DNA from: Desulfurispirillum indicum S5
GTDB taxonomy: Bacteria; Chrysiogenota; Chrysiogenetes; Chrysiogenales; Chrysiogenaceae
Direction: 5' to 3'
NCBI RefSeq assembly: GCF_000177635.2
Contig: NC_014836.1
Location: 1,252,001-1,316,000, forward strand
Length of the DNA stretch: 64,000 nucleotides
The notes under the pieces were generated by a model, which did not search any database, was not told where the DNA came from, and was given only the letters and a program-made list of their open reading frames with translations. The number at the start of each line of letters is the position of its first letter. Positions within the stretch are counted from its first letter, which is position 1. The position numbers and the translations under genes are program-made. Shown here piece after piece: positions 1 to 64,000 of the stretch.

Positions 1-54
1 AAAACCTCTGGGTACGGCATGCTGGTCCCAGATAACTGCTTCATTTACGCTCAT
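1..54 (-). CDS. 5' end of a minus-strand gene, cut by window edge
   Basis: Only the first 18 codons are visible, starting at an ATG whose 5' base is 54 (begins MSVNEAVIWDQ). A good ribosome binding site (AGGAG, complement of 61-65) lies 6 bases upstream, which supports a real start. The product cannot be recognised from so little sequence. Confidence 0.5.
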   Translation of the reverse strand, partial: MSVNEAVIWDQHAVPRGF

Positions 55-306
55 GGTTCTCTCCTGATGGTCGAATCACTGACAGGTTGTGCTCGGTGCC
101 GTCGATCGTTGCGGACGGTGAAAACCCCGTCTGTGGTCTGATCCGTGTTCCGCAGCGCACGGTATGCGGGATTCTTTCAGTTGCCTGCATGTTTTTGGTA
201 TTTCGCCGGGCCCCTGGGGTGCTGAAGGTAACTTTCATTGCGTCCGCCTGTCAGGTAATTTATCATGAAGTGCTGAATTCAAGCTACTGTTTGCAAGGGG
301 TGAATC
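55..306. other. Divergent intergenic region
   Basis: This 252-base gap separates the minus-strand gene at the left edge from the plus-strand membrane protein at 307. Two small overlapping ORFs here look unlike protein and have no convincing start signals. Promoters for both neighbours should lie here, but no clear -35/-10 pair was found. Confidence 0.5.
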
Positions 307-867
307 ATGTCGGAACCGGTACAGAACAATAATGTCGAAGAGCCGGTGCTGCCGCGTCTGCTGGCTGCAAGCGCGCTGCAGGCCAATCTCACCAAACATA
401 TGGATTACAATAAGATGGCCGATCAGAAGGCCAGTGCCCTGGTGACCATTGCCACGGTGGTCATCACCATCACTCTTGCCCAGTACGCCAACATGGTGTT
501 TCTGGTACCGGAAGTTCTGCTGGTGACCAGTGTCATCAGCATTTATTACAGCCTGCTTACCATTGTGCCCAAGGTGTATGATCACAATTTTATCGATCCC
601 TACCACTATCAGAGCTTTTCCAAGATCTCCGAGGAGGAGTACCTGAGCCTGTTCAAGGAGCTGATTAAGGACCGTGAGAAGATGTACGATGCCTACCTGC
701 GGGATATCTACTATCTGGGGACCTATCGGCTGAAAAAGAAATACCGCAACCTGATGCGAGGAAAATTCGCTCTGCTGGCCGGGTTGATTGCGGCGGGAGT
801 GCTGACGCTGATCGCCAATCAGGAGTTGTCGTTGATGATACTGCTTTCAAAGGTGCTTGGACACTGA
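307..867 (+). CDS. Pycsar-effector-like transmembrane protein (DUF5706 type)
   Basis: A 186-residue integral membrane protein. After a soluble stretch comes a helix with D-x-K-A near residue 40 (MADQKASALV) leading into two close membrane helices (about 43-60 and 66-85). A charged, Tyr-rich cytosolic segment of about 65 residues follows (90-155). A third membrane helix (about 158-178) is preceded by KKKYRNL. This order is typical of DUF5706, the transmembrane effector of Pycsar anti-phage systems, where cyclic-pyrimidine signalling leads to membrane damage; orphan members are also widespread. The start is ATG with AGGGGTG upstream. The visible neighbours are not a nucleotide cyclase, so a defence role is unproven; it may be a general membrane protein. 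The family call rests on pattern recall, not a search. Confidence 0.6.
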   Translation: MSEPVQNNNVEEPVLPRLLAASALQANLTKHMDYNKMADQKASALVTIATVVITITLAQYANMVFLVPEVLLVTSVISIYYSLLTIVPKVYDHNFIDPYHYQSFSKISEEEYLSLFKELIKDREKMYDAYLRDIYYLGTYRLKKKYRNLMRGKFALLAGLIAAGVLTLIANQELSLMILLSKVLGH

Positions 868-874
868 GGGTCTG

Positions 875-1291
875 TCAATAGCGGCATTGGCCGATGGAGC
901 CTTCAGCGCAGACCTGTCCGTTGACCCAGATGGCCTCCTCAAGATTTGCCCCGTCAAATTGGGCGCTTTCGATGTTACGGCTCCAGCGGAAGTTGGCTCC
1001 GTTGAGGGCGGCGTTGCGAAAGTCGGTACTGCGCAGTTCGGCAGACTGAAAGTTCACGCCGCGCAGATTGGCGCCCTGGAAGTTGGCGTGCATGAGGTTG
1101 GCAGCCTCCATGCGCGCGCCCTCGAAGTTGCCCTCAGCCAGGTTGGCGCTGCGCAGGTTGGCTCCCATCAGGTTTTCTCCGGGGCACTGGGTTCCCGGAC
1201 GCAGCTGACAGTTGCCGACTGTGCGCCCAGAGGCGTTCAGTGAGAATATGAGCAGCAGGAAAAGTGCTCCATATACGTATTTATATGCCAT
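875..1291 (-). CDS. Secreted pentapeptide-repeat protein
   Basis: A 138-residue protein with an N-terminal signal peptide (hydrophobic core about residues 7-20). It is followed by a run of pentapeptide repeats of the A-(N/D)-(L/F)-x-x type, from about residue 40 to 118 (such as ANLRS, ANLAE, ANFQG, VNFQS). Such repeats fold into a right-handed beta-helix. Cysteines occur near the mature N-terminus and near the C-terminus (VCAEGSIGQC), suggesting disulphides in the periplasm. AAGGAGT lies upstream of the start. It converges on the DUF5706-like gene, with 7 bases between the stop codons. No enzyme activity can be assigned. Confidence 0.75.
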   Translation of the reverse strand: MAYKYVYGALFLLLIFSLNASGRTVGNCQLRPGTQCPGENLMGANLRSANLAEGNFEGARMEAANLMHANFQGANLRGVNFQSAELRSTDFRNAALNGANFRWSRNIESAQFDGANLEEAIWVNGQVCAEGSIGQCRY

Positions 1292-1458
1292 GGGAAAGAC
1301 TCCTTAGTAAGGCTTCATTGGTGGATATGATGCCACAGAATCTGCCGGTATTCAGTAAAAATCGGCAAAGACTTGATAGATAAGAATTTGTTTCCACTGA
1401 AGAACATTTCCTGTTAGATTGGTAGGTGCGTAAGTCCTGATCGCTGACGGGGTGGAAT

Positions 1459-4400
1459 TTGGGTATTCTGTCGAAAGAAGAACAAAGGCTTTTGTTTGTC
1501 CCCCTGGCGGGGGCCCTGGCTGTGGCCGTGGTGGTAACCCTTTTTCTGCTGCAACTGGCATCGGTCCGCACGGAACAGCGTGTCAGCCAGGCCCGCTCTG
1601 AAGGCCAGGAACGCATTGTGCAGCTGCGTGAACAACTGGAAGATGCCCTCTTCGACAGCTATCACGTGATGCATGCCACAGCCCGGGAAGTGGCTGAGCT
1701 CTCGCCATGGTCAGAAGAGAGGTTTGCGGCAGCCGGCAGCCGGGTATTACAGGCTCAGGATGCGATTTCTGCCATAGCGCTCGTGTCCCGCCAGGAGCTG
1801 GCCGCGGTGTACCCTCCCTCACTGGCGCAGAATGTGCCCTGTTTCACGTCGAAGAGTATTCACCGACTTTCCCAGAATAGCTCCACCAGCGCCACCCTTC
1901 GTGGCCCTCTTTTCCCCTCCCCGGATGAAGCTCAAGTCTGTATGGCGATACCACTTTCTGCCACTGCAGATGCTGACGCTGGCATACTGCTGGCAGCGAT
2001 TAACCTGGCGAGCATGCTGGAAAAAGCAGGAAGCGTGGACTTTCGCCTTGATGGCATGTTTCTGGGGCTCAGCAAGGCGCTGAGCCCTGTGGCAGAAGGG
2101 GAATTTGCCGGCCATGAAAGGGCTTTCCGTGATGATGCCGTCACCACGCGCCTGCGCTTTCATGACGCCGAGTGGTATTTCTCCATGGCACCACAGGGTC
2201 AGTGGGGCCCGCAGGTCTACTCCTGGGTCTGGGTTATCGCGCTGTTCTCGGTGGCCGCCGGCAGCCTCTCCTGGTATCTTTTCCACCAGCTTATGCGCAT
2301 GCACCGGTCCAGTCAGCGACTGGTGCCTGAGATGCGCAGCCGACGCCAGGCTCAGCAGGAGGTGCGGCGCATGAGCCGTGCCCTGGAAAACAGCGCCTGC
2401 TCGGTATTGATCACGGATATCGACGGTCTCATAGAGTACGCCAATCCGAAAACCTGCCGGGTGACGGGTTACTCGCAGGCAGAACTGCTGGGGAGCAACC
2501 CGCGTCTGTTCAGCGCGGGGGAGACGCCCGCTGAGGTGTACGATGCCATGTGGAGCGATCTGCTCAGTGGCCGCGAATGGGTGGGCGAACTGCTGAATCG
2601 TCGCAAGGATGGCAGTCTCTACTGGGAGCATGTGGCCATTTCGCCTATCTTAAATCAGAGCGGCAGGATCATGAGCTATATTGCCGTCAAAGAAGATATT
2701 ACCCGTCGTCGGCAGGTGGAGATTACGCTGGAGCGGGAGCGGGGTGTCCTGGAGGCCATCGCCCAGGCCCGGCCTTCATCGGAAATTCTGCGCACTATCT
2801 GCGCTATCATACAGGAGCAGATTCCCCATTCGCGCTGTTCGTTCATGCTGCTGGACGCTTCGGGAAAGGTGCTGCAGGGCTGCATTCACACTGACCTGCC
2901 AACGGAGTATGTGGATCTCATCGTCAGCGTTCCGGTGCGGGAGGCTTCCGGTTCCTGTGGCACGGCAGCATATCGCAGGCAACCAGTGATCGTCAGCGAT
3001 ATCGCCACTGACCCCTTCTGGAGTGGCCCGTTTCGCGTGATGGCACTCAAGCACGGACTGAATGCCTGCTGGTCCTGGCCGGTGCTCTCCTCGACGGAAG
3101 AGGTACTGGGCACCTTTGCCATTTACTGCCGTGATCAGCGCAGGCCCGAGCCCCACGAGGAGCTTATGGTCATGCGTTTTGCCTCCATAGCGGCCATCGC
3201 GGTGGAAAAGGAGGAGTGGCGCGAAAAACTGCTGCTCAGCGAGCAGCGCTACCGCAGTTTCATGGAGAGCCTCAACGACGGGGTTATTATCACCCAGGAC
3301 GGCCTGCTGCGCTATCTGAACCAGTCTATGGCGCAGATGGTCGGATACGGGCGGGAGTCTCTCACGGAAACACCATTCATGACCTATATCCATCCTGACG
3401 ATCAGGCCCTGGCCATGGATTACCACCGACGCCGCATGATGGGGCAGCAGGCTCCCAGTGAATATGACGTGCGGCTTCTCTGTCACGATGGGCGGGTGAT
3501 CACGGTGCGCGTAAATTCGAGCCTGATTACCTGGAATAACCGCCCGGCTGCCCTGGCAACGGTCACGGACATGACCCGGCGTCATGAGGCCCAGGAGCAG
3601 ATCCGGCAGCTTAATGAAAGCCTTGAGCGCCGGGTGACCGAAGAGCTGAAGCGGCGTATGGAGACGGAAACCCTGCTGGAGGGTGTTTTTGAGAACTCTT
3701 CGGTGGGTATCGTGGCCATTGATGGCAGGGGGCAGGTGCTGAGGGCGAACGCCACCTACTGTCAGATGCTGGGGTATTGTCCTGAAGAGCTGCGCGAAGT
3801 CGGATTGGACTCTCTCCATCCCGATGACCGCCTGACGGTGGTCGAACACTTCGAATCCCTGATGGATGGTTCTGCGGCCATGTGTCAGATTGAAATACGC
3901 TATCTCACCAGGGATGGCGGGCTGCTTGATGTTCAGATAGTTGCCTCGGCACTGAATGATGAAAATGGAGATCCCAGGGCCATTCTCGCCATGGTCAAGG
4001 ATATCAGCGATCTCAAGGTGGCCATTCGCCGCCAGCGCATCCAGGAACAGCTGTTGATCCAGCAGTCAAAGATGGCGGTCATGGGAGAGATGATCGGCGC
4101 GATTACCCACCAGTGGAAACAGCCCCTGAATGCCCTTTCCATCATACTGCAGGAGGCCCGCGAGGATTATCAGCTGGGCATTCTGCCACCACCGGTCTTC
4201 AGCGAAGCTGTGGAAAGATCCCTCAATCATATTGACTTCATGTCCCGCACCATCGACGATTTCCGCGATTTCTTCCGCCCTGACAAGAGCCGTGTGCTCT
4301 TTGACATTATCGAGGCCGTGGAGGAGGTGGAGAAACTTCTGCAGAAGCAGCTTCATCTGCACAGCGTCAGTATGCTCTATGAAATCTCTTCAGAAAACCA

Positions 4401-4785
4401 AGCGCATCGTGCCATCTATACCGTTGCCAATGAGGTGAAACAGATTGTCCTGAATATCCTCAATAACGCCATTGACGCCATAGCGGCGGCGCGGGTACAG
4501 GGCCTGCTGCACCGCAATGATAATGGCATCATTCGCGTGCGCCTGGAGACCACGCCCATGGAGCGCATCCTGCTTATTGAGGACAACGGCGGTGGTATTC
4601 CCGATGAGATTCTGCCGCGAATTTTCAAACCGTACTTCACCACAAAGGCGGACAAGGGGACTGGCATTGGCCTCTATCTCTCCAGGATGATCATGGAAAA
4701 CAGCCTTGGGGGGAGTATCAGCGTTACAAATACACCGTCTGGCGCCTGTTTCCGCCTGGCCTTTCCAACGCTGCAGAAGGAGTAG
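1459..4785 (+). CDS. Membrane PAS/GAF sensor histidine kinase
   Basis: An 1108-residue sensor kinase that autophosphorylates on His. It starts at TTG, with GGTGGA just upstream. Domains in order: membrane helix about 11-33; periplasmic sensor about 35-250 of no recognised family; membrane helix about 254-275; PAS about 305-425; GAF about 430-585; PAS about 598-708; PAS about 739-852; coiled coil; phosphoacceptor H884 in THQWKQPLN; HATPase with N box NNAID near 1002, DNGGGIP and [10 protein letters not shown]. The HxW(K/R)QPLN box marks a subfamily of multi-PAS kinases. It is the first of three consecutive kinases with no response regulator alongside, so its partner must be elsewhere. The signal sensed is unknown; a GAF domain could bind a small molecule or haem. 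Confidence 0.9.
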
Positions 4786-4891
4786 TCATCCGCGGTATCC
4801 GGGTGGCTCGTACTTGCCAAAGCGTGCGTCCTTCCTGTATAAACCTGTATCGGCGATCGAACCTATCTTTTTCCGGGAGAGGAATGTAGCG

Positions 4892-7225
4892 TTGCCAGAA
4901 AACTGTACCCCCCCCATTACTCCCGATCTGGCTGACTTCCTGAATGCCTGCGATGAGCCGGTTCTGTTTTTTCATCGTCAGACGCAGCGGATTTGTTACG
5001 GCAATGCGGCTCTGCAAAACCTTCTGGGCATATCTGATGCATCGTCATCCTGGCCATTTGTTCATGATCTTTTTACCAATGTGGAGAGTTCATCTTTCAC
5101 GACTGAGTCCGCTCGATACCAGTATCTGTGGTCGAAGCAGAGCATGCAGGATGGGATGGTGCAGCTGACGGCCTATGTCCCACGGGCCCACCCCGACTAT
5201 GTTCTCATGAAGCTGCATATTGACGAGCGTTTTCTGCAGCGCTTCGAGCAGTGTCTGCACTTTTCCGGCGACGGGCTCTGGGAGTGGGAACTGCTGTCCG
5301 GCACGGTCTATCTCTCTCCGCGCTGGAAGGAAATCGCCGGATACAGCGATGGTGAGCTGGAGAACTCCTTTGCTTCATGGCGCCAGGTAATACATCCCGA
5401 CGACTATCAGCGCGCCATTGAACGCATCCGATCCCTGTCCCAGTTCCCCGGCCGCGTCTTCCAGGTGGTTCACCGCATTCTCAGCAAGAGTGGAACCTTC
5501 AAGTGGGTGCTCTGCCGTGGCCAGGTTCTCCCCGGCCCCGATGGCAAGGCTGAGCGGATCATCGGCTTTCTGACTGATATCGATGAACAGCGTAAAATAG
5601 AAGAGGAGCTGGAGCAGGCCCGGCAGATGCTGCTGGATGTTCAGTCGCGGGTCAGCATGGGCAACTGGGAAATGGATCTGGAGACGGAGCAGTTCTGGTG
5701 GTCCGATGAGATGTACCGCATTTTCAATGTCTCCGCGGGTGACTTTGGCGGAAGCCTCAATGATTTTCTCGCCATGATCATCCCCGAGGAGCAGCCGCTT
5801 GTGGAACAGGTCTTTCGTGGCGATGTTCCCTTCAGTCACTTTTTCACCTTCCACACTGATCCCGTCGGGCCGCGCACGGTTTACATGGAAGCCGAAATCT
5901 ACCGCAACGCGCATGGTACGCCCACCCGTATGGTGGGTCTGGCCCAGGATGTCACCGCCCAGCGCGAAGCTCAACAGCAGAACAGCAAGCTCAGCCGGGC
6001 GTTGGAGCAGGTTCCCAACGCGGTCATCATCACGGACCGCGAAGGCACCATAGAATACATTAACCCTGCCTTCGAACAGATTACCGGTTATACCCGGGAA
6101 GAGGTCATCGGCCGTAATCCCAATGTGCTGAACTCCTCTTCCATGCCCAGGGAGTTTTACCGGGACATGTGGCAGCAGATCCTTAACGGAAGCATCTTTG
6201 AAGGGGAACTGGTCAATCGGCGCAAGGATGGCACCCTCTACCAGGAGCACAAGTCCATTGCCCCTATTCGCGATACCCGTGGGCATATCACCCACTTTGT
6301 TTCCATTGGCCGGGATATCACCCAGCAGGTGCAGATGCAGCGGGAAATTGAAGCTGCCAACCAGACCCTGCAGGAATTAAACGAGGGACTGCAGCGGCGG
6401 GTTGAAGAGGGAATTGAAAAGCAGCGGCGTCAGGAGCAGCTTTTGCTGCAGCAGTCGCGCCTGGGGGCCATGGCCGAAATGATGAGCTATGTGGCCCACC
6501 ACTGGCGGCAGCCTCTGAATATCATCGGCCTGCTGATTCAGAATATTCAGATAGCCCACCAGATGAACGAGCTCAACTCCCAGTTTATTGAGGATGTCTC
6601 CCGTCAGTCCATGGAGCAGATCCGCAAAATGTCAGAGGTTATCGACAGCTTCGCCAGCTTTTCCCAGGAGTCCCGTGACAAGCAGCCGTTCAGTCTGGTA
6701 CACGCCATTCAGGACACCCTGCTGCTGGTGCAGCAGCAGTTGCAGGACAGTGGCATCACCATTCAGGCGACCTTTGTGCCCACCGGACAGATGATTCCCG
6801 TCAGTCAGGCCGATACCTGCCCCATAGACCCGCATCAGAACAACTATCCTGCCGTGAATGTGCTGGGGTACCCCAACGAGTTCAAACATGTGCTGCTGAG
6901 TATCATCAACAATGCCCGTGACGCCATTGCCAGTCGTTTCAAGGGTTCTGGGCAGGGCTTCATTGACATATCCCTGGATCATAACGAGCAGGAGATTGTG
7001 GTGCGGATCGCCGATACTGGAATGGGGATTGACGCTGCTATCATGGATCGCATTTTCGACCCCTATTTCACTACCAAGGATGTGGGCAAAGGCACCGGAA
7101 TTGCTCTCTATATGGCCAAGGTCATTATCGAAACCCATATGGGAGGCCAACTGACGGCGCAGAATACCAATGAAGGTGCCTGCTTCACCATCCGGTTTCA
7201 CGTTCCTGCACAGGTTTCTGTGTGA
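4892..7225 (+). CDS. Soluble multi-PAS sensor histidine kinase
   Basis: A 777-residue cytosolic kinase without membrane helices. The reading frame stays open upstream to 4706, but that part overlaps the previous gene. A TTG at 4892 is preceded by GGGAGAGGA at a suitable distance, so it is chosen. Four PAS-like domains are seen: about 10-115 (weak), 124-233 (PAS_3 type), 246-360 and 367-485. A coiled coil leads to H536 in AHHWRQPLN. The HATPase has NNARDAI, DTGMGID and GKGTGIALY. The stop overlaps the start of the next kinase by 4 bases (GTGA), so the two are translationally coupled and may work together. The lack of membrane helices suggests an internal cue such as redox state or a metabolite. 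Confidence 0.88.
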   Translation: MPENCTPPITPDLADFLNACDEPVLFFHRQTQRICYGNAALQNLLGISDASSSWPFVHDLFTNVESSSFTTESARYQYLWSKQSMQDGMVQLTAYVPRAHPDYVLMKLHIDERFLQRFEQCLHFSGDGLWEWELLSGTVYLSPRWKEIAGYSDGELENSFASWRQVIHPDDYQRAIERIRSLSQFPGRVFQVVHRILSKSGTFKWVLCRGQVLPGPDGKAERIIGFLTDIDEQRKIEEELEQARQMLLDVQSRVSMGNWEMDLETEQFWWSDEMYRIFNVSAGDFGGSLNDFLAMIIPEEQPLVEQVFRGDVPFSHFFTFHTDPVGPRTVYMEAEIYRNAHGTPTRMVGLAQDVTAQREAQQQNSKLSRALEQVPNAVIITDREGTIEYINPAFEQITGYTREEVIGRNPNVLNSSSMPREFYRDMWQQILNGSIFEGELVNRRKDGTLYQEHKSIAPIRDTRGHITHFVSIGRDITQQVQMQREIEAANQTLQELNEGLQRRVEEGIEKQRRQEQLLLQQSRLGAMAEMMSYVAHHWRQPLNIIGLLIQNIQIAHQMNELNSQFIEDVSRQSMEQIRKMSEVIDSFASFSQESRDKQPFSLVHAIQDTLLLVQQQLQDSGITIQATFVPTGQMIPVSQADTCPIDPHQNNYPAVNVLGYPNEFKHVLLSIINNARDAIASRFKGSGQGFIDISLDHNEQEIVVRIADTGMGIDAAIMDRIFDPYFTTKDVGKGTGIALYMAKVIIETHMGGQLTAQNTNEGACFTIRFHVPAQVSV

Positions 7226-9630
7226 AGATTTTGCCCCTCGTCGCTCAGTCTGTTCTTAATCATCTGCCCTGTGGAGCCATCTGCGTGGATCGTCAGGGCA
7301 GGGTGGCTCTGGTGAACGCCATGGCAGCTCGCCTGTGGCAGGTGGCACCCGATACGGCCCTGGATATCAGTTCGCTGACCCAGTTGATGGCCAGCCAGCT
7401 GGAATCTCCTGAGCCGTTTGTGGAAGCGGTCCTGTCATACTTTTCCAGCAGCGGGCAACAGGAAATTGCTGGCCAGCTCAGGCAGGTGTGCGGGCGAAAA
7501 ATCCATCATGCCATCACCGCGATCCATGATGAGTGTTTTCCCGAAGGAGCCTGGCTGTGGAGCTTTCTACCCCAGGAGGAGGCTCCGGCGGCTGTACCGG
7601 TTCCAGCAGAATCAGGGGCTTCTCTCTTTGCCGATGGCGAGATCACCCGTGATCTGAATGCCGTTGGCTCCCTTATGGAGGCCCTTGCGGAGATGGTCTT
7701 TTTTTATACCCTTGACCGCACCATGTACTTTGGTAATGTCATGGGCCGGTTTGCCCCCGAAACCCGGCTTTCCCCCGGGCACTTTTTTGCTCGCAGCATC
7801 TGGCAGATATTTCCCCACAAAACGGCGCGTATTCACGAACAAGTCAACCGTGAGGTGCTGCAGGAGGCGACGACGAAGGTCTTTGAGTGGTGTATGAGCG
7901 GCGGTGATGGTCAGGAGTTCTGGTTTCGCTCGTCCCATGCTCCACTGCTGGACGCTGGGGGGCAGGCCGTGGGTATTGTGGGAATATCCATGGATATCAC
8001 CCGCCTGAAAAGCCTTGAGGAAAACACCCGCGAGCAGACAACCTATATTCGCAACATACTGAATTTCCAGGCCAATCTCATCGTGGTCATGGAAGGGTCT
8101 CGGCTGAAAACCTGCAATAAAGCCTTTCTTGACTTCTTCCACTGTGAGACCAAGGAGGAATTCCTGCAACGTAACCAGTCGCTGGAGCAGGTTTTTGTGG
8201 AGGAGGAGGGTTATCTCAGCGCCCGGGATGGTCAGTGGCTCCTCAGGTTGATGGAGAATCGACAGCGCGCTCAGGAGACGCGCGTGCTCCTCTATGATAT
8301 GCGACGCGGAGAGAATCGTCATTTCCTGCTGGATTTTCGCATCATGCCCACGGGTATTGACGAGATGGTTCTCACTTTTACTGATATTACCGAACTGGAA
8401 GAATACCATCGCCTTTTGCAGGATATTAATGCGTATCTGGAGATTAAGGTTCAGCAGCGCACCAGCAAGCTTCAGCAGGTCAACGATCTGTTGCAGACAC
8501 GGGAAAAGCTGGTACACACTATTTTCGAAACGATTCATGTGGGTATTGTGGTGCTGGATGAGGGCGGCAGCATTGTGCAGTCTAACAGTGCCTTCGGGCG
8601 TATCTGCAGCCTGGGCACCGATGAACTCGCGGGAAAACCCTTCGAGGAGTGTCTGCGCGGACGCAGTCGCCGCAGTGCCAGACGCATGTTCAATCGATCC
8701 CTGACGCGTTCCCAAGTCCAGGGGCCCTACCACTGGAAGGTACAGCGCCATGATGGCGCTCAGCTGCGGGTACTGTTCAGTCTGTCTCCCCTGGCCTATG
8801 GCAGTGGACAGGACTATCGCCTGCTGACCATTACCGATATCACACGGCGTCACGCCATGGAAGAGCGTGCCCGCTACCAGGAGCAGATGCTGATTCAGCA
8901 GTCGCGCATGGCGGACATGGGGGAGATGATCGGGGTCATAGCCCACCAGTGGAAGCAGCCACTCAACAGCATAGCCTTGCTGGCTCAGACCATTTCTCTG
9001 CTCTTTGATGGGCAGCCTGGTGAATACAGTCGCCAGCGCATTGCCGACTCCCTGCAGAATATCCTGGAGCAGGTCCGGTTCATGGCAGACACGATTGAAG
9101 ACTTTCGCGACTTCCTGACGCCCTCGAAGGAAAAAGTGAATTTCCCCCTGGATGTTGCTGTCGCCTCCATACTGCATATTCTGGCGCCGCAACTGCAGCT
9201 CAGTGGAATCACTCCCCACACCAGCTTCCAGAGTACGGCAGGGGAGCTGATGCTGGCCCACGGATATCCCAATGAGTTCAAACAGGTCATTCTCAATATA
9301 TTGGTCAACGCCCGTGATGCCATTGAGCAGGCGCGCAGCAACGGCCAGCAACTTCAAGGAGAGCACAGTATCGATATCGCCATAGAACCGTTGCCGGAAC
9401 ACTGGCAGCTCGCCATCAGCGATACCGGTGGGGGAATTCCCCCGCAGATGCTGGAGAAGATCTTTGAACCCTACATGACCACCAAGGGGGATCAGGGAAC
9501 GGGAATCGGGCTCTCCATGTCGCGCACGATCATCGAAGACCATATGGGTGGCAGCATTGAGGCCACGAACTGGGAGAAAGGGGCGCGAATCCTTATACAG
9601 CTTCCTCGCGCGGGGAAGAGCTCCCTGTGA
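7222..9630 (+). CDS. Soluble multi-PAS sensor histidine kinase
   Basis: An 802-residue kinase beginning at a GTG that overlaps the stop of the preceding kinase. PAS-like domains lie at about 8-60 (short), 146-270, 277-390 and 431-545. A coiled coil precedes H575 in AHQWKQPLN. The HATPase shows the N-box motif VNARDAI, then DTGGGIPPQ and QGTGIGLSMS. No membrane segment is present. Its kinase core resembles those of the two upstream kinases, consistent with duplication of the core and divergence of the sensors. No receiver domain is fused and no response regulator follows, since the next gene is uppP. Confidence 0.88.
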   Translation: MKILPLVAQSVLNHLPCGAICVDRQGRVALVNAMAARLWQVAPDTALDISSLTQLMASQLESPEPFVEAVLSYFSSSGQQEIAGQLRQVCGRKIHHAITAIHDECFPEGAWLWSFLPQEEAPAAVPVPAESGASLFADGEITRDLNAVGSLMEALAEMVFFYTLDRTMYFGNVMGRFAPETRLSPGHFFARSIWQIFPHKTARIHEQVNREVLQEATTKVFEWCMSGGDGQEFWFRSSHAPLLDAGGQAVGIVGISMDITRLKSLEENTREQTTYIRNILNFQANLIVVMEGSRLKTCNKAFLDFFHCETKEEFLQRNQSLEQVFVEEEGYLSARDGQWLLRLMENRQRAQETRVLLYDMRRGENRHFLLDFRIMPTGIDEMVLTFTDITELEEYHRLLQDINAYLEIKVQQRTSKLQQVNDLLQTREKLVHTIFETIHVGIVVLDEGGSIVQSNSAFGRICSLGTDELAGKPFEECLRGRSRRSARRMFNRSLTRSQVQGPYHWKVQRHDGAQLRVLFSLSPLAYGSGQDYRLLTITDITRRHAMEERARYQEQMLIQQSRMADMGEMIGVIAHQWKQPLNSIALLAQTISLLFDGQPGEYSRQRIADSLQNILEQVRFMADTIEDFRDFLTPSKEKVNFPLDVAVASILHILAPQLQLSGITPHTSFQSTAGELMLAHGYPNEFKQVILNILVNARDAIEQARSNGQQLQGEHSIDIAIEPLPEHWQLAISDTGGGIPPQMLEKIFEPYMTTKGDQGTGIGLSMSRTIIEDHMGGSIEATNWEKGARILIQLPRAGKSSL

Positions 9631-9728
9631 GAAAAGGCAGTGCTTCGCAGCCGTCAACCTGCCGCAAACTGCTGGGCGGATATAACTCTATGCGTATCGG
9701 CTGATGAATCTCCAATGAAAGGTTTCCC

Positions 9729-10529
9729 GTGGATTTCCTGCAGATTTTCATTCTCTCCGTCGTTCAAGGCCTGACGGAGTTTCTTCCCATTTCCAGCTCT
9801 GCGCATCTTATTCTGGTGCCGGTGTTTACCGCCTGGGAAGATCAGGGGCTGGCCTTTGATCTGGCGGTGCACCTCGGCTCACTGGCAGCGGTTTTGTGGT
9901 ATTTCCGGGTGCAGATTGCCGGTATGGGCAGTGCCTGGACCAGAAGTCTGCTTTCGGGTCAGAAAAGCGCCGATTCGCGCCTGGCCTGGGCTATTCTGTG
10001 GGGAACCGTTCCCGTGGGGCTGGCGGGGATAACCATGAAGGGGCTTGTGGAGACGGAGTTTCGTTCACCGCTACTGATCGCGTTTTCCCTGATCCTCTTC
10101 GGCATTGCCCTGGGTGTCGCCGACTTTCGTCGCAAAGGCGAACGCACTGAATACGATCTGCGCTGGTCCGATGTGCTGGTGGTGGGTTGTGCTCAGGCAC
10201 TGGCATTGATACCGGGAACGTCCCGTTCCGGCATCACCATGACCGCCGCCCTCTTTATGGGCCTTGGCCGTGAAGGAGCCAGCCGGTTCTCTTTTCTGCT
10301 CTCCATACCGGTTACGACTCTGGCGGTGGGGCTGCAGCTTCTGGAGCTGGTACAGATGCCGGCGGGTTCGACGGACTGGAGCTCTCTGGCGTTGGCTGCC
10401 GTGCTGTCAGGTATCAGTGCCTATCTCTGCATTCACTATTTCCTCGTTTTTATCCGGCAGATAGGCATGCAGCCGTTTGTGGCCTATCGTATTGTTTTAG
10501 GGGTGCTGCTTCTGGTCGTCTTCTGGTGA
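9729..10529 (+). CDS. uppP: Undecaprenyl-diphosphate phosphatase UppP
   Basis: A 266-residue polytopic membrane enzyme that dephosphorylates undecaprenyl pyrophosphate, recycling the lipid carrier for peptidoglycan and other envelope polymers; overexpression gives bacitracin resistance. Both family signatures are intact: EFLPISSSAHL at about 17-27 and PGTSRSG at 162-168. The start is GTG with AAAGG upstream. It follows the kinases after a 98-base gap. Its last 33 bases overlap, tail to tail, the P-loop kinase gene on the other strand. Confidence 0.95.
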   Translation: MDFLQIFILSVVQGLTEFLPISSSAHLILVPVFTAWEDQGLAFDLAVHLGSLAAVLWYFRVQIAGMGSAWTRSLLSGQKSADSRLAWAILWGTVPVGLAGITMKGLVETEFRSPLLIAFSLILFGIALGVADFRRKGERTEYDLRWSDVLVVGCAQALALIPGTSRSGITMTAALFMGLGREGASRFSFLLSIPVTTLAVGLQLLELVQMPAGSTDWSSLALAAVLSGISAYLCIHYFLVFIRQIGMQPFVAYRIVLGVLLLVVFW

Positions 10530-11042
10530 GATGGACTGGAGTATGTCGTTGACAGCCTTCCACGGGCTTTGGGTGTAGGTGTCGATCCGCAGCACCCGTT
10601 CATGGGAGGCGAAGGGTTCAAAGGACTTTTTCTGCAGCAGGTAGATGTCGAGATCCGCTTCGGAGGGGTTGTCGGCACGCTGCTGTCGTTGAATGATTCG
10701 CTGGCGGATGACCTCTTCGGGCGCCTGGCAGAGGATATACCAGTGAGGTGCGCCGGTGCCGGCCAGCAGGTTGCGCTGCCACTGGCAGGTGAAGGTAGCG
10801 TCCACGATGGCGTGGGGATGCTCCAGGGCGCGTTGAATCATGGTGGTGTAGGTCTGGCGGCTGAACGCGGGGGTATAGATATTGCTGCCGGGATGGGAAG
10901 CGCTCTGTTCCAGAGGTCCCATACCCGCCAGTTCCTTGCGGATGACATCGGACTGCAGATGGGGGTATCCAGTGGCCTCGGAAAAAAGATGGGCCAGATA
11001 GCTTTTCCCTGTTCCCGAAAGTCCGCAGAATGCGTAAATCAT
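10497..11042 (-). CDS. P-loop kinase, AAA_33 / COG0645 type
   Basis: A 181-residue protein with a Walker A loop GLSGTGKS at residues 8-15 and the motif DVIRKELAG, typical of the small zeta-toxin/gluconate-kinase-like NTPases of COG0645. In many bacteria this domain is the C-terminal half of one protein whose N-terminal half is an aminoglycoside-phosphotransferase-like domain (COG2187). Here the halves are separate genes joined by an ATGA overlap (11039-11042), so they are surely co-translated. The substrate is unknown. Confidence 0.8.
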   Translation of the reverse strand: MIYAFCGLSGTGKSYLAHLFSEATGYPHLQSDVIRKELAGMGPLEQSASHPGSNIYTPAFSRQTYTTMIQRALEHPHAIVDATFTCQWQRNLLAGTGAPHWYILCQAPEEVIRQRIIQRQQRADNPSEADLDIYLLQKKSFEPFASHERVLRIDTYTQSPWKAVNDILQSISPEDDQKQHP

Positions 11043-12058
11043 AGGCGGGAGAGTTCGTCGGCGTAGCCCAGGGCCAGTTCCACGTACTTGCGGGCCCGGT
11101 GGTACGCCTCATCTTTCTGCACGGGGTCAACCCCTTCATCGGCTATGAGCAGGCCCTCCACCTTGGCTCGCACCAGAGCGCGATAGAGCTTGTAGAAAAT
11201 CACCAGCCCCGGTCCATCACTGCCTTCGCTGAAGTCATTCAGCAGCATTTTCTCCAGGTAGCGGGAGAACTCGTCGAAACCGTGAAAATCCATATCCATG
11301 AACAGAAAGGCGATATCATTGAGAATGTCGCAGCAGCGCAGGCTTTCGTTGAACTCGATACAGTCAATGGCGTGGATATGGCCTTCGCTGAAGCAAAGAT
11401 GCTCAAGGCGCAAGTCACCATGGCCATCATAGATCTTGCCGCGCTGGGCCCGCTCGTCAAAAATGGCGCCGTATTTCTTGTAGATGGCTTCGGTGATGAT
11501 GGTAAGGGTGTCATACTCATCCTGCTCAATGGTGGTGCCGATCTGGGTTTGCAGGACGTTGAAGTTCTCGTCGGTTTTGCGGGAAATGCCGGCCAGGCTG
11601 CCGTAGCGCTGGATGCCATGGTCATTGGGAGACTGGGAATAGAACTGGGCCAGGCGCTGACGAATCTTGTCCAGAAGGTTTCCCGGTGAAACAGACATGA
11701 AAATCAGCCGATCCAGGAGCATGTCATCGGGAATGCGATTCATGATGACGGCGTACTCGATGGCCTCACTGGTCTGCTGGTCAAAGAAGAGGTTGCCGTT
11801 GTAATGGTGCAGGGATGAAGCGCCCAGGTAGATGTTTTCACTCATGCGGCGATTCAGGGTGACTTCCAGCTCGCAGTACTTCTTACGCATCTCCAGGGTA
11901 GAGTAATCGACAAAGCCGAAGTTGACGGGCTTTTTTATCTTAATAACCCGTGTCTGACCGATAAAAACGGAAGAGATATGGGTCTGTTTGTTAATGAAGC
12001 CTTGCTGTCCCAGCAGGCTGCTGTGGCTGAGCAGGGAGTTGAGCTGTGCAAATTCCAC
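11039..12058 (-). CDS. Aminoglycoside-phosphotransferase-like kinase, COG2187 type
   Basis: A 339-residue protein with an APH/choline-kinase fold. Motifs are HGDLRLEH (catalytic loop) followed by IDCIEFNE and the acidic CDILNDIAFLFMD. The start is set at the GTG whose first base is 12058: GGAGGT lies 5 bases upstream, far better than the upstream ATG at 12094. The longer open frame to 12430 runs antisense to a small gene. It is the 5' partner of the P-loop kinase, with a 4-base overlap. The true phosphate acceptor is not known for this family, so drug resistance should not be assumed. Confidence 0.82.
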   Translation of the reverse strand: MEFAQLNSLLSHSSLLGQQGFINKQTHISSVFIGQTRVIKIKKPVNFGFVDYSTLEMRKKYCELEVTLNRRMSENIYLGASSLHHYNGNLFFDQQTSEAIEYAVIMNRIPDDMLLDRLIFMSVSPGNLLDKIRQRLAQFYSQSPNDHGIQRYGSLAGISRKTDENFNVLQTQIGTTIEQDEYDTLTIITEAIYKKYGAIFDERAQRGKIYDGHGDLRLEHLCFSEGHIHAIDCIEFNESLRCCDILNDIAFLFMDMDFHGFDEFSRYLEKMLLNDFSEGSDGPGLVIFYKLYRALVRAKVEGLLIADEGVDPVQKDEAYHRARKYVELALGYADELSRL

Positions 12059-12205
12059 CGGACACCTCCGCTTTTCGTTCAACTCTGGTACCATGGCACG
12101 ATCTGTGCTGGGGGAACGCAGCCTTTGCATCCACATCGGATATTCGCTGTTTTTTCCCCGATTAAAATACGCTATAATTTTTGAATTCTCAACGAAAGAC
12201 CCCCC

Positions 12206-12340
12206 ATGAAATACGCTTTTATTGTTCTTCTGCTGGCTGTCTGGATACTGTATCCCACAAAATACCCCTTCCGCTGGGTGTTGCGCATTCTTCTCGTCGG
12301 GTTGATCTTCATGAGCATCATCACTATGATCAAACCGTGA
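12206..12340 (+). CDS. 44-residue membrane peptide
   Basis: A short open frame from ATG (MKYAFIVLLLAV...) to TGA, with two hydrophobic segments (about 4-16 and 27-41) separated by YPTKYPFRW. GAAAGA lies before the start and a perfect TATAAT at 12173-12178 upstream, though no good -35. It sits in the 360-base gap between the divergent APH-like gene and trmB and would be missed by length cut-offs. Hydrophobic pattern, start signals and promoter element favour a real gene, possibly a two-helix inner-membrane peptide. Function unknown. Confidence 0.5.
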   Translation: MKYAFIVLLLAVWILYPTKYPFRWVLRILLVGLIFMSIITMIKP

Positions 12341-12417
12341 GCGGCTGCTGAAAAAGCCGACCAGAAAAAGCACCGCTCTCTTAAGCAACTGATCATTCTG
12401 TTTCAGAGGAATCCTGT

Positions 12418-13068
12418 ATGTCGAGTTCAACCATTGAAGTCAATCCGTACGTGCGCAAAATCCATGAGTTTCCCGAAACCATTCTTGTCCCCGGTGAGGA
12501 TGGCCGCTTCGCCCTTTTTCCCCAGCTGCGCTCTGATATGCCGGTGGTGGTGGAGATTGGTTCCGGCAGTGGAAACCACATGATCCAGTACCTGACGCGC
12601 ATGCCCCGGTGTCAATACTTTGGCTATGAGTTGCGCTACAAACGCCTCTACCGCACGGCTCAGAAGCTTGCTGAAGCAAAACAGCAGGGCTATGTGGTGC
12701 AGTGTTTTGCCCAGAAGATGCCAGAACACTTCGCGCCCGCTTCCATAGACACCCTCATCATCAACTTTCCCGATCCCTGGGCAAAGCTGAAGCAGCGCAA
12801 GAATCGCATCATGGCGCCGCAGAATCTGAAAATCTTCCACAGCCTGCTTAAACCCGGCGGTGTGGTGGAATTCAAGTCCGACCACCATGAATACTTCCTG
12901 CGTGCCAGGGAGAATCTTCTGGACAGTGGATTTGCGGTGGAAGCCTATACGCTGAATCTCCATGGTTCAGCGTACAGTGCCGACAATATCATCACCGAAT
13001 TTGAGCGCATGTTTCTGCATAAGGTTCCCAAACGCATTGGCTGGCTGCGGGCACGCAAGGTGGGTTGA
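12418..13068 (+). CDS. trmB: tRNA (guanine46-N7)-methyltransferase
   Basis: A 216-residue SAM-dependent methyltransferase that makes m7G46 in the tRNA variable loop. The SAM-binding EIGSGSGNH is at about 46-54. The family signature NFPDPWAK at 116-123 is followed by the basic stretch KLKQRKNR. Its length matches bacterial TrmB. AGAGGA lies upstream of the ATG. It heads a tight plus-strand run; the next gene starts 3 bases after its stop. Confidence 0.95.
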   Translation: MSSSTIEVNPYVRKIHEFPETILVPGEDGRFALFPQLRSDMPVVVEIGSGSGNHMIQYLTRMPRCQYFGYELRYKRLYRTAQKLAEAKQQGYVVQCFAQKMPEHFAPASIDTLIINFPDPWAKLKQRKNRIMAPQNLKIFHSLLKPGGVVEFKSDHHEYFLRARENLLDSGFAVEAYTLNLHGSAYSADNIITEFERMFLHKVPKRIGWLRARKVG

Positions 13069-13071
13069 GCA

Positions 13072-13272
13072 GTGAAGAAGGCACCGCGACGCGTTCTCTG
13101 TGGACACTGCCGACATTACTACATCACCTGGGATACACACTTCCCCTTTGGCTGTCGGCGCCTCAACTTTAAAAGCCGTCATCAGCCTTCCCTGGAAGTC
13201 TTTCGTTCCTCCGGCATGCCGTGCCAGTATTATGAAGAGAAAAAGGAGAAGAACCATGACCACTCACCCTGA
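13072..13272 (+). CDS. Small four-cysteine protein, putative zinc binder
   Basis: A 66-residue basic protein starting at GTG, with AAGGTGGG overlapping the end of trmB. It has C-G-H-C at about 10-13, a conserved-looking block ITWDTHFPFGCRRLNFKS, and a fourth Cys in SGMPCQYY. The four Cys could bind zinc. Similar short proteins occur in other environmental bacteria, but I know no function. It overlaps the pepF start by 17 bases, indicating translational coupling. Confidence 0.65.
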   Translation: MKKAPRRVLCGHCRHYYITWDTHFPFGCRRLNFKSRHQPSLEVFRSSGMPCQYYEEKKEKNHDHSP

Positions 13273-15031
13273 GGGCATTCGCTGGAATCTCAGTTCCATC
13301 TATACCGGTATGGACGACCACGCCATTGAGCGGGATTGCGCCATGGTGCGCAGCGAGGCTGCCGCTTTGCGGGAGCGTTTTCGCGGCAAGATTGACCAAA
13401 TATTCCCCTCTGAGATGGCGGTGTTGCTGCAGAAGCTGGAAACCATCAATCAGATGATGGGAAAGCTGGGTGCCTACGCCTTTCTGCTCTTTGCGGTGGA
13501 CACTGCTGACGAGGAGAAGTCGGCGTTCTTTCAATCCATGAAGGAGCTCTCCAGTGCCCTGTCTGCTGAGCTGACTTTCTTTGACATCGAATGGGCCAAC
13601 CTGGATGAGGCCAGGGCTGCAGTCCACATGCAGGATTCCAGTCTGGCGCAGTATCACCATTTCCTGCGCAAAAGCCGCATCTACCGTGACCACCTGCTCA
13701 GCGAGCCCGAAGAGCGGGTGATCTCCCGTTACAGCGTGGTGGCGGGTTCCGCCATGAACAGCCTTTTCAGCAAGGTTATGTCGCGTATGAGTTTCGGTGC
13801 CGACCGGCTATCACAGGAAGAACTCATGTCAAAGCTGCGGGATGTCTCCGCTGCTGTGCGCAAGCAGGCCCAGGAGGACTTTACCGCTGGCCTGCGGGAG
13901 TATGGCCATATTCTGACCCATATCTATAATACGGTTATCAGTGAAAAGATGATCGTGGATGACCTGCGCAGCTATCCCAACTGGATTCGTTCCATGAATC
14001 TGGCCAATGAGCTTTCTGATGCTGCTGTAGAGAATCTGGTGGGTTCAGTGGTCAGCCGCTACGATATTCCCCAGCGTTTCTACCACCTGAAGCGGAAAAT
14101 TCTTGGCGTCGAGACTCTCTATGATTACGACCGCTACGCGCCGCTGGATACGGTCAACCGTACTTACAGCTGGGAGTACGCCTGCGCTGCGGTGCTGGAT
14201 GCTTTTGATACGGTCAGCCCGGCCATGGGCGATATCGCCCGTACGTTCTTTGAAAAGAAGTGGATCGATTCGGTCTGCCGTCCCGGCAAGCGCAGCGGTG
14301 CCTTTGCCCATCCCGTGACACCTGACGCTCACCCGGTGATCATGACCAACTTCACGGGGAACTTTCGCGATATGGAGACCCTGGCCCATGAGCTTGGTCA
14401 CGGCATTCACCAGTACCTGGCCCATCAGCAGGGCTATTTCGGCTCAAGCACTCCGCTGGTGCTGGCGGAAACTGCTTCGGTGTTCGCGGAAATGGTGCTC
14501 TTCCGCAGTGAGTACGCCAAGCTCAGCGATAACCGCCAGAAGCTGGCGGCGCTCTGTGCCAAGATTGAATCGATCATCGCCACGGTTTTCCGCCAGATTT
14601 CCATGAATCGTTTTGAGGATGCCTACCACACCACCCGTCGCGAGAAGGGAGAGCTGGGTTCAGCGGATATTTCACAACTGTGGATGCGCAGCCAGCGGGA
14701 CATGTTTGGTGACAGCGTCGAACTGACGGAGAACTACAGCATCTGGTGGTCGTATATTCCTCACTTTATCAACGCACCGGGCTATGTGTACTCCTACGCC
14801 TTTGGTGAACTGCTGGTGCTTTCCCTCTACAGCCAGTATCTGCAGCAGGATGACAAGGACGCCTATATGAAACGCTACATGGAGCTGCTGGGCAAGGGAG
14901 GTGTGGTTCCCCCTGCCGAGGCGCTGACATCCCTGGGGGTTGATATAACCAGTCCGGAGTTCTGGAATTCCGGTCTCGGCGCTATTGAAGAGCTTGTCAA
15001 TGAGGCGGAGCTGTTATATAAGAACCTGTAA
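13256..15031 (+). CDS. pepF: Oligoendopeptidase F family metallopeptidase (M3B)
   Basis: A 591-residue cytosolic zinc peptidase that cuts short peptides. The HExxH motif HELGH places the zinc ligands at H378 and H382 with catalytic E379. ETASVFAEM, about 25 residues further on, supplies the third ligand. The start is the ATG at 13256 with AAAAGGAGAA upstream; an open frame back to 13100 lies over the previous gene and is not used. No signal peptide. Length fits PepF. Confidence 0.92.
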   Translation: MTTHPEGIRWNLSSIYTGMDDHAIERDCAMVRSEAAALRERFRGKIDQIFPSEMAVLLQKLETINQMMGKLGAYAFLLFAVDTADEEKSAFFQSMKELSSALSAELTFFDIEWANLDEARAAVHMQDSSLAQYHHFLRKSRIYRDHLLSEPEERVISRYSVVAGSAMNSLFSKVMSRMSFGADRLSQEELMSKLRDVSAAVRKQAQEDFTAGLREYGHILTHIYNTVISEKMIVDDLRSYPNWIRSMNLANELSDAAVENLVGSVVSRYDIPQRFYHLKRKILGVETLYDYDRYAPLDTVNRTYSWEYACAAVLDAFDTVSPAMGDIARTFFEKKWIDSVCRPGKRSGAFAHPVTPDAHPVIMTNFTGNFRDMETLAHELGHGIHQYLAHQQGYFGSSTPLVLAETASVFAEMVLFRSEYAKLSDNRQKLAALCAKIESIIATVFRQISMNRFEDAYHTTRREKGELGSADISQLWMRSQRDMFGDSVELTENYSIWWSYIPHFINAPGYVYSYAFGELLVLSLYSQYLQQDDKDAYMKRYMELLGKGGVVPPAEALTSLGVDITSPEFWNSGLGAIEELVNEAELLYKNL

Positions 15032-15049
15032 TTTACCGGGAGTAACACC

Positions 15050-15517
15050 ATGAACGTATTTGAAGGGAGCCTGATTGCTCCGCATAAACCTGTTGCCATC
15101 GTTGTCTCGCGATTTAACGCCTTTATCACCGAGAGTCTTCTGCAGGGCGCACTGGATTTTCTGAAGCGCCACGGCATGAGCGAGAGTGATATCGACGTCG
15201 TCCGTGCCCCCGGTGCCTTCGAAATCCCCCTGGTGGCTGACCGCCTGGCCCTGACGGGCAAATACAGCGGCATCATCTGTCTGGGCGCGGTGATTCGCGG
15301 TGGCACTCCCCATTTCGACTATGTGGCGTCAGAGGTGACCAAGGGCGTGGCCCATGTCTCCTTGCAGCGCGGCATTCCCGTCTCCTTCGGCGTGCTGACC
15401 ACCGACTCCATCGAACAGGCCATTGAACGTGCCGGAACCAAGGCCGGCAACAAGGGTGCCGAGGCGGCAGCTTCGGTGGTGGAAATGATGAATCTGCTGG
15501 AGCAGATTCCCGGCTGA
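15050..15517 (+). CDS. ribH: 6,7-dimethyl-8-ribityllumazine synthase
   Basis: A 155-residue enzyme of the penultimate step of riboflavin synthesis; it joins the ribityl-aminouracil with dihydroxybutanone phosphate and forms icosahedral or pentameric shells. Motifs: RFN at 21-23, PGAFEIP at 54-60, [12 protein letters not shown] at 79-90 including catalytic H88. No other rib gene is in the window and no FMN riboswitch is visible. It lies 18 bases after pepF and 74 bases before nusB; a ribH-nusB order is common. Confidence 0.96.
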
Positions 15518-15591
15518 ACGGTTCCCGTCCTGTAAGGCCCAGCGGAGCTTCTGCTTTTTCGTTAACAACTTCATAGCATAAAGAGAGTAAG

Positions 15592-15993
15592 GTGATTCCG
15601 GTGCCTACGCGCCGCAACCAAAGGGAAAACGCCCTGAAACTCAATTACGCGCTGCAGATTTTCAGCGGCAGCTTTGATGAGCCCCACATCCAGCGGACGG
15701 CCAGTCAGTTCGGCATGGAAGTGACGGAGTTCACCCGTGAGCTGGTGCAGATATCGCTGCAGGCGAACCCGGCCTGTGGACAGCTCATTGAGTCCCTGGC
15801 CAAAAACGATGACATGATCGCGCATCTCGACCGGATTCTCATGATACAGGGCATGTGCGAACTGAGTATGAAACACTCCCCTGCTCAGACGGTAATCAAT
15901 GAATATATTGAACTTGCCAAACTGTATGGCGCGGAGAACTCCTTCCGCTTTGTCAATGTGGTTATGAACCAGTACAAAGAAGACCACCCGTGA
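15592..15993 (+). CDS. nusB: Transcription antitermination factor NusB
   Basis: A 133-residue (or 130) RNA-binding protein that with NusE/S10 binds boxA in rRNA leaders and supports antitermination. The Arg-rich start (TRRNQRENALK) and the C-terminal helices around NEYIELAKLYG fit the family. Two GTG starts are possible, at 15592 and 15601; the AGTAAGG before them suits the second slightly better. Its stop overlaps the next start (GTGA). Confidence 0.88.
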   Translation: MIPVPTRRNQRENALKLNYALQIFSGSFDEPHIQRTASQFGMEVTEFTRELVQISLQANPACGQLIESLAKNDDMIAHLDRILMIQGMCELSMKHSPAQTVINEYIELAKLYGAENSFRFVNVVMNQYKEDHP

Positions 15994-16235
15994 AAGAGCT
16001 CGTGTATGTCTGTAAGGTCCACTCTCCGCAGATCATGTATGTCAACAGCCTGCTGGATTCCTACGAAGGTATCGGGATCATACGCACGGTGAACGAAAAG
16101 ACCGGGGACGTGGTGTTCTACACCACGTCGGATACCGCCGAGGCCCTGGAGCATTTTCTGCTTTCACTGGATCAGGAATGTGGAATAGAAATACGGGAAA
16201 TCCGGCAGCAAGAAGGCCTTGAGTTGATTCCATGA
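15990..16235 (+). CDS. DUF4911-like small protein
   Basis: An 81-residue protein starting at a GTG that overlaps the nusB stop by 4 bases. The pattern (membrane-free alpha/beta, M-Y-V-N-S-L-L-D-S-Y-E-G near 17-28, then a beta strand with GDVVFYTT) resembles DUF4911, short proteins found mostly in Deltaproteobacteria next to housekeeping genes. It also overlaps the following gene (ATGA). Function unknown; its position in a nusB operon hints at an RNA or translation-linked role, but that is guesswork. Confidence 0.6.
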   Translation: MKELVYVCKVHSPQIMYVNSLLDSYEGIGIIRTVNEKTGDVVFYTTSDTAEALEHFLLSLDQECGIEIREIRQQEGLELIP

Positions 16236-16642
16236 AATCCGACTCTTCCGACAAGGAGCAAGCCATGAACGCCGTGGAACGTCAGAAACTCCATATGATT
16301 CTCAGGGATATCATCAACACCCTCAATACCATCCAGGTGAAGTACCACCTTGAGCTGGAGCAGACCAACAAGAAGATCGACGTCATTATGTTTGTCCTGC
16401 GCCATATTGCCAAGAGCGAAGAGGTCGACCGCCTGATTCTCAAGGCCAAGGAGCAGCTCAACGAGCCGAACCTTGGCGACTCATTCAGCACGACTCTGGA
16501 CAAGGAAATACAAAAGCTTGAGCAGTGGGTGAACGAGGTCATTGTACTGGAACGCATGCTGGAGGATGAACACGACACCAGGCCACATGTCGGACCCGAT
16601 ACCCCCCTGCAGTTTGACCCCGAGGAAGAGAGCCCGTCCTGA
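16232..16642 (+). CDS. Hypothetical coiled-coil protein
   Basis: A 136-residue acidic protein, largely helical with heptad-like spacing (about 15-105), no Cys and no signal peptide. Two starts compete: the ATG at 16232 overlaps the previous stop (ATGA), while the ATG at 16265 has a much better ribosome site (CAAGGAG) and gives 125 residues. The acidic tail DPEEESPS ends in a short GC-rich hairpin. I do not recognise the family. Confidence 0.6.
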   Translation: MKSDSSDKEQAMNAVERQKLHMILRDIINTLNTIQVKYHLELEQTNKKIDVIMFVLRHIAKSEEVDRLILKAKEQLNEPNLGDSFSTTLDKEIQKLEQWVNEVIVLERMLEDEHDTRPHVGPDTPLQFDPEEESPS

Positions 16643-16651
16643 GGGCTTTTT
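16631..16651 (+). terminator. Weak Rho-independent terminator
   Basis: AGCCC / GGGCT stem of 5 bp with a 7-base loop, followed by a short T run. It overlaps the stop of the coiled-coil gene and would separate the nusB operon from speA. Confidence 0.4.
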
Positions 16652-16830
16652 GCCTTTCTGAATCACGGAACAGCTTGCTGAAATACTTCAAAATCAGGCA
16701 GGCCACTGGAAGACTCTGCGCAACACTCGCCCTGTGAGGAGTGGAGCGTGCCCGCAGGTTCCGGCGCGTGAATGTCCGGCGCCTGGCACCGCAGATGGGG
16801 TTTTTCGGCAGCCAGCTAAGGAGAGCTTCA

Positions 16831-18705
16831 TTGCAGAAGGCAGATATCATAGCAGAAAACCTCAGACGCTTCAGGGTTGATAACTGGAGCGAAGGCTATT
16901 TTTCCATCAACGAGGCCGGCGAAGTGGTGGTGCGCTGCCAGGGGCAGTCGATTCCTTTGACCAACGTTATTGAAGCGGCCCATAACCTGGGGCTTTCCAC
17001 GCCCTTCATCATTCGCTTCCCCTTTCTGATCGGCGAGCAGATCAAAAAGTTCTACCGTGCCTTTCAGCACGCCAAGGAAGAGTTCAACTACAAGGGTGAG
17101 CACAAGGCGGTGTTCCCCATCAAGGTCAACCAGAACCGTCACTTCATCGAACGGCTGCTGCACTATGGCAAGGATTTCTCCTATGGACTGGAAGCAGGCA
17201 GCAAGGCGGAACTGTTCGCCGTGCTCATCTCCGATATTCCCGAAAACGCCCTGATCACCTGCAACGGTTTCAAGGATCGCGAGTTCCTCGACCTGGCTGT
17301 CATCGGCAAGCAGCTGGGCAAGGATATCTGCGTCATCATTGAAAGTGTCGAGGAGCTGGTGGGCCTGATTGATATTTACCGGCGTGCCGAGACCATTCCC
17401 GATATCGGCTTTCGCATCAAGCTCTCCTCGCGGGGCTCCGGCAAATGGGAGAAATCCAGCGGCGAAGGGGCCAAGTTCGGCCTGAGCTCTACGGAGATCC
17501 TGCTGGCCATCGACCTGCTCAAGGAACATGACCTGCTCGACCGCGTGAATCTGCTGCACTTCCATATCGGCAGCCAGATCACCAACGTGCGCACCATGAA
17601 GCGGGCTATTCGCGAAGCGGGGGTGATCTTTGCCGAAGTCGCCAAGCTTGGTTTGAACATCAAGTACCTCAACATCGGTGGCGGTATCGGAGTGGACTAT
17701 TCCGGCAGCAAGTCCTCTTCTCTGGCCAGCGCCGAGTACAGTATCGAAGAGTTTGCCAATGACGTGGTCTTTACCATGGAAGACATGTGTAATAAGCATG
17801 GCCTGGAGCGGCCCGGCATTGTGACGGAATCGGGTCGCGTGATCGCCGCCTACCACGCCATCGTGGTCACTGATCTGGTGGAGATCATGGGGGCGGAATA
17901 CGACCTTTCCCATTACCAGCAGACTCAGAATGAGGTCAAGCCTCTGCTGGAGCTCAAATACGCTCTTGAATACATGAACGAGAAGAACTACATCGAATAC
18001 TACCACGACGCCCTGGAATTCAAGGAAGACCTGCGTACCATGTTCACCCTGGGGCTGTGCTCACTGGTGGATAAGTCCAACGGCGATATTCTCTTCCAGG
18101 AAATTGTCGAAAAAACCATCGCCATTGCCCTGCGCAAAGGAGAAAATTTCGAGAAAGACCCTTTCCTGCGCAAGTTTCTGGCTGAAAAATACCTCTGCAA
18201 TTTCTCGGTATTCAACGCCATTCCCGACTCCTGGGCTATTCGGCAGCTCTTTCCCATTATGCCTCTCAAACATCTGGACAGGCCCTGTGATAACTTTGGC
18301 GTGATTACCGACATCACCTGTGATTCCGATGGCGTTGTCAATGCCTATCAGTTTCCCGATACCGCCGAGAACGAATACCTGCCGCTGCACGACGAGATGG
18401 CTGACTACCCCATTGGGATATTCCTCACCGGTGCCTACCAGGAGGTACTGGCCAACAAACACAATCTGCTGGGGCAGATGAACGAGATCTCCGTGGATTT
18501 CAACGAAGAGGGCAAGCTGGACGTGGTTTCCAGTGAGCAGGGAGACACCGTCAAGGATGTGCTCAATGGCATGCGTTATGATGATGCCTTTATTAACAAT
18601 CAGTCCAAGAGATTTTTCCAGAGTATGGATAACCCAAAGCTCTTCCGCCGTTTTCGCTCATACCTCAACAGCTACACCTATATGATCAAGGATGGCCATG
18701 ATTAA
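16831..18705 (+). CDS. speA: Biosynthetic arginine decarboxylase
   Basis: A 624-residue PLP enzyme that converts arginine to agmatine and CO2, the entry to putrescine and spermidine synthesis. The PLP lysine lies in FPIKVNQNRH. The alanine-racemase-like barrel contains FHIGSQ and LNIGGGIGVDY. Size matches SpeA (about 630). The frame opens at 16741, but a TTG at 16831 preceded by AAGGAGAG at ideal distance is the likely start. aguA and aguB, the next two steps, are 25 kb away on the other strand (41860-43790), so the pathway is complete in this window. Confidence 0.93.
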   Translation: MQKADIIAENLRRFRVDNWSEGYFSINEAGEVVVRCQGQSIPLTNVIEAAHNLGLSTPFIIRFPFLIGEQIKKFYRAFQHAKEEFNYKGEHKAVFPIKVNQNRHFIERLLHYGKDFSYGLEAGSKAELFAVLISDIPENALITCNGFKDREFLDLAVIGKQLGKDICVIIESVEELVGLIDIYRRAETIPDIGFRIKLSSRGSGKWEKSSGEGAKFGLSSTEILLAIDLLKEHDLLDRVNLLHFHIGSQITNVRTMKRAIREAGVIFAEVAKLGLNIKYLNIGGGIGVDYSGSKSSSLASAEYSIEEFANDVVFTMEDMCNKHGLERPGIVTESGRVIAAYHAIVVTDLVEIMGAEYDLSHYQQTQNEVKPLLELKYALEYMNEKNYIEYYHDALEFKEDLRTMFTLGLCSLVDKSNGDILFQEIVEKTIAIALRKGENFEKDPFLRKFLAEKYLCNFSVFNAIPDSWAIRQLFPIMPLKHLDRPCDNFGVITDITCDSDGVVNAYQFPDTAENEYLPLHDEMADYPIGIFLTGAYQEVLANKHNLLGQMNEISVDFNEEGKLDVVSSEQGDTVKDVLNGMRYDDAFINNQSKRFFQSMDNPKLFRRFRSYLNSYTYMIKDGHD

Positions 18706-19075
18706 GAAACTCCTCTTTATGTTGCTGTTTTTCTTCATCCCACTGGTGCTCGGCATTGCCCTGGCCCAGCAGGCCTTTGATGGCTCCTCCTTTGAGGCGG
18801 GGCGTGTTGCCTGGAACAGTGAAGAAAACCCCATGGGCATCAGCTGCGCTGGGTGTCACTTCGAGGGCTATGACGTGGTATCCCGTGGCAGTTTTCCCAG
18901 GCATAACTCCCTTGCGGATCAGCATATGACCCTGCTGGAATCCATTGAATACTGCATGCGCCACCATCAGCATCTTGATGTGCCCGACAATAATGATCTC
19001 TACGCGCTCTTTCAGCATCTGAGTATCCTGCAGGAAAACTACGAGCTGAATCTTTTTTTGCGCCAGCGCAACTGA
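18692..19075 (+). CDS. Secreted c-type cytochrome-like protein
   Basis: A 127-residue protein with a strong signal peptide (core about 7-22, cleavage near ALA-QQ) and one haem-attachment motif CAGCH at 52-56, so a periplasmic monohaem cytochrome. Met and His residues downstream (HMTLLESIEYCMRHHQH) could supply the distal ligand. It overlaps the last 14 bases of speA, unusual for an exported haem protein and implying coupled translation. An ATG at 18698 is an alternative start. No electron partner is encoded next to it. Confidence 0.75.
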   Translation: MAMIKKLLFMLLFFFIPLVLGIALAQQAFDGSSFEAGRVAWNSEENPMGISCAGCHFEGYDVVSRGSFPRHNSLADQHMTLLESIEYCMRHHQHLDVPDNNDLYALFQHLSILQENYELNLFLRQRN

Positions 19076-19084
19076 AGCTGACCC

Positions 19085-19711
19085 ATGCTCCCACTGGAAG
19101 TCATGATCACGTTCAGCGTGGCAGCGCTGGTGCTGGCACTGGTCCCCGGTCCCGATAACTTTTATGTGCTTTCGGTATCGGCCCTGCAGGGCCGGGTGTC
19201 AGGCTACTGCGTTATCCTGGGCCTCTGCACCGGCCTGATTCTGCACAGCATGGCGGTGGCCCTGGGTGCCGCCGTGATCTTTCAGACCTCCGCCCTGGCC
19301 TTTACCTTGTTGAAGTACTGCGGGGCGGCCTATCTGGTGTACCTGGCATGGCAGGCCTTCCGGTCGCGGGGAGAGGGGAATGGGTGCGTGTCGGTGCCCC
19401 GTGCACGCCTGCGTTCGCTCTATACGCGCGGAATTCTCATGAATATCTCCAATCCCAAGGTATCGCTTTTCTTTCTGGCCTTTCTGCCACAATTTGCCGA
19501 CCCTGCCCGAGGCTCCATTCCACTGCAGATAGTGTTGCTTGGCGGCCTTTTTATCCTCTCCACCATTTTGGTTTTCGGTGCCATTGCCAGCCTGGCCGGA
19601 GCGGCAGGTGCCTGCCTCGGGCGCAGGCCAGGATTGTACGCCATAACCAGGAATATGGCGGCCCTGGTCTTTCTGGCGCTGGCAGCGCGGCTGATCACCG
19701 CCCAGCGCTGA
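19085..19711 (+). CDS. LysE/RhtB family amino-acid exporter
   Basis: A 208-residue inner-membrane protein with the LysE fold of about six helices. The early motif LVPGPDNFYVLS and the central MNISNPKVSLFFLAFLPQF are diagnostic. Members export basic or neutral amino acids and related metabolites. It follows the cytochrome by 9 bases in the speA run; export of arginine or a polyamine precursor is conceivable but not shown. Confidence 0.88.
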   Translation: MLPLEVMITFSVAALVLALVPGPDNFYVLSVSALQGRVSGYCVILGLCTGLILHSMAVALGAAVIFQTSALAFTLLKYCGAAYLVYLAWQAFRSRGEGNGCVSVPRARLRSLYTRGILMNISNPKVSLFFLAFLPQFADPARGSIPLQIVLLGGLFILSTILVFGAIASLAGAAGACLGRRPGLYAITRNMAALVFLALAARLITAQR

Positions 19712-19842
19712 CAGACTGCTGTCAGTACTGATCCCTGGAGCAGCTTTTTCATCAATTGAAACAAATACACTTTTTTTCTTGGCGTAACTGTAGTAAGCAA
19801 CAGAAAATTGACTGGATCATAGTTTTCTCATCGGGGGATTTC

Positions 19843-21147
19843 ATGCTTGAATCGATGTTTCGACTCTCCGCAAACAAGACCAATGTTCGACAGGAGCTCA
19901 TGGCTGGCGTAACGACCTTTGTCACCATGGGCTATATCATTTTCGTCAACCCGGCCATGCTCTCTGACGCGGGCATGAACTTCAACGCGGTTCTCTTTGC
20001 CACCTGTGTTTCCGCCGCCATAGCCACCATTCTCATGGGTCTCTACGCCAATTACCCCTTCGCTCTGGCTCCCGGAATGGGCATCAACGCCTATTTCACC
20101 TACGGCGTTGTGCTGGGGATGGGGTACGACTGGCAGACGGCCCTTGGCGCTGTTTTCATCTCGGGTGTGGCCTTTATCATTCTGACTCTCATCAAGGCCC
20201 GCGAGCTGATAATGAATGCCATCCCCAAAGGCATCAAAGTCGGCACGGTTTTGGGGATCGGCCTGTTTATCGCCTTTATCGGACTGAAAAACGCTGGCAT
20301 CATCGTCAAACATCCCGCCACCATGGTCACCATCGGCAGTATCACCCAGCCTGCGGTTCTGGTGGCGATCTTCGGACTGCTTCTCATTGCCGTGCTGGTC
20401 AGCCGCAAAATCAAAGGCGCGATTCTCTGGGGAATACTGGCATCAACCCTCCTGGCGATCATGACAGGTGTCTCCAATGCGCCCACCGCCGTCTTCGGCG
20501 TTCCCACGCTCTCGGACGTCTCCATGACCTTCTTCCAGATGGATATCAAGGCGGCGATCACCATTGGACTGCTGGAAATTATTTTCGTCTTCCTCTTTGT
20601 GGATATCTTCGACTCCATCGGAACCATGACCGGCCTGAGCAAGCAGGCGGGGTACCTGGATGCCAATGGCAAGCTGCCCCGTGCCGACAAAGCGCTCATG
20701 GCTGACGGCGTGGGCACCACCGTTGGCGCCTGCCTCGGAACCAGCACGGTTACCGCCTATATTGAAAGTGCTTCCGGTATTGCCGAAGGCGGGCGTACGG
20801 GGCTGACCGCCGTAGTGGTGGGCGTGCTCTTTCTGCTGGCACTCTTTTTCACACCGATTATCGGCGCGGTGCCCGCAGTTGCCACAGCGCCAGCGCTAAT
20901 TATCGTCGGCGCGCTCATGCTGCAGAATGTGCGTGATCTGGACTTTGATGACATGAGCGAGGTCATCCCCGCCTTTCTGACCATGATCATGATGCCCCTG
21001 ACCTTCAGCATCGCCACTGGACTGGCCTTCGGCTTTATCTCCTACCCCATCATCAAGGCCCTCAGCGGCAAGCTGCGGGATGTCTCCTTCATGGTGTGGA
21101 TCCTGGGAGCCCTGTTTGTCCTGCGCTTTATCTTCCTGGCGGAATAA
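19843..21147 (+). CDS. NCS2 / AzgA-type purine permease
   Basis: A 434-residue polytopic permease for adenine, guanine or hypoxanthine with proton symport. Family marks: VTTFVTMGYIIFVNP, LAPGMGINAYF, the charged FVDIFDSIGTM and the GTSTVTAYIESASGI loop. The start is the ATG at 19843 with GGGGGA upstream; the frame is open from 19756 but that part looks non-coding. The 131-base upstream gap was examined for a purine riboswitch and none was seen. apt at 61.5 kb could use imported adenine. Confidence 0.9.
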   Translation: MLESMFRLSANKTNVRQELMAGVTTFVTMGYIIFVNPAMLSDAGMNFNAVLFATCVSAAIATILMGLYANYPFALAPGMGINAYFTYGVVLGMGYDWQTALGAVFISGVAFIILTLIKARELIMNAIPKGIKVGTVLGIGLFIAFIGLKNAGIIVKHPATMVTIGSITQPAVLVAIFGLLLIAVLVSRKIKGAILWGILASTLLAIMTGVSNAPTAVFGVPTLSDVSMTFFQMDIKAAITIGLLEIIFVFLFVDIFDSIGTMTGLSKQAGYLDANGKLPRADKALMADGVGTTVGACLGTSTVTAYIESASGIAEGGRTGLTAVVVGVLFLLALFFTPIIGAVPAVATAPALIIVGALMLQNVRDLDFDDMSEVIPAFLTMIMMPLTFSIATGLAFGFISYPIIKALSGKLRDVSFMVWILGALFVLRFIFLAE

Positions 21148-21167
21148 GGGAAATTCGGAGGGGGCAG

Positions 21168-22145
21168 TTGTATATCAACGTCAGTGTATTCGACACAGTC
21201 AGCGGTGAACTGACACGCGGCGGCCAGGAGCTGCTGCAGAACTGGGATGCCAACCCCAACGCCATCATCTGGATGGATCTGATCAAGGTTGACCCCGGAT
21301 TGGAGAGCCAGCTCCTGGAGGACTACTTTCAGTTTCACCCCCTGGCTATTGAGGATACCCTGCGCAAGAACCACCAGCCCAAGCTGGAAGTTTTCTCCGA
21401 CCATGTCTTTTTTATTCTGCGTGGCGTCATCGCCGGCGAAGAGCCTCTCAGCTTCACCTATCAGCAACTGGCCATGTTTGTGGCGCCACGTTTTATCGTG
21501 ACGCGCCACCAGGGCCAGATGAGCAGCGCCAGCGCCGCCCAGTGGGGCTATCTCATGTCCAGTCGCAGCGCGCTGGAGCGTGGTACTTCCTATATCGCCA
21601 TTATGCTGGCCACCATCATCACCGAGCAGTACCTGCCCCTGGTTCAGGAGCTTGAGGAACGCCTGGAGGCCATCGAAGACGGCATGTTCGTCAGCCCGCG
21701 CGATGAGCACCTGAACGAGCTGCTCTACTATAAGCGTCAGCTCAAAAAACTGCGTCGCAGCGCTGCGTACCAGGAGTATATCTTCGTGCGCCTCCGCGAG
21801 GGCGGCATCCCCTATTTCCCGCGCAGCCTGCGCCATGAACTGAACAACGCCTATGAGAACCTGGAGCGGGTGGGCAGTCTGTGTACCCTGTACGGCGACA
21901 TTGCCAATGACCTCATGAACGGCTACCTCTCCCTCTCGTCCCACCGCCTGGGCAGTATCATGAAGATCCTCACCATCATCACGGCAATCTTCGTTCCCCT
22001 GACCTTCCTGGCGGGCATCTACGGCATGAATTTCGAATATATGCCCGAGCTGAGCTGGAAATACGCCTACTTTGGTGTCCTGGGCTTTATGACCGCCATC
22101 GCCCTGGGTCTGCTGTGGTTCTTCCGTCGCCGTAAATGGCTTTGA
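21168..22145 (+). CDS. corA: CorA-type divalent metal ion channel
   Basis: A 325-residue Mg2+ (Co2+, Ni2+) transport protein: a large cytosolic N-terminal domain, a long stalk helix and two C-terminal membrane helices (about 265-285 and 297-316). The selectivity loop GIYGMNFE carries the canonical GMN. The start is the TTG at 21168 with CGGAGGGGG upstream; the frame is open back to 21096 inside the permease gene. It ends in RRRKWL. It lies 20 bases after the purine permease. Confidence 0.93.
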   Translation: MYINVSVFDTVSGELTRGGQELLQNWDANPNAIIWMDLIKVDPGLESQLLEDYFQFHPLAIEDTLRKNHQPKLEVFSDHVFFILRGVIAGEEPLSFTYQQLAMFVAPRFIVTRHQGQMSSASAAQWGYLMSSRSALERGTSYIAIMLATIITEQYLPLVQELEERLEAIEDGMFVSPRDEHLNELLYYKRQLKKLRRSAAYQEYIFVRLREGGIPYFPRSLRHELNNAYENLERVGSLCTLYGDIANDLMNGYLSLSSHRLGSIMKILTIITAIFVPLTFLAGIYGMNFEYMPELSWKYAYFGVLGFMTAIALGLLWFFRRRKWL

Positions 22146-22151
22146 AAACGT

Positions 22152-22313
22152 TGATCTCAAGTTTCGCATCTTGTTGTCTAGGGTTAAGGTTTTATTATTC
22201 TGACATTTATCGCGCGGAAACTGTATTGATTTTGAATGCTTGACTTATCTGGTATTCCACTTTTCGTCTCCGGATATTGTCCTTTTTGACCGCGCAAAAA
22301 GGACGCAAAAACG
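22152..22313 (+). repeat. Outer inverted repeat A, left arm
   Basis: About 160 bases that match, with substitutions and small gaps, the reverse complement of 23849-23999. Shared blocks include AAGTTTCGCATCTTGT, a GACTTATCTGG/GACTCATCTGG block, ATTCCA, TTTTCG, and the perfect hairpin GTCCTTTTTG-ACCGCG-CAAAAAGGAC at the inner end. It starts 7 bases after the corA stop. Confidence 0.8.
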
Positions 22314-22373
22314 CGCCCCCCGAACGCCCGTTTTTGCGGATCGTTGGCTCGCCTGTTCAGGAGATCCGGCAGC

Positions 22374-22468
22374 AGGCTGCTCAAAGAGGCCCATCTGCTG
22401 CGTTGCCGGGCATCGCTCGTCACTGCGACGTACAGGGAGTACGCCTCGCTTCTCGCTTTACCCGCGCC
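22374..22468 (+). repeat. Direct repeat D, copy 1
   Basis: About 95 bases matched in the same orientation by 22657-22751. Common blocks: AGG(C/T)TGCT, CATCTGC, CGTTGC, the block GCTCGTC(A/G)CTGCGAC, GTACAGG(G/A)AGTACG and TCTC. The GTAC-AGG-AGTAC part is itself nearly palindromic. Confidence 0.7.
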
Positions 22469-22656
22469 TTGCACCTGGGCCTCTTTGCGTTGCCTGACCC
22501 CTGCATCCCTGCAGTGCTGCCGGACCACTCACCTCCTGTGAGTGTCCCTTCGGGTCTTGCCAGCCAGGCGTCGCACTCACCGGACGGGCTTAGGGGGGAA
22601 CGGCCTGCTTCTGCCTCTCCCCCGCGTTCTTTCCCAGCCAGGACACGCCGACTGTC

Positions 22657-22751
22657 AGGTTGCTGAAAAGCCTCATCTGCGACGTTGCTCACCAGTGCTC
22701 GTCGCTGCGACGTACAGGAAGTACGTCTCACTTCTCACAAACAAGGTGAGG
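22657..22751 (+). repeat. Direct repeat D, copy 2
   Basis: Second copy of the 95-base repeat starting at 22374. It begins AGGTTGCTGAAAAGCC, a form often seen in dispersed intergenic repeats of Deltaproteobacteria-like genomes (family knowledge, not searched). Confidence 0.7.
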
Positions 22752-22773
22752 GCAATGTCAAGAAACCCAGTCT

Positions 22774-22850
22774 CAGAACCATTTCCGCTATTCCAGCATG
22801 GTATCCAGGTCGACGCCGACAACCTGCCGCTTCGGGGGTGCGAAACTTCA
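22774..22850 (+). repeat. Inner inverted repeat C, left arm
   Basis: About 77 bases matching the reverse complement of 23673-23750 and, over the inner 60-70 bases, the reverse complement of 62079-62148. Conserved core: CAGAACCATTT, GCATGG, a GTCGACG-like block, ACAACCTGC and GGTGCGAAACTT. It ends 16 bases before the stop of the ABC ATPase gene. Confidence 0.75.
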
Positions 22851-22866
22851 GGTTGATGGCAGCCGG

Positions 22867-23643
22867 TTAAAACCGGTACCAGCCGTCAGACTCATGTACC
22901 TGGACCGGTACGGCGAAGAGGCGGCTGAGCAGATCACTGCACAGTACTTCCGCCTTGGGCGCGTCGGCGAAGATACGCCCCTCCCGCAGGCAGATGACCC
23001 GGTCGATCTGGGGAATGATATCGGGCAGATGGTGGGTGACCACGATGATGGCGATACCCTCCCCGGCCAGCTGTTCCATGGTGCGATGCAGCTCCCGCTG
23101 CGCCGCCACATCAAGGCTGTTGGAAGGCTCATCCAGAATCAGCGATTGCGGCGCGTGTACCAGAGCCCGTGCCAGCACCACGCGCCTGAGTTCCCCCGAC
23201 GACATCTCTGTCAGGGCCCGCTTTGCAAGGTGGGCGATACCCAGCATGTCCAGGAGCCCCCGCGCCCTGTGAACCATCTCTTCGGTTGCCTCCAGATGGG
23301 GCCACAAGCCATGAGTGGAGAAATAGCCGGAGAGCACCGCCTCCAGAGCACTGATGGAAGGACGGGTCAGCTCGGCAACCAGATCGTTGGTGACAATACC
23401 GAAACTGCGGCGCAGCTGGGCTACGTTCCACAGTTCCTGCCCCAGAATGCGCAATGCGCTGTCCGCGCTTCGCACCGGGTAGAGCTCACGGGTCAGCAGT
23501 TTGATCAACGTGGACTTGCCGCTGCCATTGGGGCCCAGAATCGCCACATGCTCACCGGGGAAAATTCGCATGGAAAGATGCTTCAGGGCCATGTTCTGCC
23601 CCTGCATCACGGTAATATTCTGCAGTTCAAGGAGGGGGGTCAT
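22867..23643 (-). CDS. ABC transporter ATPase, COG1119 (ModF/YlmA-like)
   Basis: A 258-residue single ABC domain. Walker A GPNGSGKST at about 39-47, signature MSSGELRRVVLARAL, Walker B SLILDEPSNSLD, H-loop VVTHH. The spacing and LLTRELYPV after Walker A are typical of COG1119, often annotated as a molybdenum-type or PhrA-like ATPase; the real substrate is unclear. GGAGACC precedes the ATG. No permease or binding protein is adjacent, so it is an orphan ATPase. It is the only gene between two nested inverted-repeat pairs, suggesting it was inserted, inverted or exchanged as a unit. Confidence 0.85.
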   Translation of the reverse strand: MTPLLELQNITVMQGQNMALKHLSMRIFPGEHVAILGPNGSGKSTLIKLLTRELYPVRSADSALRILGQELWNVAQLRRSFGIVTNDLVAELTRPSISALEAVLSGYFSTHGLWPHLEATEEMVHRARGLLDMLGIAHLAKRALTEMSSGELRRVVLARALVHAPQSLILDEPSNSLDVAAQRELHRTMEQLAGEGIAIIVVTHHLPDIIPQIDRVICLREGRIFADAPKAEVLCSDLLSRLFAVPVQVHESDGWYRF

Positions 23644-23672
23644 GGGGTCTCCTTTCGTTCTTGTACATCTGA

Positions 23673-23750
23673 CTCAAGTTTTGGTGCACCAAAAGAGCAG
23701 GTTGTCGACGTTTACCCTGATGCCATGCAGTAATGGTGAAAATGGTTCTG
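23673..23750 (-). repeat. Inner inverted repeat C, right arm
   Basis: Reverse-complement partner of 22774-22850, beginning 30 bases upstream of the ABC ATPase start. It keeps CAGAACCATTT, GTCGACAACCTGC and AAACTT but has TTTTGGTGCACCAAAA where the left arm has CTTCGGGGGTGCGAAA. That variant forms its own palindrome. Confidence 0.75.
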
Positions 23751-23848
23751 CACAGATAGCGTCTCTTGACATTGCCCTCGCCTTGTTTATGAGTTTCTTT
23801 TACCACTTTTTACCCGCAAAAAGTGGCTGGGAAGCGGCCCCCAGTGCT
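23751..23848. other. Spacer with hairpin between repeats
   Basis: No gene. It holds the hairpin CCACTTTTT-acccgca-AAAAAGTGG-like stem around 23802-23826, matching in position the second hairpin of the left arm (CGCAAAAACG / CGTTTTTGCG), so the outer repeat probably extends into this spacer with altered sequence. Confidence 0.5.
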
Positions 23849-23999
23849 GTCCTTTTTGCGCGGTCAAAAAGGACAATACCCAGGAACGAAAAATGGAATG
23901 CCAGATGAGTCAAACATGCAAAATACATACGGCTTCTGCGTGCTCAACATCGGGACCATAATATCTTATCCAAGACGACAAGATGCGAAACTTCAGATC
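23849..23999 (-). repeat. Outer inverted repeat A, right arm
   Basis: Reverse-complement partner of 22152-22313. It starts with the hairpin GTCCTTTTTG-CGCGGT-CAAAAAGGAC, whose loop is the exact complement of the left arm's loop, and ends with the complement of AAGTTTCGCATCTTGT. It lies 10 bases from the terminator of the tRNA-Leu gene. Confidence 0.8.
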
Positions 24000-24008
24000 C
24001 AAGTGGGA

Positions 24009-24040
24009 AAAGCCTGAAAGGCGAGGAGCTTTCAGGCTTT
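24009..24040 (-). terminator. Rho-independent terminator of tRNA-Leu
   Basis: Perfect 12-bp stem AAAGCCTGAAAG / CTTTCAGGCTTT with an 8-base loop, followed on the minus strand by TTTT-like sequence. It sits 16 bases past the 3' end of the tRNA. Confidence 0.8.
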
Positions 24041-24056
24041 CGTGTAAAGGATATGT

Positions 24057-24143
24057 TGGTGCCCGGAGCGAGAATCGAACTCGCACGATATTGCTACCGC
24101 CGGATTTTGAGTCCGGTGCGTCTACCAGTTCCGCCATCCGGGC
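24057..24143 (-). tRNA. tRNA-Leu (anticodon CAA)
   Basis: An 87-base class II tRNA including an encoded CCA end. Acceptor GCCCGGA pairs with TCCGGGC. The anticodon arm CCGGA-CTCAAAA-TCCGG gives anticodon CAA, reading UUG. A long variable arm and GTTCGATTC T-loop are present. Only the minus strand folds correctly. It has its own promoter and terminator. Confidence 0.96.
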
Positions 24144-24207
24144 TTCTGGATGGTGCCTGACCGTGTGCTGAAATACCATAAAACACGCAGCCTGTTAACG
24201 GTTGTGA

Positions 24208-24236
24208 AATGTAGCGGCATGGTAGTTTTTTGTCAA
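24208..24236 (-). promoter_or_regulatory. Sigma-70-type promoter for tRNA-Leu
   Basis: On the minus strand TTGACA (24236-24231), a 17-base spacer, then TACATT (24213-24208), about 65 bases upstream of the tRNA. It matches consensus at -35 fully. Confidence 0.75.
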
Positions 24237-24264
24237 TTGAAAATACGTTGGCTGTGGTGTGGCT

Positions 24265-24999
24265 TCAGCGCCGTCCGAGCATATACCACAGGCCGCTGTA
24301 GGCAGTGGCGGCAATGAAGACGCTCAACAGGAGCCAGCTGACTGCTATGGCACCGAATATGTCCGGGGCCTTCATGAGGGTGGTCATCAGGGACTCCTGG
24401 TAGTAAAAAAACCAGGGGTTATCGGGGGGGAAGAACCAGTCGTGGAGCTGGTAGAAGACCCTGACGGGGCCGAGGATATACACGCCGAGACTGATACACA
24501 GTGCGGTGATGCCGAGCAGGGCGGTGGCGCGCAGGGGGTGCAGCAGTCTGCTGCGCCGGTGCCACAGCAGCAGTGCCAGGAGCAGTGTCAGGATCAGGCA
24601 GGTTGCCCCGACGCGGGTGAGCAGGGTGACGATATGGGCGACATCCTGCAGGTGGGTGACTTCATCGGCGCTCAACAGGGTTCCGAGTTTCCGGCCATCA
24701 GGGGCATGATAGGTGATGGTGGCGAGGTCGCTTCGCCCATGGATGCCGTGGACGATCTGCTGGAACAGGCGAAAGTGCTCTGCGGTGGCGGTGTGGGCAA
24801 AGTTCCCCTTGCCGTGGATATTCTGCGGGGCGTACTCCTGGATGTGGGCCTCGATGTGCAGGAGGCTGTACCATTGGGGGTAGAGAAAGTTGACGGAACC
24901 GAGGAGAATCCAGCCGATGTACAGGGAGCTCAGCAGGAAAAGAAAGGGCAGACTCAGTGCTGAGGGGTGGAGGGGGCGCAACTTTTGCTTGTTCGCCAT
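24265..24999 (-). CDS. DUF1461 family membrane protein
   Basis: A 244-residue protein with membrane helices at about 15-35, 127-147, 157-177 and 215-238 and an external domain between the first two. The H-L-Q-D-V motif near 118 and FHDW/FFPPDNPWFF near 190 are DUF1461 marks. Function unknown in all members. The start is an ATG at 24999; it diverges from the formyltransferase gene 47 bases away, so the two may share a regulatory region. Confidence 0.8.
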   Translation of the reverse strand: MANKQKLRPLHPSALSLPFLFLLSSLYIGWILLGSVNFLYPQWYSLLHIEAHIQEYAPQNIHGKGNFAHTATAEHFRLFQQIVHGIHGRSDLATITYHAPDGRKLGTLLSADEVTHLQDVAHIVTLLTRVGATCLILTLLLALLLWHRRSRLLHPLRATALLGITALCISLGVYILGPVRVFYQLHDWFFPPDNPWFFYYQESLMTTLMKAPDIFGAIAVSWLLLSVFIAATAYSGLWYMLGRR

Positions 25000-25046
25000 G
25001 GGTGGTGCTCCTATACTCGGTATATTCTGTGGGAATGGGTACCTTA

Positions 25047-25979
25047 ATGAAAATTGTGGTTTTTGGCTACTCCGAGTTTACGCGGCGCTGTGTGCTGGAG
25101 CTGCAGCAGCGCGGTATGGACATTCTACTGCTGTGTCCCGAGTGCGATCGTGAACTGTTTGCAAGTTATGGCATGCACGAAATCGCGGTGCAGCAGCTCA
25201 TTTTTCACGACATGGATGATCCCGTACTGCTTGACGCCCTGCGCGATTTTTCCCCTGATTATCTCTTTTCCATCATCTTTTCCCATCTGGTGCCCGATCA
25301 TATTCTCTCCATGGCCCGCCATGGCTCGGTGAACTTTCACCCGGCGCCTCTGCCAGCCTTTCGTACTGCCAATGCCTGGTTCTGGCCTCTGCGCCATGGC
25401 GCTGAGTCTTCGGCTCTGTGTCTGCATTACATGACTTCGCGCTGGGACAGTGGCGATCTGGTGCTGCAGGTGCCCTTCTCCCTCAGTCCCCTGGAGACTC
25501 AGGGTACCTATGTGCAGAAAGTGTGCGAGCTGGCACCGGCGGTTGTGCAGCAGCTGATGGCTCTGATGAACAGGGGGCCGCTGCCTCGCACTCCCCAGGG
25601 CAAGGGCCGTTACTACGGCAAGGTGACGCTGGGTGATATCTTCATCGACTTCAATGAAGGCGCGCGCGGTATTGAGGCGCTGGTTCGGGCCTGTAACCCC
25701 TTCCATTACGCCCAGACCATGTTTCGCGACAAAAATATCGAAATTGTCGAGGCCGATCTGACAGGTCGGGCCAGCGATGGGGTTCCCGGCAGCCTGCTGT
25801 TTGAGGATGGTGAGCTGTACTGTGCTGCCGCCGATGAGCTGCTGCACCTGCGGATTCTGCAGGTTCCCATGGAGGGCACTTTCAGTGGCAGACGCTTCGC
25901 GCTGCAGTATGGGGTGAATTCCGGTGAGCGCCTGCGTCATATTCGCGAGTTTCCACAGTTTCAGCACCTGCTGCAGTGA
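25047..25979 (+). CDS. Formyltransferase family protein (Fmt-like fold)
   Basis: A 310-residue protein with the N-10-formyl-THF transferase fold. The MKIVVFGYSEF start is Rossmann-like. The catalytic segment is FHPAPLPAFRTANAW (the usual N lies in VNFHP, His follows) with D of WDSGDLVL. The C-terminal part resembles the Fmt C-domain. It is not clearly Met-tRNA formyltransferase, because HPSLLP is replaced by HPAPLP and the TANA loop resembles enzymes acting on sugar nucleotides or other amines. The start is ATG 25047; ATG 25035 is an alternative, and no strong ribosome site decides. Substrate unknown. Confidence 0.75.
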   Translation: MKIVVFGYSEFTRRCVLELQQRGMDILLLCPECDRELFASYGMHEIAVQQLIFHDMDDPVLLDALRDFSPDYLFSIIFSHLVPDHILSMARHGSVNFHPAPLPAFRTANAWFWPLRHGAESSALCLHYMTSRWDSGDLVLQVPFSLSPLETQGTYVQKVCELAPAVVQQLMALMNRGPLPRTPQGKGRYYGKVTLGDIFIDFNEGARGIEALVRACNPFHYAQTMFRDKNIEIVEADLTGRASDGVPGSLLFEDGELYCAAADELLHLRILQVPMEGTFSGRRFALQYGVNSGERLRHIREFPQFQHLLQ

Positions 25980-26040
25980 GTCTGCAACTCTTGCATATGC
26001 GCTATTTGGGGGTGCTGGTGCCGGGGTTCAGAATTTTCTG

Positions 26041-26069
26041 TTGACATTTGGTTCGCATTGACGTATTCA
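26041..26069 (+). promoter_or_regulatory. Sigma-70-type promoter for tRNA-Gln
   Basis: TTGACA (26041-26046), 17-base spacer, TATTCA (26064-26069), ending 32 bases before the mature tRNA. Confidence 0.7.
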
Positions 26070-26101
26070 TTATCGCCGTTGCACAAAACACGGCAGACTC
26101 T

Positions 26102-26176
26102 TGGGGTGTAGCCAAGCGGTAAGGCAGCGGTTTTTGGTACCGCCATTCCGAGGTTCGAATCCTCGCACCCCAGCCA
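26102..26176 (+). tRNA. tRNA-Gln (anticodon TTG)
   Basis: A 75-base tRNA with encoded CCA. Acceptor TGGGGTG pairs with CACCCCA, with discriminator G. Anticodon arm GCGGT-TTTTGGT-ACCGC gives anticodon TTG, reading CAA. T-loop GTTCGAATC. Promoter and terminator flank it, so it is a monocistronic tRNA gene. Confidence 0.96.
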
Positions 26177-26186
26177 TTCATCAATC

Positions 26187-26220
26187 AAGCAACTCTCCCA
26201 AAAAGAGAGTTGCTTTTTTT
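26187..26220 (+). terminator. Rho-independent terminator of tRNA-Gln
   Basis: 11-bp stem AAGCAACTCTC / GAGAGTTGCTT with a short A-rich loop and a run of seven or more T. Confidence 0.9.
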
Positions 26221-26318
26221 GTCGCTGTTGCGCCAAACTGATGGAGGCGTACCCGGAGGCTGCTGAGAATCTTCACGCGCCGGCTGTTTCTCAATTGACG
26301 TATTCCAAGGAAGAAGCC

Positions 26319-27455
26319 ATGTCTGCAAGTTCGCTCGTTCAGGTCATCCAGGAGGCTCAGTGTATTGTCATCAAGGTAGGCAGCAACGTGCTGGTGCGTG
26401 GCACCGGCCTTGACCTGCCCTTCCTGTACACACTGGCGGAGGATATTCACGAACTGCGCCAGGCCGGAAAAAAAGTGGTCATTGTCACCTCGGGCTCCAT
26501 TGCCACGGCCATGGTCAAACTCGCCACTCCCGCCCGGCCCAAGGCCCTTCCCCTGAAGCAGGCCTACGCCGCTGTCGGGCAGCTGGGGCTGATGTGGGAG
26601 TATGAACGGGCATTTCGCGTCTATAATATTCCTGTAGCCCAGGTGCTGCTGACCAGGGGTGATCTGGAAAACCGCAAACGGTATCTCAATTCCCACAATA
26701 CCTTTATGGCGCTCTTTGATCTGGGTGTCATTCCCATAGTCAATGAAAATGACACCGTGGCCACCGATGAAATCCGTTTCGGTGACAATGACTCTCTCTC
26801 GGCCATGGTTGCCGGGGTGGTGAACGCCGATGTCAATATTATCCTCAGTGATATCGATGGCCTCTATACTGCCAACCCACAGCTTGAACCCGGCGCCACG
26901 CACATTGCGCTGGTGACCAGTATTGATGAGCAGGTGGAGAAGATGGCGGGTAACAGCCTCTCCAGTGTCGGTACTGGTGGCATGATCACCAAAATGCAGG
27001 CGGCGAAAATCTGCATGAATGCCGGCATTCACATGATTATCGGCTGTGGCAGAGGCAACCACGCTCTGCGGCGTCTGATGAAGGGGAAGACCCGGGGGAC
27101 GCTCTTTGAGCCTTCCATTGACGCGGTCTCCGCTAAAAAACGCTGGATACTGCAGTCCCTCACCAGCAAGGGAAAGCTGGTTATCGATGACGGAGCCAGG
27201 CAGGCGCTGACCCGCAAGGACGCCAGCCTGCTGCCCATCGGGGTGACAGGGGTGCAGGGGCGCTTTGAGCGTGGAGACTGTGTGGACATTGTAGGCGCAG
27301 ATGGCGTGGCAGTTGCCAAGGGCCTGGCCCTTTACAGTTCCGATGAGATCGTCCGTATCAAAGGGAAAAAATCTACTGAAATAGAGCAGGTTTTAGGGTA
27401 TACCAATCACGATGACCTCGTTCACCGCGACAACATGGTCCTTTACAATGCGTAA
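26319..27455 (+). CDS. proB: Glutamate 5-kinase
   Basis: A 378-residue enzyme of the first step of proline synthesis (glutamate to glutamyl-5-phosphate). The N-terminal amino-acid-kinase domain (about 1-260) has IKVGSNVL, VTSGSIATAM, NENDTVA and GTGGMITKMQAA. A C-terminal PUA domain (about 280-370) is present, as in the full-length feedback-regulated form. The start is the ATG at 26319 with AAGGAAG upstream; the open frame from 26241 is not used. It is 15 bases before proA. Confidence 0.94.
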   Translation: MSASSLVQVIQEAQCIVIKVGSNVLVRGTGLDLPFLYTLAEDIHELRQAGKKVVIVTSGSIATAMVKLATPARPKALPLKQAYAAVGQLGLMWEYERAFRVYNIPVAQVLLTRGDLENRKRYLNSHNTFMALFDLGVIPIVNENDTVATDEIRFGDNDSLSAMVAGVVNADVNIILSDIDGLYTANPQLEPGATHIALVTSIDEQVEKMAGNSLSSVGTGGMITKMQAAKICMNAGIHMIIGCGRGNHALRRLMKGKTRGTLFEPSIDAVSAKKRWILQSLTSKGKLVIDDGARQALTRKDASLLPIGVTGVQGRFERGDCVDIVGADGVAVAKGLALYSSDEIVRIKGKKSTEIEQVLGYTNHDDLVHRDNMVLYNA

Positions 27456-27470
27456 ATCAAGGAGAACGCC

Positions 27471-28724
27471 ATGAACCAGCTTGCCATCAATTACGCCAGT
27501 GATGCGAAAAGTGCCAGATTCGCCCTGGCTCAACTGGGCAGCGCGCAAAAAAGGACGCTGCTCCATAAAATGGCCGATCAGCTTATTGCCCACAGCGACG
27601 CTATTCTGGAAAGCAACCAGCAGGATATGGTCAATGGGCGCAAGAGTGGGCTCTCCAATGCCATGCTCGACCGACTGCTGCTGAATCCCGAACGCATTGA
27701 AGACATGGCAGACTCGGTGCGCCAGATTGCCGATATGCCCGATCCCGTTGGGGAGAAGTTTGACCACCGTGTCCTGGATAATGGGCTGGAACTTACCAAG
27801 GTTCGCGTGCCCATTGGCGTGGTGATGGTTATATTTGAATCAAGGCCCAATGTGGCCAGCGATGCCGCCGCCCTCTGCGTGAAGTCGGGTAACGCCAGTA
27901 TTCTGCGTGGTGGTAAGGAATCCATTCACTCAGTGACGGCCATTGGCCGTGCCCTGAAGCATGCCCTGTCGGAAATGAAGCTACCCGCCCAGGTTGTCAC
28001 CATGGTGGAGGATGCGGATCGCGCCATTATGGAGGATCTGCTGCGCATGACCAGCAGTATCGACCTGGTGGTACCCCGTGGCGGCGAAGGGCTCATCAAT
28101 TACGTGACTGAGCATTCGCGCATTCCTGTGGTCAAACACGATAAGGGTTTGTGCCATGTGTACATCGACCAGTATGCGGATATGGACATGGCCATCAGGA
28201 TTGCTGTCAACGCCAAAACTCAGCGACCTGGCGTCTGCAATGCCATGGAAACGCTGCTGGTGCATCAGTCCATAGCACCAGCGATTCTGCCCCTTCTCTG
28301 TAAGGAGATGACAAGGAAAAAAGTGGAGATCCGTGGCTGTGAAGCCAGCATAAAACTGTGTCCCGATGCGGGCATCGTGGCGGCAAAGGCGGAGGACTGG
28401 GACACCGAGTACCTGGATCTCATCATGAATCTGCGCGTGGTTGATTCGCTGGAACAGGCAGTTGAGCACATCCAGCAGCATGGCACAGGTCATTCGGAAG
28501 CCATTGTCACCGAGAACTACCACGCGGCCGGACTCTTTCAGAAGATCGTGGATGCCGCTGCCGTTTATGTCAACGCCTCTACCCGCTTTACCGATGGTGG
28601 CCAGTTCGGCATGGGGGCGGAAATCGGCATTTCCACTCAGAAGCTGCACTGTCGAGGCCCCATGGGTGTGCGCGAGCTGACCACTACCAAGTATATTGTC
28701 AGCGGGAGTGGACAGATCCGATGA
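27471..28724 (+). CDS. proA: Gamma-glutamyl phosphate reductase
   Basis: A 417-residue NADPH-dependent aldehyde-dehydrogenase-fold enzyme making glutamate-5-semialdehyde, second step of proline synthesis. Catalytic C256 in RPGVCNAMETLL and the conserved ESRPNV and GLCHVY are present. The stop overlaps the nadD start (ATGA), a common proBA-nadD arrangement. Proline can also serve as an osmolyte, in keeping with a saline habitat. Confidence 0.95.
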   Translation: MNQLAINYASDAKSARFALAQLGSAQKRTLLHKMADQLIAHSDAILESNQQDMVNGRKSGLSNAMLDRLLLNPERIEDMADSVRQIADMPDPVGEKFDHRVLDNGLELTKVRVPIGVVMVIFESRPNVASDAAALCVKSGNASILRGGKESIHSVTAIGRALKHALSEMKLPAQVVTMVEDADRAIMEDLLRMTSSIDLVVPRGGEGLINYVTEHSRIPVVKHDKGLCHVYIDQYADMDMAIRIAVNAKTQRPGVCNAMETLLVHQSIAPAILPLLCKEMTRKKVEIRGCEASIKLCPDAGIVAAKAEDWDTEYLDLIMNLRVVDSLEQAVEHIQQHGTGHSEAIVTENYHAAGLFQKIVDAAAVYVNASTRFTDGGQFGMGAEIGISTQKLHCRGPMGVRELTTTKYIVSGSGQIR

Positions 28725-29335
28725 TCGGTATACTGGGGGGCGTATTCAGCCCGATTCACAACGGACATCTCTTTCTGGCTGAATACGTGATGCACACCCT
28801 GCGTCTGGAAAAGGTCATGTTTCTGCCCTCCAATAAGCCTGCCCATAAAGAAGTGGATGTCATGGACTCCATTGAGCGGCTGCATATGCTGCATCTGGCC
28901 GTGGAGGACAATCCACGTTTTTTTATCTCCACCATGGAGATCGAGCGTTCCGGGTACAGTTATACCGCCGACACCATCCGCAATCTGGAGAACCCGCGCA
29001 ACTACTGCTTTATCACCGGCGCGGATATCTTTTCCACCATAACGAACTGGCAGGACAGTGAGTACCTGCTCAGGAATCTGCGCTTCGCCGTTGCCAGCCG
29101 CCCGGGCAGCATCAGTCTGGACTCCATTGCTGAGCACCTGCCACCCTGGTACCGATCGCACATTACCTCTGACCTGGAGGATACCGCTAAATCCTGCTAT
29201 CTTATTCCCATGCCTGAGCTTGAGATCTCCAGTACCTATATTCGCAACGCGCTGCTGGAGAATCGGCCACTGCGCTACCTGGTTCCAGACCCCGTCTTTT
29301 TTTATCTATCGGAAAAGTATGGTATTGTAAGTTAA
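28721..29335 (+). CDS. nadD: Nicotinate-nucleotide adenylyltransferase
   Basis: A 204-residue enzyme that adenylates nicotinate mononucleotide in NAD synthesis. Nucleotidyltransferase motif GGVFSPIHNGH with HxGH at 13-16, and C-terminal ISSTYIR. ATG overlaps the proA stop. The usual downstream rsfS is absent; a Fur-family gene follows instead. Confidence 0.93.
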   Translation: MIGILGGVFSPIHNGHLFLAEYVMHTLRLEKVMFLPSNKPAHKEVDVMDSIERLHMLHLAVEDNPRFFISTMEIERSGYSYTADTIRNLENPRNYCFITGADIFSTITNWQDSEYLLRNLRFAVASRPGSISLDSIAEHLPPWYRSHITSDLEDTAKSCYLIPMPELEISSTYIRNALLENRPLRYLVPDPVFFYLSEKYGIVS

Positions 29336-29410
29336 GAAAAAAAATGGCAGAATCAATAATGACTCGCAAAGTTAACAAGCAGCACAGAAAATTCCACTGC
29401 GGGGTGAAGT

Positions 29411-29848
29411 ATGCAGACACATAAAAAGAGTATTTCGGAAATTACCTCTTCTCTGCGCGACAAGGGCATGAAGATGACACAGCAGCGCCGGGTTATCCTC
29501 GATGTGCTGCGCAGCACCAAACAGCATCCATCGGCGGAGTGGATTTACAACCAGGTTCGGAAGATCATACCCAATGTCAGTCTGGGGACGGTGTACCGTA
29601 ATCTGAACACCCTGCAGCAGGAAGGCCTGGTGCTGGAGATGAACTATGGCAAAGGCCAGTCCCGTTACGACGGGACGGTGGAACCCCACTACCATGTGCG
29701 CTGCATTCAGTGTGGCCGCATCGACGATGTGGAGTTCGACACCTACGATCATCTGCACGACCAGGTGGAGTCGCGAACCGGTTTCTCCATCAGTGAGCAT
29801 CGTCTGGAGTTCTCCGGTATCTGCCCGGACTGCACCAAATCTGTCTGA
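29411..29848 (+). CDS. Fur/PerR family metalloregulator
   Basis: A 145-residue winged-helix repressor. DNA-binding helix around SLGTVYRNLNTL (57-68). Metal site EPHYHVRC and D/E residues. Structural zinc Cys pairs at 98/101 and 138/141. Two CxxC pairs and the PHYH motif resemble PerR more than Fur, which suggests peroxide or metal-dependent repression; not certain from sequence. It ends at a strong terminator. Confidence 0.85.
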   Translation: MQTHKKSISEITSSLRDKGMKMTQQRRVILDVLRSTKQHPSAEWIYNQVRKIIPNVSLGTVYRNLNTLQQEGLVLEMNYGKGQSRYDGTVEPHYHVRCIQCGRIDDVEFDTYDHLHDQVESRTGFSISEHRLEFSGICPDCTKSV

Positions 29849-29864
29849 AGACACAATTTTCCCT

Positions 29865-29902
29865 GCCACAGCATTGTCATGTCGACAATGCTGTGGCTTT
29901 TT
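29865..29902 (+). terminator. Rho-independent terminator of Fur-family gene
   Basis: 14-bp stem GCCACAGCATTGTC / GACAATGCTGTGGC, loop of 5, then a T run. Confidence 0.9.
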
Positions 29903-30004
29903 TGTGTTCAGCCCACTATGATGTTCAGCTGCTGTCCGTTCACGGGTGGCCGCGGTGCCTGCTCCCCTTTTACGGGCAGGCGAGAACAGTATGAAGGATC
30001 ACGC

Positions 30005-31570
30005 ATGTCCCAGCAGGGAGAAAGTCGTCTTCTGGCCCGCGCAGTGGCCTCATTCGCTTCCGCCACATTTCTCAGCCGCATAGTGGGTTTTGTCCGCGAT
30101 ATGGTCATCGCCATGTTTTTTGGCGCAGGCCATCGCGCCGATGCCTTTTTCATTGCCTTCAGCATTCCTTCGCTGCTCAGGCGGCTTTTTGCCGAGGGAG
30201 CCCTTTCGGCCTCTTTTGTTTCCATCCTCTCCAAAACCGTGAAAAGTGATGGTGACGAACAGGGCAACGAGCTCTTCCAGAAAGTGCTCAGCCTGCTGAG
30301 CGTGGTGCTGGCAGGAGTGACGCTGGTTGGTGTGATTGCCGCGCCCTTGCTGGTCTGGGTCATGGCTCCCGGTTTTGGCCTGGTTGAGGGCAAGCATGAG
30401 ATGACGGTGCTGCTGACCCGCATCATGTTTCCCTTTCTCTTCTTTATCGGCATGGCGACCACCGTGATGGCGGTGCTGAATACCAAGGGGAAATTCTTTA
30501 TCGCGTCCTTTACCTCATTTGCTTTTAACCTCGCCATTATCGTGGCGGCGATCATCGGCTACTACGCCTTTGATCAATCCATATACGCCCTTGGCATTGG
30601 TGTGACCATCGGCGGCCTTCTGCAGTTTCTCATGCAGATCCCAAGCCTCTATCGCCTGCGCTACCGGCTGCGCTTTCGTCTGGATTTCCGCGATCCCCGC
30701 ATCGTGCAGATTGTCACCCTGATGGGGCCTGGGGTGATCGGCCTTGCCGTGGCCCAGGTGAACACCACCGTCGATTCCATCATCGCCAGTTACCTGGTGG
30801 CCGGCAGTGTCAGCTTCCTGTACTATGCCAACCGTCTGGTGCAGTTTCCCCTGGGTGTGTTTGGTGTGGCTGTATCCACGGCGATTCTGCCCGGATTGAG
30901 CCGCAGTGTTGTTGACAGGAATAGCGGCGAGCTCAACGGCCTGCTGCGTCGCGGGATAGACCTGATCAACTTTATCACTCTGCCGTGCATTGTGGGGCTG
31001 GTGATCGCCGGTGATGATATTATCCGCCTGCTCTTTCAGCGGGGTGAGTTCACTGAGTACGACGCGTTGATGACCTACATGGCCCTGGCGGCCTACTCCC
31101 TTGGTTTGCTGGCCTTTGCTCTGGTCAAGCTGGTGGTTTCGCTCTTCTACTCCCTGGAAGACAGTAAGACCCCACTGAAGGCAGCTGCCTGGGCCATGCT
31201 GGTCAATATCCTCCTGAATCTCGCTCTGATGTATCCCCTGGGGCACGCCGGACTGGCGCTGGCCACCTCTGCGGCCAGCTGGGGGAACTTCCTCTATCTG
31301 TGGCATATTGCCCGTCAGCGGGGGATGACTGATGTGCGCCTGTTCAATGGCGAGACCTGGAGAATTCTGCTGGTCAGTGGTATGCTTGGCGCCGTCCTGC
31401 TGGTGATGAAGTTCGCGCTGTTGCCCTGGCTGGACGCGGGCACAGGCCTGCGGGTGGTTCTCTACCTGGGCGTTGCGGCTGCGGTCTATCTGCCCCTGGC
31501 CAGGGTCGCTCGCATTGACTCTCTGAATTATATTCAAAAATCACTTATGAAAAAGGAGATAGCGCCATGA
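30005..31570 (+). CDS. murJ: Lipid II flippase MurJ
   Basis: A 521-residue protein with about 14 membrane helices of the MOP/MVF superfamily; it flips lipid II across the inner membrane for peptidoglycan synthesis. Family marks: FLSRIVGFVRDM near the start, GAGHRADAFFIAFSIPSLLRRLF, and LLFQRGEF. The ATG at 30005 with AAGGAT upstream is chosen; the frame opens earlier inside the terminator. The stop overlaps the prfB start (ATGA). Confidence 0.94.
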   Translation: MSQQGESRLLARAVASFASATFLSRIVGFVRDMVIAMFFGAGHRADAFFIAFSIPSLLRRLFAEGALSASFVSILSKTVKSDGDEQGNELFQKVLSLLSVVLAGVTLVGVIAAPLLVWVMAPGFGLVEGKHEMTVLLTRIMFPFLFFIGMATTVMAVLNTKGKFFIASFTSFAFNLAIIVAAIIGYYAFDQSIYALGIGVTIGGLLQFLMQIPSLYRLRYRLRFRLDFRDPRIVQIVTLMGPGVIGLAVAQVNTTVDSIIASYLVAGSVSFLYYANRLVQFPLGVFGVAVSTAILPGLSRSVVDRNSGELNGLLRRGIDLINFITLPCIVGLVIAGDDIIRLLFQRGEFTEYDALMTYMALAAYSLGLLAFALVKLVVSLFYSLEDSKTPLKAAAWAMLVNILLNLALMYPLGHAGLALATSAASWGNFLYLWHIARQRGMTDVRLFNGETWRILLVSGMLGAVLLVMKFALLPWLDAGTGLRVVLYLGVAAAVYLPLARVARIDSLNYIQKSLMKKEIAP

Positions 31571-32671
31571 TTATCGATTTTCAGCCCCGCATAGATGCCA
31601 TGGAGGAAAAGGTCGAGTTTTTCCGGAGGTGTCTTTGACGTTCCTGCCAAAGAGGAGCGTCTGGCCGAACTGGTTCCCATGATCGAAGACCCTACACTGT
31701 GGAATGATCCCCAGCAGGCGCAGGGTATCCTGCGCGAAGACAAAATGCTCAAGGATGCCCTGGCCGACTTTAACGAGATTCACCGTCTGCTGGAAGATGT
31801 CAAGGTACTCCACGAATTCTGCCAGGAGGACGAGAGTAACGTCGACGAGCTGACGCAGAATCTCGCGAAACTGGAAAAACTCGTTGCCGACTACGAGTTG
31901 ACAGTGCTGCTCTCCGATGAACACGACCCTTCCAACGCCTACCTGACCATCAACGCTGGCGCCGGAGGAACGGAAAGCCAGGACTGGGGGAGTATGCTTA
32001 TGCGCATGTACACCCGTTGGGCGGAAAAGCGCAAGTTCAAGGTCACCATCATGGAATACCAGGAGGGCGAGGAAGCCGGTATCAAGAGCGTAACGCTGTT
32101 TATTGAAGGCCTCTACGCCTATGGAAACCTCAAATCGGAAACGGGTGTTCACCGCCTGGTGCGTATATCGCCGTTTGATTCCAACGCACGCCGTCACACC
32201 TCGTTTACGTCTGTTTTTGTCAGTCCCGAGATCGACGACTCCATTGAAGTGGACATCAGGGAGAGCGACCTGCGTATCGATACATACCGCTCCAGTGGCG
32301 CTGGCGGACAGCACGTCAATACCACGGATTCCGCCGTGCGCATTACCCATACGCCCACTGGCGTGGTCACCCAGTGTCAGAGCGAACGCTCGCAGCACCA
32401 GAACAAGGAACAGGCCATGAAGATGCTGCGGGCCAAGCTCTATGAGCTGGAGCTGGAGAAGAAGCGGCAGGGGCTGCGGGAAGTGGAGGACAGCAAGATG
32501 GATATCGCCTGGGGCAGCCAGATTCGCAGCTATGTCCTGCACCCCTATAAAATGGTCAAGGACCTGCGCACCCGTCACGAAACCGGCAACGCGGAAGCGG
32601 TTCTCGACGGCGCTCTGGATGAATTTATTAAAGCCTACCTGCAGTGGCAGAGCACGGCGGCCGAGTCGTAG
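31567..32671 (+). CDS. prfB: Peptide chain release factor 2, programmed +1 frameshift
   Basis: Release factor for UGA and UAA. The first 23 codons (31567-31635) end in CTT followed by an in-frame TGA at 31636-31638. Reading then continues in the +1 frame from GAC at 31637 to the stop at 32671, giving about 367 residues. Functional motifs are in the second part: GGQ in GAGGQHVNT and the specificity tripeptide SPF in RISPFDSNARR. Low RF2 lets ribosomes shift and make more RF2, an autoregulatory loop. The ATG overlaps the murJ stop by 4 bases. It should not be called a pseudogene. Confidence 0.97.
31625..31639 (+). promoter_or_regulatory. prfB recoding site
   Basis: Internal Shine-Dalgarno-like GGAGGT at 31625-31630, three bases, then CTTTGAC: the slippery CTT and the TGA with C in the next position, which makes it a poor stop. 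Spacing is the same as in the E. coli prfB site. Confidence 0.95.
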
Positions 32672-32684
32672 GCGGCAGGATTTG

Positions 32685-32713
32685 CCACAGGCGGCAGATT
32701 CTGCCGCCTGTGG
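32685..32713 (+). terminator. Stem-loop after prfB
   Basis: Perfect 13-bp stem CCACAGGCGGCAG / CTGCCGCCTGTGG with a 3-base loop. No T run follows, so it may be a Rho-type pause site or 3' stabiliser rather than a classical terminator. Confidence 0.5.
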
Positions 32714-32783
32714 GGCGGTCTCTTCGTTGGGGATAAGGTGAAGTTGTCCCCCGAAAACACTGTTTTGCAAGCACTCAACTCAA

Positions 32784-32801
32784 GTGGTACAGGTATTGCT
32801 C
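32784..32801 (+). promoter_or_regulatory. Sigma-54 promoter of the TAXI-TRAP operon
   Basis: GTGGTACAGGTATTGCT carries GG at 32786-32787 and GC at 32798-32799, exactly 10 bases between, with TTGCT at -12. Consensus is TGGCAC-N5-TTGC. Initiation about 12 bases downstream (near 32811) would leave a short leader with the TAXI gene's GAGGAGG. The NtrC-type activator that such a promoter needs is encoded at 38558. A 13-base palindrome AAAACA-C-TGTTTT at 32754-32766 lies just upstream; its role is unclear. Confidence 0.75.
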
Positions 32802-32837
32802 ATGTACCGTGGCATCCAACATTTGAGGAGGCTTTCC

Positions 32838-33800
32838 ATGAAGAAGATCCTGGTATCCCTGAGTATTTTTCTTTCCCTGGCGGTTCTGGCCGTGAGTGCT
32901 GCTGCCCAGCAGTTTGACAGAAACCTGTTTATCACCATCGCCACTGGCGGTACTTCCGGAGTTTACTATCCCATCGGCGGAGCGGTAGCCAATATTATCG
33001 CCCGTGACCTGAAAGTGGACACCTCTGTCCAGTCCACGGGAGCCTCTGTGGAAAACATCAACCTGCTGAATCGAAACCGTGTTGAACTGGCCATCGTCAT
33101 GGGCGACGCTGTGGCTCAGGCCTATGAGGGAATCGGCGCCTTTGAAGGTCGTCCCGGTAACAAGGATCTGCGTGGCCTGACGGCCCTCTACCCCAACTAT
33201 GTGCAGCTGGTGACCACGACGCGCACCGGCATCAACTCTGTGCGTGATCTGGAAGGCCGCCGTGTGGGCGTGGGTGCCGCCAACTCCGGGGTTGAGTTGA
33301 ACGCCCGTCTGATCCTGGAAGCCCATGGCATGAGCTATGATAACATCCGTCAGGATTACCTCTCCTACAGCGAAGCGGTTGATCAGATCAAAAACGGCAT
33401 GATTGACGCGGCCTTTGTCACCAGCGGAATTCCCAATGCGACGGTCATTGATCTCTCCACCACCCATGAGGCCAAGATCATTCCCATTGACAATGACGCG
33501 CTTGCCTACCTCACCAAAAATTACCCTTTCTTTGCCGCAGGCATTATTCCCGGCGGAACCTACAACGATAAAAATGATGTGCAGACTGCAACCATCACCA
33601 ACGTCATGCTGGTCAACCATCGCCTCTCCGACGATGTGGTCTATCATATCACCAAATCATTGTTTGAAAATCTGGACACCCTGTACGGAGCCCATAACGC
33701 CGCGCGTAACATCAAGCTGGAGGCAGTTGCCGACGGCATGCCGGTGCCCTTCCATCCTGGTGCCGAGCGCTATTTCCGCGAAGTCGGTGTGTTGAAATAA
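32838..33800 (+). CDS. TAXI-family TRAP transporter substrate-binding protein
   Basis: A 320-residue periplasmic protein: signal peptide 1-23 (cleavage near AAA-QQ), then ITIATGGTSGVYYPIGGA, the TAXI hallmark, and IIPGGTY near 225. It captures a dicarboxylate or amino-acid-like solute (often glutamate or 2-oxoglutarate in studied members) for the membrane permease encoded 0.5 kb downstream. ATG at 32838 with GAGGAGG upstream. First gene behind the sigma-54 promoter. Confidence 0.9.
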   Translation: MKKILVSLSIFLSLAVLAVSAAAQQFDRNLFITIATGGTSGVYYPIGGAVANIIARDLKVDTSVQSTGASVENINLLNRNRVELAIVMGDAVAQAYEGIGAFEGRPGNKDLRGLTALYPNYVQLVTTTRTGINSVRDLEGRRVGVGAANSGVELNARLILEAHGMSYDNIRQDYLSYSEAVDQIKNGMIDAAFVTSGIPNATVIDLSTTHEAKIIPIDNDALAYLTKNYPFFAAGIIPGGTYNDKNDVQTATITNVMLVNHRLSDDVVYHITKSLFENLDTLYGAHNAARNIKLEAVADGMPVPFHPGAERYFREVGVLK

Positions 33801-33857
33801 ATCAAGGTGAAACCAGGGGTGCCCTTGGGGGCGCCCCGCATTTCGGGAGGTACTCTG

Positions 33858-34310
33858 GTGGTGTTTATGGTGCGTCTGCTGCTGTTGCTGTTTCTCGCCG
33901 TTTCCACGGTCAGCGCCGAGGGACTCGTGCTGGAAATACGCCACGCACGCAGCCATGAGGTCCACTTCCACGCCCCGGTGGAGCCCGATGATGAAATCAC
34001 GCTTGCCTGGATTCATTCGGTGGAACTGACCCCCTGGATGGAAACCTACCAGGTGCAGATCGATGGAACACTTGTGCTGACGCAGACGCGCTTTTTCTCT
34101 TATGGGGCGGGTGTTCCCCATCAGAGTGGAAACTGTTCGGTGAATGGTGGGCAGGTGGTCTGCACGGGATTTGATTTACAGCTCGACTTTCTCCAGTGGA
34201 TCCACTCATTCGATGCCGAATACCATGTCCTTCTGAATCAACGGATTCTGCTGGACCGTGACGACCTCCCCCACCATGAACCGCTCAGACTCTCCATACA
34301 ATCAAGGTGA
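33858..34310 (+). CDS. DUF1850 family protein
   Basis: About 150 residues with a signal peptide or N-terminal membrane anchor. HSVELTPWMETYQV is typical of DUF1850, small exported proteins found almost only between TAXI binding proteins and their permeases. The start is likely GTG 33858 (GGGAGG 7 bases upstream); GTG 33861 and ATG 33867 are alternatives. Its stop TGA is 5 bases before the permease ATG. It may assist docking, but no experiment is known to me. Confidence 0.75.
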   Translation: MVFMVRLLLLLFLAVSTVSAEGLVLEIRHARSHEVHFHAPVEPDDEITLAWIHSVELTPWMETYQVQIDGTLVLTQTRFFSYGAGVPHQSGNCSVNGGQVVCTGFDLQLDFLQWIHSFDAEYHVLLNQRILLDRDDLPHHEPLRLSIQSR

Positions 34311-34315
34311 TCCCA

Positions 34316-36301
34316 ATGAGTAAAGAAACACAACAGCCTGACTCGAAGCTGCAGGAAGTTCTCGAGAAATATGATAACGAATCGCGCTTTCGCACCTTCA
34401 GTTCCAAGCCCATTACCCTGATCGTCTCCGCCCTGGCGATCACGCTCTCCCTCTACCACCTCTATACCTCTTACTTCGGCACACCGGTGACACTGATTCA
34501 CCGCTCGCTGCACGTGGCAGTGGTGCTGGGGCTCATTTTTCTACTCTACCCCGCTTCCCGCAAGCTGCGGCGTGACAAGCTGCACTGGTATGACGCGGTA
34601 CTGGCGCTGATGGCCTTCAGTACCACCATCTATATCATGTTCGAGCATACGGCCATCTATATGCGCGGTGGCATGCCCAACCAGTGGGATCTGCTTTTCG
34701 GCGGAATTCTGGTGGTGCTGGTGCTGGAAGGCGCGCGGCGGGTGACCGGCTGGGCTCTGCCTGTGCTGGCCGCCACCTTTTTGCTGTACGGCCTGTTCGG
34801 ACGACAGTTTTCCGGTATATTCCGTCACCGGGGTTACCTGTGGGAAGATATTGTCAACTTTATGTATGTGACCACCGAAGGCGTCTACGGAACTGCCATC
34901 GGTGTTTCAGCCACCTATATCTTTCTCTTTATCCTCTTTGGCGCCTTCCTGGCGAAATCGGGGATGGGCCAGCTCTTTAATGACCTTGCCCTGGCCATTG
35001 CCGGACAGTCCCGGGGCGGACCGGCAAAAGTTGCCGTTATCTCCAGTGGCTTTCTGGGAAGTATCAATGGAGCGGCCGTTGCCAATGTGGTGACAACGGG
35101 CTCCTTCACCATTCCTCTTATGAAGCGGGTTGGCTATAACCGTGAATTTGCCGGCGCCGTAGAGGCTTCGGCCAGTGTGGGGGGGCAGATTCTGCCGCCG
35201 ATCATGGGGGCAGCCGCTTTCATCATGGCCGAGGTTCTGGGGGTGCCCTATCGCGATATCGCCATTGCCGCCCTGCTGCCCGCCCTGCTCTTCTATCTCG
35301 GGGTTATCGTGCAGATTCACCTGCGTGCCACCAAGGATGGTCTGCAGGGTATCTCCCGCGAGAATCTGCCCCGGGTCATGGAAGTGCTCAAGGAACGCGG
35401 ACACCTGCTGATACCTCTGTTCTTCCTGATTTTCATGCTCTTCTTTACGGGGAAAACAATCATTTACTCCGCATTTCTGACGATTCTGGTAACGGTGGCA
35501 GTGGCCATGCTGCGCCAGACCACGCGCCTGGGCCTGAAGGACATTCTGGAAGCCCTGGAAAACGGCGCGCGTTCCGTGGTTCCCGTCGCCATCGCCTGTG
35601 CCTGTGTCGGCCTGATCGTGGGAGTGGCGACGCTTACCGGATTCGGACTGAAGCTGGCGAACGGCATTGTGCTGCTGGGTGGAGAGTCCCTTTTCCTGAC
35701 CCTGGTATTTACCATGATTGCCTGTATCGTCCTCGGCATGGGTCTGCCCAGTATTCCCACCTACATCATCACGGCGACCATGGCGGCACCGGCTCTTGTG
35801 GCCATTGGCATTGAGCCCCTGGTGGCTCACCTGTTTGTCTTCTACTTCGGTATCTTCGCCAATATAACGCCTCCCGTGGCGCTGGCATCGTTTGCCGCAG
35901 CGGGAATCTCGGGCGGGGATCAGATGAAGACTGGCTTCATGTCCATGAAGCTCTCTATCGCCGGCTTTATTGTTCCCTATATTTTCGTGTATAACAGCTC
36001 GTTGCTGCTGATCAACACCACTTTGCTGGAAGGACTGATGGTTACCGCCACCTCCATTGTGGGCGTGGTCATGCTGGGGACTGCGGCGGAAGGATACTTC
36101 CTGACCCGTATCAATACCCTGTTGCGGGTGGTGCTCTTCGGTGGAGCCCTGCTGTTCATGAACCCGAATATTCTTCAGGATATCCTCGGCTTCAGCATCG
36201 TATTACTGACGATCTTCATTCAGTGGCGTAAAGCCAGGCGCGAGGGCGGAATCAACCAGCCCACCCTGAATCGGTCGAAGGAAGCCGTTGCGGAGGCCTG
36301 A
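34316..36301 (+). CDS. Fused TRAP transporter permease (4TM + 12TM)
   Basis: A 661-residue inner-membrane protein in which the small (DctQ-like, first four helices to about 150) and large (DctM-like) subunits are one chain, as usual for TAXI systems. Marks: FGAFLAKSG, GPAKVAVISSGFLGSINGAAVANVVTTG and GGQILPPIMGAAAF in the DctM part. It couples Na+ or H+ entry to uptake of the solute caught by the binding protein. ATG 34316 with AAGGTG; the GTG at 34307 is a possible earlier start. Confidence 0.92.
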   Translation: MSKETQQPDSKLQEVLEKYDNESRFRTFSSKPITLIVSALAITLSLYHLYTSYFGTPVTLIHRSLHVAVVLGLIFLLYPASRKLRRDKLHWYDAVLALMAFSTTIYIMFEHTAIYMRGGMPNQWDLLFGGILVVLVLEGARRVTGWALPVLAATFLLYGLFGRQFSGIFRHRGYLWEDIVNFMYVTTEGVYGTAIGVSATYIFLFILFGAFLAKSGMGQLFNDLALAIAGQSRGGPAKVAVISSGFLGSINGAAVANVVTTGSFTIPLMKRVGYNREFAGAVEASASVGGQILPPIMGAAAFIMAEVLGVPYRDIAIAALLPALLFYLGVIVQIHLRATKDGLQGISRENLPRVMEVLKERGHLLIPLFFLIFMLFFTGKTIIYSAFLTILVTVAVAMLRQTTRLGLKDILEALENGARSVVPVAIACACVGLIVGVATLTGFGLKLANGIVLLGGESLFLTLVFTMIACIVLGMGLPSIPTYIITATMAAPALVAIGIEPLVAHLFVFYFGIFANITPPVALASFAAAGISGGDQMKTGFMSMKLSIAGFIVPYIFVYNSSLLLINTTLLEGLMVTATSIVGVVMLGTAAEGYFLTRINTLLRVVLFGGALLFMNPNILQDILGFSIVLLTIFIQWRKARREGGINQPTLNRSKEAVAEA

Positions 36302-36370
36302 GGACACTCTTCACCGTTATGCCAGCGGGGGTGCCGGTGGGCAAGAAGCTGGCGCCACCACTGGCTCTTT

Positions 36371-38380
36371 ATGGAAAGGGAACTTTCTGCCGTGCGTTGT
36401 TTGTATGTCTTTGTGCTGATGGCGTTCTTCGTGGGAACATCCTTTGGCGAGCCCCGTCATGAATACGCCCATCAGACCCTCATCGTCGCCTATGAACCGG
36501 ATCTGGCCCCCCTGAATGCCGCGCAGGAAGGGGTGCCAGCCGGTTTTGCCATCGAAGTTCTCGACCGCATTGCCGCCCTGCACCATATCAGGCTGCAGTA
36601 TGTGCCCATGGCCAGATCCCGTGCCATTGAGGCCATCCGGGAACAGCAGGTTGACATCATCGTCAGCATCCCTTTCTCGCGCAGCTACGCGGAGCTCATG
36701 GATTTTTCCGAGCCATTCTATTCGACTTCCGTTGGCATCCTCACTCCTGCAGACAGGCATGGCATCGATGCGGTGACGGATCTTTCCGAGACGCTGGTTG
36801 CCCTGCAGAGTCACACCATTGAGTATGATTTCCTGAAGAATATCCGGCGGATTCACTACCAGGTTGCCGGCAGCCAGCGTGCCGCCATCGAAGCGTTCCT
36901 GCTCGGCCGGGCCGATGTGTTTGTGGGCGATGTCGCCATCGCGGAGCACTATCTGGAACAACACCACCTGGAAGATCGCTACAGCTTCGCGCGCACCTAT
37001 CTTATGCCGCTGGACTACTCCTTTGCCGTATCCAAAGACAACTATCGCCTGCTGCATACCCTCAACAGCGGTATACGGCATGTCAAGTCGACGGGTGAGT
37101 ATGGGGATATGTACCAGAAATGGTTCAAAACACCGCAGGAGTTTGCCTCGGGAACGCTGCTGGTGGTCGTGAAAATCACCCTGGCCCTCATCGCGGTCTT
37201 TCTGATCCTCTTCCTGGTGGGAGCCCGTTGGAATCGACAGCTGAAGAAGGAAGTGGATCGCAAGACCCGTGATCTCAGCCATCTGAACGCGTCCCTCGTC
37301 GAACAGGTTGAACTGACCAGAAATAATGTCGAGTTCCTGCGACAGATTATCGACAGCAGCCCCCGGGGCATCGTCACCCTGAATCGTGAAGGACTGATCA
37401 CCAAATTCAACCAGAAGGCATCGGTAATCGTGGGGCTCAGGGAACTGCCCCTGGGGGAGCACTATTCCCGGGTGCAGCTGATCAGTGAGCTGCTGAAGAA
37501 CAAGGCTGATGAGGTTCTCAGTGGCCGGAAAAACTACTATCTCGGTGAAACAAAAGAGTGGGAGCGTGACCCGGAAACCCTCTACCAGCTGCGCTACTAT
37601 GTCTATCCCCTCTTCAGTTTTGAGCAGCACATCAACGGACTCATCCTGACTTTCGAGGATGTGACCGAAGAGACGGAGCTGCGCAAGAAGCTTTTTGAGC
37701 AGGAGAAGAGCAAGGCCTTAAGCCGCGTAGTGGCCGGCATCGCCCATGAAATACGCAACCCTTTGAGTTCCATCAAGACATTCGTGGAACTTATTCCCAC
37801 CAAGCTCCATAATGAGCGTTTCCAGAAGGAAATATCCACCTACGTGCCCCGTGAGATCACGCGGGTCAATCAGCTCATCGAAGGACTGATTAATTACGCC
37901 CGTCCACGGCAGCAGATATTCGAGACCATTGCCGCCAGCACCATTCTGGATGAGTGTTATATTCTCTTCGAACGCAGCGTCATGAACAAGGGCTTTGCCC
38001 TGTTGCGCGATTATCAGTCCCATCGCCAGATCTGCGTCGATCACAATCAGATCAAGCAGGTGGTCATCAACTTTCTGATTAATGCCCTGGACGCCCTGGA
38101 AGAGAAGCGCCTCAAGAGTGACGAGCCCCTGCACATCACCCTGAGAACCCGCGATAAGGCTGATCGGGTCTGTATCCAGATCGTTGATGATGGAATCGGC
38201 ATGGATGAGGATGGCCGCGTGAAGGCCCTGGAACCCTTTTTTACCACCAAACCCAAGGGCACCGGACTGGGTATACCCATTGCCGATCAGCTGATCAAGG
38301 AGAACCGTGGTGAACTGCATATCTCCAGCAACCAGAAATTTGGCACGGTTATTTCGGTATATTTTGATTCTGCGTTATAA
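36371..38380 (+). CDS. Histidine kinase with periplasmic solute-binding-like sensor
   Basis: A 669-residue sensor kinase: signal/anchor about 8-25; extracytoplasmic SBP_bac_3 domain about 35-255 (AIEVLDRIAA, DIIVSIPFS, LALQSH-like features); membrane helix about 261-284; coiled coil; PAS about 318-435; HisKA with H459 in AHEIRNPLSS; HATPase with INALDAL, DDGIGMDEDG and KGTGLGIPIA. The kinase core is NtrB-like, unlike the HxWKQPLN kinases elsewhere here. Its place between the TAXI permease and an NtrC regulator suggests it reads the transported solute or a relative and controls the sigma-54 promoter at 32.8 kb. ATG 36371 has no strong ribosome site; GTG 36392 with AAAGGGA is an alternative. 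Confidence 0.9.
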   Translation: MERELSAVRCLYVFVLMAFFVGTSFGEPRHEYAHQTLIVAYEPDLAPLNAAQEGVPAGFAIEVLDRIAALHHIRLQYVPMARSRAIEAIREQQVDIIVSIPFSRSYAELMDFSEPFYSTSVGILTPADRHGIDAVTDLSETLVALQSHTIEYDFLKNIRRIHYQVAGSQRAAIEAFLLGRADVFVGDVAIAEHYLEQHHLEDRYSFARTYLMPLDYSFAVSKDNYRLLHTLNSGIRHVKSTGEYGDMYQKWFKTPQEFASGTLLVVVKITLALIAVFLILFLVGARWNRQLKKEVDRKTRDLSHLNASLVEQVELTRNNVEFLRQIIDSSPRGIVTLNREGLITKFNQKASVIVGLRELPLGEHYSRVQLISELLKNKADEVLSGRKNYYLGETKEWERDPETLYQLRYYVYPLFSFEQHINGLILTFEDVTEETELRKKLFEQEKSKALSRVVAGIAHEIRNPLSSIKTFVELIPTKLHNERFQKEISTYVPREITRVNQLIEGLINYARPRQQIFETIAASTILDECYILFERSVMNKGFALLRDYQSHRQICVDHNQIKQVVINFLINALDALEEKRLKSDEPLHITLRTRDKADRVCIQIVDDGIGMDEDGRVKALEPFFTTKPKGTGLGIPIADQLIKENRGELHISSNQKFGTVISVYFDSAL

Positions 38381-38557
38381 TGACATGTACGCATCCCCGC
38401 AACAGCAGCCTGACAGTCTGCACCCTACCTGGGCCAGCACGGGCTGACAGCTCTGAACCTGTCCAGCGAGCAGGCGAGGCGTGGGGTACCAAACCCAGTG
38501 AGAATGCACAGGCGGCCCTGAGAGTGAACGGGCGCGAAACCGCAAATGCGAGGTACC
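38381..38557 (+). other. 177-base gap between kinase and regulator genes
   Basis: No ORF of weight. GC-rich with several possible short stems (for example flanking GGTACC copies at 38486-38491 and 38551-38556). It does not match any riboswitch or RNA family I can recall. It could be a leader or intrinsic promoter for the regulator gene. Confidence 0.35.
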
Positions 38558-39934
38558 ATGACTCCCATGAATCGCATACTCATACTGGATGATGAAGCGT
38601 CCATTGGCGCTTCTCTCTCCTTTGCCCTGGAGGATCAGTATGAGGTCAGTGTCTTTACCGAGCCCCACAGGGCCCTGGAGGAGATCCGCCAGGAGCTCTT
38701 TCATATCTGTCTGCTGGATCTCAAAATCGGCAATGTCGATGGTATTGATGTCCTGAAGCAGATCAAGGAGATTCAGCCTGGCATTGAAGTCATCATCATC
38801 ACGGCCTTCGGCACCATCGAATCGTCAGTAAAAGCGCTGCAGAACGGCGCGTTCACCTATATCACCAAGCCCATCAACATCGATGAGCTCATCGTTAATA
38901 TTGAGCGGGCTTTTCACTATAAGCAGCTGAACAGCCAGGTGGAGTACCTTTCAAAGGAGCTTGAGAAGAAGTACCGCTACGAAGAGCTTATTGGCAAGAG
39001 TGATTCCATGCAGAGAATCTATGGCCTGATCGACAAGGTCAAGGATGTCTCCTCGACGGTGCTTATTACCGGGGAGAGTGGTACAGGCAAAGAGCTGGTG
39101 GCCCGTGCCATTCATTATTCCGGCAAACGGGCCAAGGAGCCCTTCGAGGTGCTGAACTGTGCCGCCATTCCCGAACAGCTGCTGGAAAGTGAACTGTTCG
39201 GATACGAAAAGGGGGCTTTCACCGGAGCCAGCGGTTCGCGACAGGGCCGCTTCGAAGTGGCGCAGGGTGGAACCATTTTTCTCGATGAGATTGGCGAAAT
39301 GTCTCCGCCACTGCAGGCCAAGCTGCTGCGCGTGCTGCAGAAGCGGGAGATCTCACGGCTGGGCTCCAACAGGACCATCGCCCTGGATGTGCGGGTCATT
39401 ACGGCCACCAATCGCGATCTGCTGAAAGCCGTCCGCGAAAACAGCTTTCGCGAGGATCTGTATTTCCGCATCAATGTCATTCATCTGCATCTGCCACCGC
39501 TTCGCGAACGCACTGAGGATATTCCCATGCTGACGAAGTTTCTGGTGGAGAAATTCTGCCAGGAGCAGGGTACCTGCCCCAAGCGCTTCAGCCGCGCTGC
39601 GGAAGCACGGCTGATGAGCTATTCCTATCCGGGGAATATCCGGGAACTGGGCAATATCATCGAGTCTTCCCTGGTCATGGCCATGGGGGATATCATAGAA
39701 ATTCACGATCTGCCGGCCAGCCTCAAGGACAGCGGCCCGGTCGCCCATGATGGCGAGCTCCCCAGCCTGAAACCCTTTGTGGGGATGACTCTGCAGCAGC
39801 TGCAGGATCTGTTTATTCAGGAGACCCTGGAGACCATGGATGGCCACCGCCGCAAAACGGCTGAAGTGCTCGGCATCAGCGAACGAAACCTGCGCTATCG
39901 CCTGAATACCCCCGACAAGCCTGAGCAGCCGTAA
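38558..39934 (+). CDS. NtrC-family sigma-54 response regulator
   Basis: A 458-residue activator: receiver domain 5-120 with phosphoacceptor D54, acidic pocket DD near 11-12 and K104; AAA+ domain about 142-375 with Walker A GESGTGKE at 172-179 and an intact GAFTGA loop at 219-224 for contact with sigma-54; C-terminal Fis-type helix-turn-helix about 425-455 (HRRKTAEVLGISERNLRYRL). ATG 38558 has GAGGT upstream; ATG 38567 is possible. Partner of the kinase just upstream; the best target is the sigma-54 promoter before the TAXI operon. Its 3' end faces uup with only 9 bases between and no terminator. Confidence 0.94.
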   Translation: MTPMNRILILDDEASIGASLSFALEDQYEVSVFTEPHRALEEIRQELFHICLLDLKIGNVDGIDVLKQIKEIQPGIEVIIITAFGTIESSVKALQNGAFTYITKPINIDELIVNIERAFHYKQLNSQVEYLSKELEKKYRYEELIGKSDSMQRIYGLIDKVKDVSSTVLITGESGTGKELVARAIHYSGKRAKEPFEVLNCAAIPEQLLESELFGYEKGAFTGASGSRQGRFEVAQGGTIFLDEIGEMSPPLQAKLLRVLQKREISRLGSNRTIALDVRVITATNRDLLKAVRENSFREDLYFRINVIHLHLPPLRERTEDIPMLTKFLVEKFCQEQGTCPKRFSRAAEARLMSYSYPGNIRELGNIIESSLVMAMGDIIEIHDLPASLKDSGPVAHDGELPSLKPFVGMTLQQLQDLFIQETLETMDGHRRKTAEVLGISERNLRYRLNTPDKPEQP

Positions 39935-39943
39935 AGGATATTT

Positions 39944-41860
39944 TCAGGCCTGTGATTTTTCCATTTCGCGCACCAGGGACTCCAGTTTCTCCCAGCGCGC
40001 AAATTGCCTTTCCAGCTCTGCCTGCACCTCCTCCAGCTCTGCCTTGGTGGTGGCTATGGATTCCCCCTCGCGCTGGTAGAACTGCGGATCGGCCATAAGG
40101 TCGTACAGCTCCTGCTGGCGCTGTTCCAGCTCTTCGATACATGCGGGCAGCTCCTCAAGCTCTTTTTTCTGCTGAAAGCTCAACTTCGGCTTCGCGGGTC
40201 TGCCGGCACCACGGGTCTTTGCCGTCGGTTCAGGAACAACGGTGCGCGCCACAGCCGGAGTCGGGCGCTGGCGAAGCCAGTCGTCGTATCCGCCCACATA
40301 CTCCCGGAAGCGGTCATCTTCATAGGCAATGGTGCTGGTGACCACATTGTTGAGGAAGGCACGGTCGTGGCTGACCAGCAGCAGGGTGCCCTGATATTCC
40401 ATCAGCAGTTCTTCCAGCAGTTCCAGCGTCTCCACGTCAAGATCGTTAGTGGGCTCGTCCATGATCAGCAGGTTGGACGGTGCGGCAAAGAGCTTCGCCA
40501 GCAGCAGGCGATTGCGCTCACCTCCCGAAAGGGCTTTGACGGGGGTATGGAAGCGCTCAGGGGTGAAGAGAAAGTCCTGAAGATAGCCAATCACATGACG
40601 GTTCCTGCCATTGATTTCCAGCATGTCGTTGCCATCGGCTACATTCTCCCGCACGCTTTTCTCTTCGTCCAGCTGTTGTCGATGCTGGTCAAAGTAGCGG
40701 ATATGCAGATTGGTTCCCAGCTCCACTCTTCCCGTGGTGGGAGGAAGCTGCCCCAGCATCAGGCGCAGCAAGGTTGTCTTGCCGCAGCCGTTTGGCCCGA
40801 TGATACCGATGCGGTCACCGCGCATGATGGTAAGATCCATGGGGGCGACAATGGTTCTGCCATCGACGCTCCAGCCAGCTCCCGTGGCTTCGGCCACCAG
40901 GTTGCCGGAGCGATCAGCCTGTTGAATTTCCATGCGTGCTTTGCCTTCGGCACTGCGCCTTTGGCTGCGCTGGCGACGAAGCTCCTCAAGGGCGCGTACG
41001 CGCCCCATGTTGCGGGTGCGACGGGCCTTGATGCCCTGGCGTATCCACTGCTCCTCTTCGCTGAGTTTTCGGTCGAAGTGCTGCTGCGCCTTGAGCTCAT
41101 CCTGAAGCACCGCTTCGCGGCGCTCCAGGTATTGGTCGAAGGTGCAGTCCCAGTTGCGCAGGTTGCCCCGGTCAATCTCCACGATGCGCGTTGCCAGGCT
41201 GCGCAGGAAGGCTCGATCGTGGGTGATGAAGACTATGGTGCGACTGCTGCGCAGCAGAAAGTCTTCCAGCCAGGTGATGGCGCTGATGTCCAGGTGGTTG
41301 GTGGGCTCGTCCAGCAGCAGAATATGGGGATCACTGACCAGGGCTCGACCCAGCAGGACCCGGCGCTTCATGCCGCCGGAAAGTTCCCGGAAAGGCAGGT
41401 TGCCATCAAGCTGGAGCAGGCTGACCATGCGGTCGATTTCCCCATAGAACTGCCAGGCTCCCTGACTCTCCAGTTCGCGCTGGTACTGGTCCAGCTGCTC
41501 AAGCAGACGCTGCTGCGTGGACAACTCAGCACTTTCCAGATGCCGGGTGAGCTGATGATAGGATTCCAGCAGTTGTGCCTTGTCGGCCAGACCACTGGCG
41601 ATGACTTCCCAGACGCTGCCGTCAAGTTCCCCGGGAATTTCCTGGGGGAGCAGCGAGACACGCAGGTCGGGCTGACGGACTATTTCACCACTGTCGGCGG
41701 TGAGAGTGCCGGCCAGGATCTTCATGAGGGTTGACTTGCCCGCGCCGTTGCGACCGGTCAGGCAGATGCGTTCGCCCGCTTCGGCGTGAAATGCGATGCC
41801 ATCGAGAAGGGGGTGCTGGCCGAAGGCGATGGAGAGATTGCGCAGGCTGAGCAGTGCCAT
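39944..41860 (-). CDS. uup: ABC-F ATPase Uup
   Basis: A 638-residue soluble protein with two ABC domains and no membrane part. Walker A loops GRNGAGKST and GPNGCGKTT; signatures LSGGMKRR and LSGGERNR; both followed by DEPTN(H/D)LD. A C-terminal coiled coil (about 555-635) marks the Uup subgroup of ABC-F proteins, which act on ribosomes or branched DNA. It starts 1 base inside the aguB stop (TGATG), so it is translated with the agmatine genes. Confidence 0.93.
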   Translation of the reverse strand: MALLSLRNLSIAFGQHPLLDGIAFHAEAGERICLTGRNGAGKSTLMKILAGTLTADSGEIVRQPDLRVSLLPQEIPGELDGSVWEVIASGLADKAQLLESYHQLTRHLESAELSTQQRLLEQLDQYQRELESQGAWQFYGEIDRMVSLLQLDGNLPFRELSGGMKRRVLLGRALVSDPHILLLDEPTNHLDISAITWLEDFLLRSSRTIVFITHDRAFLRSLATRIVEIDRGNLRNWDCTFDQYLERREAVLQDELKAQQHFDRKLSEEEQWIRQGIKARRTRNMGRVRALEELRRQRSQRRSAEGKARMEIQQADRSGNLVAEATGAGWSVDGRTIVAPMDLTIMRGDRIGIIGPNGCGKTTLLRLMLGQLPPTTGRVELGTNLHIRYFDQHRQQLDEEKSVRENVADGNDMLEINGRNRHVIGYLQDFLFTPERFHTPVKALSGGERNRLLLAKLFAAPSNLLIMDEPTNDLDVETLELLEELLMEYQGTLLLVSHDRAFLNNVVTSTIAYEDDRFREYVGGYDDWLRQRPTPAVARTVVPEPTAKTRGAGRPAKPKLSFQQKKELEELPACIEELEQRQQELYDLMADPQFYQREGESIATTKAELEEVQAELERQFARWEKLESLVREMEKSQA

Positions 41861-42747
41861 CAGCGATCCCGGTAGCGCAGCAGGATGTCGTCATAGGCGT
41901 CGATGCGACGATCGCGCAGGAAGGGCCAGATACGGCGCACATCTTCGCTGCGCTGCAGGTCGATATCCACCAGGAGGGTCTCTTCACGGTCTGTGGACGC
42001 CTGGGCCAGAAACTCTCCCTGGGGGCCACAGGCAAAACTGCTGCCCCAGAAGTCGATGCCGCTGGAGGGATTGGCCGGATCGGCTTCCCGCCCGGTGCGG
42101 TTGACGCTGATGACGGGCAGGCCGTTGGCAATGGCGTGGCTGCGCTGAATGGTTATCCAGGCATCGCGCTGGCGCTGCTTTTCCGCGTCGGTATCGGTGG
42201 GAGCCCAGCCGATGGCCGTGGGGTAGAGCAGCAGATCCGCTCCGGCCAGGGCCATGAGTCGCGCCGCTTCAGGGTACCACTGATCCCAGCAGACCAGCAC
42301 GCCAAGCCTGCCCACAGAGGTCTGGACTGGTTCAAAGCCAAGGTCGCCGGGGGTGAAGTAGAATTTTTCGTAAAATCCCGGATCATCGGGAATATGCATT
42401 TTGCGATAGGTGCCGGCGATGGAGCCATCCTTTTCCAGCACCACCGCCGTGTTGTGGTAGAGCCCGGGAGCGCGTTTTTCAAAGAGTGACGTGACCAGCA
42501 CCACCTGGTGCTGGCGGGCCAGATCGCCAAAAAACGCTGTAGACGGGCCGGGTATGGGTTCGGCCAGATCGAAACACTCCACCTGCTCCTGCTGACAGAA
42601 GTAGAGGCTGCAGTGCAGCTCCTGCAGGACAATCAGCGTGGCCCCGCTGCGGGCAGCGTGCGCGATGGCGCTGGCGGTTCTGTCCATGGTCTGCTGGCGG
42701 TTGTCCGTGCATGTCTGCTGTATTAATGCGGTTTTGATGGTGCTCAT
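41860..42747 (-). CDS. aguB: N-carbamoylputrescine amidase
   Basis: A 295-residue nitrilase-family enzyme making putrescine, CO2 and ammonia from N-carbamoylputrescine. Catalytic triad: Glu in LQELHCS, Lys in YRKMHIPDD, Cys in VCWDQWYPE. The ATG at 42747 overlaps the aguA stop by 4 bases; the open frame continues upstream but inside aguA. With speA (16.8 kb) and aguA it gives the plant-type agmatine route to putrescine. Confidence 0.95.
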   Translation of the reverse strand: MSTIKTALIQQTCTDNRQQTMDRTASAIAHAARSGATLIVLQELHCSLYFCQQEQVECFDLAEPIPGPSTAFFGDLARQHQVVLVTSLFEKRAPGLYHNTAVVLEKDGSIAGTYRKMHIPDDPGFYEKFYFTPGDLGFEPVQTSVGRLGVLVCWDQWYPEAARLMALAGADLLLYPTAIGWAPTDTDAEKQRQRDAWITIQRSHAIANGLPVISVNRTGREADPANPSSGIDFWGSSFACGPQGEFLAQASTDREETLLVDIDLQRSEDVRRIWPFLRDRRIDAYDDILLRYRDR

Positions 42748-43790
42748 GGGGTAACGGCTCCTTGGGGAAGTTGCATGGTCACACAGTGCAGTGAACCATG
42801 CTGTTCGATCAGGGTCCGGCAGTTGACGCCGATGATTTCGTGGTCGGGAAAGGCGGCGGCAACCACCTGCAGGGCCAGGGCATCGGCGGGATCGCCATAG
42901 ACGGGAACCAGTACGGCACCGTTGATGATCAGGAAGTTGGCGTAGGTGGCCGGCAGGCGATGGCCGTCGGCGGCATGGCAGGGAGCCGGCCACGGCAGGG
43001 GGAGCAGGCGATAGGGTCTGCCATCAGCACAGGTAAAGGAGGCAAGCTGCGCCTCCATGGCCTTGAGGGCGCTGAAGTGGGAGTCATTGGGGTCGTCGCA
43101 GGCGACATACACGATGGTATTGTCGGGACAGAGGCGCGCCAGGGTGTCGATGTGGGCGTCGGTATCATCGCCTTCCAGGTGGCCGTGGTCCAGCCAGAGC
43201 ACTTTGCGGGCACCCAGGACGGTACGCAGAATCTGTTCTTCGATATCCTGCTGGTTCAGCTGTGGGTTGCGATTTGGCTCCAGCAGGCAGTTGGAGGTGG
43301 TTAAAATGGTGCCGCGGCCATCGCTTTCAATGCTGCCGCCCTCCAGAACCCAGTCGAAACGGTGTTGGGGCGCGGTGAACGCTCCCAACTGATGCAGCTG
43401 CCGGGTGACGTTATTATCGTGGGTCGCCTCAAACTTTTTGCCCCAGCCGTTGAAGCTGAAGTCGAGCAGCCTCAGCTGCTGCTGATCCTCGACAGTTATG
43501 GGACCGAAATCGCGAATCCAGGTGTCATTGGTCTCGATGTCATAACAGCGCACATTCTCCAGCCTGCCACCCGAGCTGGTCAGGTCGGCAAGGGGCATCC
43601 GGGTGTCAGGAGCGACGATGATGACCATCTGGCGCTGGCTGATATGGCCGGCAATATCGCAAAAGGTCTGGCGGGCCTGTGTGAGTACGGGTTGCCAGTC
43701 GCTGGCCCCGTGGGGCCATGCCAGCAGAATGGCATCCTGTGGTTCCCATTCAGCAGGCAGGCGGCGCTGTGGTGTGTTGGTGGTGGACAT
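42744..43790 (-). CDS. aguA: Agmatine deiminase
   Basis: A 348-residue guanidine-modifying enzyme (pentein fold) that turns agmatine into N-carbamoylputrescine and ammonia. Marks: TWIRDFGPI, EGGSIESDG, HGHLEGDDTDAHID and the catalytic Cys in GSLHCVTMQLP near the end. Of two in-frame ATGs (43796 and 43790), the second is 7 bases from GGAG, the first only 1, so 43790 is used. First gene of aguA-aguB-uup. Confidence 0.95.
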   Translation of the reverse strand: MSTTNTPQRRLPAEWEPQDAILLAWPHGASDWQPVLTQARQTFCDIAGHISQRQMVIIVAPDTRMPLADLTSSGGRLENVRCYDIETNDTWIRDFGPITVEDQQQLRLLDFSFNGWGKKFEATHDNNVTRQLHQLGAFTAPQHRFDWVLEGGSIESDGRGTILTTSNCLLEPNRNPQLNQQDIEEQILRTVLGARKVLWLDHGHLEGDDTDAHIDTLARLCPDNTIVYVACDDPNDSHFSALKAMEAQLASFTCADGRPYRLLPLPWPAPCHAADGHRLPATYANFLIINGAVLVPVYGDPADALALQVVAAAFPDHEIIGVNCRTLIEQHGSLHCVTMQLPQGAVTP

Positions 43791-43889
43791 GTACATGCTC
43801 CATTGCGGTCGTCGATGTGGTCTTCCGGCAGGCAGAGCTGTGTCTGTCCTGCGACGGGAAATAGTAGCACGGTGGAAGGGAAATACAAA

Positions 43890-43920
43890 CAGGGCAGAAG
43901 AGGAGTACCCTTCTGCCCTG
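43890..43920 (-). terminator. Rho-independent terminator of second TRAP operon
   Basis: 11-bp stem CAGGGCAGAAG / CTTCTGCCCTG with a 9-base loop, followed on the minus strand by TTTGT. It lies 16 bases past the TRAP permease stop and isolates it from aguA. Confidence 0.75.
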
Positions 43921-43935
43921 CAGTGTTCGTCCTGA

Positions 43936-46515
43936 TCAGGTGGCCTGCAGTTTCTGGCGTCTGCGCTGTAGCATACCTATTGCCACCATGGTGGCAATGG
44001 CCGGAATAAAGATCAGGTGCTTGGGTGGCTGGTCCTCTTCGCGCTCCACATAGAGGATTTCCCAGTCGAAGTCAAAGCCCATCTGCTGCGCTTTGCTGCC
44101 GAAGACCACCATGTCCACGATAACCCGCTGATCGTCGGTGGTGTGGAGTATAAGGCCCGTCTCTTCAATGCGCGTCATGCCGTCAGCGCCTTTTTTTCCC
44201 AGGGGCAGCAGGATGATGCGATCAAATTCGCGGCCGTCAAAGGTCTCACCAGCCACGCGCATGCGCAGGGTGTCATGGGGCGGCACCTTCTCGGCAACTT
44301 CGCCAATGTGTACCGGGTCGAGTTTGGTCATGGGATGGTAGATCATATCCATCCAGAATCCGGGACGGAAGAGGCTGAAGGCCACTACCAGCATGACCAG
44401 GGATTCCCACAGGCGGTTCTTCACCATCCAGTATCCCTGGGTGGCGGAGGCGAAGGTAAGCATGGCTCCAATGGCACCCACTACGGTAAAGATCAGTTCC
44501 CAGACGTTGGGAATGTCAATCAGCAGCAGCTGTGTATTGAATATGAACATAAAGGGCAGGATCGCGGTGCGCATATCGTAGGTAAAACCCTGGATGCCGG
44601 TGGCAATGGGATCACTGCGCGATATGGCGGCAGCGGCATAGGCCGCCAGCCCCACCGGCGGAGTGTCGTCGGCCAGAATCCCGAAGTAGAAGACAAAGAG
44701 GTGGACAGCGATCAGGGGCACGATGAGCCCGTGTTGTGCGCCCAGGGCCACGATGACCGGAGCCATCAGGGTGGATACGACGATATAGTTGGCAGTGGTG
44801 GGCAGGCCCATCCCCAGAATCAGACTGATGATCGCCGTAAAGATCAGCATGAGCATAAGGTTGCCACCGGAGATGAATTCTACCAGATCCGTCATGACGA
44901 GCCCGATACCGGTCAGGGTCACGGTACCCACCACGATGCCGGCGGTAGCCGTTGCCACGCCGATGCCGATCATGTTCCGCGCGCCGGTAACCAGGCCGCT
45001 GAACAGATCATCAATGCCTCGATACACGGCGGGAACAATATCGCCGGAGCGGCGGAAGAAGGCCAGTACAGGCCGCTGGGTAATCAGGATAAAGACCATG
45101 AAGGTGGTAGCCCAGAAGGCGGAAAGGCCCGGGCTGAAACGCTCCACCATCAGGCACCATACCAGGACAAAGACCGGCAGCAGGAAGTGCAGTCCGGAAA
45201 GGAGAATGGGCTTGAGGGCCGGGACTTCCTTGAGGGACTCCACCGACAGTTCCTCGCCGCTGTCAGGGTAGCGGGAAGCCACGCGCAGAAGCGCGACATA
45301 GGCCACGCCCATGGCCACGGCCAGCACCACGGAGGCCACGGGACCGAAAACATCGCGGGTCCAGCCCACCCCGTAATAGACCAGCAGGGAGAGAAGACAC
45401 ATACCCAGGAAGGTTCCCACAAAGGACAGCGCGCTGCGGGCCATGGAGGACTGAGCCGTGCGGGGCAGGCCTTTCATGTTGGCTTTGACGGCTTCCAGGT
45501 GCACGATATAGATGAGGGCGATGTAGGAGATGATGGCGGGCAGGAGGGCGTGCTTGATGACTTCCAGATAGGATATTCCCACGTACTCCACCATCAGGAA
45601 TGCCGCAGCGCCCATGATGGGAGGTGTCAGCTGGCCATTGGTAGAGGCCGCAACCTCTATGGCGCCCGCCTTGGTGCCGGGGAAGCCGACCCGCTTCATG
45701 AGCGGGATGGTAAAGGTTCCGGTGGTGACCACATTGGCTATGGAAGAACCGGAAATGATGCCACTGAAGCCGGAGGCAACCACGGCGGCTTTGGCTGGTC
45801 CGCCGCGCATGTGTCCCAGCAGGGAGAAGGCGACTTTAATAAAGTAGGCTCCGGCCCCAGCTCGCTCAAGCAGAGAACCAAAAAGGACAAAGAGAAACAC
45901 AAAGCTTGAGGATACGCCAATGGCCACGCCGAAGACCCCTTCAGTGGTCAGCCACTGGTGGGACATGGTGCGTCCCAGGCTGGCACCCCGGTGGGAGATG
46001 AGTTCCGGCATATAGGGGCCGAAAAATGTATAACCGAGAAAGACAATGGCTACGATCATCAGGGGGAGCCCCAGGGAGCGTCGCGTTGCTTCCAGCAGCA
46101 GGATAATGCCGATAACGGCCACCACCAGATCCTGGGTGATGGGAGCTCCGGCACGAGTCGCCAGACTGTCATAGAAGAAGTAGAGGTAGCTGGCGCTCAT
46201 GGTTGCCGCGATGGCCAGTATCCAGTCGAGTGTGGGGATGGAGTCGCGGGGCGAGCTCTTCAGGGCCGGATAAGCTGTCAGGGCCAGGAATACCGCAAAG
46301 GAAAGGTGGATGGAGCGTGCTTCGGTGGTATTAAAGACCCCGAAACCCAGCGCAAATGGCAGGGGCGAGGCATACCAGAGCTGAAACAGCGACCATGTCA
46401 ACGCCACGGTCCAGATGATTTTCCCCTGGATTCCCATTGGCTGGCGGCCTCCGGTCTCTGATTGTGTGATCCGCTCCAGCTCCTCAGGAGTGGGTGGCTG
46501 TTTGGCTGGTGTCAT
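43936..46515 (-). CDS. Fused TRAP permease with C-terminal DUF3394-like domain
   Basis: An 859-residue TAXI-type fused permease, 200 residues longer than the one at 34.3 kb. The DctQ and DctM parts show GPAKAAVVASGFSGIISGSS and NGQLTPPIMGAAAFLM. After the last DctM helix a soluble C-terminal region (about 700-840, with FRPGFWMDMIYHP) fits DUF3394, which occurs only in this transporter group. A final helix near 835-852 ends in Arg/Lys. AAAGGGACC precedes the ATG. Served by the binding protein at 46.7 kb. Confidence 0.92.
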   Translation of the reverse strand: MTPAKQPPTPEELERITQSETGGRQPMGIQGKIIWTVALTWSLFQLWYASPLPFALGFGVFNTTEARSIHLSFAVFLALTAYPALKSSPRDSIPTLDWILAIAATMSASYLYFFYDSLATRAGAPITQDLVVAVIGIILLLEATRRSLGLPLMIVAIVFLGYTFFGPYMPELISHRGASLGRTMSHQWLTTEGVFGVAIGVSSSFVFLFVLFGSLLERAGAGAYFIKVAFSLLGHMRGGPAKAAVVASGFSGIISGSSIANVVTTGTFTIPLMKRVGFPGTKAGAIEVAASTNGQLTPPIMGAAAFLMVEYVGISYLEVIKHALLPAIISYIALIYIVHLEAVKANMKGLPRTAQSSMARSALSFVGTFLGMCLLSLLVYYGVGWTRDVFGPVASVVLAVAMGVAYVALLRVASRYPDSGEELSVESLKEVPALKPILLSGLHFLLPVFVLVWCLMVERFSPGLSAFWATTFMVFILITQRPVLAFFRRSGDIVPAVYRGIDDLFSGLVTGARNMIGIGVATATAGIVVGTVTLTGIGLVMTDLVEFISGGNLMLMLIFTAIISLILGMGLPTTANYIVVSTLMAPVIVALGAQHGLIVPLIAVHLFVFYFGILADDTPPVGLAAYAAAAISRSDPIATGIQGFTYDMRTAILPFMFIFNTQLLLIDIPNVWELIFTVVGAIGAMLTFASATQGYWMVKNRLWESLVMLVVAFSLFRPGFWMDMIYHPMTKLDPVHIGEVAEKVPPHDTLRMRVAGETFDGREFDRIILLPLGKKGADGMTRIEETGLILHTTDDQRVIVDMVVFGSKAQQMGFDFDWEILYVEREEDQPPKHLIFIPAIATMVAIGMLQRRRQKLQAT

Positions 46516-46663
46516 AGGGTCCCTTTCGTGCGCAGATTCAAGACTTAGATGCGAGTGTCAGCAGAGATTTGATTGCTGGCTCACTTTCGTAAAGCCATTG
46601 AGAATAGCCTTGCGAAAAGAAGCGGAATCAAAGCGGGGGAGCATGTGCTCCCCCAGTTGGTGA

Positions 46664-47659
46664 TTACTTGATGAGTCCGACTTCCCGGAAGTATTTTTCC
46701 GCACCGGGATGCAGGGGGATGGCAATGGCATCGGAGACCATGGATTCTTTATCCAGGTGCTCAAGGGCCGGGTGCAGGCGCTTGAACTGGTCAAGGCCTT
46801 CAAAGAGAGACTTGACCATCTGGTAGACCACGTTCTCGGGGACGTTGGTGGACGCGACCAGAAGAGCTCCAACGCCAAAAGTTTGTACATCATTGGGGTT
46901 GCCGCGGTACATGCCGCCGGGGATAGTGGCAGTACGGTAGTAGGGACGCTCGGCGATCATCTTTTCCACCGCTTCACCGGCGACTTCAACGATAACACTG
47001 TCGCAGGTGGTCGTGGCTTCCTGAATGGAACCATTGGGGTGGCCGACAAAGTAGACCATGGCGTCTATCTGGTTATTGCACAGGGCGATGGATTGCTCAG
47101 CTGCCTTCAGGTCGAAGGTGGCGCTGAACACGGAGTGATCCCAGCCAAGGGTTTCCAGCAGCAGGTCCATGGAAGCACGTTGTCCTGAGCCAGGGTCACC
47201 GATGCTCACGCGCTTGCCGCGAAGATCAGCAAATTTGGTGGCGTTGGCGTCTTTGCGTGCGATCACGGTAAAGGCTTCAGGGTGGATGGAGAACAGGGCG
47301 CGCAGATTTTTGTTGGGGCCGGCATCGGAGAAACGGCTGGTGCCGTGATAGGCATGGTACTGCCAGTCGGACTGTACAATTCCCACGTCAAGTTCGCCGG
47401 CGCGGATGCTGTTGAGGTTGAAAATAGAACCGCCGGTTGATTCCACGGTGCAGCGGATACCATGGTCAGCGCGATTGGCATTGACCAGACGGCAAATTGC
47501 GCCGCCAACGGGATAATAAACACCTGTTACTCCACCAGTTCCAATGGTGACAAACTGCTGCTGTGAACGCTGGGCCGAAACGTTGGATGCAAAGGTCAGT
47601 GAAATGGCAACGGCGGCAGTGCCTACCAGTGCCCGTTTCAGGTACTTTCTGAAAGTCAT
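46664..47659 (-). CDS. TAXI-family TRAP substrate-binding protein
   Basis: A 331-residue periplasmic protein: signal peptide 1-29 (VSA-QR), then FVTIGTGGVTGVYYPVGGA, and IPGGMY near 250. The ATG at 47659 with AAGGAGGAG upstream is the start; the frame is open to 47710. Clearly related to the binding protein at 32838, but specificity may differ. It is the first gene of a two-gene operon lacking DUF1850. Confidence 0.9.
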   Translation of the reverse strand: MTFRKYLKRALVGTAAVAISLTFASNVSAQRSQQQFVTIGTGGVTGVYYPVGGAICRLVNANRADHGIRCTVESTGGSIFNLNSIRAGELDVGIVQSDWQYHAYHGTSRFSDAGPNKNLRALFSIHPEAFTVIARKDANATKFADLRGKRVSIGDPGSGQRASMDLLLETLGWDHSVFSATFDLKAAEQSIALCNNQIDAMVYFVGHPNGSIQEATTTCDSVIVEVAGEAVEKMIAERPYYRTATIPGGMYRGNPNDVQTFGVGALLVASTNVPENVVYQMVKSLFEGLDQFKRLHPALEHLDKESMVSDAIAIPLHPGAEKYFREVGLIK

Positions 47660-47713
47660 AGTCTCCTCCTTCATGATTTTGCAACATCGGGGACCAAATT
47701 TACTTCTCAATTA

Positions 47714-47743
47714 TATATAGGGCAGGTTTTTATGAACTGTCAA
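47714..47743 (-). promoter_or_regulatory. Sigma-70-type promoter of second TAXI operon
   Basis: On the minus strand TTGACA (47743-47738), 18-base spacer, TATATA (47719-47714); CTATAT with a 17-base spacer is an equal reading. Unlike the first TAXI operon, no GG-N10-GC element is seen here. Confidence 0.6.
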
Positions 47744-47934
47744 TCAGTCATTCCCTGAAGGGTTGATAATCTGTCCTGTATGGCGTCAGGCAGGCACTCA
47801 GTGCTCAGGCATTTCCTGTTCAATAAAACAGCGTTACCGTAAGCGGTCTGTAATCTGTGAAAAAGTACGCCCTATAGCTTCCCATTTACCGTGGAAGGTA
47901 TTATAGTGCCAGAAAACCTCAGGAAGGAGTCGCC
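47744..47934. other. Divergent intergenic region
   Basis: 191 bases without a gene between the TAXI promoter and the response-regulator gene. TATTAT at 47899-47904 may be the -10 of the regulator; no clear -35 is seen. Confidence 0.4.
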
Positions 47935-48309
47935 ATGGCGACCATTCTCCTCATCGAGGACAATGAACTGAACTGTGACATGCTGACCAGGCGCCTGACA
48001 CGCAAAGGATATGAGGTCATCACGGCTGGTGATGGAGCGGAGGGTTTACGTAAGGCCACCGAGCATCAGCCCGATCTGATCCTGATGGATATGAGCCTGC
48101 CGGTTATGGATGGCTGGGAGGCGACGCGCAGAATCCGCGATAACCAGCGCACCACTCATATCCCGGTGCTGGCGTTGACAGCTCATGCTCTGCCTGAGGA
48201 TAGACGCCGGGCCTTTGAGGTCGGCTGCAGTGATTTTGAGACCAAGCCGGTACATTTGCCACAGCTTCTGGAGAAGATAGCCGACTTGCTTGAAAAGTGC
48301 GGGAAATAG
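47935..48309 (+). CDS. Single-domain response regulator (CheY/DivK-like)
   Basis: A 124-residue receiver domain alone. Acid pocket E8-D9, phosphoacceptor D52, Thr in LALTAHA, conserved Lys in ETKPVHL. The start MATILLIEDNELN with N-x-x-N and the HALPED loop resemble DivK/Spo0F-type relay proteins rather than flagellar CheY. AAGGAGTC precedes the ATG. It might serve one of the orphan kinases here, as relay receivers often do; that is inference. Confidence 0.9.
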   Translation: MATILLIEDNELNCDMLTRRLTRKGYEVITAGDGAEGLRKATEHQPDLILMDMSLPVMDGWEATRRIRDNQRTTHIPVLALTAHALPEDRRRAFEVGCSDFETKPVHLPQLLEKIADLLEKCGK

Positions 48310-48341
48310 CGGGAATTCTGTGGTTGCTCAGGAGGTGTGGC

Positions 48342-48536
48342 ATGCAGAAAGATCAAGAAGTAAAACAGACCAGGCGTCAGCTCAGAAAGCTGATTACGTT
48401 CCTCATTCTGGCGGTCATTCTCTTTACCGCACTGGGGATTTACGCCTACTTTACCCCCAAACCTTATAAGTTTATAGACACGCAGATTGAGATGCGCAAG
48501 CGGGATCATCCACAGGGTATAGGCGCGGTACAGTAA
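48342..48536 (+). CDS. 64-residue single-helix membrane protein
   Basis: Starts at ATG 48342 with an excellent AGGAGGTG. A basic N-terminus (about 1-20), one membrane helix about 22-41 (LITFLILAVILFTALGI), then YAYFTPKPYKF and a polar tail. It follows the response regulator by 32 bases and ends before a shared terminator. Not recognised; the frame begins earlier at 48297 but without a site. Confidence 0.65.
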   Translation: MQKDQEVKQTRRQLRKLITFLILAVILFTALGIYAYFTPKPYKFIDTQIEMRKRDHPQGIGAVQ

Positions 48537-48558
48537 AAGATGATTCACATAATACCGG

Positions 48559-48595
48559 AAAAAGGGGCCCGACTCAGAGAGTCGGGCCCCTTTTT
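48559..48595. terminator. Bidirectional terminator
   Basis: 17-18-bp perfect stem AAAAAGGGGCCCGACTC / GAGTCGGGCCCCTTTTT with a 3-base loop. It ends both the plus-strand small gene and the minus-strand flgI transcript. Confidence 0.92.
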
Positions 48596-48609
48596 ACAGG
48601 AACAACGTG

Positions 48610-49662
48610 TCAGATGAATTCCAGATCACCACTGAGGGCACCTGCCTGCTTCATGGCCTGCAGAATGGCGATCATGTCCTCGGCGGTCATGCCCATGCGA
48701 TTGAGCGCATCCACCACATTGCCGATGCTTATTCCATTTTCAAAGAGAGCGACCCGGTCGTTGCGTCCGGGTTCAACCACTTCTCCCTCTTCATTGAACT
48801 GTGGCTCAATGCGCACGGTCAGATTGCCGTGGCTGACGGCGACGGTGCTCAGGCGAATATCCGAACCCACCACGATGGTTCCAGTGCGTTCGTTGACGAT
48901 GATCTTGCCGGAATTGGAGAGTTGCACGGGAATGGTTTCCAGCTGTGCGATAAAGCGGGGGATGTTGTTCCTGAGACTTTCCGGCACAATCACTTCGATG
49001 ACGCCGGAGGAGCGTGCATGGGCTATTTCTTCGCCATATTGATTGTTAATGGCATCCTGAGCGTTGTTGGCGGCGATAAAGTCCGCATTCTTGAGCAGCA
49101 GGGTGATGCTGCTGCGGCCTTCAAGGCTGAAGGGAATGGAGCGCTCGACAATGGCTCCATTGACAATCCTGCCGGCGGTGGCATGGGCGGCATCGGCGGA
49201 GCCACCTAGGCTCACCTGCCCCTGGGCGACGGCGTACACATCTCCATTGGGAGCCTTCAGTGGGGTCAACAGCAGGGTGCCACCCTGCAGGCTGTCGGCG
49301 TTGCCCATGCTGGAAACGGTGATGTCGATACGAGCTCCCGGACTGGCAAAGGGAGGCAGCATGGCGGTGACCATGACGGCAGCGACGTTGTCGACGTTAA
49401 TGTCGTCAGGATGGGCGGAAATGCCCATGCGACTGAGCATGTTTGTCAGTGACTGATTGGTGAAGCCGGTGCGGCTGCCGTCACCGGTGCCATCCAGTCC
49501 AACCACCAGGCCGTAGCCGATGAGTTGATTGTAGCGGACGCCTTCGACGGTGGCGATTTCCTTCAGGGATGCCACGGGGGCAGCATTAAGTGGCGCGACC
49601 ATCAGGAAGGCAGCCAGCGCGAGGGGAATAAGCAGGTAGAGGGTGTCGATTATACGTTGCAT
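48610..49662 (-). CDS. flgI: Flagellar P-ring protein FlgI
   Basis: A 350-residue periplasmic protein, signal peptide 1-28, forming the ring in the peptidoglycan layer around the flagellar rod. Marks: YNQLIGYGLVVGLDGTGDG, LSRMGI and the C-terminal NALNRMGMT-like block. It follows flgH by 9 bases. The usual next genes flgJ, flgK are not here because a terminator follows. Confidence 0.95.
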   Translation of the reverse strand: MQRIIDTLYLLIPLALAAFLMVAPLNAAPVASLKEIATVEGVRYNQLIGYGLVVGLDGTGDGSRTGFTNQSLTNMLSRMGISAHPDDINVDNVAAVMVTAMLPPFASPGARIDITVSSMGNADSLQGGTLLLTPLKAPNGDVYAVAQGQVSLGGSADAAHATAGRIVNGAIVERSIPFSLEGRSSITLLLKNADFIAANNAQDAINNQYGEEIAHARSSGVIEVIVPESLRNNIPRFIAQLETIPVQLSNSGKIIVNERTGTIVVGSDIRLSTVAVSHGNLTVRIEPQFNEEGEVVEPGRNDRVALFENGISIGNVVDALNRMGMTAEDMIAILQAMKQAGALSGDLEFI

Positions 49663-49671
49663 GCCGTGCTC

Positions 49672-50337
49672 CTAGAATGGCCAGATGGTGTTCAGGAAGG
49701 TGGTGCCCCAGCCCGGTTTGCGCGAAGCGGCCAGTGCGCCACTGCCGGTATACATGATCTGGGCATCGGCGAGGGCGGAGGACATGACGGTGTTGTCGGC
49801 GTCAATGTCCTCGGGGCGGATGACCCCGCTGACAAAGAGCATCTGTTTCTCGTTGTCGATCATGATTTCGCGCTTGCCACGCAGAACCATATTGCCGTTA
49901 TTGAGTACCTTCACGATGCGCGTAGATACGGTGGCGGTAATGTTGTCGGCTTTCTGGAGCTGCCCGGAACCGGCGAAGCTGTTCCCCGCGTTTGCCTGCA
50001 CGGCGGGATTCAGTGATCCTCGCTCTTTGCCAAGCACTGAAGTGACTCCCATATTCACCGAGCTGTCGCGGGAAGTGGCAACGTTGCCGCTGTTACTGGC
50101 CGAGCTGGATTCGACAACTCGCACGGTGATGATGTCGTTGATACGACGGGCTTTCTGGTCGAGGAAGTAGATGCTGGTGACATTGGTGTCACTCCAGAGA
50201 CTTCCATTTTGTACGCTGCGATCATCGGGGGCGACTTCATAGTCTTCCACGTGACTGAGCTCGGGAATGGTATACTGAACTTTCTGTGAGCACCCCACCA
50301 GGGTCAGGGCACTGAAGAGCAGAAGTAAGACACGCAT
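49672..50337 (-). CDS. flgH: Flagellar L-ring lipoprotein FlgH
   Basis: A 221-residue outer-membrane lipoprotein: lipobox LVGC with Cys16, then SLWSD, INDIITVRVVESSSASNS, and GVIRPEDIDADNTV, all FlgH marks. It forms the L ring. Transcribed with the lipoprotein gene upstream and flgI downstream. Confidence 0.95.
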   Translation of the reverse strand: MRVLLLLFSALTLVGCSQKVQYTIPELSHVEDYEVAPDDRSVQNGSLWSDTNVTSIYFLDQKARRINDIITVRVVESSSASNSGNVATSRDSSVNMGVTSVLGKERGSLNPAVQANAGNSFAGSGQLQKADNITATVSTRIVKVLNNGNMVLRGKREIMIDNEKQMLFVSGVIRPEDIDADNTVMSSALADAQIMYTGSGALAASRKPGWGTTFLNTIWPF

Positions 50338-50388
50338 ATTACTCTCCTCATGATTTTTACAGAGGAGTATGCAGATTTTATGCCAGGG

Positions 50389-51087
50389 TTATTTCCACTG
50401 GCCGTTGTCTTCGGTGAATCCTTCCCAGATCTTGAGGTGCAGGGGTTTTACCGAGTCGGGGGGCTTGGGGCGGTACATTTCGTGAACCTTGTCCGTAACC
50501 AGTTTTCCCGCGATAAGGGCCAGTTCGCTCATGTTGGGGGCCTGCTGGCTGAGGCTTGGATACATGTTGTCAAAGAGTCCGGCGTTGAATTTTCCGAGCA
50601 CGGCCACATCGCCATACCACAGGGTCATGCCGTCGGAGGCGCGCACCAGGCGCACCGTACTGTTGATGAGAGACTCATTGACACCATCCACATAGGAGCG
50701 CACGTGACCGACGATAATATATTTGTAGCGCTCCTGGCGGGCGAACTCTATGGCGCGTCGTATCTCCTGCTCTTCATTGGCCCCTGGCTCCAGGCTGAAC
50801 CAGCTGTTGGAGTCAATGTCCTCCACCGCGAAAAACAGGCGCTTGAGGTGAAAGGCCTGCACGGTGGAGAGACTCATCATGCGTCCGGAAAACTGGGCGT
50901 CCCGCGCTGGTTTGAAGTTGAGTACCCCCAGCGTGTGGTCGCGAAAGTCGGTGGTGACGGAAGGGTACATGGAAATATATTCAGTGACCCGCGTTGTGTA
51001 GTTTTTTCCGGTGTAAATTTTTCCGGCGCAGCCAGCTGCCAGCAAAGCGATCAGCAGCATGCCAATGGCCGTGATTCGGGACGTCAT
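50389..51087 (-). CDS. Lipoprotein of unknown function (FlgO/CsgG-like fold possible)
   Basis: A 232-residue lipoprotein with lipobox LAAGC, Cys20. The body has RYKYIIVGHVRSYVDG and LVRASDGMTLWYGDV, reminiscent of the anticodon-binding-like fold of CsgG, LpoB and FlgO proteins, where a strand ending in ...G-x-x-L-W precedes the C-terminal helix. Located directly before flgH, it may be a flagellar outer-membrane accessory factor. ATG 51087 with GGTGA overlapping the rpe stop; GTG 51102 is an alternative. Confidence 0.6.
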   Translation of the reverse strand: MTSRITAIGMLLIALLAAGCAGKIYTGKNYTTRVTEYISMYPSVTTDFRDHTLGVLNFKPARDAQFSGRMMSLSTVQAFHLKRLFFAVEDIDSNSWFSLEPGANEEQEIRRAIEFARQERYKYIIVGHVRSYVDGVNESLINSTVRLVRASDGMTLWYGDVAVLGKFNAGLFDNMYPSLSQQAPNMSELALIAGKLVTDKVHEMYRPKPPDSVKPLHLKIWEGFTEDNGQWK

Positions 51088-51092
51088 GGTAT

Positions 51093-51740
51093 TCACCGGC
51101 ACTGCTGGCGCAGGGCGTTGATGGTGTGCCCGTAGTCCGGTGTGGAGAATATGGCGCTGCCGGCCACAAAGGTGTCAGCGCCGGCACGGTGGATCTGGGC
51201 GATGTTGTCCATGGTCACTCCTCCGTCAACTTCAATGGAAATATCCTTGCCTGTGGCGCTGATCATGGCGCGCAGACGACGGATTTTGTCCAGTGAGGCG
51301 TCGATGAACTTCTGACCGCCAAAGCCGGGGTTGACGCTCATGATAAGCACCATGTCCAGGTCGGGCAGAACTTCTTCTATCATGCACAGGGGCGTAGCGG
51401 GATTGAGGGAAACGCCAACCTGTCTGCCGAGGGCTTTTACCTGGTGGATCGCCCGGTGCAGGTGGACGTCGGATTCGGCGTGCAGGGTGATGATATCAGC
51501 TCCGGCCGCAGCGAACGCTTCAACATACTGCTGTGGGTTGGCAATCATCAGGTGAACATCAAGGGGGACGCTGGTGTGCTTTTTCAGGGAGGCGACCACG
51601 GGGGGGCCGATGGTGATGTTCGGTACGAAATGGCCATCCATGACATCCACATGGATGAGATCCGCGCCGGTGCAGCGGTCGATGTCTTCCCCAAGGCGGG
51701 CGAAGTCGGCAGAGAGAATACTTGGTGCAATGCGAATCAT
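51093..51740 (-). CDS. rpe: Ribulose-phosphate 3-epimerase
   Basis: A 215-residue TIM-barrel enzyme interconverting ribulose-5-P and xylulose-5-P. Marks: APSILSADFARLGED, HVDVMDGHFVPN, MSVNPGFGGQKF and VDGGV. The ATG at 51740 with TGAGGT upstream is chosen over the open frame to 51767. It ends 5 bases before the lipoprotein start. Confidence 0.96.
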   Translation of the reverse strand: MIRIAPSILSADFARLGEDIDRCTGADLIHVDVMDGHFVPNITIGPPVVASLKKHTSVPLDVHLMIANPQQYVEAFAAAGADIITLHAESDVHLHRAIHQVKALGRQVGVSLNPATPLCMIEEVLPDLDMVLIMSVNPGFGGQKFIDASLDKIRRLRAMISATGKDISIEVDGGVTMDNIAQIHRAGADTFVAGSAIFSTPDYGHTINALRQQCR

Positions 51741-51756
51741 GGGTACCTCAGGGGGA

Positions 51757-52485
51757 TTATTTGCCAAAGCGTCGTGTGCGTCGGGTGAAGTCCTCCAGCG
51801 CCGCTGCCATTTCCGTTTCAGTGAAGTCGGGCCACAGGGTCGGCGTGAAATACAGTTCGCTGTACGCGGACTGGAAGGTGAGAAAATTGCTCAAGCGCAT
51901 CTCTCCGCTGGTGCGAACAATATAATCACATTCGCCGAGCTCGGGGAAGTAGCAGTGCTCAAGGAGCGTCTGAATAGAGATATCTTCCAGCTTCATATGC
52001 CCTTGCAGAAGTTTATTGCCGATATTGCGAACGCTGTCAACAACTTCCTGTTGCCCACCATAGGAGATGGCCAGCACCAGAGTGGTGCCGGTATTGCTCG
52101 CTGAGCGTTCTTCGGCTTCCCTGATCAGGCGCACCAACTCAGACGAGAAGCGGTCAATGGTGCCGATGGCGCGGAAGCGGATATTGTTTTCCATCATGAT
52201 TGGCATCTCTTCTTCGAGATAGCTCTTGAGGGCAAGATTCAGAAATGCCACTTCGGCGGCATCGCGATTCCAGTTCTCGGTACTGAAGGCGTACAGGGTC
52301 ACATAGGGAATATGGCGACGGGCCAGGTAGGTGACGATGGTGCGAGCCACCTCCATGCCCCTGGCGTGTCCTTCAATGCGCTCCATACCTCGCTGCTGCG
52401 CCCAGCGCCCGTTTCCATCCATGATGATACCCAGGTGGCGTGGGAGGGTCTCGCGGTCGTGATGTGGCTCAGGGGTGGTATTCAA
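51757..52485 (-). CDS. uppS: Undecaprenyl diphosphate synthase (isoprenyl transferase)
   Basis: A 242-residue cis-prenyltransferase making the C55 carrier lipid precursor; UppP (9.7 kb) acts on the same lipid. Marks: MDGNGRWA at 22-29 with catalytic D23, the ARRHIPYVTLYAFSTENW segment and RTSGEMRLSNFLTFQSAY. First gene of uppS-rpe-lipoprotein-flgH-flgI. Confidence 0.95.
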   Translation of the reverse strand: MNTTPEPHHDRETLPRHLGIIMDGNGRWAQQRGMERIEGHARGMEVARTIVTYLARRHIPYVTLYAFSTENWNRDAAEVAFLNLALKSYLEEEMPIMMENNIRFRAIGTIDRFSSELVRLIREAEERSASNTGTTLVLAISYGGQQEVVDSVRNIGNKLLQGHMKLEDISIQTLLEHCYFPELGECDYIVRTSGEMRLSNFLTFQSAYSELYFTPTLWPDFTETEMAAALEDFTRRTRRFGK

Positions 52486-52529
52486 TGGAGTGTCCTTCGC
52501 GTGGAGTGGTCAAATGGGATTCAAGGGCT

Positions 52530-52559
52530 TATGTAACTGCTTTGACGCAGTGTTGTCAA
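52530..52559 (-). promoter_or_regulatory. Sigma-70-type promoter of uppS operon
   Basis: On the minus strand TTGACA (52559-52554), 18-base spacer, TACATA (52535-52530); it lies 44 bases before uppS. It separates mltA from the uppS-flgI run. Confidence 0.65.
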
Positions 52560-52578
52560 CTGTTAGCCTGATGCGTGG

Positions 52579-53742
52579 TCAGGGCCCCGGCTGCTTCGGC
52601 AGGAAGATATAGAGATTTCCCTGCTCTTTCATGTGACCTGCCAGCAGTTCCGCATCCTGACCGAATCCGAAGAACAGGTCAATGCGGGCCGGCCCCTTGA
52701 TGGCGGCCCCGCGATCCTGGGCTACAGTCAGGATTGTGATGGGCTCGTCGCTGAGCGGGTTCCTGGTCTGGAGAAACACCGGAGTGCCTGTGGGGATAGA
52801 GGCGGGGTCGGTTGCCACCGACCGCCAGGGGGTGAGCACGACACCGGCACTGCCGAGGGGGCTGCGCAGCGGGTCAAGTTCGCGGAAGAAGATATAACGC
52901 GGGTTGTGGTGCAGCAACGGCATGCTGCGCTCCGGGTTCTGCCTGAGCCAGGCTCTGATGGCCTGCATTGATATCTCTTCACGGCTGATGGCTCCTTCGT
53001 CGATCAGAACCCTGCCGATGGAGCGATAGGGGTGCCCGTTATGGTCGGCAAATCCTACGGACACAAAAGATCCATCGGTCAGCTGAATTCGTCCGGAGCC
53101 CTGTACGTGAAGGAAGAAGAGGTCGACGGGGTCAGCGACCCAGGCGATGGGTTGAGGGGTGCGCGCCTTGCCCTGGTCAATGTCCCGGCGCGTCCAGTAG
53201 GGCAGAACACGCCGGTTTTCCAGGCGTCCCCGCGGGTCGGTCCCCTGAACCTGGACGCCCAGTTCAATCCGCAGCATATCTTCGGGCACTCTGTGTACCG
53301 GATAGCGGAAGTGGTCGCTGGACGTGAGGCTGCCTTGCAGCAGGGGTTCATAGTAGCCGGTGATCAAGGTGCGGGACTGCGCGGCGGCGGGATTGACACG
53401 GTACGGCTCGAAGTGCTCGTGCAGGAAGGCGAGGATACGTCGCTGATCCATGTTCTGGCTGGAGGTGGCCTGGCAGGTGTGGGTCCAGTCGCTGCGGTCG
53501 GTTTGCACCTGCTGACAGGTGCGAATAAACGCCTGCCAGAATTCCTTCAGATTGTCATCCGCAAGGCCGCTCAGTTCATTCCAGGTGGATTTTTTGAGCA
53601 GTGGTGGCTCCTGGGGTGCCTTGAGGGTGCAACCTGTGAGAAAAAGAGCCAGCAGAAAAAGAAAGAAAAATATCAGGAGGTTTTTCGTGAAATGAAGGAG
53701 AACAGAACATCTTTTCGATTTACGGGCTGCTGTGGAAGTCAG
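52579..53742 (-). CDS. mltA: Membrane-bound lytic transglycosylase A, non-standard start
   Basis: A lytic transglycosylase that cleaves peptidoglycan to anhydromuropeptides. The usual open frame from GTG 53508 gives 309 residues with YYEPLLQGS, VQGSGRIQLTDG and the 3D-type tail (VAQDRGAAIKGPARIDLFFG). Upstream of that GTG the frame continues without stop and encodes typical MltA N-terminal sequence (W-N-E-L-S-G-L-A-D-D) and a lipoprotein signal with lipobox LTGC, so the GTG is not the true start. No ATG, GTG or TTG exists in frame before the stop at 53757-53755. A CTG at 53742 with AAGGGGA 7 bases upstream is the best candidate and gives 387 residues with lipid Cys38. A sequence error is the alternative. 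Confidence 0.8.
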   Translation of the reverse strand: MTSTAARKSKRCSVLLHFTKNLLIFFFLFLLALFLTGCTLKAPQEPPLLKKSTWNELSGLADDNLKEFWQAFIRTCQQVQTDRSDWTHTCQATSSQNMDQRRILAFLHEHFEPYRVNPAAAQSRTLITGYYEPLLQGSLTSSDHFRYPVHRVPEDMLRIELGVQVQGTDPRGRLENRRVLPYWTRRDIDQGKARTPQPIAWVADPVDLFFLHVQGSGRIQLTDGSFVSVGFADHNGHPYRSIGRVLIDEGAISREEISMQAIRAWLRQNPERSMPLLHHNPRYIFFRELDPLRSPLGSAGVVLTPWRSVATDPASIPTGTPVFLQTRNPLSDEPITILTVAQDRGAAIKGPARIDLFFGFGQDAELLAGHMKEQGNLYIFLPKQPGP

Positions 53743-53906
53743 TTTGCTATCCCCTTAGTTTCAAGGTGTTTTCATTTGTGAATTGGTTGATTTTCAGCCG
53801 ATATTGCTTGCATTTTGCCATGTTACTTTATACATAGTAATGCTGTTTTGGAGATTTTTTATAACACATATAACCAAAAATTTTGAGAAATGGAAGTTGC
53901 GGAACT
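53743..53906. other. AT-rich divergent region between mltA and mrp
   Basis: 164 bases, markedly more AT-rich than its surroundings, without a gene. TTATAC/TATACA near 53829-53836 may be a -10 for the mrp operon, but the spacing to TTGCTT or TTGCAT upstream is not ideal. Confidence 0.35.
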
Positions 53907-56732
53907 ATGAGTTTACCACTGATTCCTCTGCTGCCTCTCCTGGGGGCCATCATACCCCCGCTGTTTCAGAGTCGAAATGCCAATGCCATCAGTGCCGGTG
54001 TTATCGCGGCTTTGTCACTGTTGCTGCTCCTGCTTCACGCGCCAGCAGTATTTTCCGGTGAAATGCCTCTGGTCAGCTGGAGCTGGGTTCCGGCCATCGG
54101 CCTGAACTTTGCCTTCCGTGTCAGCGGTTTCGGCTTTTTCTTTGCCTTTCTCATCCTTTTTATCGGCCTGCTGATCATCCTCTATGCCCGTTATTACATC
54201 AGCGCTGAAGATCCCATGGGGCGTTTCTACAGTTACCTGCTCCTTTTCATGGGCTCCATGCTGGGGATCGTCCTCTCCGAAAACCTGATTCTGCTGGTAA
54301 TGTTCTGGGAACTTACCAGTATCAGCTCCTTTCTGCTGATCGGCTTCTGGAGCTACCGCACCGATGCCCGTGAGGGCGCGCGCATGGCTCTGGTCATTAC
54401 CGGTGCCGGTGGGCTGGCCATGCTGGCGGGATTCATCCTGCTGGGCAACATGGTGGGCAGTTTTGAACTGACCGATGTCCTGGCTGCAAAAGACATTGTG
54501 CATGCCCACCCCCTCTATCCGGTTATGCTGATTCTGGTGCTGCTGGGTGCTTTTACCAAGTCGGCCCAGTTCCCCTTCCAGTTCTGGTTACCCCACGCCA
54601 TGGCGGCTCCCACCCCTGTCAGCGCCTACCTGCACTCGGCAACCATGGTCAAGGCCGGGGTTTTCCTGCTGGCCCTGCTCTTCCCCGTGCTTTCCGGTAG
54701 CTCACTGTGGTTTTATATTGTCACTCCCGTCGGTCTGGCGACCCTTATGTTCGCTGCCTACATGGCCATTTTTAAAGATGACCTCAAGGGCCTGCTGGCC
54801 TATTCCACAGTCAGCCACCTGGGCCTGATCACCTTGCTGCTGGGCCTTGGCAGCCCCCTGGCGGCCTTCACGGCGGTGTTCCATATTCTCAACCATGCTA
54901 CCTTCAAGGCCGGGCTCTTTATGCTGGCCGGTATCATTGACCATGAAACCGGAACCCGTGACATGAAGAAACTGGCAGGCCTCTGGAAGTATATGCCTAT
55001 TACTGGCACGCTGGTTATGGTTGGCTGCGCCTCCATGGCCGGGGTTCCCTTGTTTAACGGGTTCCTGAGCAAGGAGATGTTCCTGGCGGAAACCCTGGAA
55101 CCGAACCTCTTTGGCGCAGCTTCCTGGATTGTTCCCCTGGGGGCGACCCTGGCGGCGATCTTCGCCGTGGCCTACTCTATCCGTATGGTGCATGACGTGT
55201 TCTTCAATGGCGAAGCACAGGATTTGCCCAAAAAGCCCCATGAGCCACCCCACGGCATGCGTCTGCCTTCGGAAATCCTGATGGTGCTCTGTGTGGCCGT
55301 CGGCCTCTTCCCGGCCCTGCTGGCCGGCCCCATCGTCAATGTCGCAGCCGGAAGCATCCTGGGTGCCGACTTGCCCGACTACCATATTGCCATCTGGCAT
55401 GGCTTCAACATGGCCCTGGCTCTGAGTGTCATCGCCCTGATCGGTGGTGCCGCCCTCTACTTCTTCAAGTCCAAGGCCTTTGATGCCCACACCTGGTTTT
55501 ACGCCCACTTTGACGGCAAGGGGAATTTTGAGGCCATTATCAGCGCCCTGGTAAAAGGCTCGCGCTGGATTACCGGAACTCTGGAAAACGGCTCATTGCA
55601 GCGATATCTGGCGCTGCTGGTCGGTTCAGCCCTGGTACTGGGAATCAGTCCATTTCTCGGCAGCGCTTCACCGTTCCTCGGCACACTCCCCATGACGGCC
55701 ATTGATCCGGTGACACTGGTAATGGCTCTTGTGCTTGTGGTCGCGACGGTGGCCACGGTCCTGACCCATCACAATCGCATTGTGTCGCTGCTGATGCTCA
55801 GCACCGTGGGTCTGCTGGTCTCGCTGGCCTTTGTGCGCTTCTCGGCGCCGGATCTGGCCCTGACCCAGATCTCTGTAGAGGTGGTGACGATTATTCTGCT
55901 GTTGATGGCACTGCACATGCTGCCCCGCACGACACCCCAGGAGTCCACTCCCGCCAGGCGCTGGCGTGATATCACCATCGCCGGCCTCTCGGGCGCGGGT
56001 ATTGCCGCTCTGATGATGGCTTTCTTTACCCGCCCCTACGACACCATTGCGACCTACTTCTTGGAAAACAGTAAACCTTTGGGAGGCGGCACCAATGTGG
56101 TGAACGTCATCCTGGTTGACTTCCGGGGCTTTGATACTCTGGGGGAAATTGCGGTTCTTGGCATAGCCGGCCTTGGCATTTACGCCATGCTGCATGGCCT
56201 TGAGCTCAAAGCGCCCCGTACCGACGCCTTTGGCCGCTTCTGGTCTTCCGATCGCTTCCCAGTTATTCTGGCATCCATCACCAGACCGCTGCTGCCACTG
56301 GCGCTGCTGTTCTCCTTCTACATCTTCCTGCGTGGTCACAATGAGCCAGGTGGCGGCTTTATCGCCGGATTGATTACGGCGACCGTCCTTATCCTGCAGT
56401 ATATTGCCAGTGGTATTGTCTGGACGCGTCCGCGCCTGAACTTTGACAACCATATCATCATGGCCTGGGGTCTGCTGATTGCCGTGCTGACGGGCCTTGG
56501 CAGCTGGGTCGTGGGCTATCCCTTCCTTACCAGCTCCTTCACCTACCTGACCTGGCCGCTGGTGGGTACCTTTGAAGTGGCCAGCGCCATCGCCTTTGAC
56601 ATCGGCGTGTACCTGACGGTTATCGGCTCGGTGCTGCTGATCCTGGTAAAACTCGGGTCCATGAACTCTCCTGATGCCATGACCGTCTCAACGGCTGCCA
56701 TGGAACAGGAAAAAGGAAAGAGGAGCAACTGA
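53907..56732 (+). CDS. mrpA: Mrp antiporter subunit A fused to subunit B
   Basis: A 941-residue inner-membrane protein. The first 500 residues are NuoL/MrpA-like (FWELTSISSFLLIGFW, KSAQFPFQFWLPHAMAAPTPVSAYLHSATMVKAG pattern). DUF4040-type helices follow (FSAPDLALTQISVEV). The last 150 residues form an MnhB domain (FYIFLRGHNEPGGGFIAGL), so B is fused to A, as in rhizobial PhaAB. Mrp complexes exchange internal Na+ (or K+) for H+ using the proton-motive force, giving alkali and salt tolerance. ATG 53907 is taken; a TTG at 53883 is possible. Its stop overlaps mrpC by 1 base. Confidence 0.93.
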   Translation: MSLPLIPLLPLLGAIIPPLFQSRNANAISAGVIAALSLLLLLLHAPAVFSGEMPLVSWSWVPAIGLNFAFRVSGFGFFFAFLILFIGLLIILYARYYISAEDPMGRFYSYLLLFMGSMLGIVLSENLILLVMFWELTSISSFLLIGFWSYRTDAREGARMALVITGAGGLAMLAGFILLGNMVGSFELTDVLAAKDIVHAHPLYPVMLILVLLGAFTKSAQFPFQFWLPHAMAAPTPVSAYLHSATMVKAGVFLLALLFPVLSGSSLWFYIVTPVGLATLMFAAYMAIFKDDLKGLLAYSTVSHLGLITLLLGLGSPLAAFTAVFHILNHATFKAGLFMLAGIIDHETGTRDMKKLAGLWKYMPITGTLVMVGCASMAGVPLFNGFLSKEMFLAETLEPNLFGAASWIVPLGATLAAIFAVAYSIRMVHDVFFNGEAQDLPKKPHEPPHGMRLPSEILMVLCVAVGLFPALLAGPIVNVAAGSILGADLPDYHIAIWHGFNMALALSVIALIGGAALYFFKSKAFDAHTWFYAHFDGKGNFEAIISALVKGSRWITGTLENGSLQRYLALLVGSALVLGISPFLGSASPFLGTLPMTAIDPVTLVMALVLVVATVATVLTHHNRIVSLLMLSTVGLLVSLAFVRFSAPDLALTQISVEVVTIILLLMALHMLPRTTPQESTPARRWRDITIAGLSGAGIAALMMAFFTRPYDTIATYFLENSKPLGGGTNVVNVILVDFRGFDTLGEIAVLGIAGLGIYAMLHGLELKAPRTDAFGRFWSSDRFPVILASITRPLLPLALLFSFYIFLRGHNEPGGGFIAGLITATVLILQYIASGIVWTRPRLNFDNHIIMAWGLLIAVLTGLGSWVVGYPFLTSSFTYLTWPLVGTFEVASAIAFDIGVYLTVIGSVLLILVKLGSMNSPDAMTVSTAAMEQEKGKRSN

Positions 56733-57064
56733 TGGAACTGCTTGTATCTCTCTGCCTCGGTCTGCTGGTAGCCTGTGGCGTCTATCTTATGCTCAGGGCA
56801 AGAACCTTTCCCGTCGTGGTGGGTCTGACCATGATTGGTTACGCGGTAAATATGTTTCTGTTTTTTTCGGGTCGCATTCACAGCAATCTTCCCGCGGTCA
56901 TTTCCCCGGACCGGGTCGCCTATGCTGACCCATTGCCCCAGGCGCTCGTGCTGACGGCTATCGTCATCGGTTTCGGCATGACGGCCTTTGTGGTCGTGCT
57001 GGCCCTCAGGGCCAAAGGCGAGCTGGGAACCGATCATGTTGACGGGAAGGAGAGCGCCCAATGA
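56732..57064 (+). CDS. mrpC: Mrp antiporter subunit C
   Basis: A 110-residue NuoK-like subunit with three membrane helices. G-V-Y-L-M-L-R and GLTMIGYAVNMFLF are characteristic, and ADPLPQALVLTAIVIGFG matches the third helix. AAAGAGGAG precedes the ATG, which overlaps the mrpA stop; its own stop overlaps mrpD (ATGA). Confidence 0.94.
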   Translation: MELLVSLCLGLLVACGVYLMLRARTFPVVVGLTMIGYAVNMFLFFSGRIHSNLPAVISPDRVAYADPLPQALVLTAIVIGFGMTAFVVVLALRAKGELGTDHVDGKESAQ

Positions 57065-58629
57065 GTCACTTCGTCGCACTGCCTCTGCTGTTGCCGCTTA
57101 TCGTCGGCATCCTCATGGTCATGGGTGTCAATCGCAGCCTGCACTGGCAACGTTCCCTCGGATTGCTCAGCACGGTTTCGCTGGTTGTCATTACAGGCAT
57201 TCTGCTGCTGCAGAGTGCATCTGGGCCCATTCAGGTTTATGCCATGGGGGACTGGAATCCGCCCTTTGGTATTGTGCTCGTGGTCGATCGTCTCAGCGCG
57301 TTCATGATCTTCATTACTGCGGTGCTGTCACTGTTCTGCCTGCTCTACGCCATGGGCGGAACCGACTCCCTGGGCAAGAACTTTCACGCCCTTTTCCAGA
57401 TGCAGCTGCTGGGAATCAATGGCGCCTTCATGACAGGCGATATCTTTAACCTCTTTGTCTTCTTTGAAATCATGCTGCTGGCCTCCTACGGACTGGTGCT
57501 CCACGGCGGTGGCGCGAAACGCACAGCAGCCAGCCTGCACTATGTGGTTATCAACCTGCTGGGTTCCGCGCTCTTCCTGGTCGGGGTGGGTGTGCTCTAC
57601 AGCATACTCGGCAGCCTGAACATGGCCGACCTGGCCGTGCGCATGAGTCTGGCAGGGGAAGAGAACGCAGCGCTGCTGCAGGCCAGTGGCCTGATTCTCT
57701 TCAGCGTCTTTGCTCTCAAGGCCGCCATGCTGCCCCTCTATTTCTGGCTTCCCAATACCTATGGCTTTACCAGTGCGCCAGTGGCCGCGCTCTTCGCCAT
57801 TATGACCAAGGTTGGCGTCTATGTCATCCTGCGGGTGTACAGCCTGATATTCGGTGAGCACGCCGGCGTGGCGGCCAATCTCGTAGAGCCCTGGCTGTTG
57901 CCCGTGGCGCTGATCACCCTGGTATGCGGCGCCATTGGCGTTGTGGCGGCCCGTGACCTGCGCCGTGCCATTGCCTATATGGTGGTGGTCTCCGTGGGAA
58001 CGCTCCTGGCCGTAATAGGCACCTTCACTGCCGACGCCATTGCTTCGGCGCTGGTCTATCTGCCCCACACCACCTTCGTGACGGCGGGCATGTTCCTGGT
58101 TGCCGACATGATTCGTCAGCAGCGCATTCACGAGGCCACCACCCTGCGTCCGGATCTGCCAGTGGCCCAGCATCGTCTGCTGGGGCTGCTCTTTTTCGCA
58201 GGCGCCATCGCCATTGCCGGTCTGCCACCCCTGAGTGGCTTCATGGCGAAAGCCATGATGCTGGTTGCGGTACAGCAGAGTTCTTCAGTGGCCTTTATCT
58301 GGGCGATTATCCTGCTGGGTGGCCTGATGGGACTGATTGCCATTGGCCGCGCCGGCAGCATTATCTTCTGGAAAGTCCTGCCCCTTGATGATGGTGGAAA
58401 GGATGCCTATACGAAAAAGCCCCATCCCGATGCGCGCATATTCTCCCTGGGCTACGCGTTCCCCGCGCTTGCCCTGATTGCCATCAGTCCGTTGCTGGTA
58501 ATGTTTGCCGGCCCTTTAAGTGAATTTGCCACCGCAGCGTCCCAGCAGATCACGACTCCCACCGAGTATATCCGTGCTGTGCTGGGATCTGATGCCGTTG
58601 CCCTTATGAAAATCGCGGGAGGTCAGTGA
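57061..58629 (+). CDS. mrpD: Mrp antiporter subunit D
   Basis: A 522-residue NuoM/NuoN-like proton-translocating subunit with about 14 helices. FNLFVFFEIMLLASYGLVLHGG holds the conserved Glu; KAAMLPLYFWLPNTY the conserved Lys. Overlaps mrpC and mrpE by 4 bases and 1 base. Confidence 0.94.
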   Translation: MSHFVALPLLLPLIVGILMVMGVNRSLHWQRSLGLLSTVSLVVITGILLLQSASGPIQVYAMGDWNPPFGIVLVVDRLSAFMIFITAVLSLFCLLYAMGGTDSLGKNFHALFQMQLLGINGAFMTGDIFNLFVFFEIMLLASYGLVLHGGGAKRTAASLHYVVINLLGSALFLVGVGVLYSILGSLNMADLAVRMSLAGEENAALLQASGLILFSVFALKAAMLPLYFWLPNTYGFTSAPVAALFAIMTKVGVYVILRVYSLIFGEHAGVAANLVEPWLLPVALITLVCGAIGVVAARDLRRAIAYMVVVSVGTLLAVIGTFTADAIASALVYLPHTTFVTAGMFLVADMIRQQRIHEATTLRPDLPVAQHRLLGLLFFAGAIAIAGLPPLSGFMAKAMMLVAVQQSSSVAFIWAIILLGGLMGLIAIGRAGSIIFWKVLPLDDGGKDAYTKKPHPDARIFSLGYAFPALALIAISPLLVMFAGPLSEFATAASQQITTPTEYIRAVLGSDAVALMKIAGGQ

Positions 58630-59129
58630 TGAAATCCAGTAAGTGGCTCCCCCACCCCCTGATGACCGTTGTACTGATTGTTCTGTGGTTGCTGCTGAAC
58701 AATACCTTCTCATTCGGGCACGTGGTGCTCGGAGCGGTGTTTGGTGTGGCTATTCCCCTGTTTACCAACAAATTCTGGCCGGAGCGTCCCTGCATCTCAA
58801 GCTACCGCAAGTTTTTCCACTTTTTCTTTGTGGTCTTTCTCTATGACGTGGTGGTGGCGAATATTACCGTGGTGCGGCTGATACTCCAGCCCGATATTGG
58901 CAAGCTGCAGCCGGATTTCATCGAGATACCCCTTGAGGCTGCCGATGACCTGGTCATCTCCATACTGGCCAGTGTCATTTCCCTGACGCCGGGGACGGTT
59001 TCTTCGGAAGTCAGCGCCGACCGCAAAACCCTGCTGGTGCATAACCTGAATGTTCCTGACAAGCAGGAGGCAATACAGGCCATAAAAACCCGATATGAAG
59101 CACCACTGAAGGAGATATTCTCATGCTGA
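58629..59129 (+). CDS. mrpE: Mrp antiporter subunit E
   Basis: A 166-residue subunit: two or three N-terminal membrane helices and a C-terminal soluble part with FIEIPLEAADDL, ISLTPGTVS and LLVHNL, the MnhE signature. ATG 58629 with GGGAGGT; it overlaps the mrpF start by 7 bases. Confidence 0.94.
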   Translation: MKSSKWLPHPLMTVVLIVLWLLLNNTFSFGHVVLGAVFGVAIPLFTNKFWPERPCISSYRKFFHFFFVVFLYDVVVANITVVRLILQPDIGKLQPDFIEIPLEAADDLVISILASVISLTPGTVSSEVSADRKTLLVHNLNVPDKQEAIQAIKTRYEAPLKEIFSC

Positions 59130-59392
59130 GCATCGCCATACCCATTGCCTTTCTCATGATGTGTATTGCCCAGTTGCTGAACCTCTATCGCCTGCTGAAG
59201 GGTCCCAGCCTGCCCGATCGCATTCTGGCCCTGGATACCATGTATATCAACGCCATTGCGCTGTTTATCCTGCTGGGAATTTTCTTTGACACCACCACCT
59301 ACTTTGAAGCGGCGCTGATCATTGCCGTCATGGGTTTTATCAGCACCGTTGCCGCCAGCAAGTATCTGCTGCGCGGCGACATCGTGGAATAA
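59123..59392 (+). CDS. mrpF: Mrp antiporter subunit F
   Basis: An 89-residue protein with three membrane helices; RLLKGPSLPDRILALDTM is the MnhF signature, carrying the conserved Asp. GAAGGAG is upstream of the ATG. Confidence 0.93.
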   Translation: MLSIAIPIAFLMMCIAQLLNLYRLLKGPSLPDRILALDTMYINAIALFILLGIFFDTTTYFEAALIIAVMGFISTVAASKYLLRGDIVE

Positions 59393-59401
59393 GGAGTCGC
59401 C

Positions 59402-59722
59402 ATGATTATCGTGGAATTCATCGTTTCATTCTTCATTCTGGTGGGGGCATTTTTCGCCTTGGCCGGCTCCATCGGTCTCTATCGACTGCGGGATTTCTTT
59501 ACCCGCCTGCATGGTCCCACAAAGGCCACGACCCTCGGCGTTGGCGGCATCGCCGTGGCATCTGCCATCTACTTCAGTTTCCAGCAAAGCGGCATCAGCC
59601 TGCATGAAGTGTTGATAACGCTCTTTCTCTTTATCACCGCGCCCATCAGCGCGCACTTTCTGGCCAAGGCTGCCCTGCATCAGAATCTCAAGAAGGACGA
59701 TGCTGAATCTGGCCAGGAGTGA
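59402..59722 (+). CDS. mrpG: Mrp antiporter subunit G
   Basis: A 106-residue protein with three membrane helices; LYRLRDFFTRLHGPTKATTLG is close to the MnhG signature. Last gene of the operon, followed by a strong terminator. With A/B fused, all seven Mrp functions are present. Confidence 0.94.
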   Translation: MIIVEFIVSFFILVGAFFALAGSIGLYRLRDFFTRLHGPTKATTLGVGGIAVASAIYFSFQQSGISLHEVLITLFLFITAPISAHFLAKAALHQNLKKDDAESGQE

Positions 59723-59736
59723 GGTTTCCGCAAAGC

Positions 59737-59776
59737 AAAAATCCGAAGCACCAGGTGGTGCTTCGGATTTTTTTTT
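59737..59776. terminator. Bidirectional terminator
   Basis: 16-bp stem AAAAATCCGAAGCACC / GGTGCTTCGGATTTTT with a 4-base loop and a long T run. It ends mrpG (plus) and the DEAD-box helicase gene (minus). Confidence 0.92.
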
Positions 59777-59794
59777 GAGAGCAGGGGACGGCAC

Positions 59795-61261
59795 TTATTT
59801 CTTGCGCGGCGCGGAACCCGTGTGTTTGACACGCTTGTTGGCAGGTTTGAATGGTTTTTTTGGTCCGCTGGATTTTCGGCCTTTCACAAAAGGTGCTTTG
59901 GGCTTCAGTTTATCCTTCTCGAAGACGACGCGCTGGATTTCCCGGTAGGAGGCCGGATCAAGCTCATCGCGATAAAAGTGTTGAATCAGCGCCGCCACGA
60001 TATTCTGGGCGGAATGCTTCTGCAGGATGTCCTGGGCAAAGTCGCCGTGCTGCTGGTATTCGCCGCTTTCGATGAGATTCTCAAGCGCTCCGGCGATGCT
60101 CTCTTTTTTCAGCTTGATAACCGTATTCACATCGGGCAGTTCCTGGCGTCGGATGGTCGTCTGGGTAATCTTCTGAATAAAGGCCAGTTTACGGAACTCC
60201 GCCGGACTGATAAAGGTGATGGCGGTACCTTCCTTGCCGGCACGGCCCGTGCGGCCGACGCGGTGGACGTAGCTTTCGGGGCTCTGGGGCAGTGAGAAGT
60301 TGATGACGTGGGTGAGGTTCTGCACATCAATGCCACGAGCCGCCACATCCGTGGCCACCAGAATATTGAGACGCTTGCGGCGGAAGGCATCCAGGATCTT
60401 TTCCCGCTGATTCTGGGAGACATCGCCGTGGAGGGCTTCGGTGACATATTTTCGATGCTGCAGCCTGCGTGTGATCTCATCGGCATCCACCTTGGTCCGG
60501 CAGAACACCACACCGTAGAAATCGGGGGTGATGTCGATGACCCGGCACAGGGCTTCAAATTTATCGGCTTCACGAACTTCGTAATAGATCTGGTCGGTCA
60601 GTGAAGTGGTCTTCTGGGTTTGCTCGGCTACCACATGTTCATAGGTGGACATGTAGCGTTTGGCAAGATTGAGTATAGGACGGGGCATGGTGGCGGAGAA
60701 GAGCAGCATGCGCTTTTCGGCGGGGGTGTGCTGCAGGATATTTTCGATATCTTCGATGAAGCCCATGTTGAGCATTTCATCAGCTTCGTCCAGCACCACA
60801 TACTCCAGGTGGCTCAGGTCAAGGTTGCCCCGGTCGATCAGATCCTGGATACGGCCGGGGGTGCCCACGGCAATGTGAACGCCCCGGCGCAGTTTCTGAA
60901 TCTGCAGGCCAATGGACTGTCCGCCATAGAGGGTTGCAATATCAAGCTTCATGGAACCGCACAGAGAGGTGATCTCGTCGGCGACCTGCAGGGCCAGTTC
61001 CCGGGTGGGGGTCAGGATGAGGGCCTGGATCTGGCGGCGTTCCGGTTTGACCGTTTCGATGATGGGCAGACCAAAGGCGGCAGTTTTTCCGGTGCCGGTC
61101 TGTGCCTGGCCCACCACGTCCACATGCTGATGGAGCACCAGGGGGATGCAGGCCTTCTGAATGCTTGTTGGTTTTTCAAATCCCTTTTCGCGCAGGGCCT
61201 GGAGTGTTTGTGCTGAGAGTCCAAGGGATTCAAAGGAATCCACTGGTGAAGATGCGGTCAT
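59795..61261 (-). CDS. DEAD-box ATP-dependent RNA helicase
   Basis: A 488-residue RNA helicase. Q motif GFEKPTSIQ, motif I AQTGTGKT at 53-60, DEAD at 158-161, SAT, and HRVGRTGRAGK. After the two RecA domains (to about 365) a region and a basic Lys/Pro-rich tail (KKPFKPANKR...) follow, as in DeaD/CshA/RhlE proteins that unwind structured RNA, aid ribosome assembly or act in cold. AAAGGAC precedes the ATG. A leader of about 165 nt is predicted, common for cold-induced helicases. It is not clear which subfamily name applies. Confidence 0.93.
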   Translation of the reverse strand: MTASSPVDSFESLGLSAQTLQALREKGFEKPTSIQKACIPLVLHQHVDVVGQAQTGTGKTAAFGLPIIETVKPERRQIQALILTPTRELALQVADEITSLCGSMKLDIATLYGGQSIGLQIQKLRRGVHIAVGTPGRIQDLIDRGNLDLSHLEYVVLDEADEMLNMGFIEDIENILQHTPAEKRMLLFSATMPRPILNLAKRYMSTYEHVVAEQTQKTTSLTDQIYYEVREADKFEALCRVIDITPDFYGVVFCRTKVDADEITRRLQHRKYVTEALHGDVSQNQREKILDAFRRKRLNILVATDVAARGIDVQNLTHVINFSLPQSPESYVHRVGRTGRAGKEGTAITFISPAEFRKLAFIQKITQTTIRRQELPDVNTVIKLKKESIAGALENLIESGEYQQHGDFAQDILQKHSAQNIVAALIQHFYRDELDPASYREIQRVVFEKDKLKPKAPFVKGRKSSGPKKPFKPANKRVKHTGSAPRKK

Positions 61262-61396
61262 TGATTGTCCTTTACTGTGTGTGTTTCATGGAACGCTATT
61301 ATCCTTGCGACAAACACACACTTGACACTTGGGGAAACCGCAAAAGGCATGGTGGCGCGTGAATAATAAGGCGTACTGCTACTGCCCGAGGGCGGG

Positions 61397-61414
61397 AGCC
61401 ACAGGGGTGGCTCA
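61397..61414 (-). promoter_or_regulatory. Leader hairpin before the helicase gene
   Basis: Stem of 7 bp GAGCCAC / GTGGCTC in the long untranslated leader between apt and the helicase. It may contribute to temperature or autoregulatory control; this is inference. Confidence 0.4.
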
Positions 61415-61434
61415 GTCTCAAAGGCGTGGGGATA

Positions 61435-61461
61435 GTATAGGAAATATCATCCGTTGGCAAC
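61435..61461 (-). promoter_or_regulatory. Possible helicase promoter
   Basis: On the minus strand TTGCCA (61461-61456), 15-base spacer, TATACT (61440-61435), just past the apt stop. The spacer is short, so a transcript shared with apt is also possible. Confidence 0.4.
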
Positions 61462-61482
61462 CACTATGAAGGTTCCTGCAGA

Positions 61483-62028
61483 TTATTCCTCAACATCAAA
61501 GCTCATGAGAGAGAAACAGGGAATATCGTTGACCAGCTCTCTGCCGCCAAGCCCATTGAGTTCTACCAGGAAAACCGCTTCCACAGGGGTTGCGCCAAGC
61601 TGGCGAATCAGCTGGCCCGTAGCTCTGACGGTGCCGCCGGTAGCCAGCAGGTCGTCGGCGATGAGTACTTTCTGGCCTGGTTGCAGGGCATCTTCATGAA
61701 TGTGCAGCTCATCTTCGCCGTACTCCAGGGCGTACCTGGTAGAAATGGTCTTCGCTGGCAGTTTTCCCGCTTTGCGAACGACGACCAGAGAGCAACCGAG
61801 CTTATAGGCCAGGGCACTGCCGATAATGAAGCCCCGTGATTCCACCGCTACTATGGCATCAAGCTTGCTGCCCACATGGCGGTCAGCGATGACGTCCACG
61901 GCGGTCTGGAAAGCACGGGGGTCCTGGAGCAGTGGGGTGATGTCCTTGAAAACAATTCCTGGTTTCGGAAAGTCGACAACATCGCGGATTTTACTGGCAA
62001 AGTCCAAAGGTTCCTCCATTGTATACAT
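61483..62028 (-). CDS. apt: Adenine phosphoribosyltransferase
   Basis: A 181-residue purine-salvage enzyme joining adenine and PRPP to AMP. PRPP loop VLIADDLLATGGT at 121-133; FPKPGIVFKDITPLL and VESRGFI are Apt-specific. Starts at 62028 or 62019 are both ATG without a strong ribosome site. Confidence 0.95.
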   Translation of the reverse strand: MYTMEEPLDFASKIRDVVDFPKPGIVFKDITPLLQDPRAFQTAVDVIADRHVGSKLDAIVAVESRGFIIGSALAYKLGCSLVVVRKAGKLPAKTISTRYALEYGEDELHIHEDALQPGQKVLIADDLLATGGTVRATGQLIRQLGATPVEAVFLVELNGLGGRELVNDIPCFSLMSFDVEE

Positions 62029-62245
62029 GAAAATGATTCGTATGCACTATCTCACAGCTTGCTGAAATACTCAAAACGCAAGTTTCGCACCTCCGAAACA
62101 GCAGATTATCGACGCTCACTCTGACACCAGGCTGGAGTGCAAAAGCGGCTCAGGAAAAAAGGTTTTTCGATACTTCCATTGAGTCTGTGTTTTCAGCACT
62201 TCCGCGAAAGATTACGGCTTTTCTTGTGTCTGGCAGTTCCCGCTG
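62029..62245. other. Non-coding region with a dispersed repeat copy
   Basis: 217 bases between the kinase stop and the apt start with no gene. It carries a copy of repeat C (62079-62148) and the short block CAGCTTGCTGAAATACT (62055-62071), also found at 16671-16687. Confidence 0.6.
62079..62148 (-). repeat. Repeat C, third copy
   Basis: On the minus strand it matches 22774-22850 over about 70 bases: CCGCT..., CCAGC(A/C)TGGT, GCGTCGA or GTCGACG block, CTGC, TTCGG(G/A)GGTGCGAAACTT. About 39 kb from the inverted pair, so the repeat is dispersed in the chromosome. Confidence 0.65.
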
Positions 62246-64000
62246 TTACAGCATGTCTTTAACCCTCAGGATAAAGCGCGCTCCGAACTCCGTGTTCTCT
62301 GCCATAACTGAGCCTTGATAGCGGTCGACGATAATGCGTTGCACCAGATAGAGGCCGAGCCCTTTATCGCGACTCATGAAAGCGGTGGTGACATACGGAT
62401 CAAACACCCTGGGCAGTATCTCCGCGCGGATTCCACCTGCGTTATCTTCAATTGTAATGATGGTTTCGGCACCCTGGCTTTCGGCGGCGATCATGATCTG
62501 GGCTCCTTCCAGATGACGCTCATCAACGATGTTTGCGACATTTTCCAGCAGCTTCAGGAAAATCTCCACCCAGTCGGAACGACATGCGCGCAGGGTCAGG
62601 CCAGGATCAATGGTACAGCAGACCTCGATACCTCGCCCACGCAGGTGGCCGAGCAGCAGCTCTTTTGCTTCTTCGCACAGATCCCTCAAGGCGTAGGATG
62701 CAGGTATATCCTTGGCATCGTGAAGGCCGGTGAAGCGGTCAATGATAGTGGAGAGGTCTTCAAGCTGTCCCATGATGCCATTGACCCATTTTTTTACAAA
62801 GAGTCGTTGCTGGTGATCCAGTTCAAGTTCATCTTCAATCTGCTGAGCCAGCAGTCCGATGACATTCAGAGGCTGGCGCCACTGGTGAGCCAGGTTGACC
62901 AGCAATTGCAGCAGGGCTTCCTTGCGACGCTGCTCATAGATGATAAGATCTTGCTGGCGCACCTGTTCGATACCCTGTCTGATTTGCTCGTGCAGCTCTT
63001 CTTCGTGGCGTTTGCGCTCGGTGATATCGGTGAAGAGGGTCGCGAACTGCCCTTTGCCGGTATTGAATGCCCGCACATGGAAGTGCCGGCCAAGCTCGAC
63101 GGAGTACTGGTCAAACACCTTCTCTTCCCCTGACAGGGCCACCCCGGCATAACACTGAATCCATATATCCTCTATTTCGGGCATTATTTCGCGGATGGTT
63201 CTGCCGACGACATCCATGCCTTTGAGCCCGGTCAGCTGTTCAAAAGCAGGGTTTACCGTCAGAAAGCGGTAATCTATAGCGGTTCCCTGTTCGTTGCACA
63301 GCATTTCATGCAGGGCAAACCCGTCGAGCATGCGCTGAAAGAGCATGCGGTAGTGCTGCTCAGCTCGCCGGTGTTCGGTGATGTCCCGGCTGATGGTCAG
63401 CACGGAGCTGACAGTGCCATCGGCGTTAAACTCCGGCACCAGCCGCCAGTTATACTGGCGGTATCCCAATGCTCCGTCATAGGAATACTCCAGTTCATTT
63501 GCCTGGCCACTGGCGAAGACCTGCATGACGGCTTCATGCCATGCGCGCGGCAAGCCAAGGTCCATATGGGTTTTTCCCAGGAGGCTAGCTGGTTCGTGGG
63601 CGCCTGTCAGGGCGATATTGTCGGAGGCGAATACGTGGCGGCCTTCGTGGTCGAAACGCAAGACAATATCCGGCAGTCCGCTTACCAGGGCCCGATAGGT
63701 TTCTTCACTCTCCTGAAGCTTCTGCCTGGCCAGGTACTCCTCAGTGACATCACGGAAGACCAGCACCGCTCCACTGACGGTACCCGCTTTGTCGCGAATG
63801 GGGGCGCAGCTGTCAGCGATCTGGTATTCTGTTCCATCGCGGGAAATAAGCACAGTGTGGTTGGCAAGGCCAACAATGACTCCCTCACGGAGTGAGCGTT
63901 CTACCGGATTGAAAGCCGTCTGTCGGGTTGTGGCGTGGACAATGTGAAAAATTTCTGTGATGGGATGTCCGATCGCCTGTTCCTCATGCCAGCCTGTCAG
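62246..64000 (-). CDS. Multi-PAS histidine kinase, 5' end outside window
   Basis: The frame is open to the window edge: codons upstream of the apparent GTG at 63853 encode a clear PAS continuation (ERSLREGVIVGLANHTV, then SRDGTEY). About 584 C-terminal residues are visible with three PAS domains (edge to about position 63730; about 63715-63390; about 63350-63010), a coiled coil, HisKA with AHQWRQPLN, and a HATPase (LLENVANIV, DNAGGI, DKGLGLYLV). The N box keeps its first Asn but is unusual. Same kinase-core family as the three at 1.4-9.6 kb. Confidence 0.9.
   Translation of the reverse strand: MTGWHEEQAIGHPITEIFHIVHATTRQTAFNPVERSLREGVIVGLANHTVLISRDGTEYQIADSCAPIRDKAGTVSGAVLVFRDVTEEYLARQKLQESEETYRALVSGLPDIVLRFDHEGRHVFASDNIALTGAHEPASLLGKTHMDLGLPRAWHEAVMQVFASGQANELEYSYDGALGYRQYNWRLVPEFNADGTVSSVLTISRDITEHRRAEQHYRMLFQRMLDGFALHEMLCNEQGTAIDYRFLTVNPAFEQLTGLKGMDVVGRTIREIMPEIEDIWIQCYAGVALSGEEKVFDQYSVELGRHFHVRAFNTGKGQFATLFTDITERKRHEEELHEQIRQGIEQVRQQDLIIYEQRRKEALLQLLVNLAHQWRQPLNVIGLLAQQIEDELELDHQQRLFVKKWVNGIMGQLEDLSTIIDRFTGLHDAKDIPASYALRDLCEEAKELLLGHLRGRGIEVCCTIDPGLTLRACRSDWVEIFLKLLENVANIVDERHLEGAQIMIAAESQGAETIITIEDNAGGIRAEILPRVFDPYVTTAFMSRDKGLGLYLVQRIIVDRYQGSVMAENTEFGARFILRVKDML

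Follow-up and report, generated by a model that had tools for sequence, protein, structure and literature searches.

A candidate CTG start codon in the lytic transglycosylase gene mltA of Desulfurispirillum indicum S5

The mltA locus and its product

The window, the whole stretch of DNA analysed here, spans 64,000 nucleotides (positions 1252001-1316000) of the single 2,928,377-base contig of Desulfurispirillum indicum S5 (phylum Chrysiogenota), and the coordinates below refer to it. On the minus strand a frame is open from 53754 (GGG) to 52582, between a TAA at 53757-53755 and a TGA at 52581-52579. Read from a CTG at 53742, the coding sequence (mltA, 52579..53742, minus strand) specifies 387 amino acids before the TGA stop and was assigned from its translation and Pfam matches. 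Residues 126-287 match the MltA-specific domain PF03562 with 208.1 bits (cut-off 24.3), and residues 307-380 match the 3D domain PF06725 with 73.7 bits (cut-off 23.8), the conserved Asp being present. PF03562 is matched nowhere else in the D. indicum genome. The score against the NCBIfam equivalog NF008366 (murein transglycosylase A) is 157.3 bits, under the cut-off of 242; by that model the protein, a member of the Pfam family, does not qualify as an equivalog of its E. coli counterpart.

Asp343 (52714..52716, minus strand), Gly345 and Asp355 are retained, as they are in 80 of the 80 aligned relatives described below, and Asp343 aligns with the corresponding Asp of PDB 7esj. We take Asp343 to be the active-site Asp by analogy with Asp308 of E. 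coli MltA. The product is predicted to be a membrane-bound lytic murein transglycosylase A, which would cleave peptidoglycan. It has both domains, the lipoprotein signal and the conserved Asp in common with the MltA family (7esj, 6qk4, GNA33 2g5d and 2ae0), but differs from it in lacking a canonical start codon, in the replacement of Trp60 by Leu and in falling under the NF008366 cut-off.

Divergent from mltA on the plus strand (53907-56732) is a gene whose product, 941 amino acids as read, joins PF00361, MbhD, MbhE and MnhB in one protein and appears to be a fused Mrp/Mbh-type antiporter subunit. The intergenic region between the two genes (53743-53906) contains a promoter-like pair, TTGCTT-N17-TTTATA, which faces the antiporter gene and is common to the related genome G002 (see below). 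The pair was not reported by a stricter consensus promoter scan, and a scan of 52300-54000 for promoters and terminators found none. Downstream of mltA and in the same direction lies a gene for undecaprenyl diphosphate synthase (PF01255; 51757-52485, minus strand), which appears to start at a non-ATG codon, a TTG behind GAAGGA.

The coding segment upstream of GTG 53508

No ATG, GTG or TTG is found in frame between the TAA at 53757-53755 and a GTG at 53508 (53506..53508, minus strand), which is the first canonical start codon and is followed by an ATG at 53451. The GTG is codon 79, and 78 codons separate it from CTG 53742; the earlier note had reported both the missing start and the MltA-like character of these codons, and was right on both counts. 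The signal sequence is LTSTAARKSKRCSVLLHFTKNLLIFFFLFLLALFLTGC, with Cys38 as the lipobox Cys. Residues 1-37 (53632..53742, minus strand) can be read as a signal peptide with a basic n-region, a hydrophobic run and LTG before Cys38 (53629..53631, minus strand), the predicted lipidation site. Cys38 aligns with a Cys in 80 of the 80 relatives, which upholds the LTGC lipoprotein signal that the earlier note had described; this signal holds only if translation starts before the lipobox. Cys76 (53515..53517, minus strand) is likewise found in 80 of 80, and W54, L57 and W69 are conserved in 69, 70 and 72 of the 80, respectively. Because of this conservation we regard the segment upstream of GTG 53508 as real protein. 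Downstream of the GTG, Cys90 is kept in all 80 relatives, the same as Cys76, and the two possibly form a structural disulfide of this MltA branch. Residue 60 (53565-53563) is Leu in the window protein and Trp in 80 of the 80 relatives, which could mean relaxed constraint.

The relatives were collected by a profile scan of genome contigs, in which at least 573 of the 599 matched stretches encode one; the best 80 were kept and, by record title, derive mostly from Beta- and Gammaproteobacteria. For conservation, 79 of these 80 contig loci together with the protein of G002 were aligned to the window protein, one locus (L011) being left out because its frame stops five codons past the start of the match. 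In a mechanical pattern test 76 of the best 80 relatives show a lipobox-like Cys with a canonical start 14-45 codons ahead of it. L011 is one of the four that failed. In L048 a GTG precedes the Cys, but the Cys follows FPA and lies outside the pattern; in L049 the ATG is 46 codons before the Cys, the limit being 45; and in L050 canonical starts occur only further up than 14-45 codons before the Cys.

The best two relatives of solved structure align from residue 36 (7esj) and residue 51 (6qk4) of the query, so that a start at codon 79 would lose part of the folded domain. Several other solved relatives, including E. coli MltA (2ae0, from query residue 188), align best only further in and for this reason do not inform on the N-terminus. 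A start at GTG 53508 would thus remove the signal, part of the fold, Cys76, W54 and W69, and would leave the conserved Cys90 without its probable partner. A gene-finder limited to ATG, GTG and TTG would start this gene at codon 79 or later, missing the lipoprotein signal and part of the fold.

Initiation signals and the orthologue in G002

The proposed start, CTG 53742 (53740..53742, minus strand), is preceded by the Shine-Dalgarno sequence AAGGGGA (53750..53756, minus strand), which overlaps the upstream stop TAA and is followed by the 7-nt spacer TAGCAAA. The earlier note had pointed to this site and its distance, and both are as described; the duplex energy is -8.2 kcal/mol. Six near-cognate codons occur in frame before the lipobox (CTG 53742, ACG 53688, CTG 53676, ATA 53673, CTG 53655 and CTG 53652), with energies of -8.2, 1.5, 0.1, 0.1, 0.6 and 3.0 kcal/mol, respectively, and CTG 53742 is the sole one with a Shine-Dalgarno site. 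GTG 53508 has none (+1.5 kcal/mol). Shine-Dalgarno-like sites are also present at CTG 53601 (-6.6 kcal/mol) and ATT 53526 (-5.5 kcal/mol); these codons come after the lipobox, and starting at either would therefore lose the signal. All energies are those of the duplex with a canonical anti-Shine-Dalgarno core, used because a search of the D. indicum genome for 16S rRNA, and thereby for its own anti-Shine-Dalgarno sequence, gave no match.

The background for these energies was taken from 464,000 bases (16% of the genome), consisting of the window and 20 stretches of 20 kb. In this sample 729 of 23,626 CTGs (3.1%) reach -8.2 kcal/mol. The best candidate start of each long gene (n=213) has a median of -6.5 kcal/mol, and 70 of them reach -8.2. 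Where a long gene offers just one canonical start within its first 60 codons (n=23), the median is -3.0 and one reaches -8.2, from which it follows that Shine-Dalgarno strength alone is no marker of starts in this genome. The site before CTG 53742 is accordingly supporting evidence and not proof.

Other routes into the frame were considered. ATG 53775 (53761..53775, minus strand) is in frame, is followed by three more codons and then by TGA, has no Shine-Dalgarno site (0.4 kcal/mol) and is unusable as a start; read-through of the TGA was rejected since the TAA intervenes as well. A frameshift from the out-of-frame ATG 53710 was likewise rejected, since that frame yields no signal sequence. RNA folding around the start is unremarkable in both D. 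indicum and G002 (z 0.83 and 0.99, respectively) and gives no hint of a structured leader.

Two further genomes of the family were compared: PF03562 has no match in G001 and one in G002, a member of a different genus. The G002 MltA, likewise the single one of its genome, is 50% identical to that of the window: 5 of 24 aligned residues are identical in residues 1-38, 10 of 41 in residues 39-79 and 169 of 306 beyond. The G002 gene starts at ATG, whereas the window gene has no canonical start at that place, and the G002 protein has 14 fewer residues before the lipobox Cys; the weak likeness and unequal length of this stretch count against the CTG start. As in the window, the neighbour of G002 mltA is a divergently oriented gene encoding antiporter domains (PF00361 and PF00662); the next long frame downstream of G002 mltA on its strand (394 aa, truncated by the end of the locus) is not a PF01255 gene, as judged by reading.

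An 18-mer, AAATGCAAGCAATATCGG (53798..53815, minus strand), is identical in the intergenic region of G002 and serves as a positional anchor; in 1000 base shuffles of both intergenic regions the longest common string was 12 nt. From the 18-mer to the start codon there are 55 nt in the window (CTG) and 52 nt in G002 (ATG). The window CTG is preceded by AAGGGGATAGCAAA and the G002 ATG by AAGGGAAACGCA, AAGGG being common to the two. By the similar distances and the shared AAGGG, CTG 53742 is the positional counterpart of the G002 ATG, and the comparison of starts with relatives that the earlier note had proposed provides, in this one orthologue, the strongest evidence for the CTG start. The CTG is seen in one genome, and the sample of same-family orthologues is likewise one (G002, with ATG). 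As to the 18-mer itself, it occurs exactly once in the D. indicum genome, and two similar strings differ from it at 2 and 3 positions, while the reversed control gave one match; there is thus no sign of a repeated genome-wide element. The first hexamer of the promoter-like pair TTGCTT-N17-TTTATA lies within the 18-mer, which may be part of the promoter that drives the divergent antiporter gene.

A codon-usage score, applied to the stop-to-stop frames of 100 codons or more in the same 464,000 bases, selected 275 genes. Of these, seven have a coding-like stretch (at least 5.9 bits) before the first canonical start, and mltA ranks third. Four of the other six have no Pfam hit, whereas the frame on the opposite strand of each has strong ones, namely a histidine kinase (L095), a sigma-54 response regulator (L102), a second histidine kinase (window 62246-63853) and a ribulose-phosphate epimerase (window 51093-51767); we therefore regard the four as shadows. 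The remaining two are a histidine-kinase protein (L089) and a rhodanese protein (L108), whose Pfam matches begin at residues 212 and 90, so that nothing indicates a missing start there. The mltA gene is thus the sole clear orphan start in the 464,000-base sample, in which there is no sign of generally used non-canonical starts. An altered anticodon stem of the initiator tRNA (G30-C40 and neighbours) was sought in the genome and not found; a tRNA-Met that is initiator-like by reading (TCGGGCTCATAACCCGA) carries the ordinary three G-C pairs (GGG/CCC anticodon stem), which speaks against relaxed start selection.

Origin of the proposed CTG start and alternative explanations

We consider it likely that mltA is an intact lipoprotein gene with genuine initiation at CTG 53742, brought about by a change at the ancestral start codon. 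The ancestor of G002 and of the genus of D. indicum most likely carried an ordinary start codon here, and the change would have left a CTG, on which the strong AAGGGGA site 7 nt upstream would place the initiator tRNA. The product would be a 387-residue precursor which, to judge from its lipobox, would undergo export, receive its lipid on Cys38 and be anchored in the envelope. Since the orthologue has its ATG at the corresponding position, this would be a well-placed case of an ATG-to-CTG change.

As starts go, this one is of a rare but known kind. CUG accounts for 0.024% of the initiation codons of bacteria, and its protein yield is 0.86% of that from AUG, both figures as quoted in PMC11497404, and the rarity of true CTG initiation that the earlier note had assumed is in keeping with the former. 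With the 2,619 protein genes that the genome report (PMC3368425) gives for D. indicum, about 0.6 CUG-start genes would be expected. Since CUG initiates poorly, probably little MltA is made, as the published measurements suggest. Known bacterial CUG-start genes likewise have a CTG with a good Shine-Dalgarno site and no canonical start before the conserved protein; set against them, the evidence for the window gene is of the comparative kind only. A CTG-start mltA is unmentioned in the titles and abstract beginnings obtained from a search of the start-codon literature, which is no proof of absence.

The same figures could be turned against a functional gene. If a mutation has removed the start codon, whether in the species or just in the strain under culture, mltA would be a practically silent early pseudogene, and a CUG efficiency of about 0.86% of AUG, together with the great rarity of reconstructed AUG-to-CUG switches (2 of 61,358; PMC5622118), is what that reading would draw upon. 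The Leu at position 60, where 80 of 80 relatives have Trp, points the same way, as does G001, which belongs to the same family and has no PF03562 match, so that mltA may be dispensable in the family. However, the 387 codons are free of stops and frameshifts, the motif residues are retained, 169 of the 306 aligned residues beyond codon 79 are identical to G002, the strong Shine-Dalgarno site is kept and the gene provides the sole PF03562 match of the genome; we hold a pseudogene to be improbable. An assembly error that masks an ordinary start was the other alternative of the earlier note. One miscalled base in the start codon would suffice, and an indel error within the short runs of 53750-53757 could put TTG 53764 in frame, but this TTG has no Shine-Dalgarno site (0.4 kcal/mol), and its frame would place the AAGGG, which in G002 precedes the start, within coding sequence. 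According to PMC3368425, moreover, the genome was finished with 454 and Illumina reads, and its genes were called with Prodigal and GenePRIMP. Illumina data at 222x served to correct base errors, for which reason a base error at the start codon is unlikely; in a genome so polished, a single wrong base exactly at this codon should be less common still than a CUG start. We therefore judge an assembly error very improbable, and of the two alternatives of the earlier note the evidence favours true CTG initiation, given the position of the G002 ATG, the strong Shine-Dalgarno site and the polished genome.

Least probable of all is a start elsewhere in the frame, at ACG 53688, CTG 53676, ATA 53673, CTG 53601 or GTG 53508, the last giving a cytoplasmic protein. 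ACG 53688 would yield a shorter and more typical signal (MKNLLIFFFLFLLALFLTGC), but ACG is absent from the NCBI table 11 start list, which includes ATA and CTG, and neither it nor CTG 53676, ATA 53673 and GTG 53508 has a Shine-Dalgarno site (1.5, 0.1, 0.1 and 1.5 kcal/mol, respectively). The Shine-Dalgarno-like sites at CTG 53601 and ATT 53526 speak for these codons; yet both, like GTG 53508, lie past the lipobox and would lose the signal that the relatives keep, and the GTG would in addition lose W54, W69 and Cys76.

Initiation at CTG 53742 remains our preferred reading; the start-codon change behind it could be selected, or it could equally be tolerated or damaging. It is doubtful that the CTG is a fixed, selected throttle, in which a strong Shine-Dalgarno site and a weak start would together hold the sole MltA low and steady or restrict it to conditions that relax start selection. 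The suggestion of the earlier note that a CTG would keep this lytic enzyme at a low level fits the CUG efficiency quoted in PMC11497404, and may hold here.

By protein search MltA occurs in one of the 49 other genomes of the phylum (G002 among G001-G049, some of which are incomplete). This distribution, taken together with the mostly Beta- and Gammaproteobacterial origin of the best 80 relatives, suggests a possible horizontal acquisition of mltA in an ancestor of the two genera of the family.
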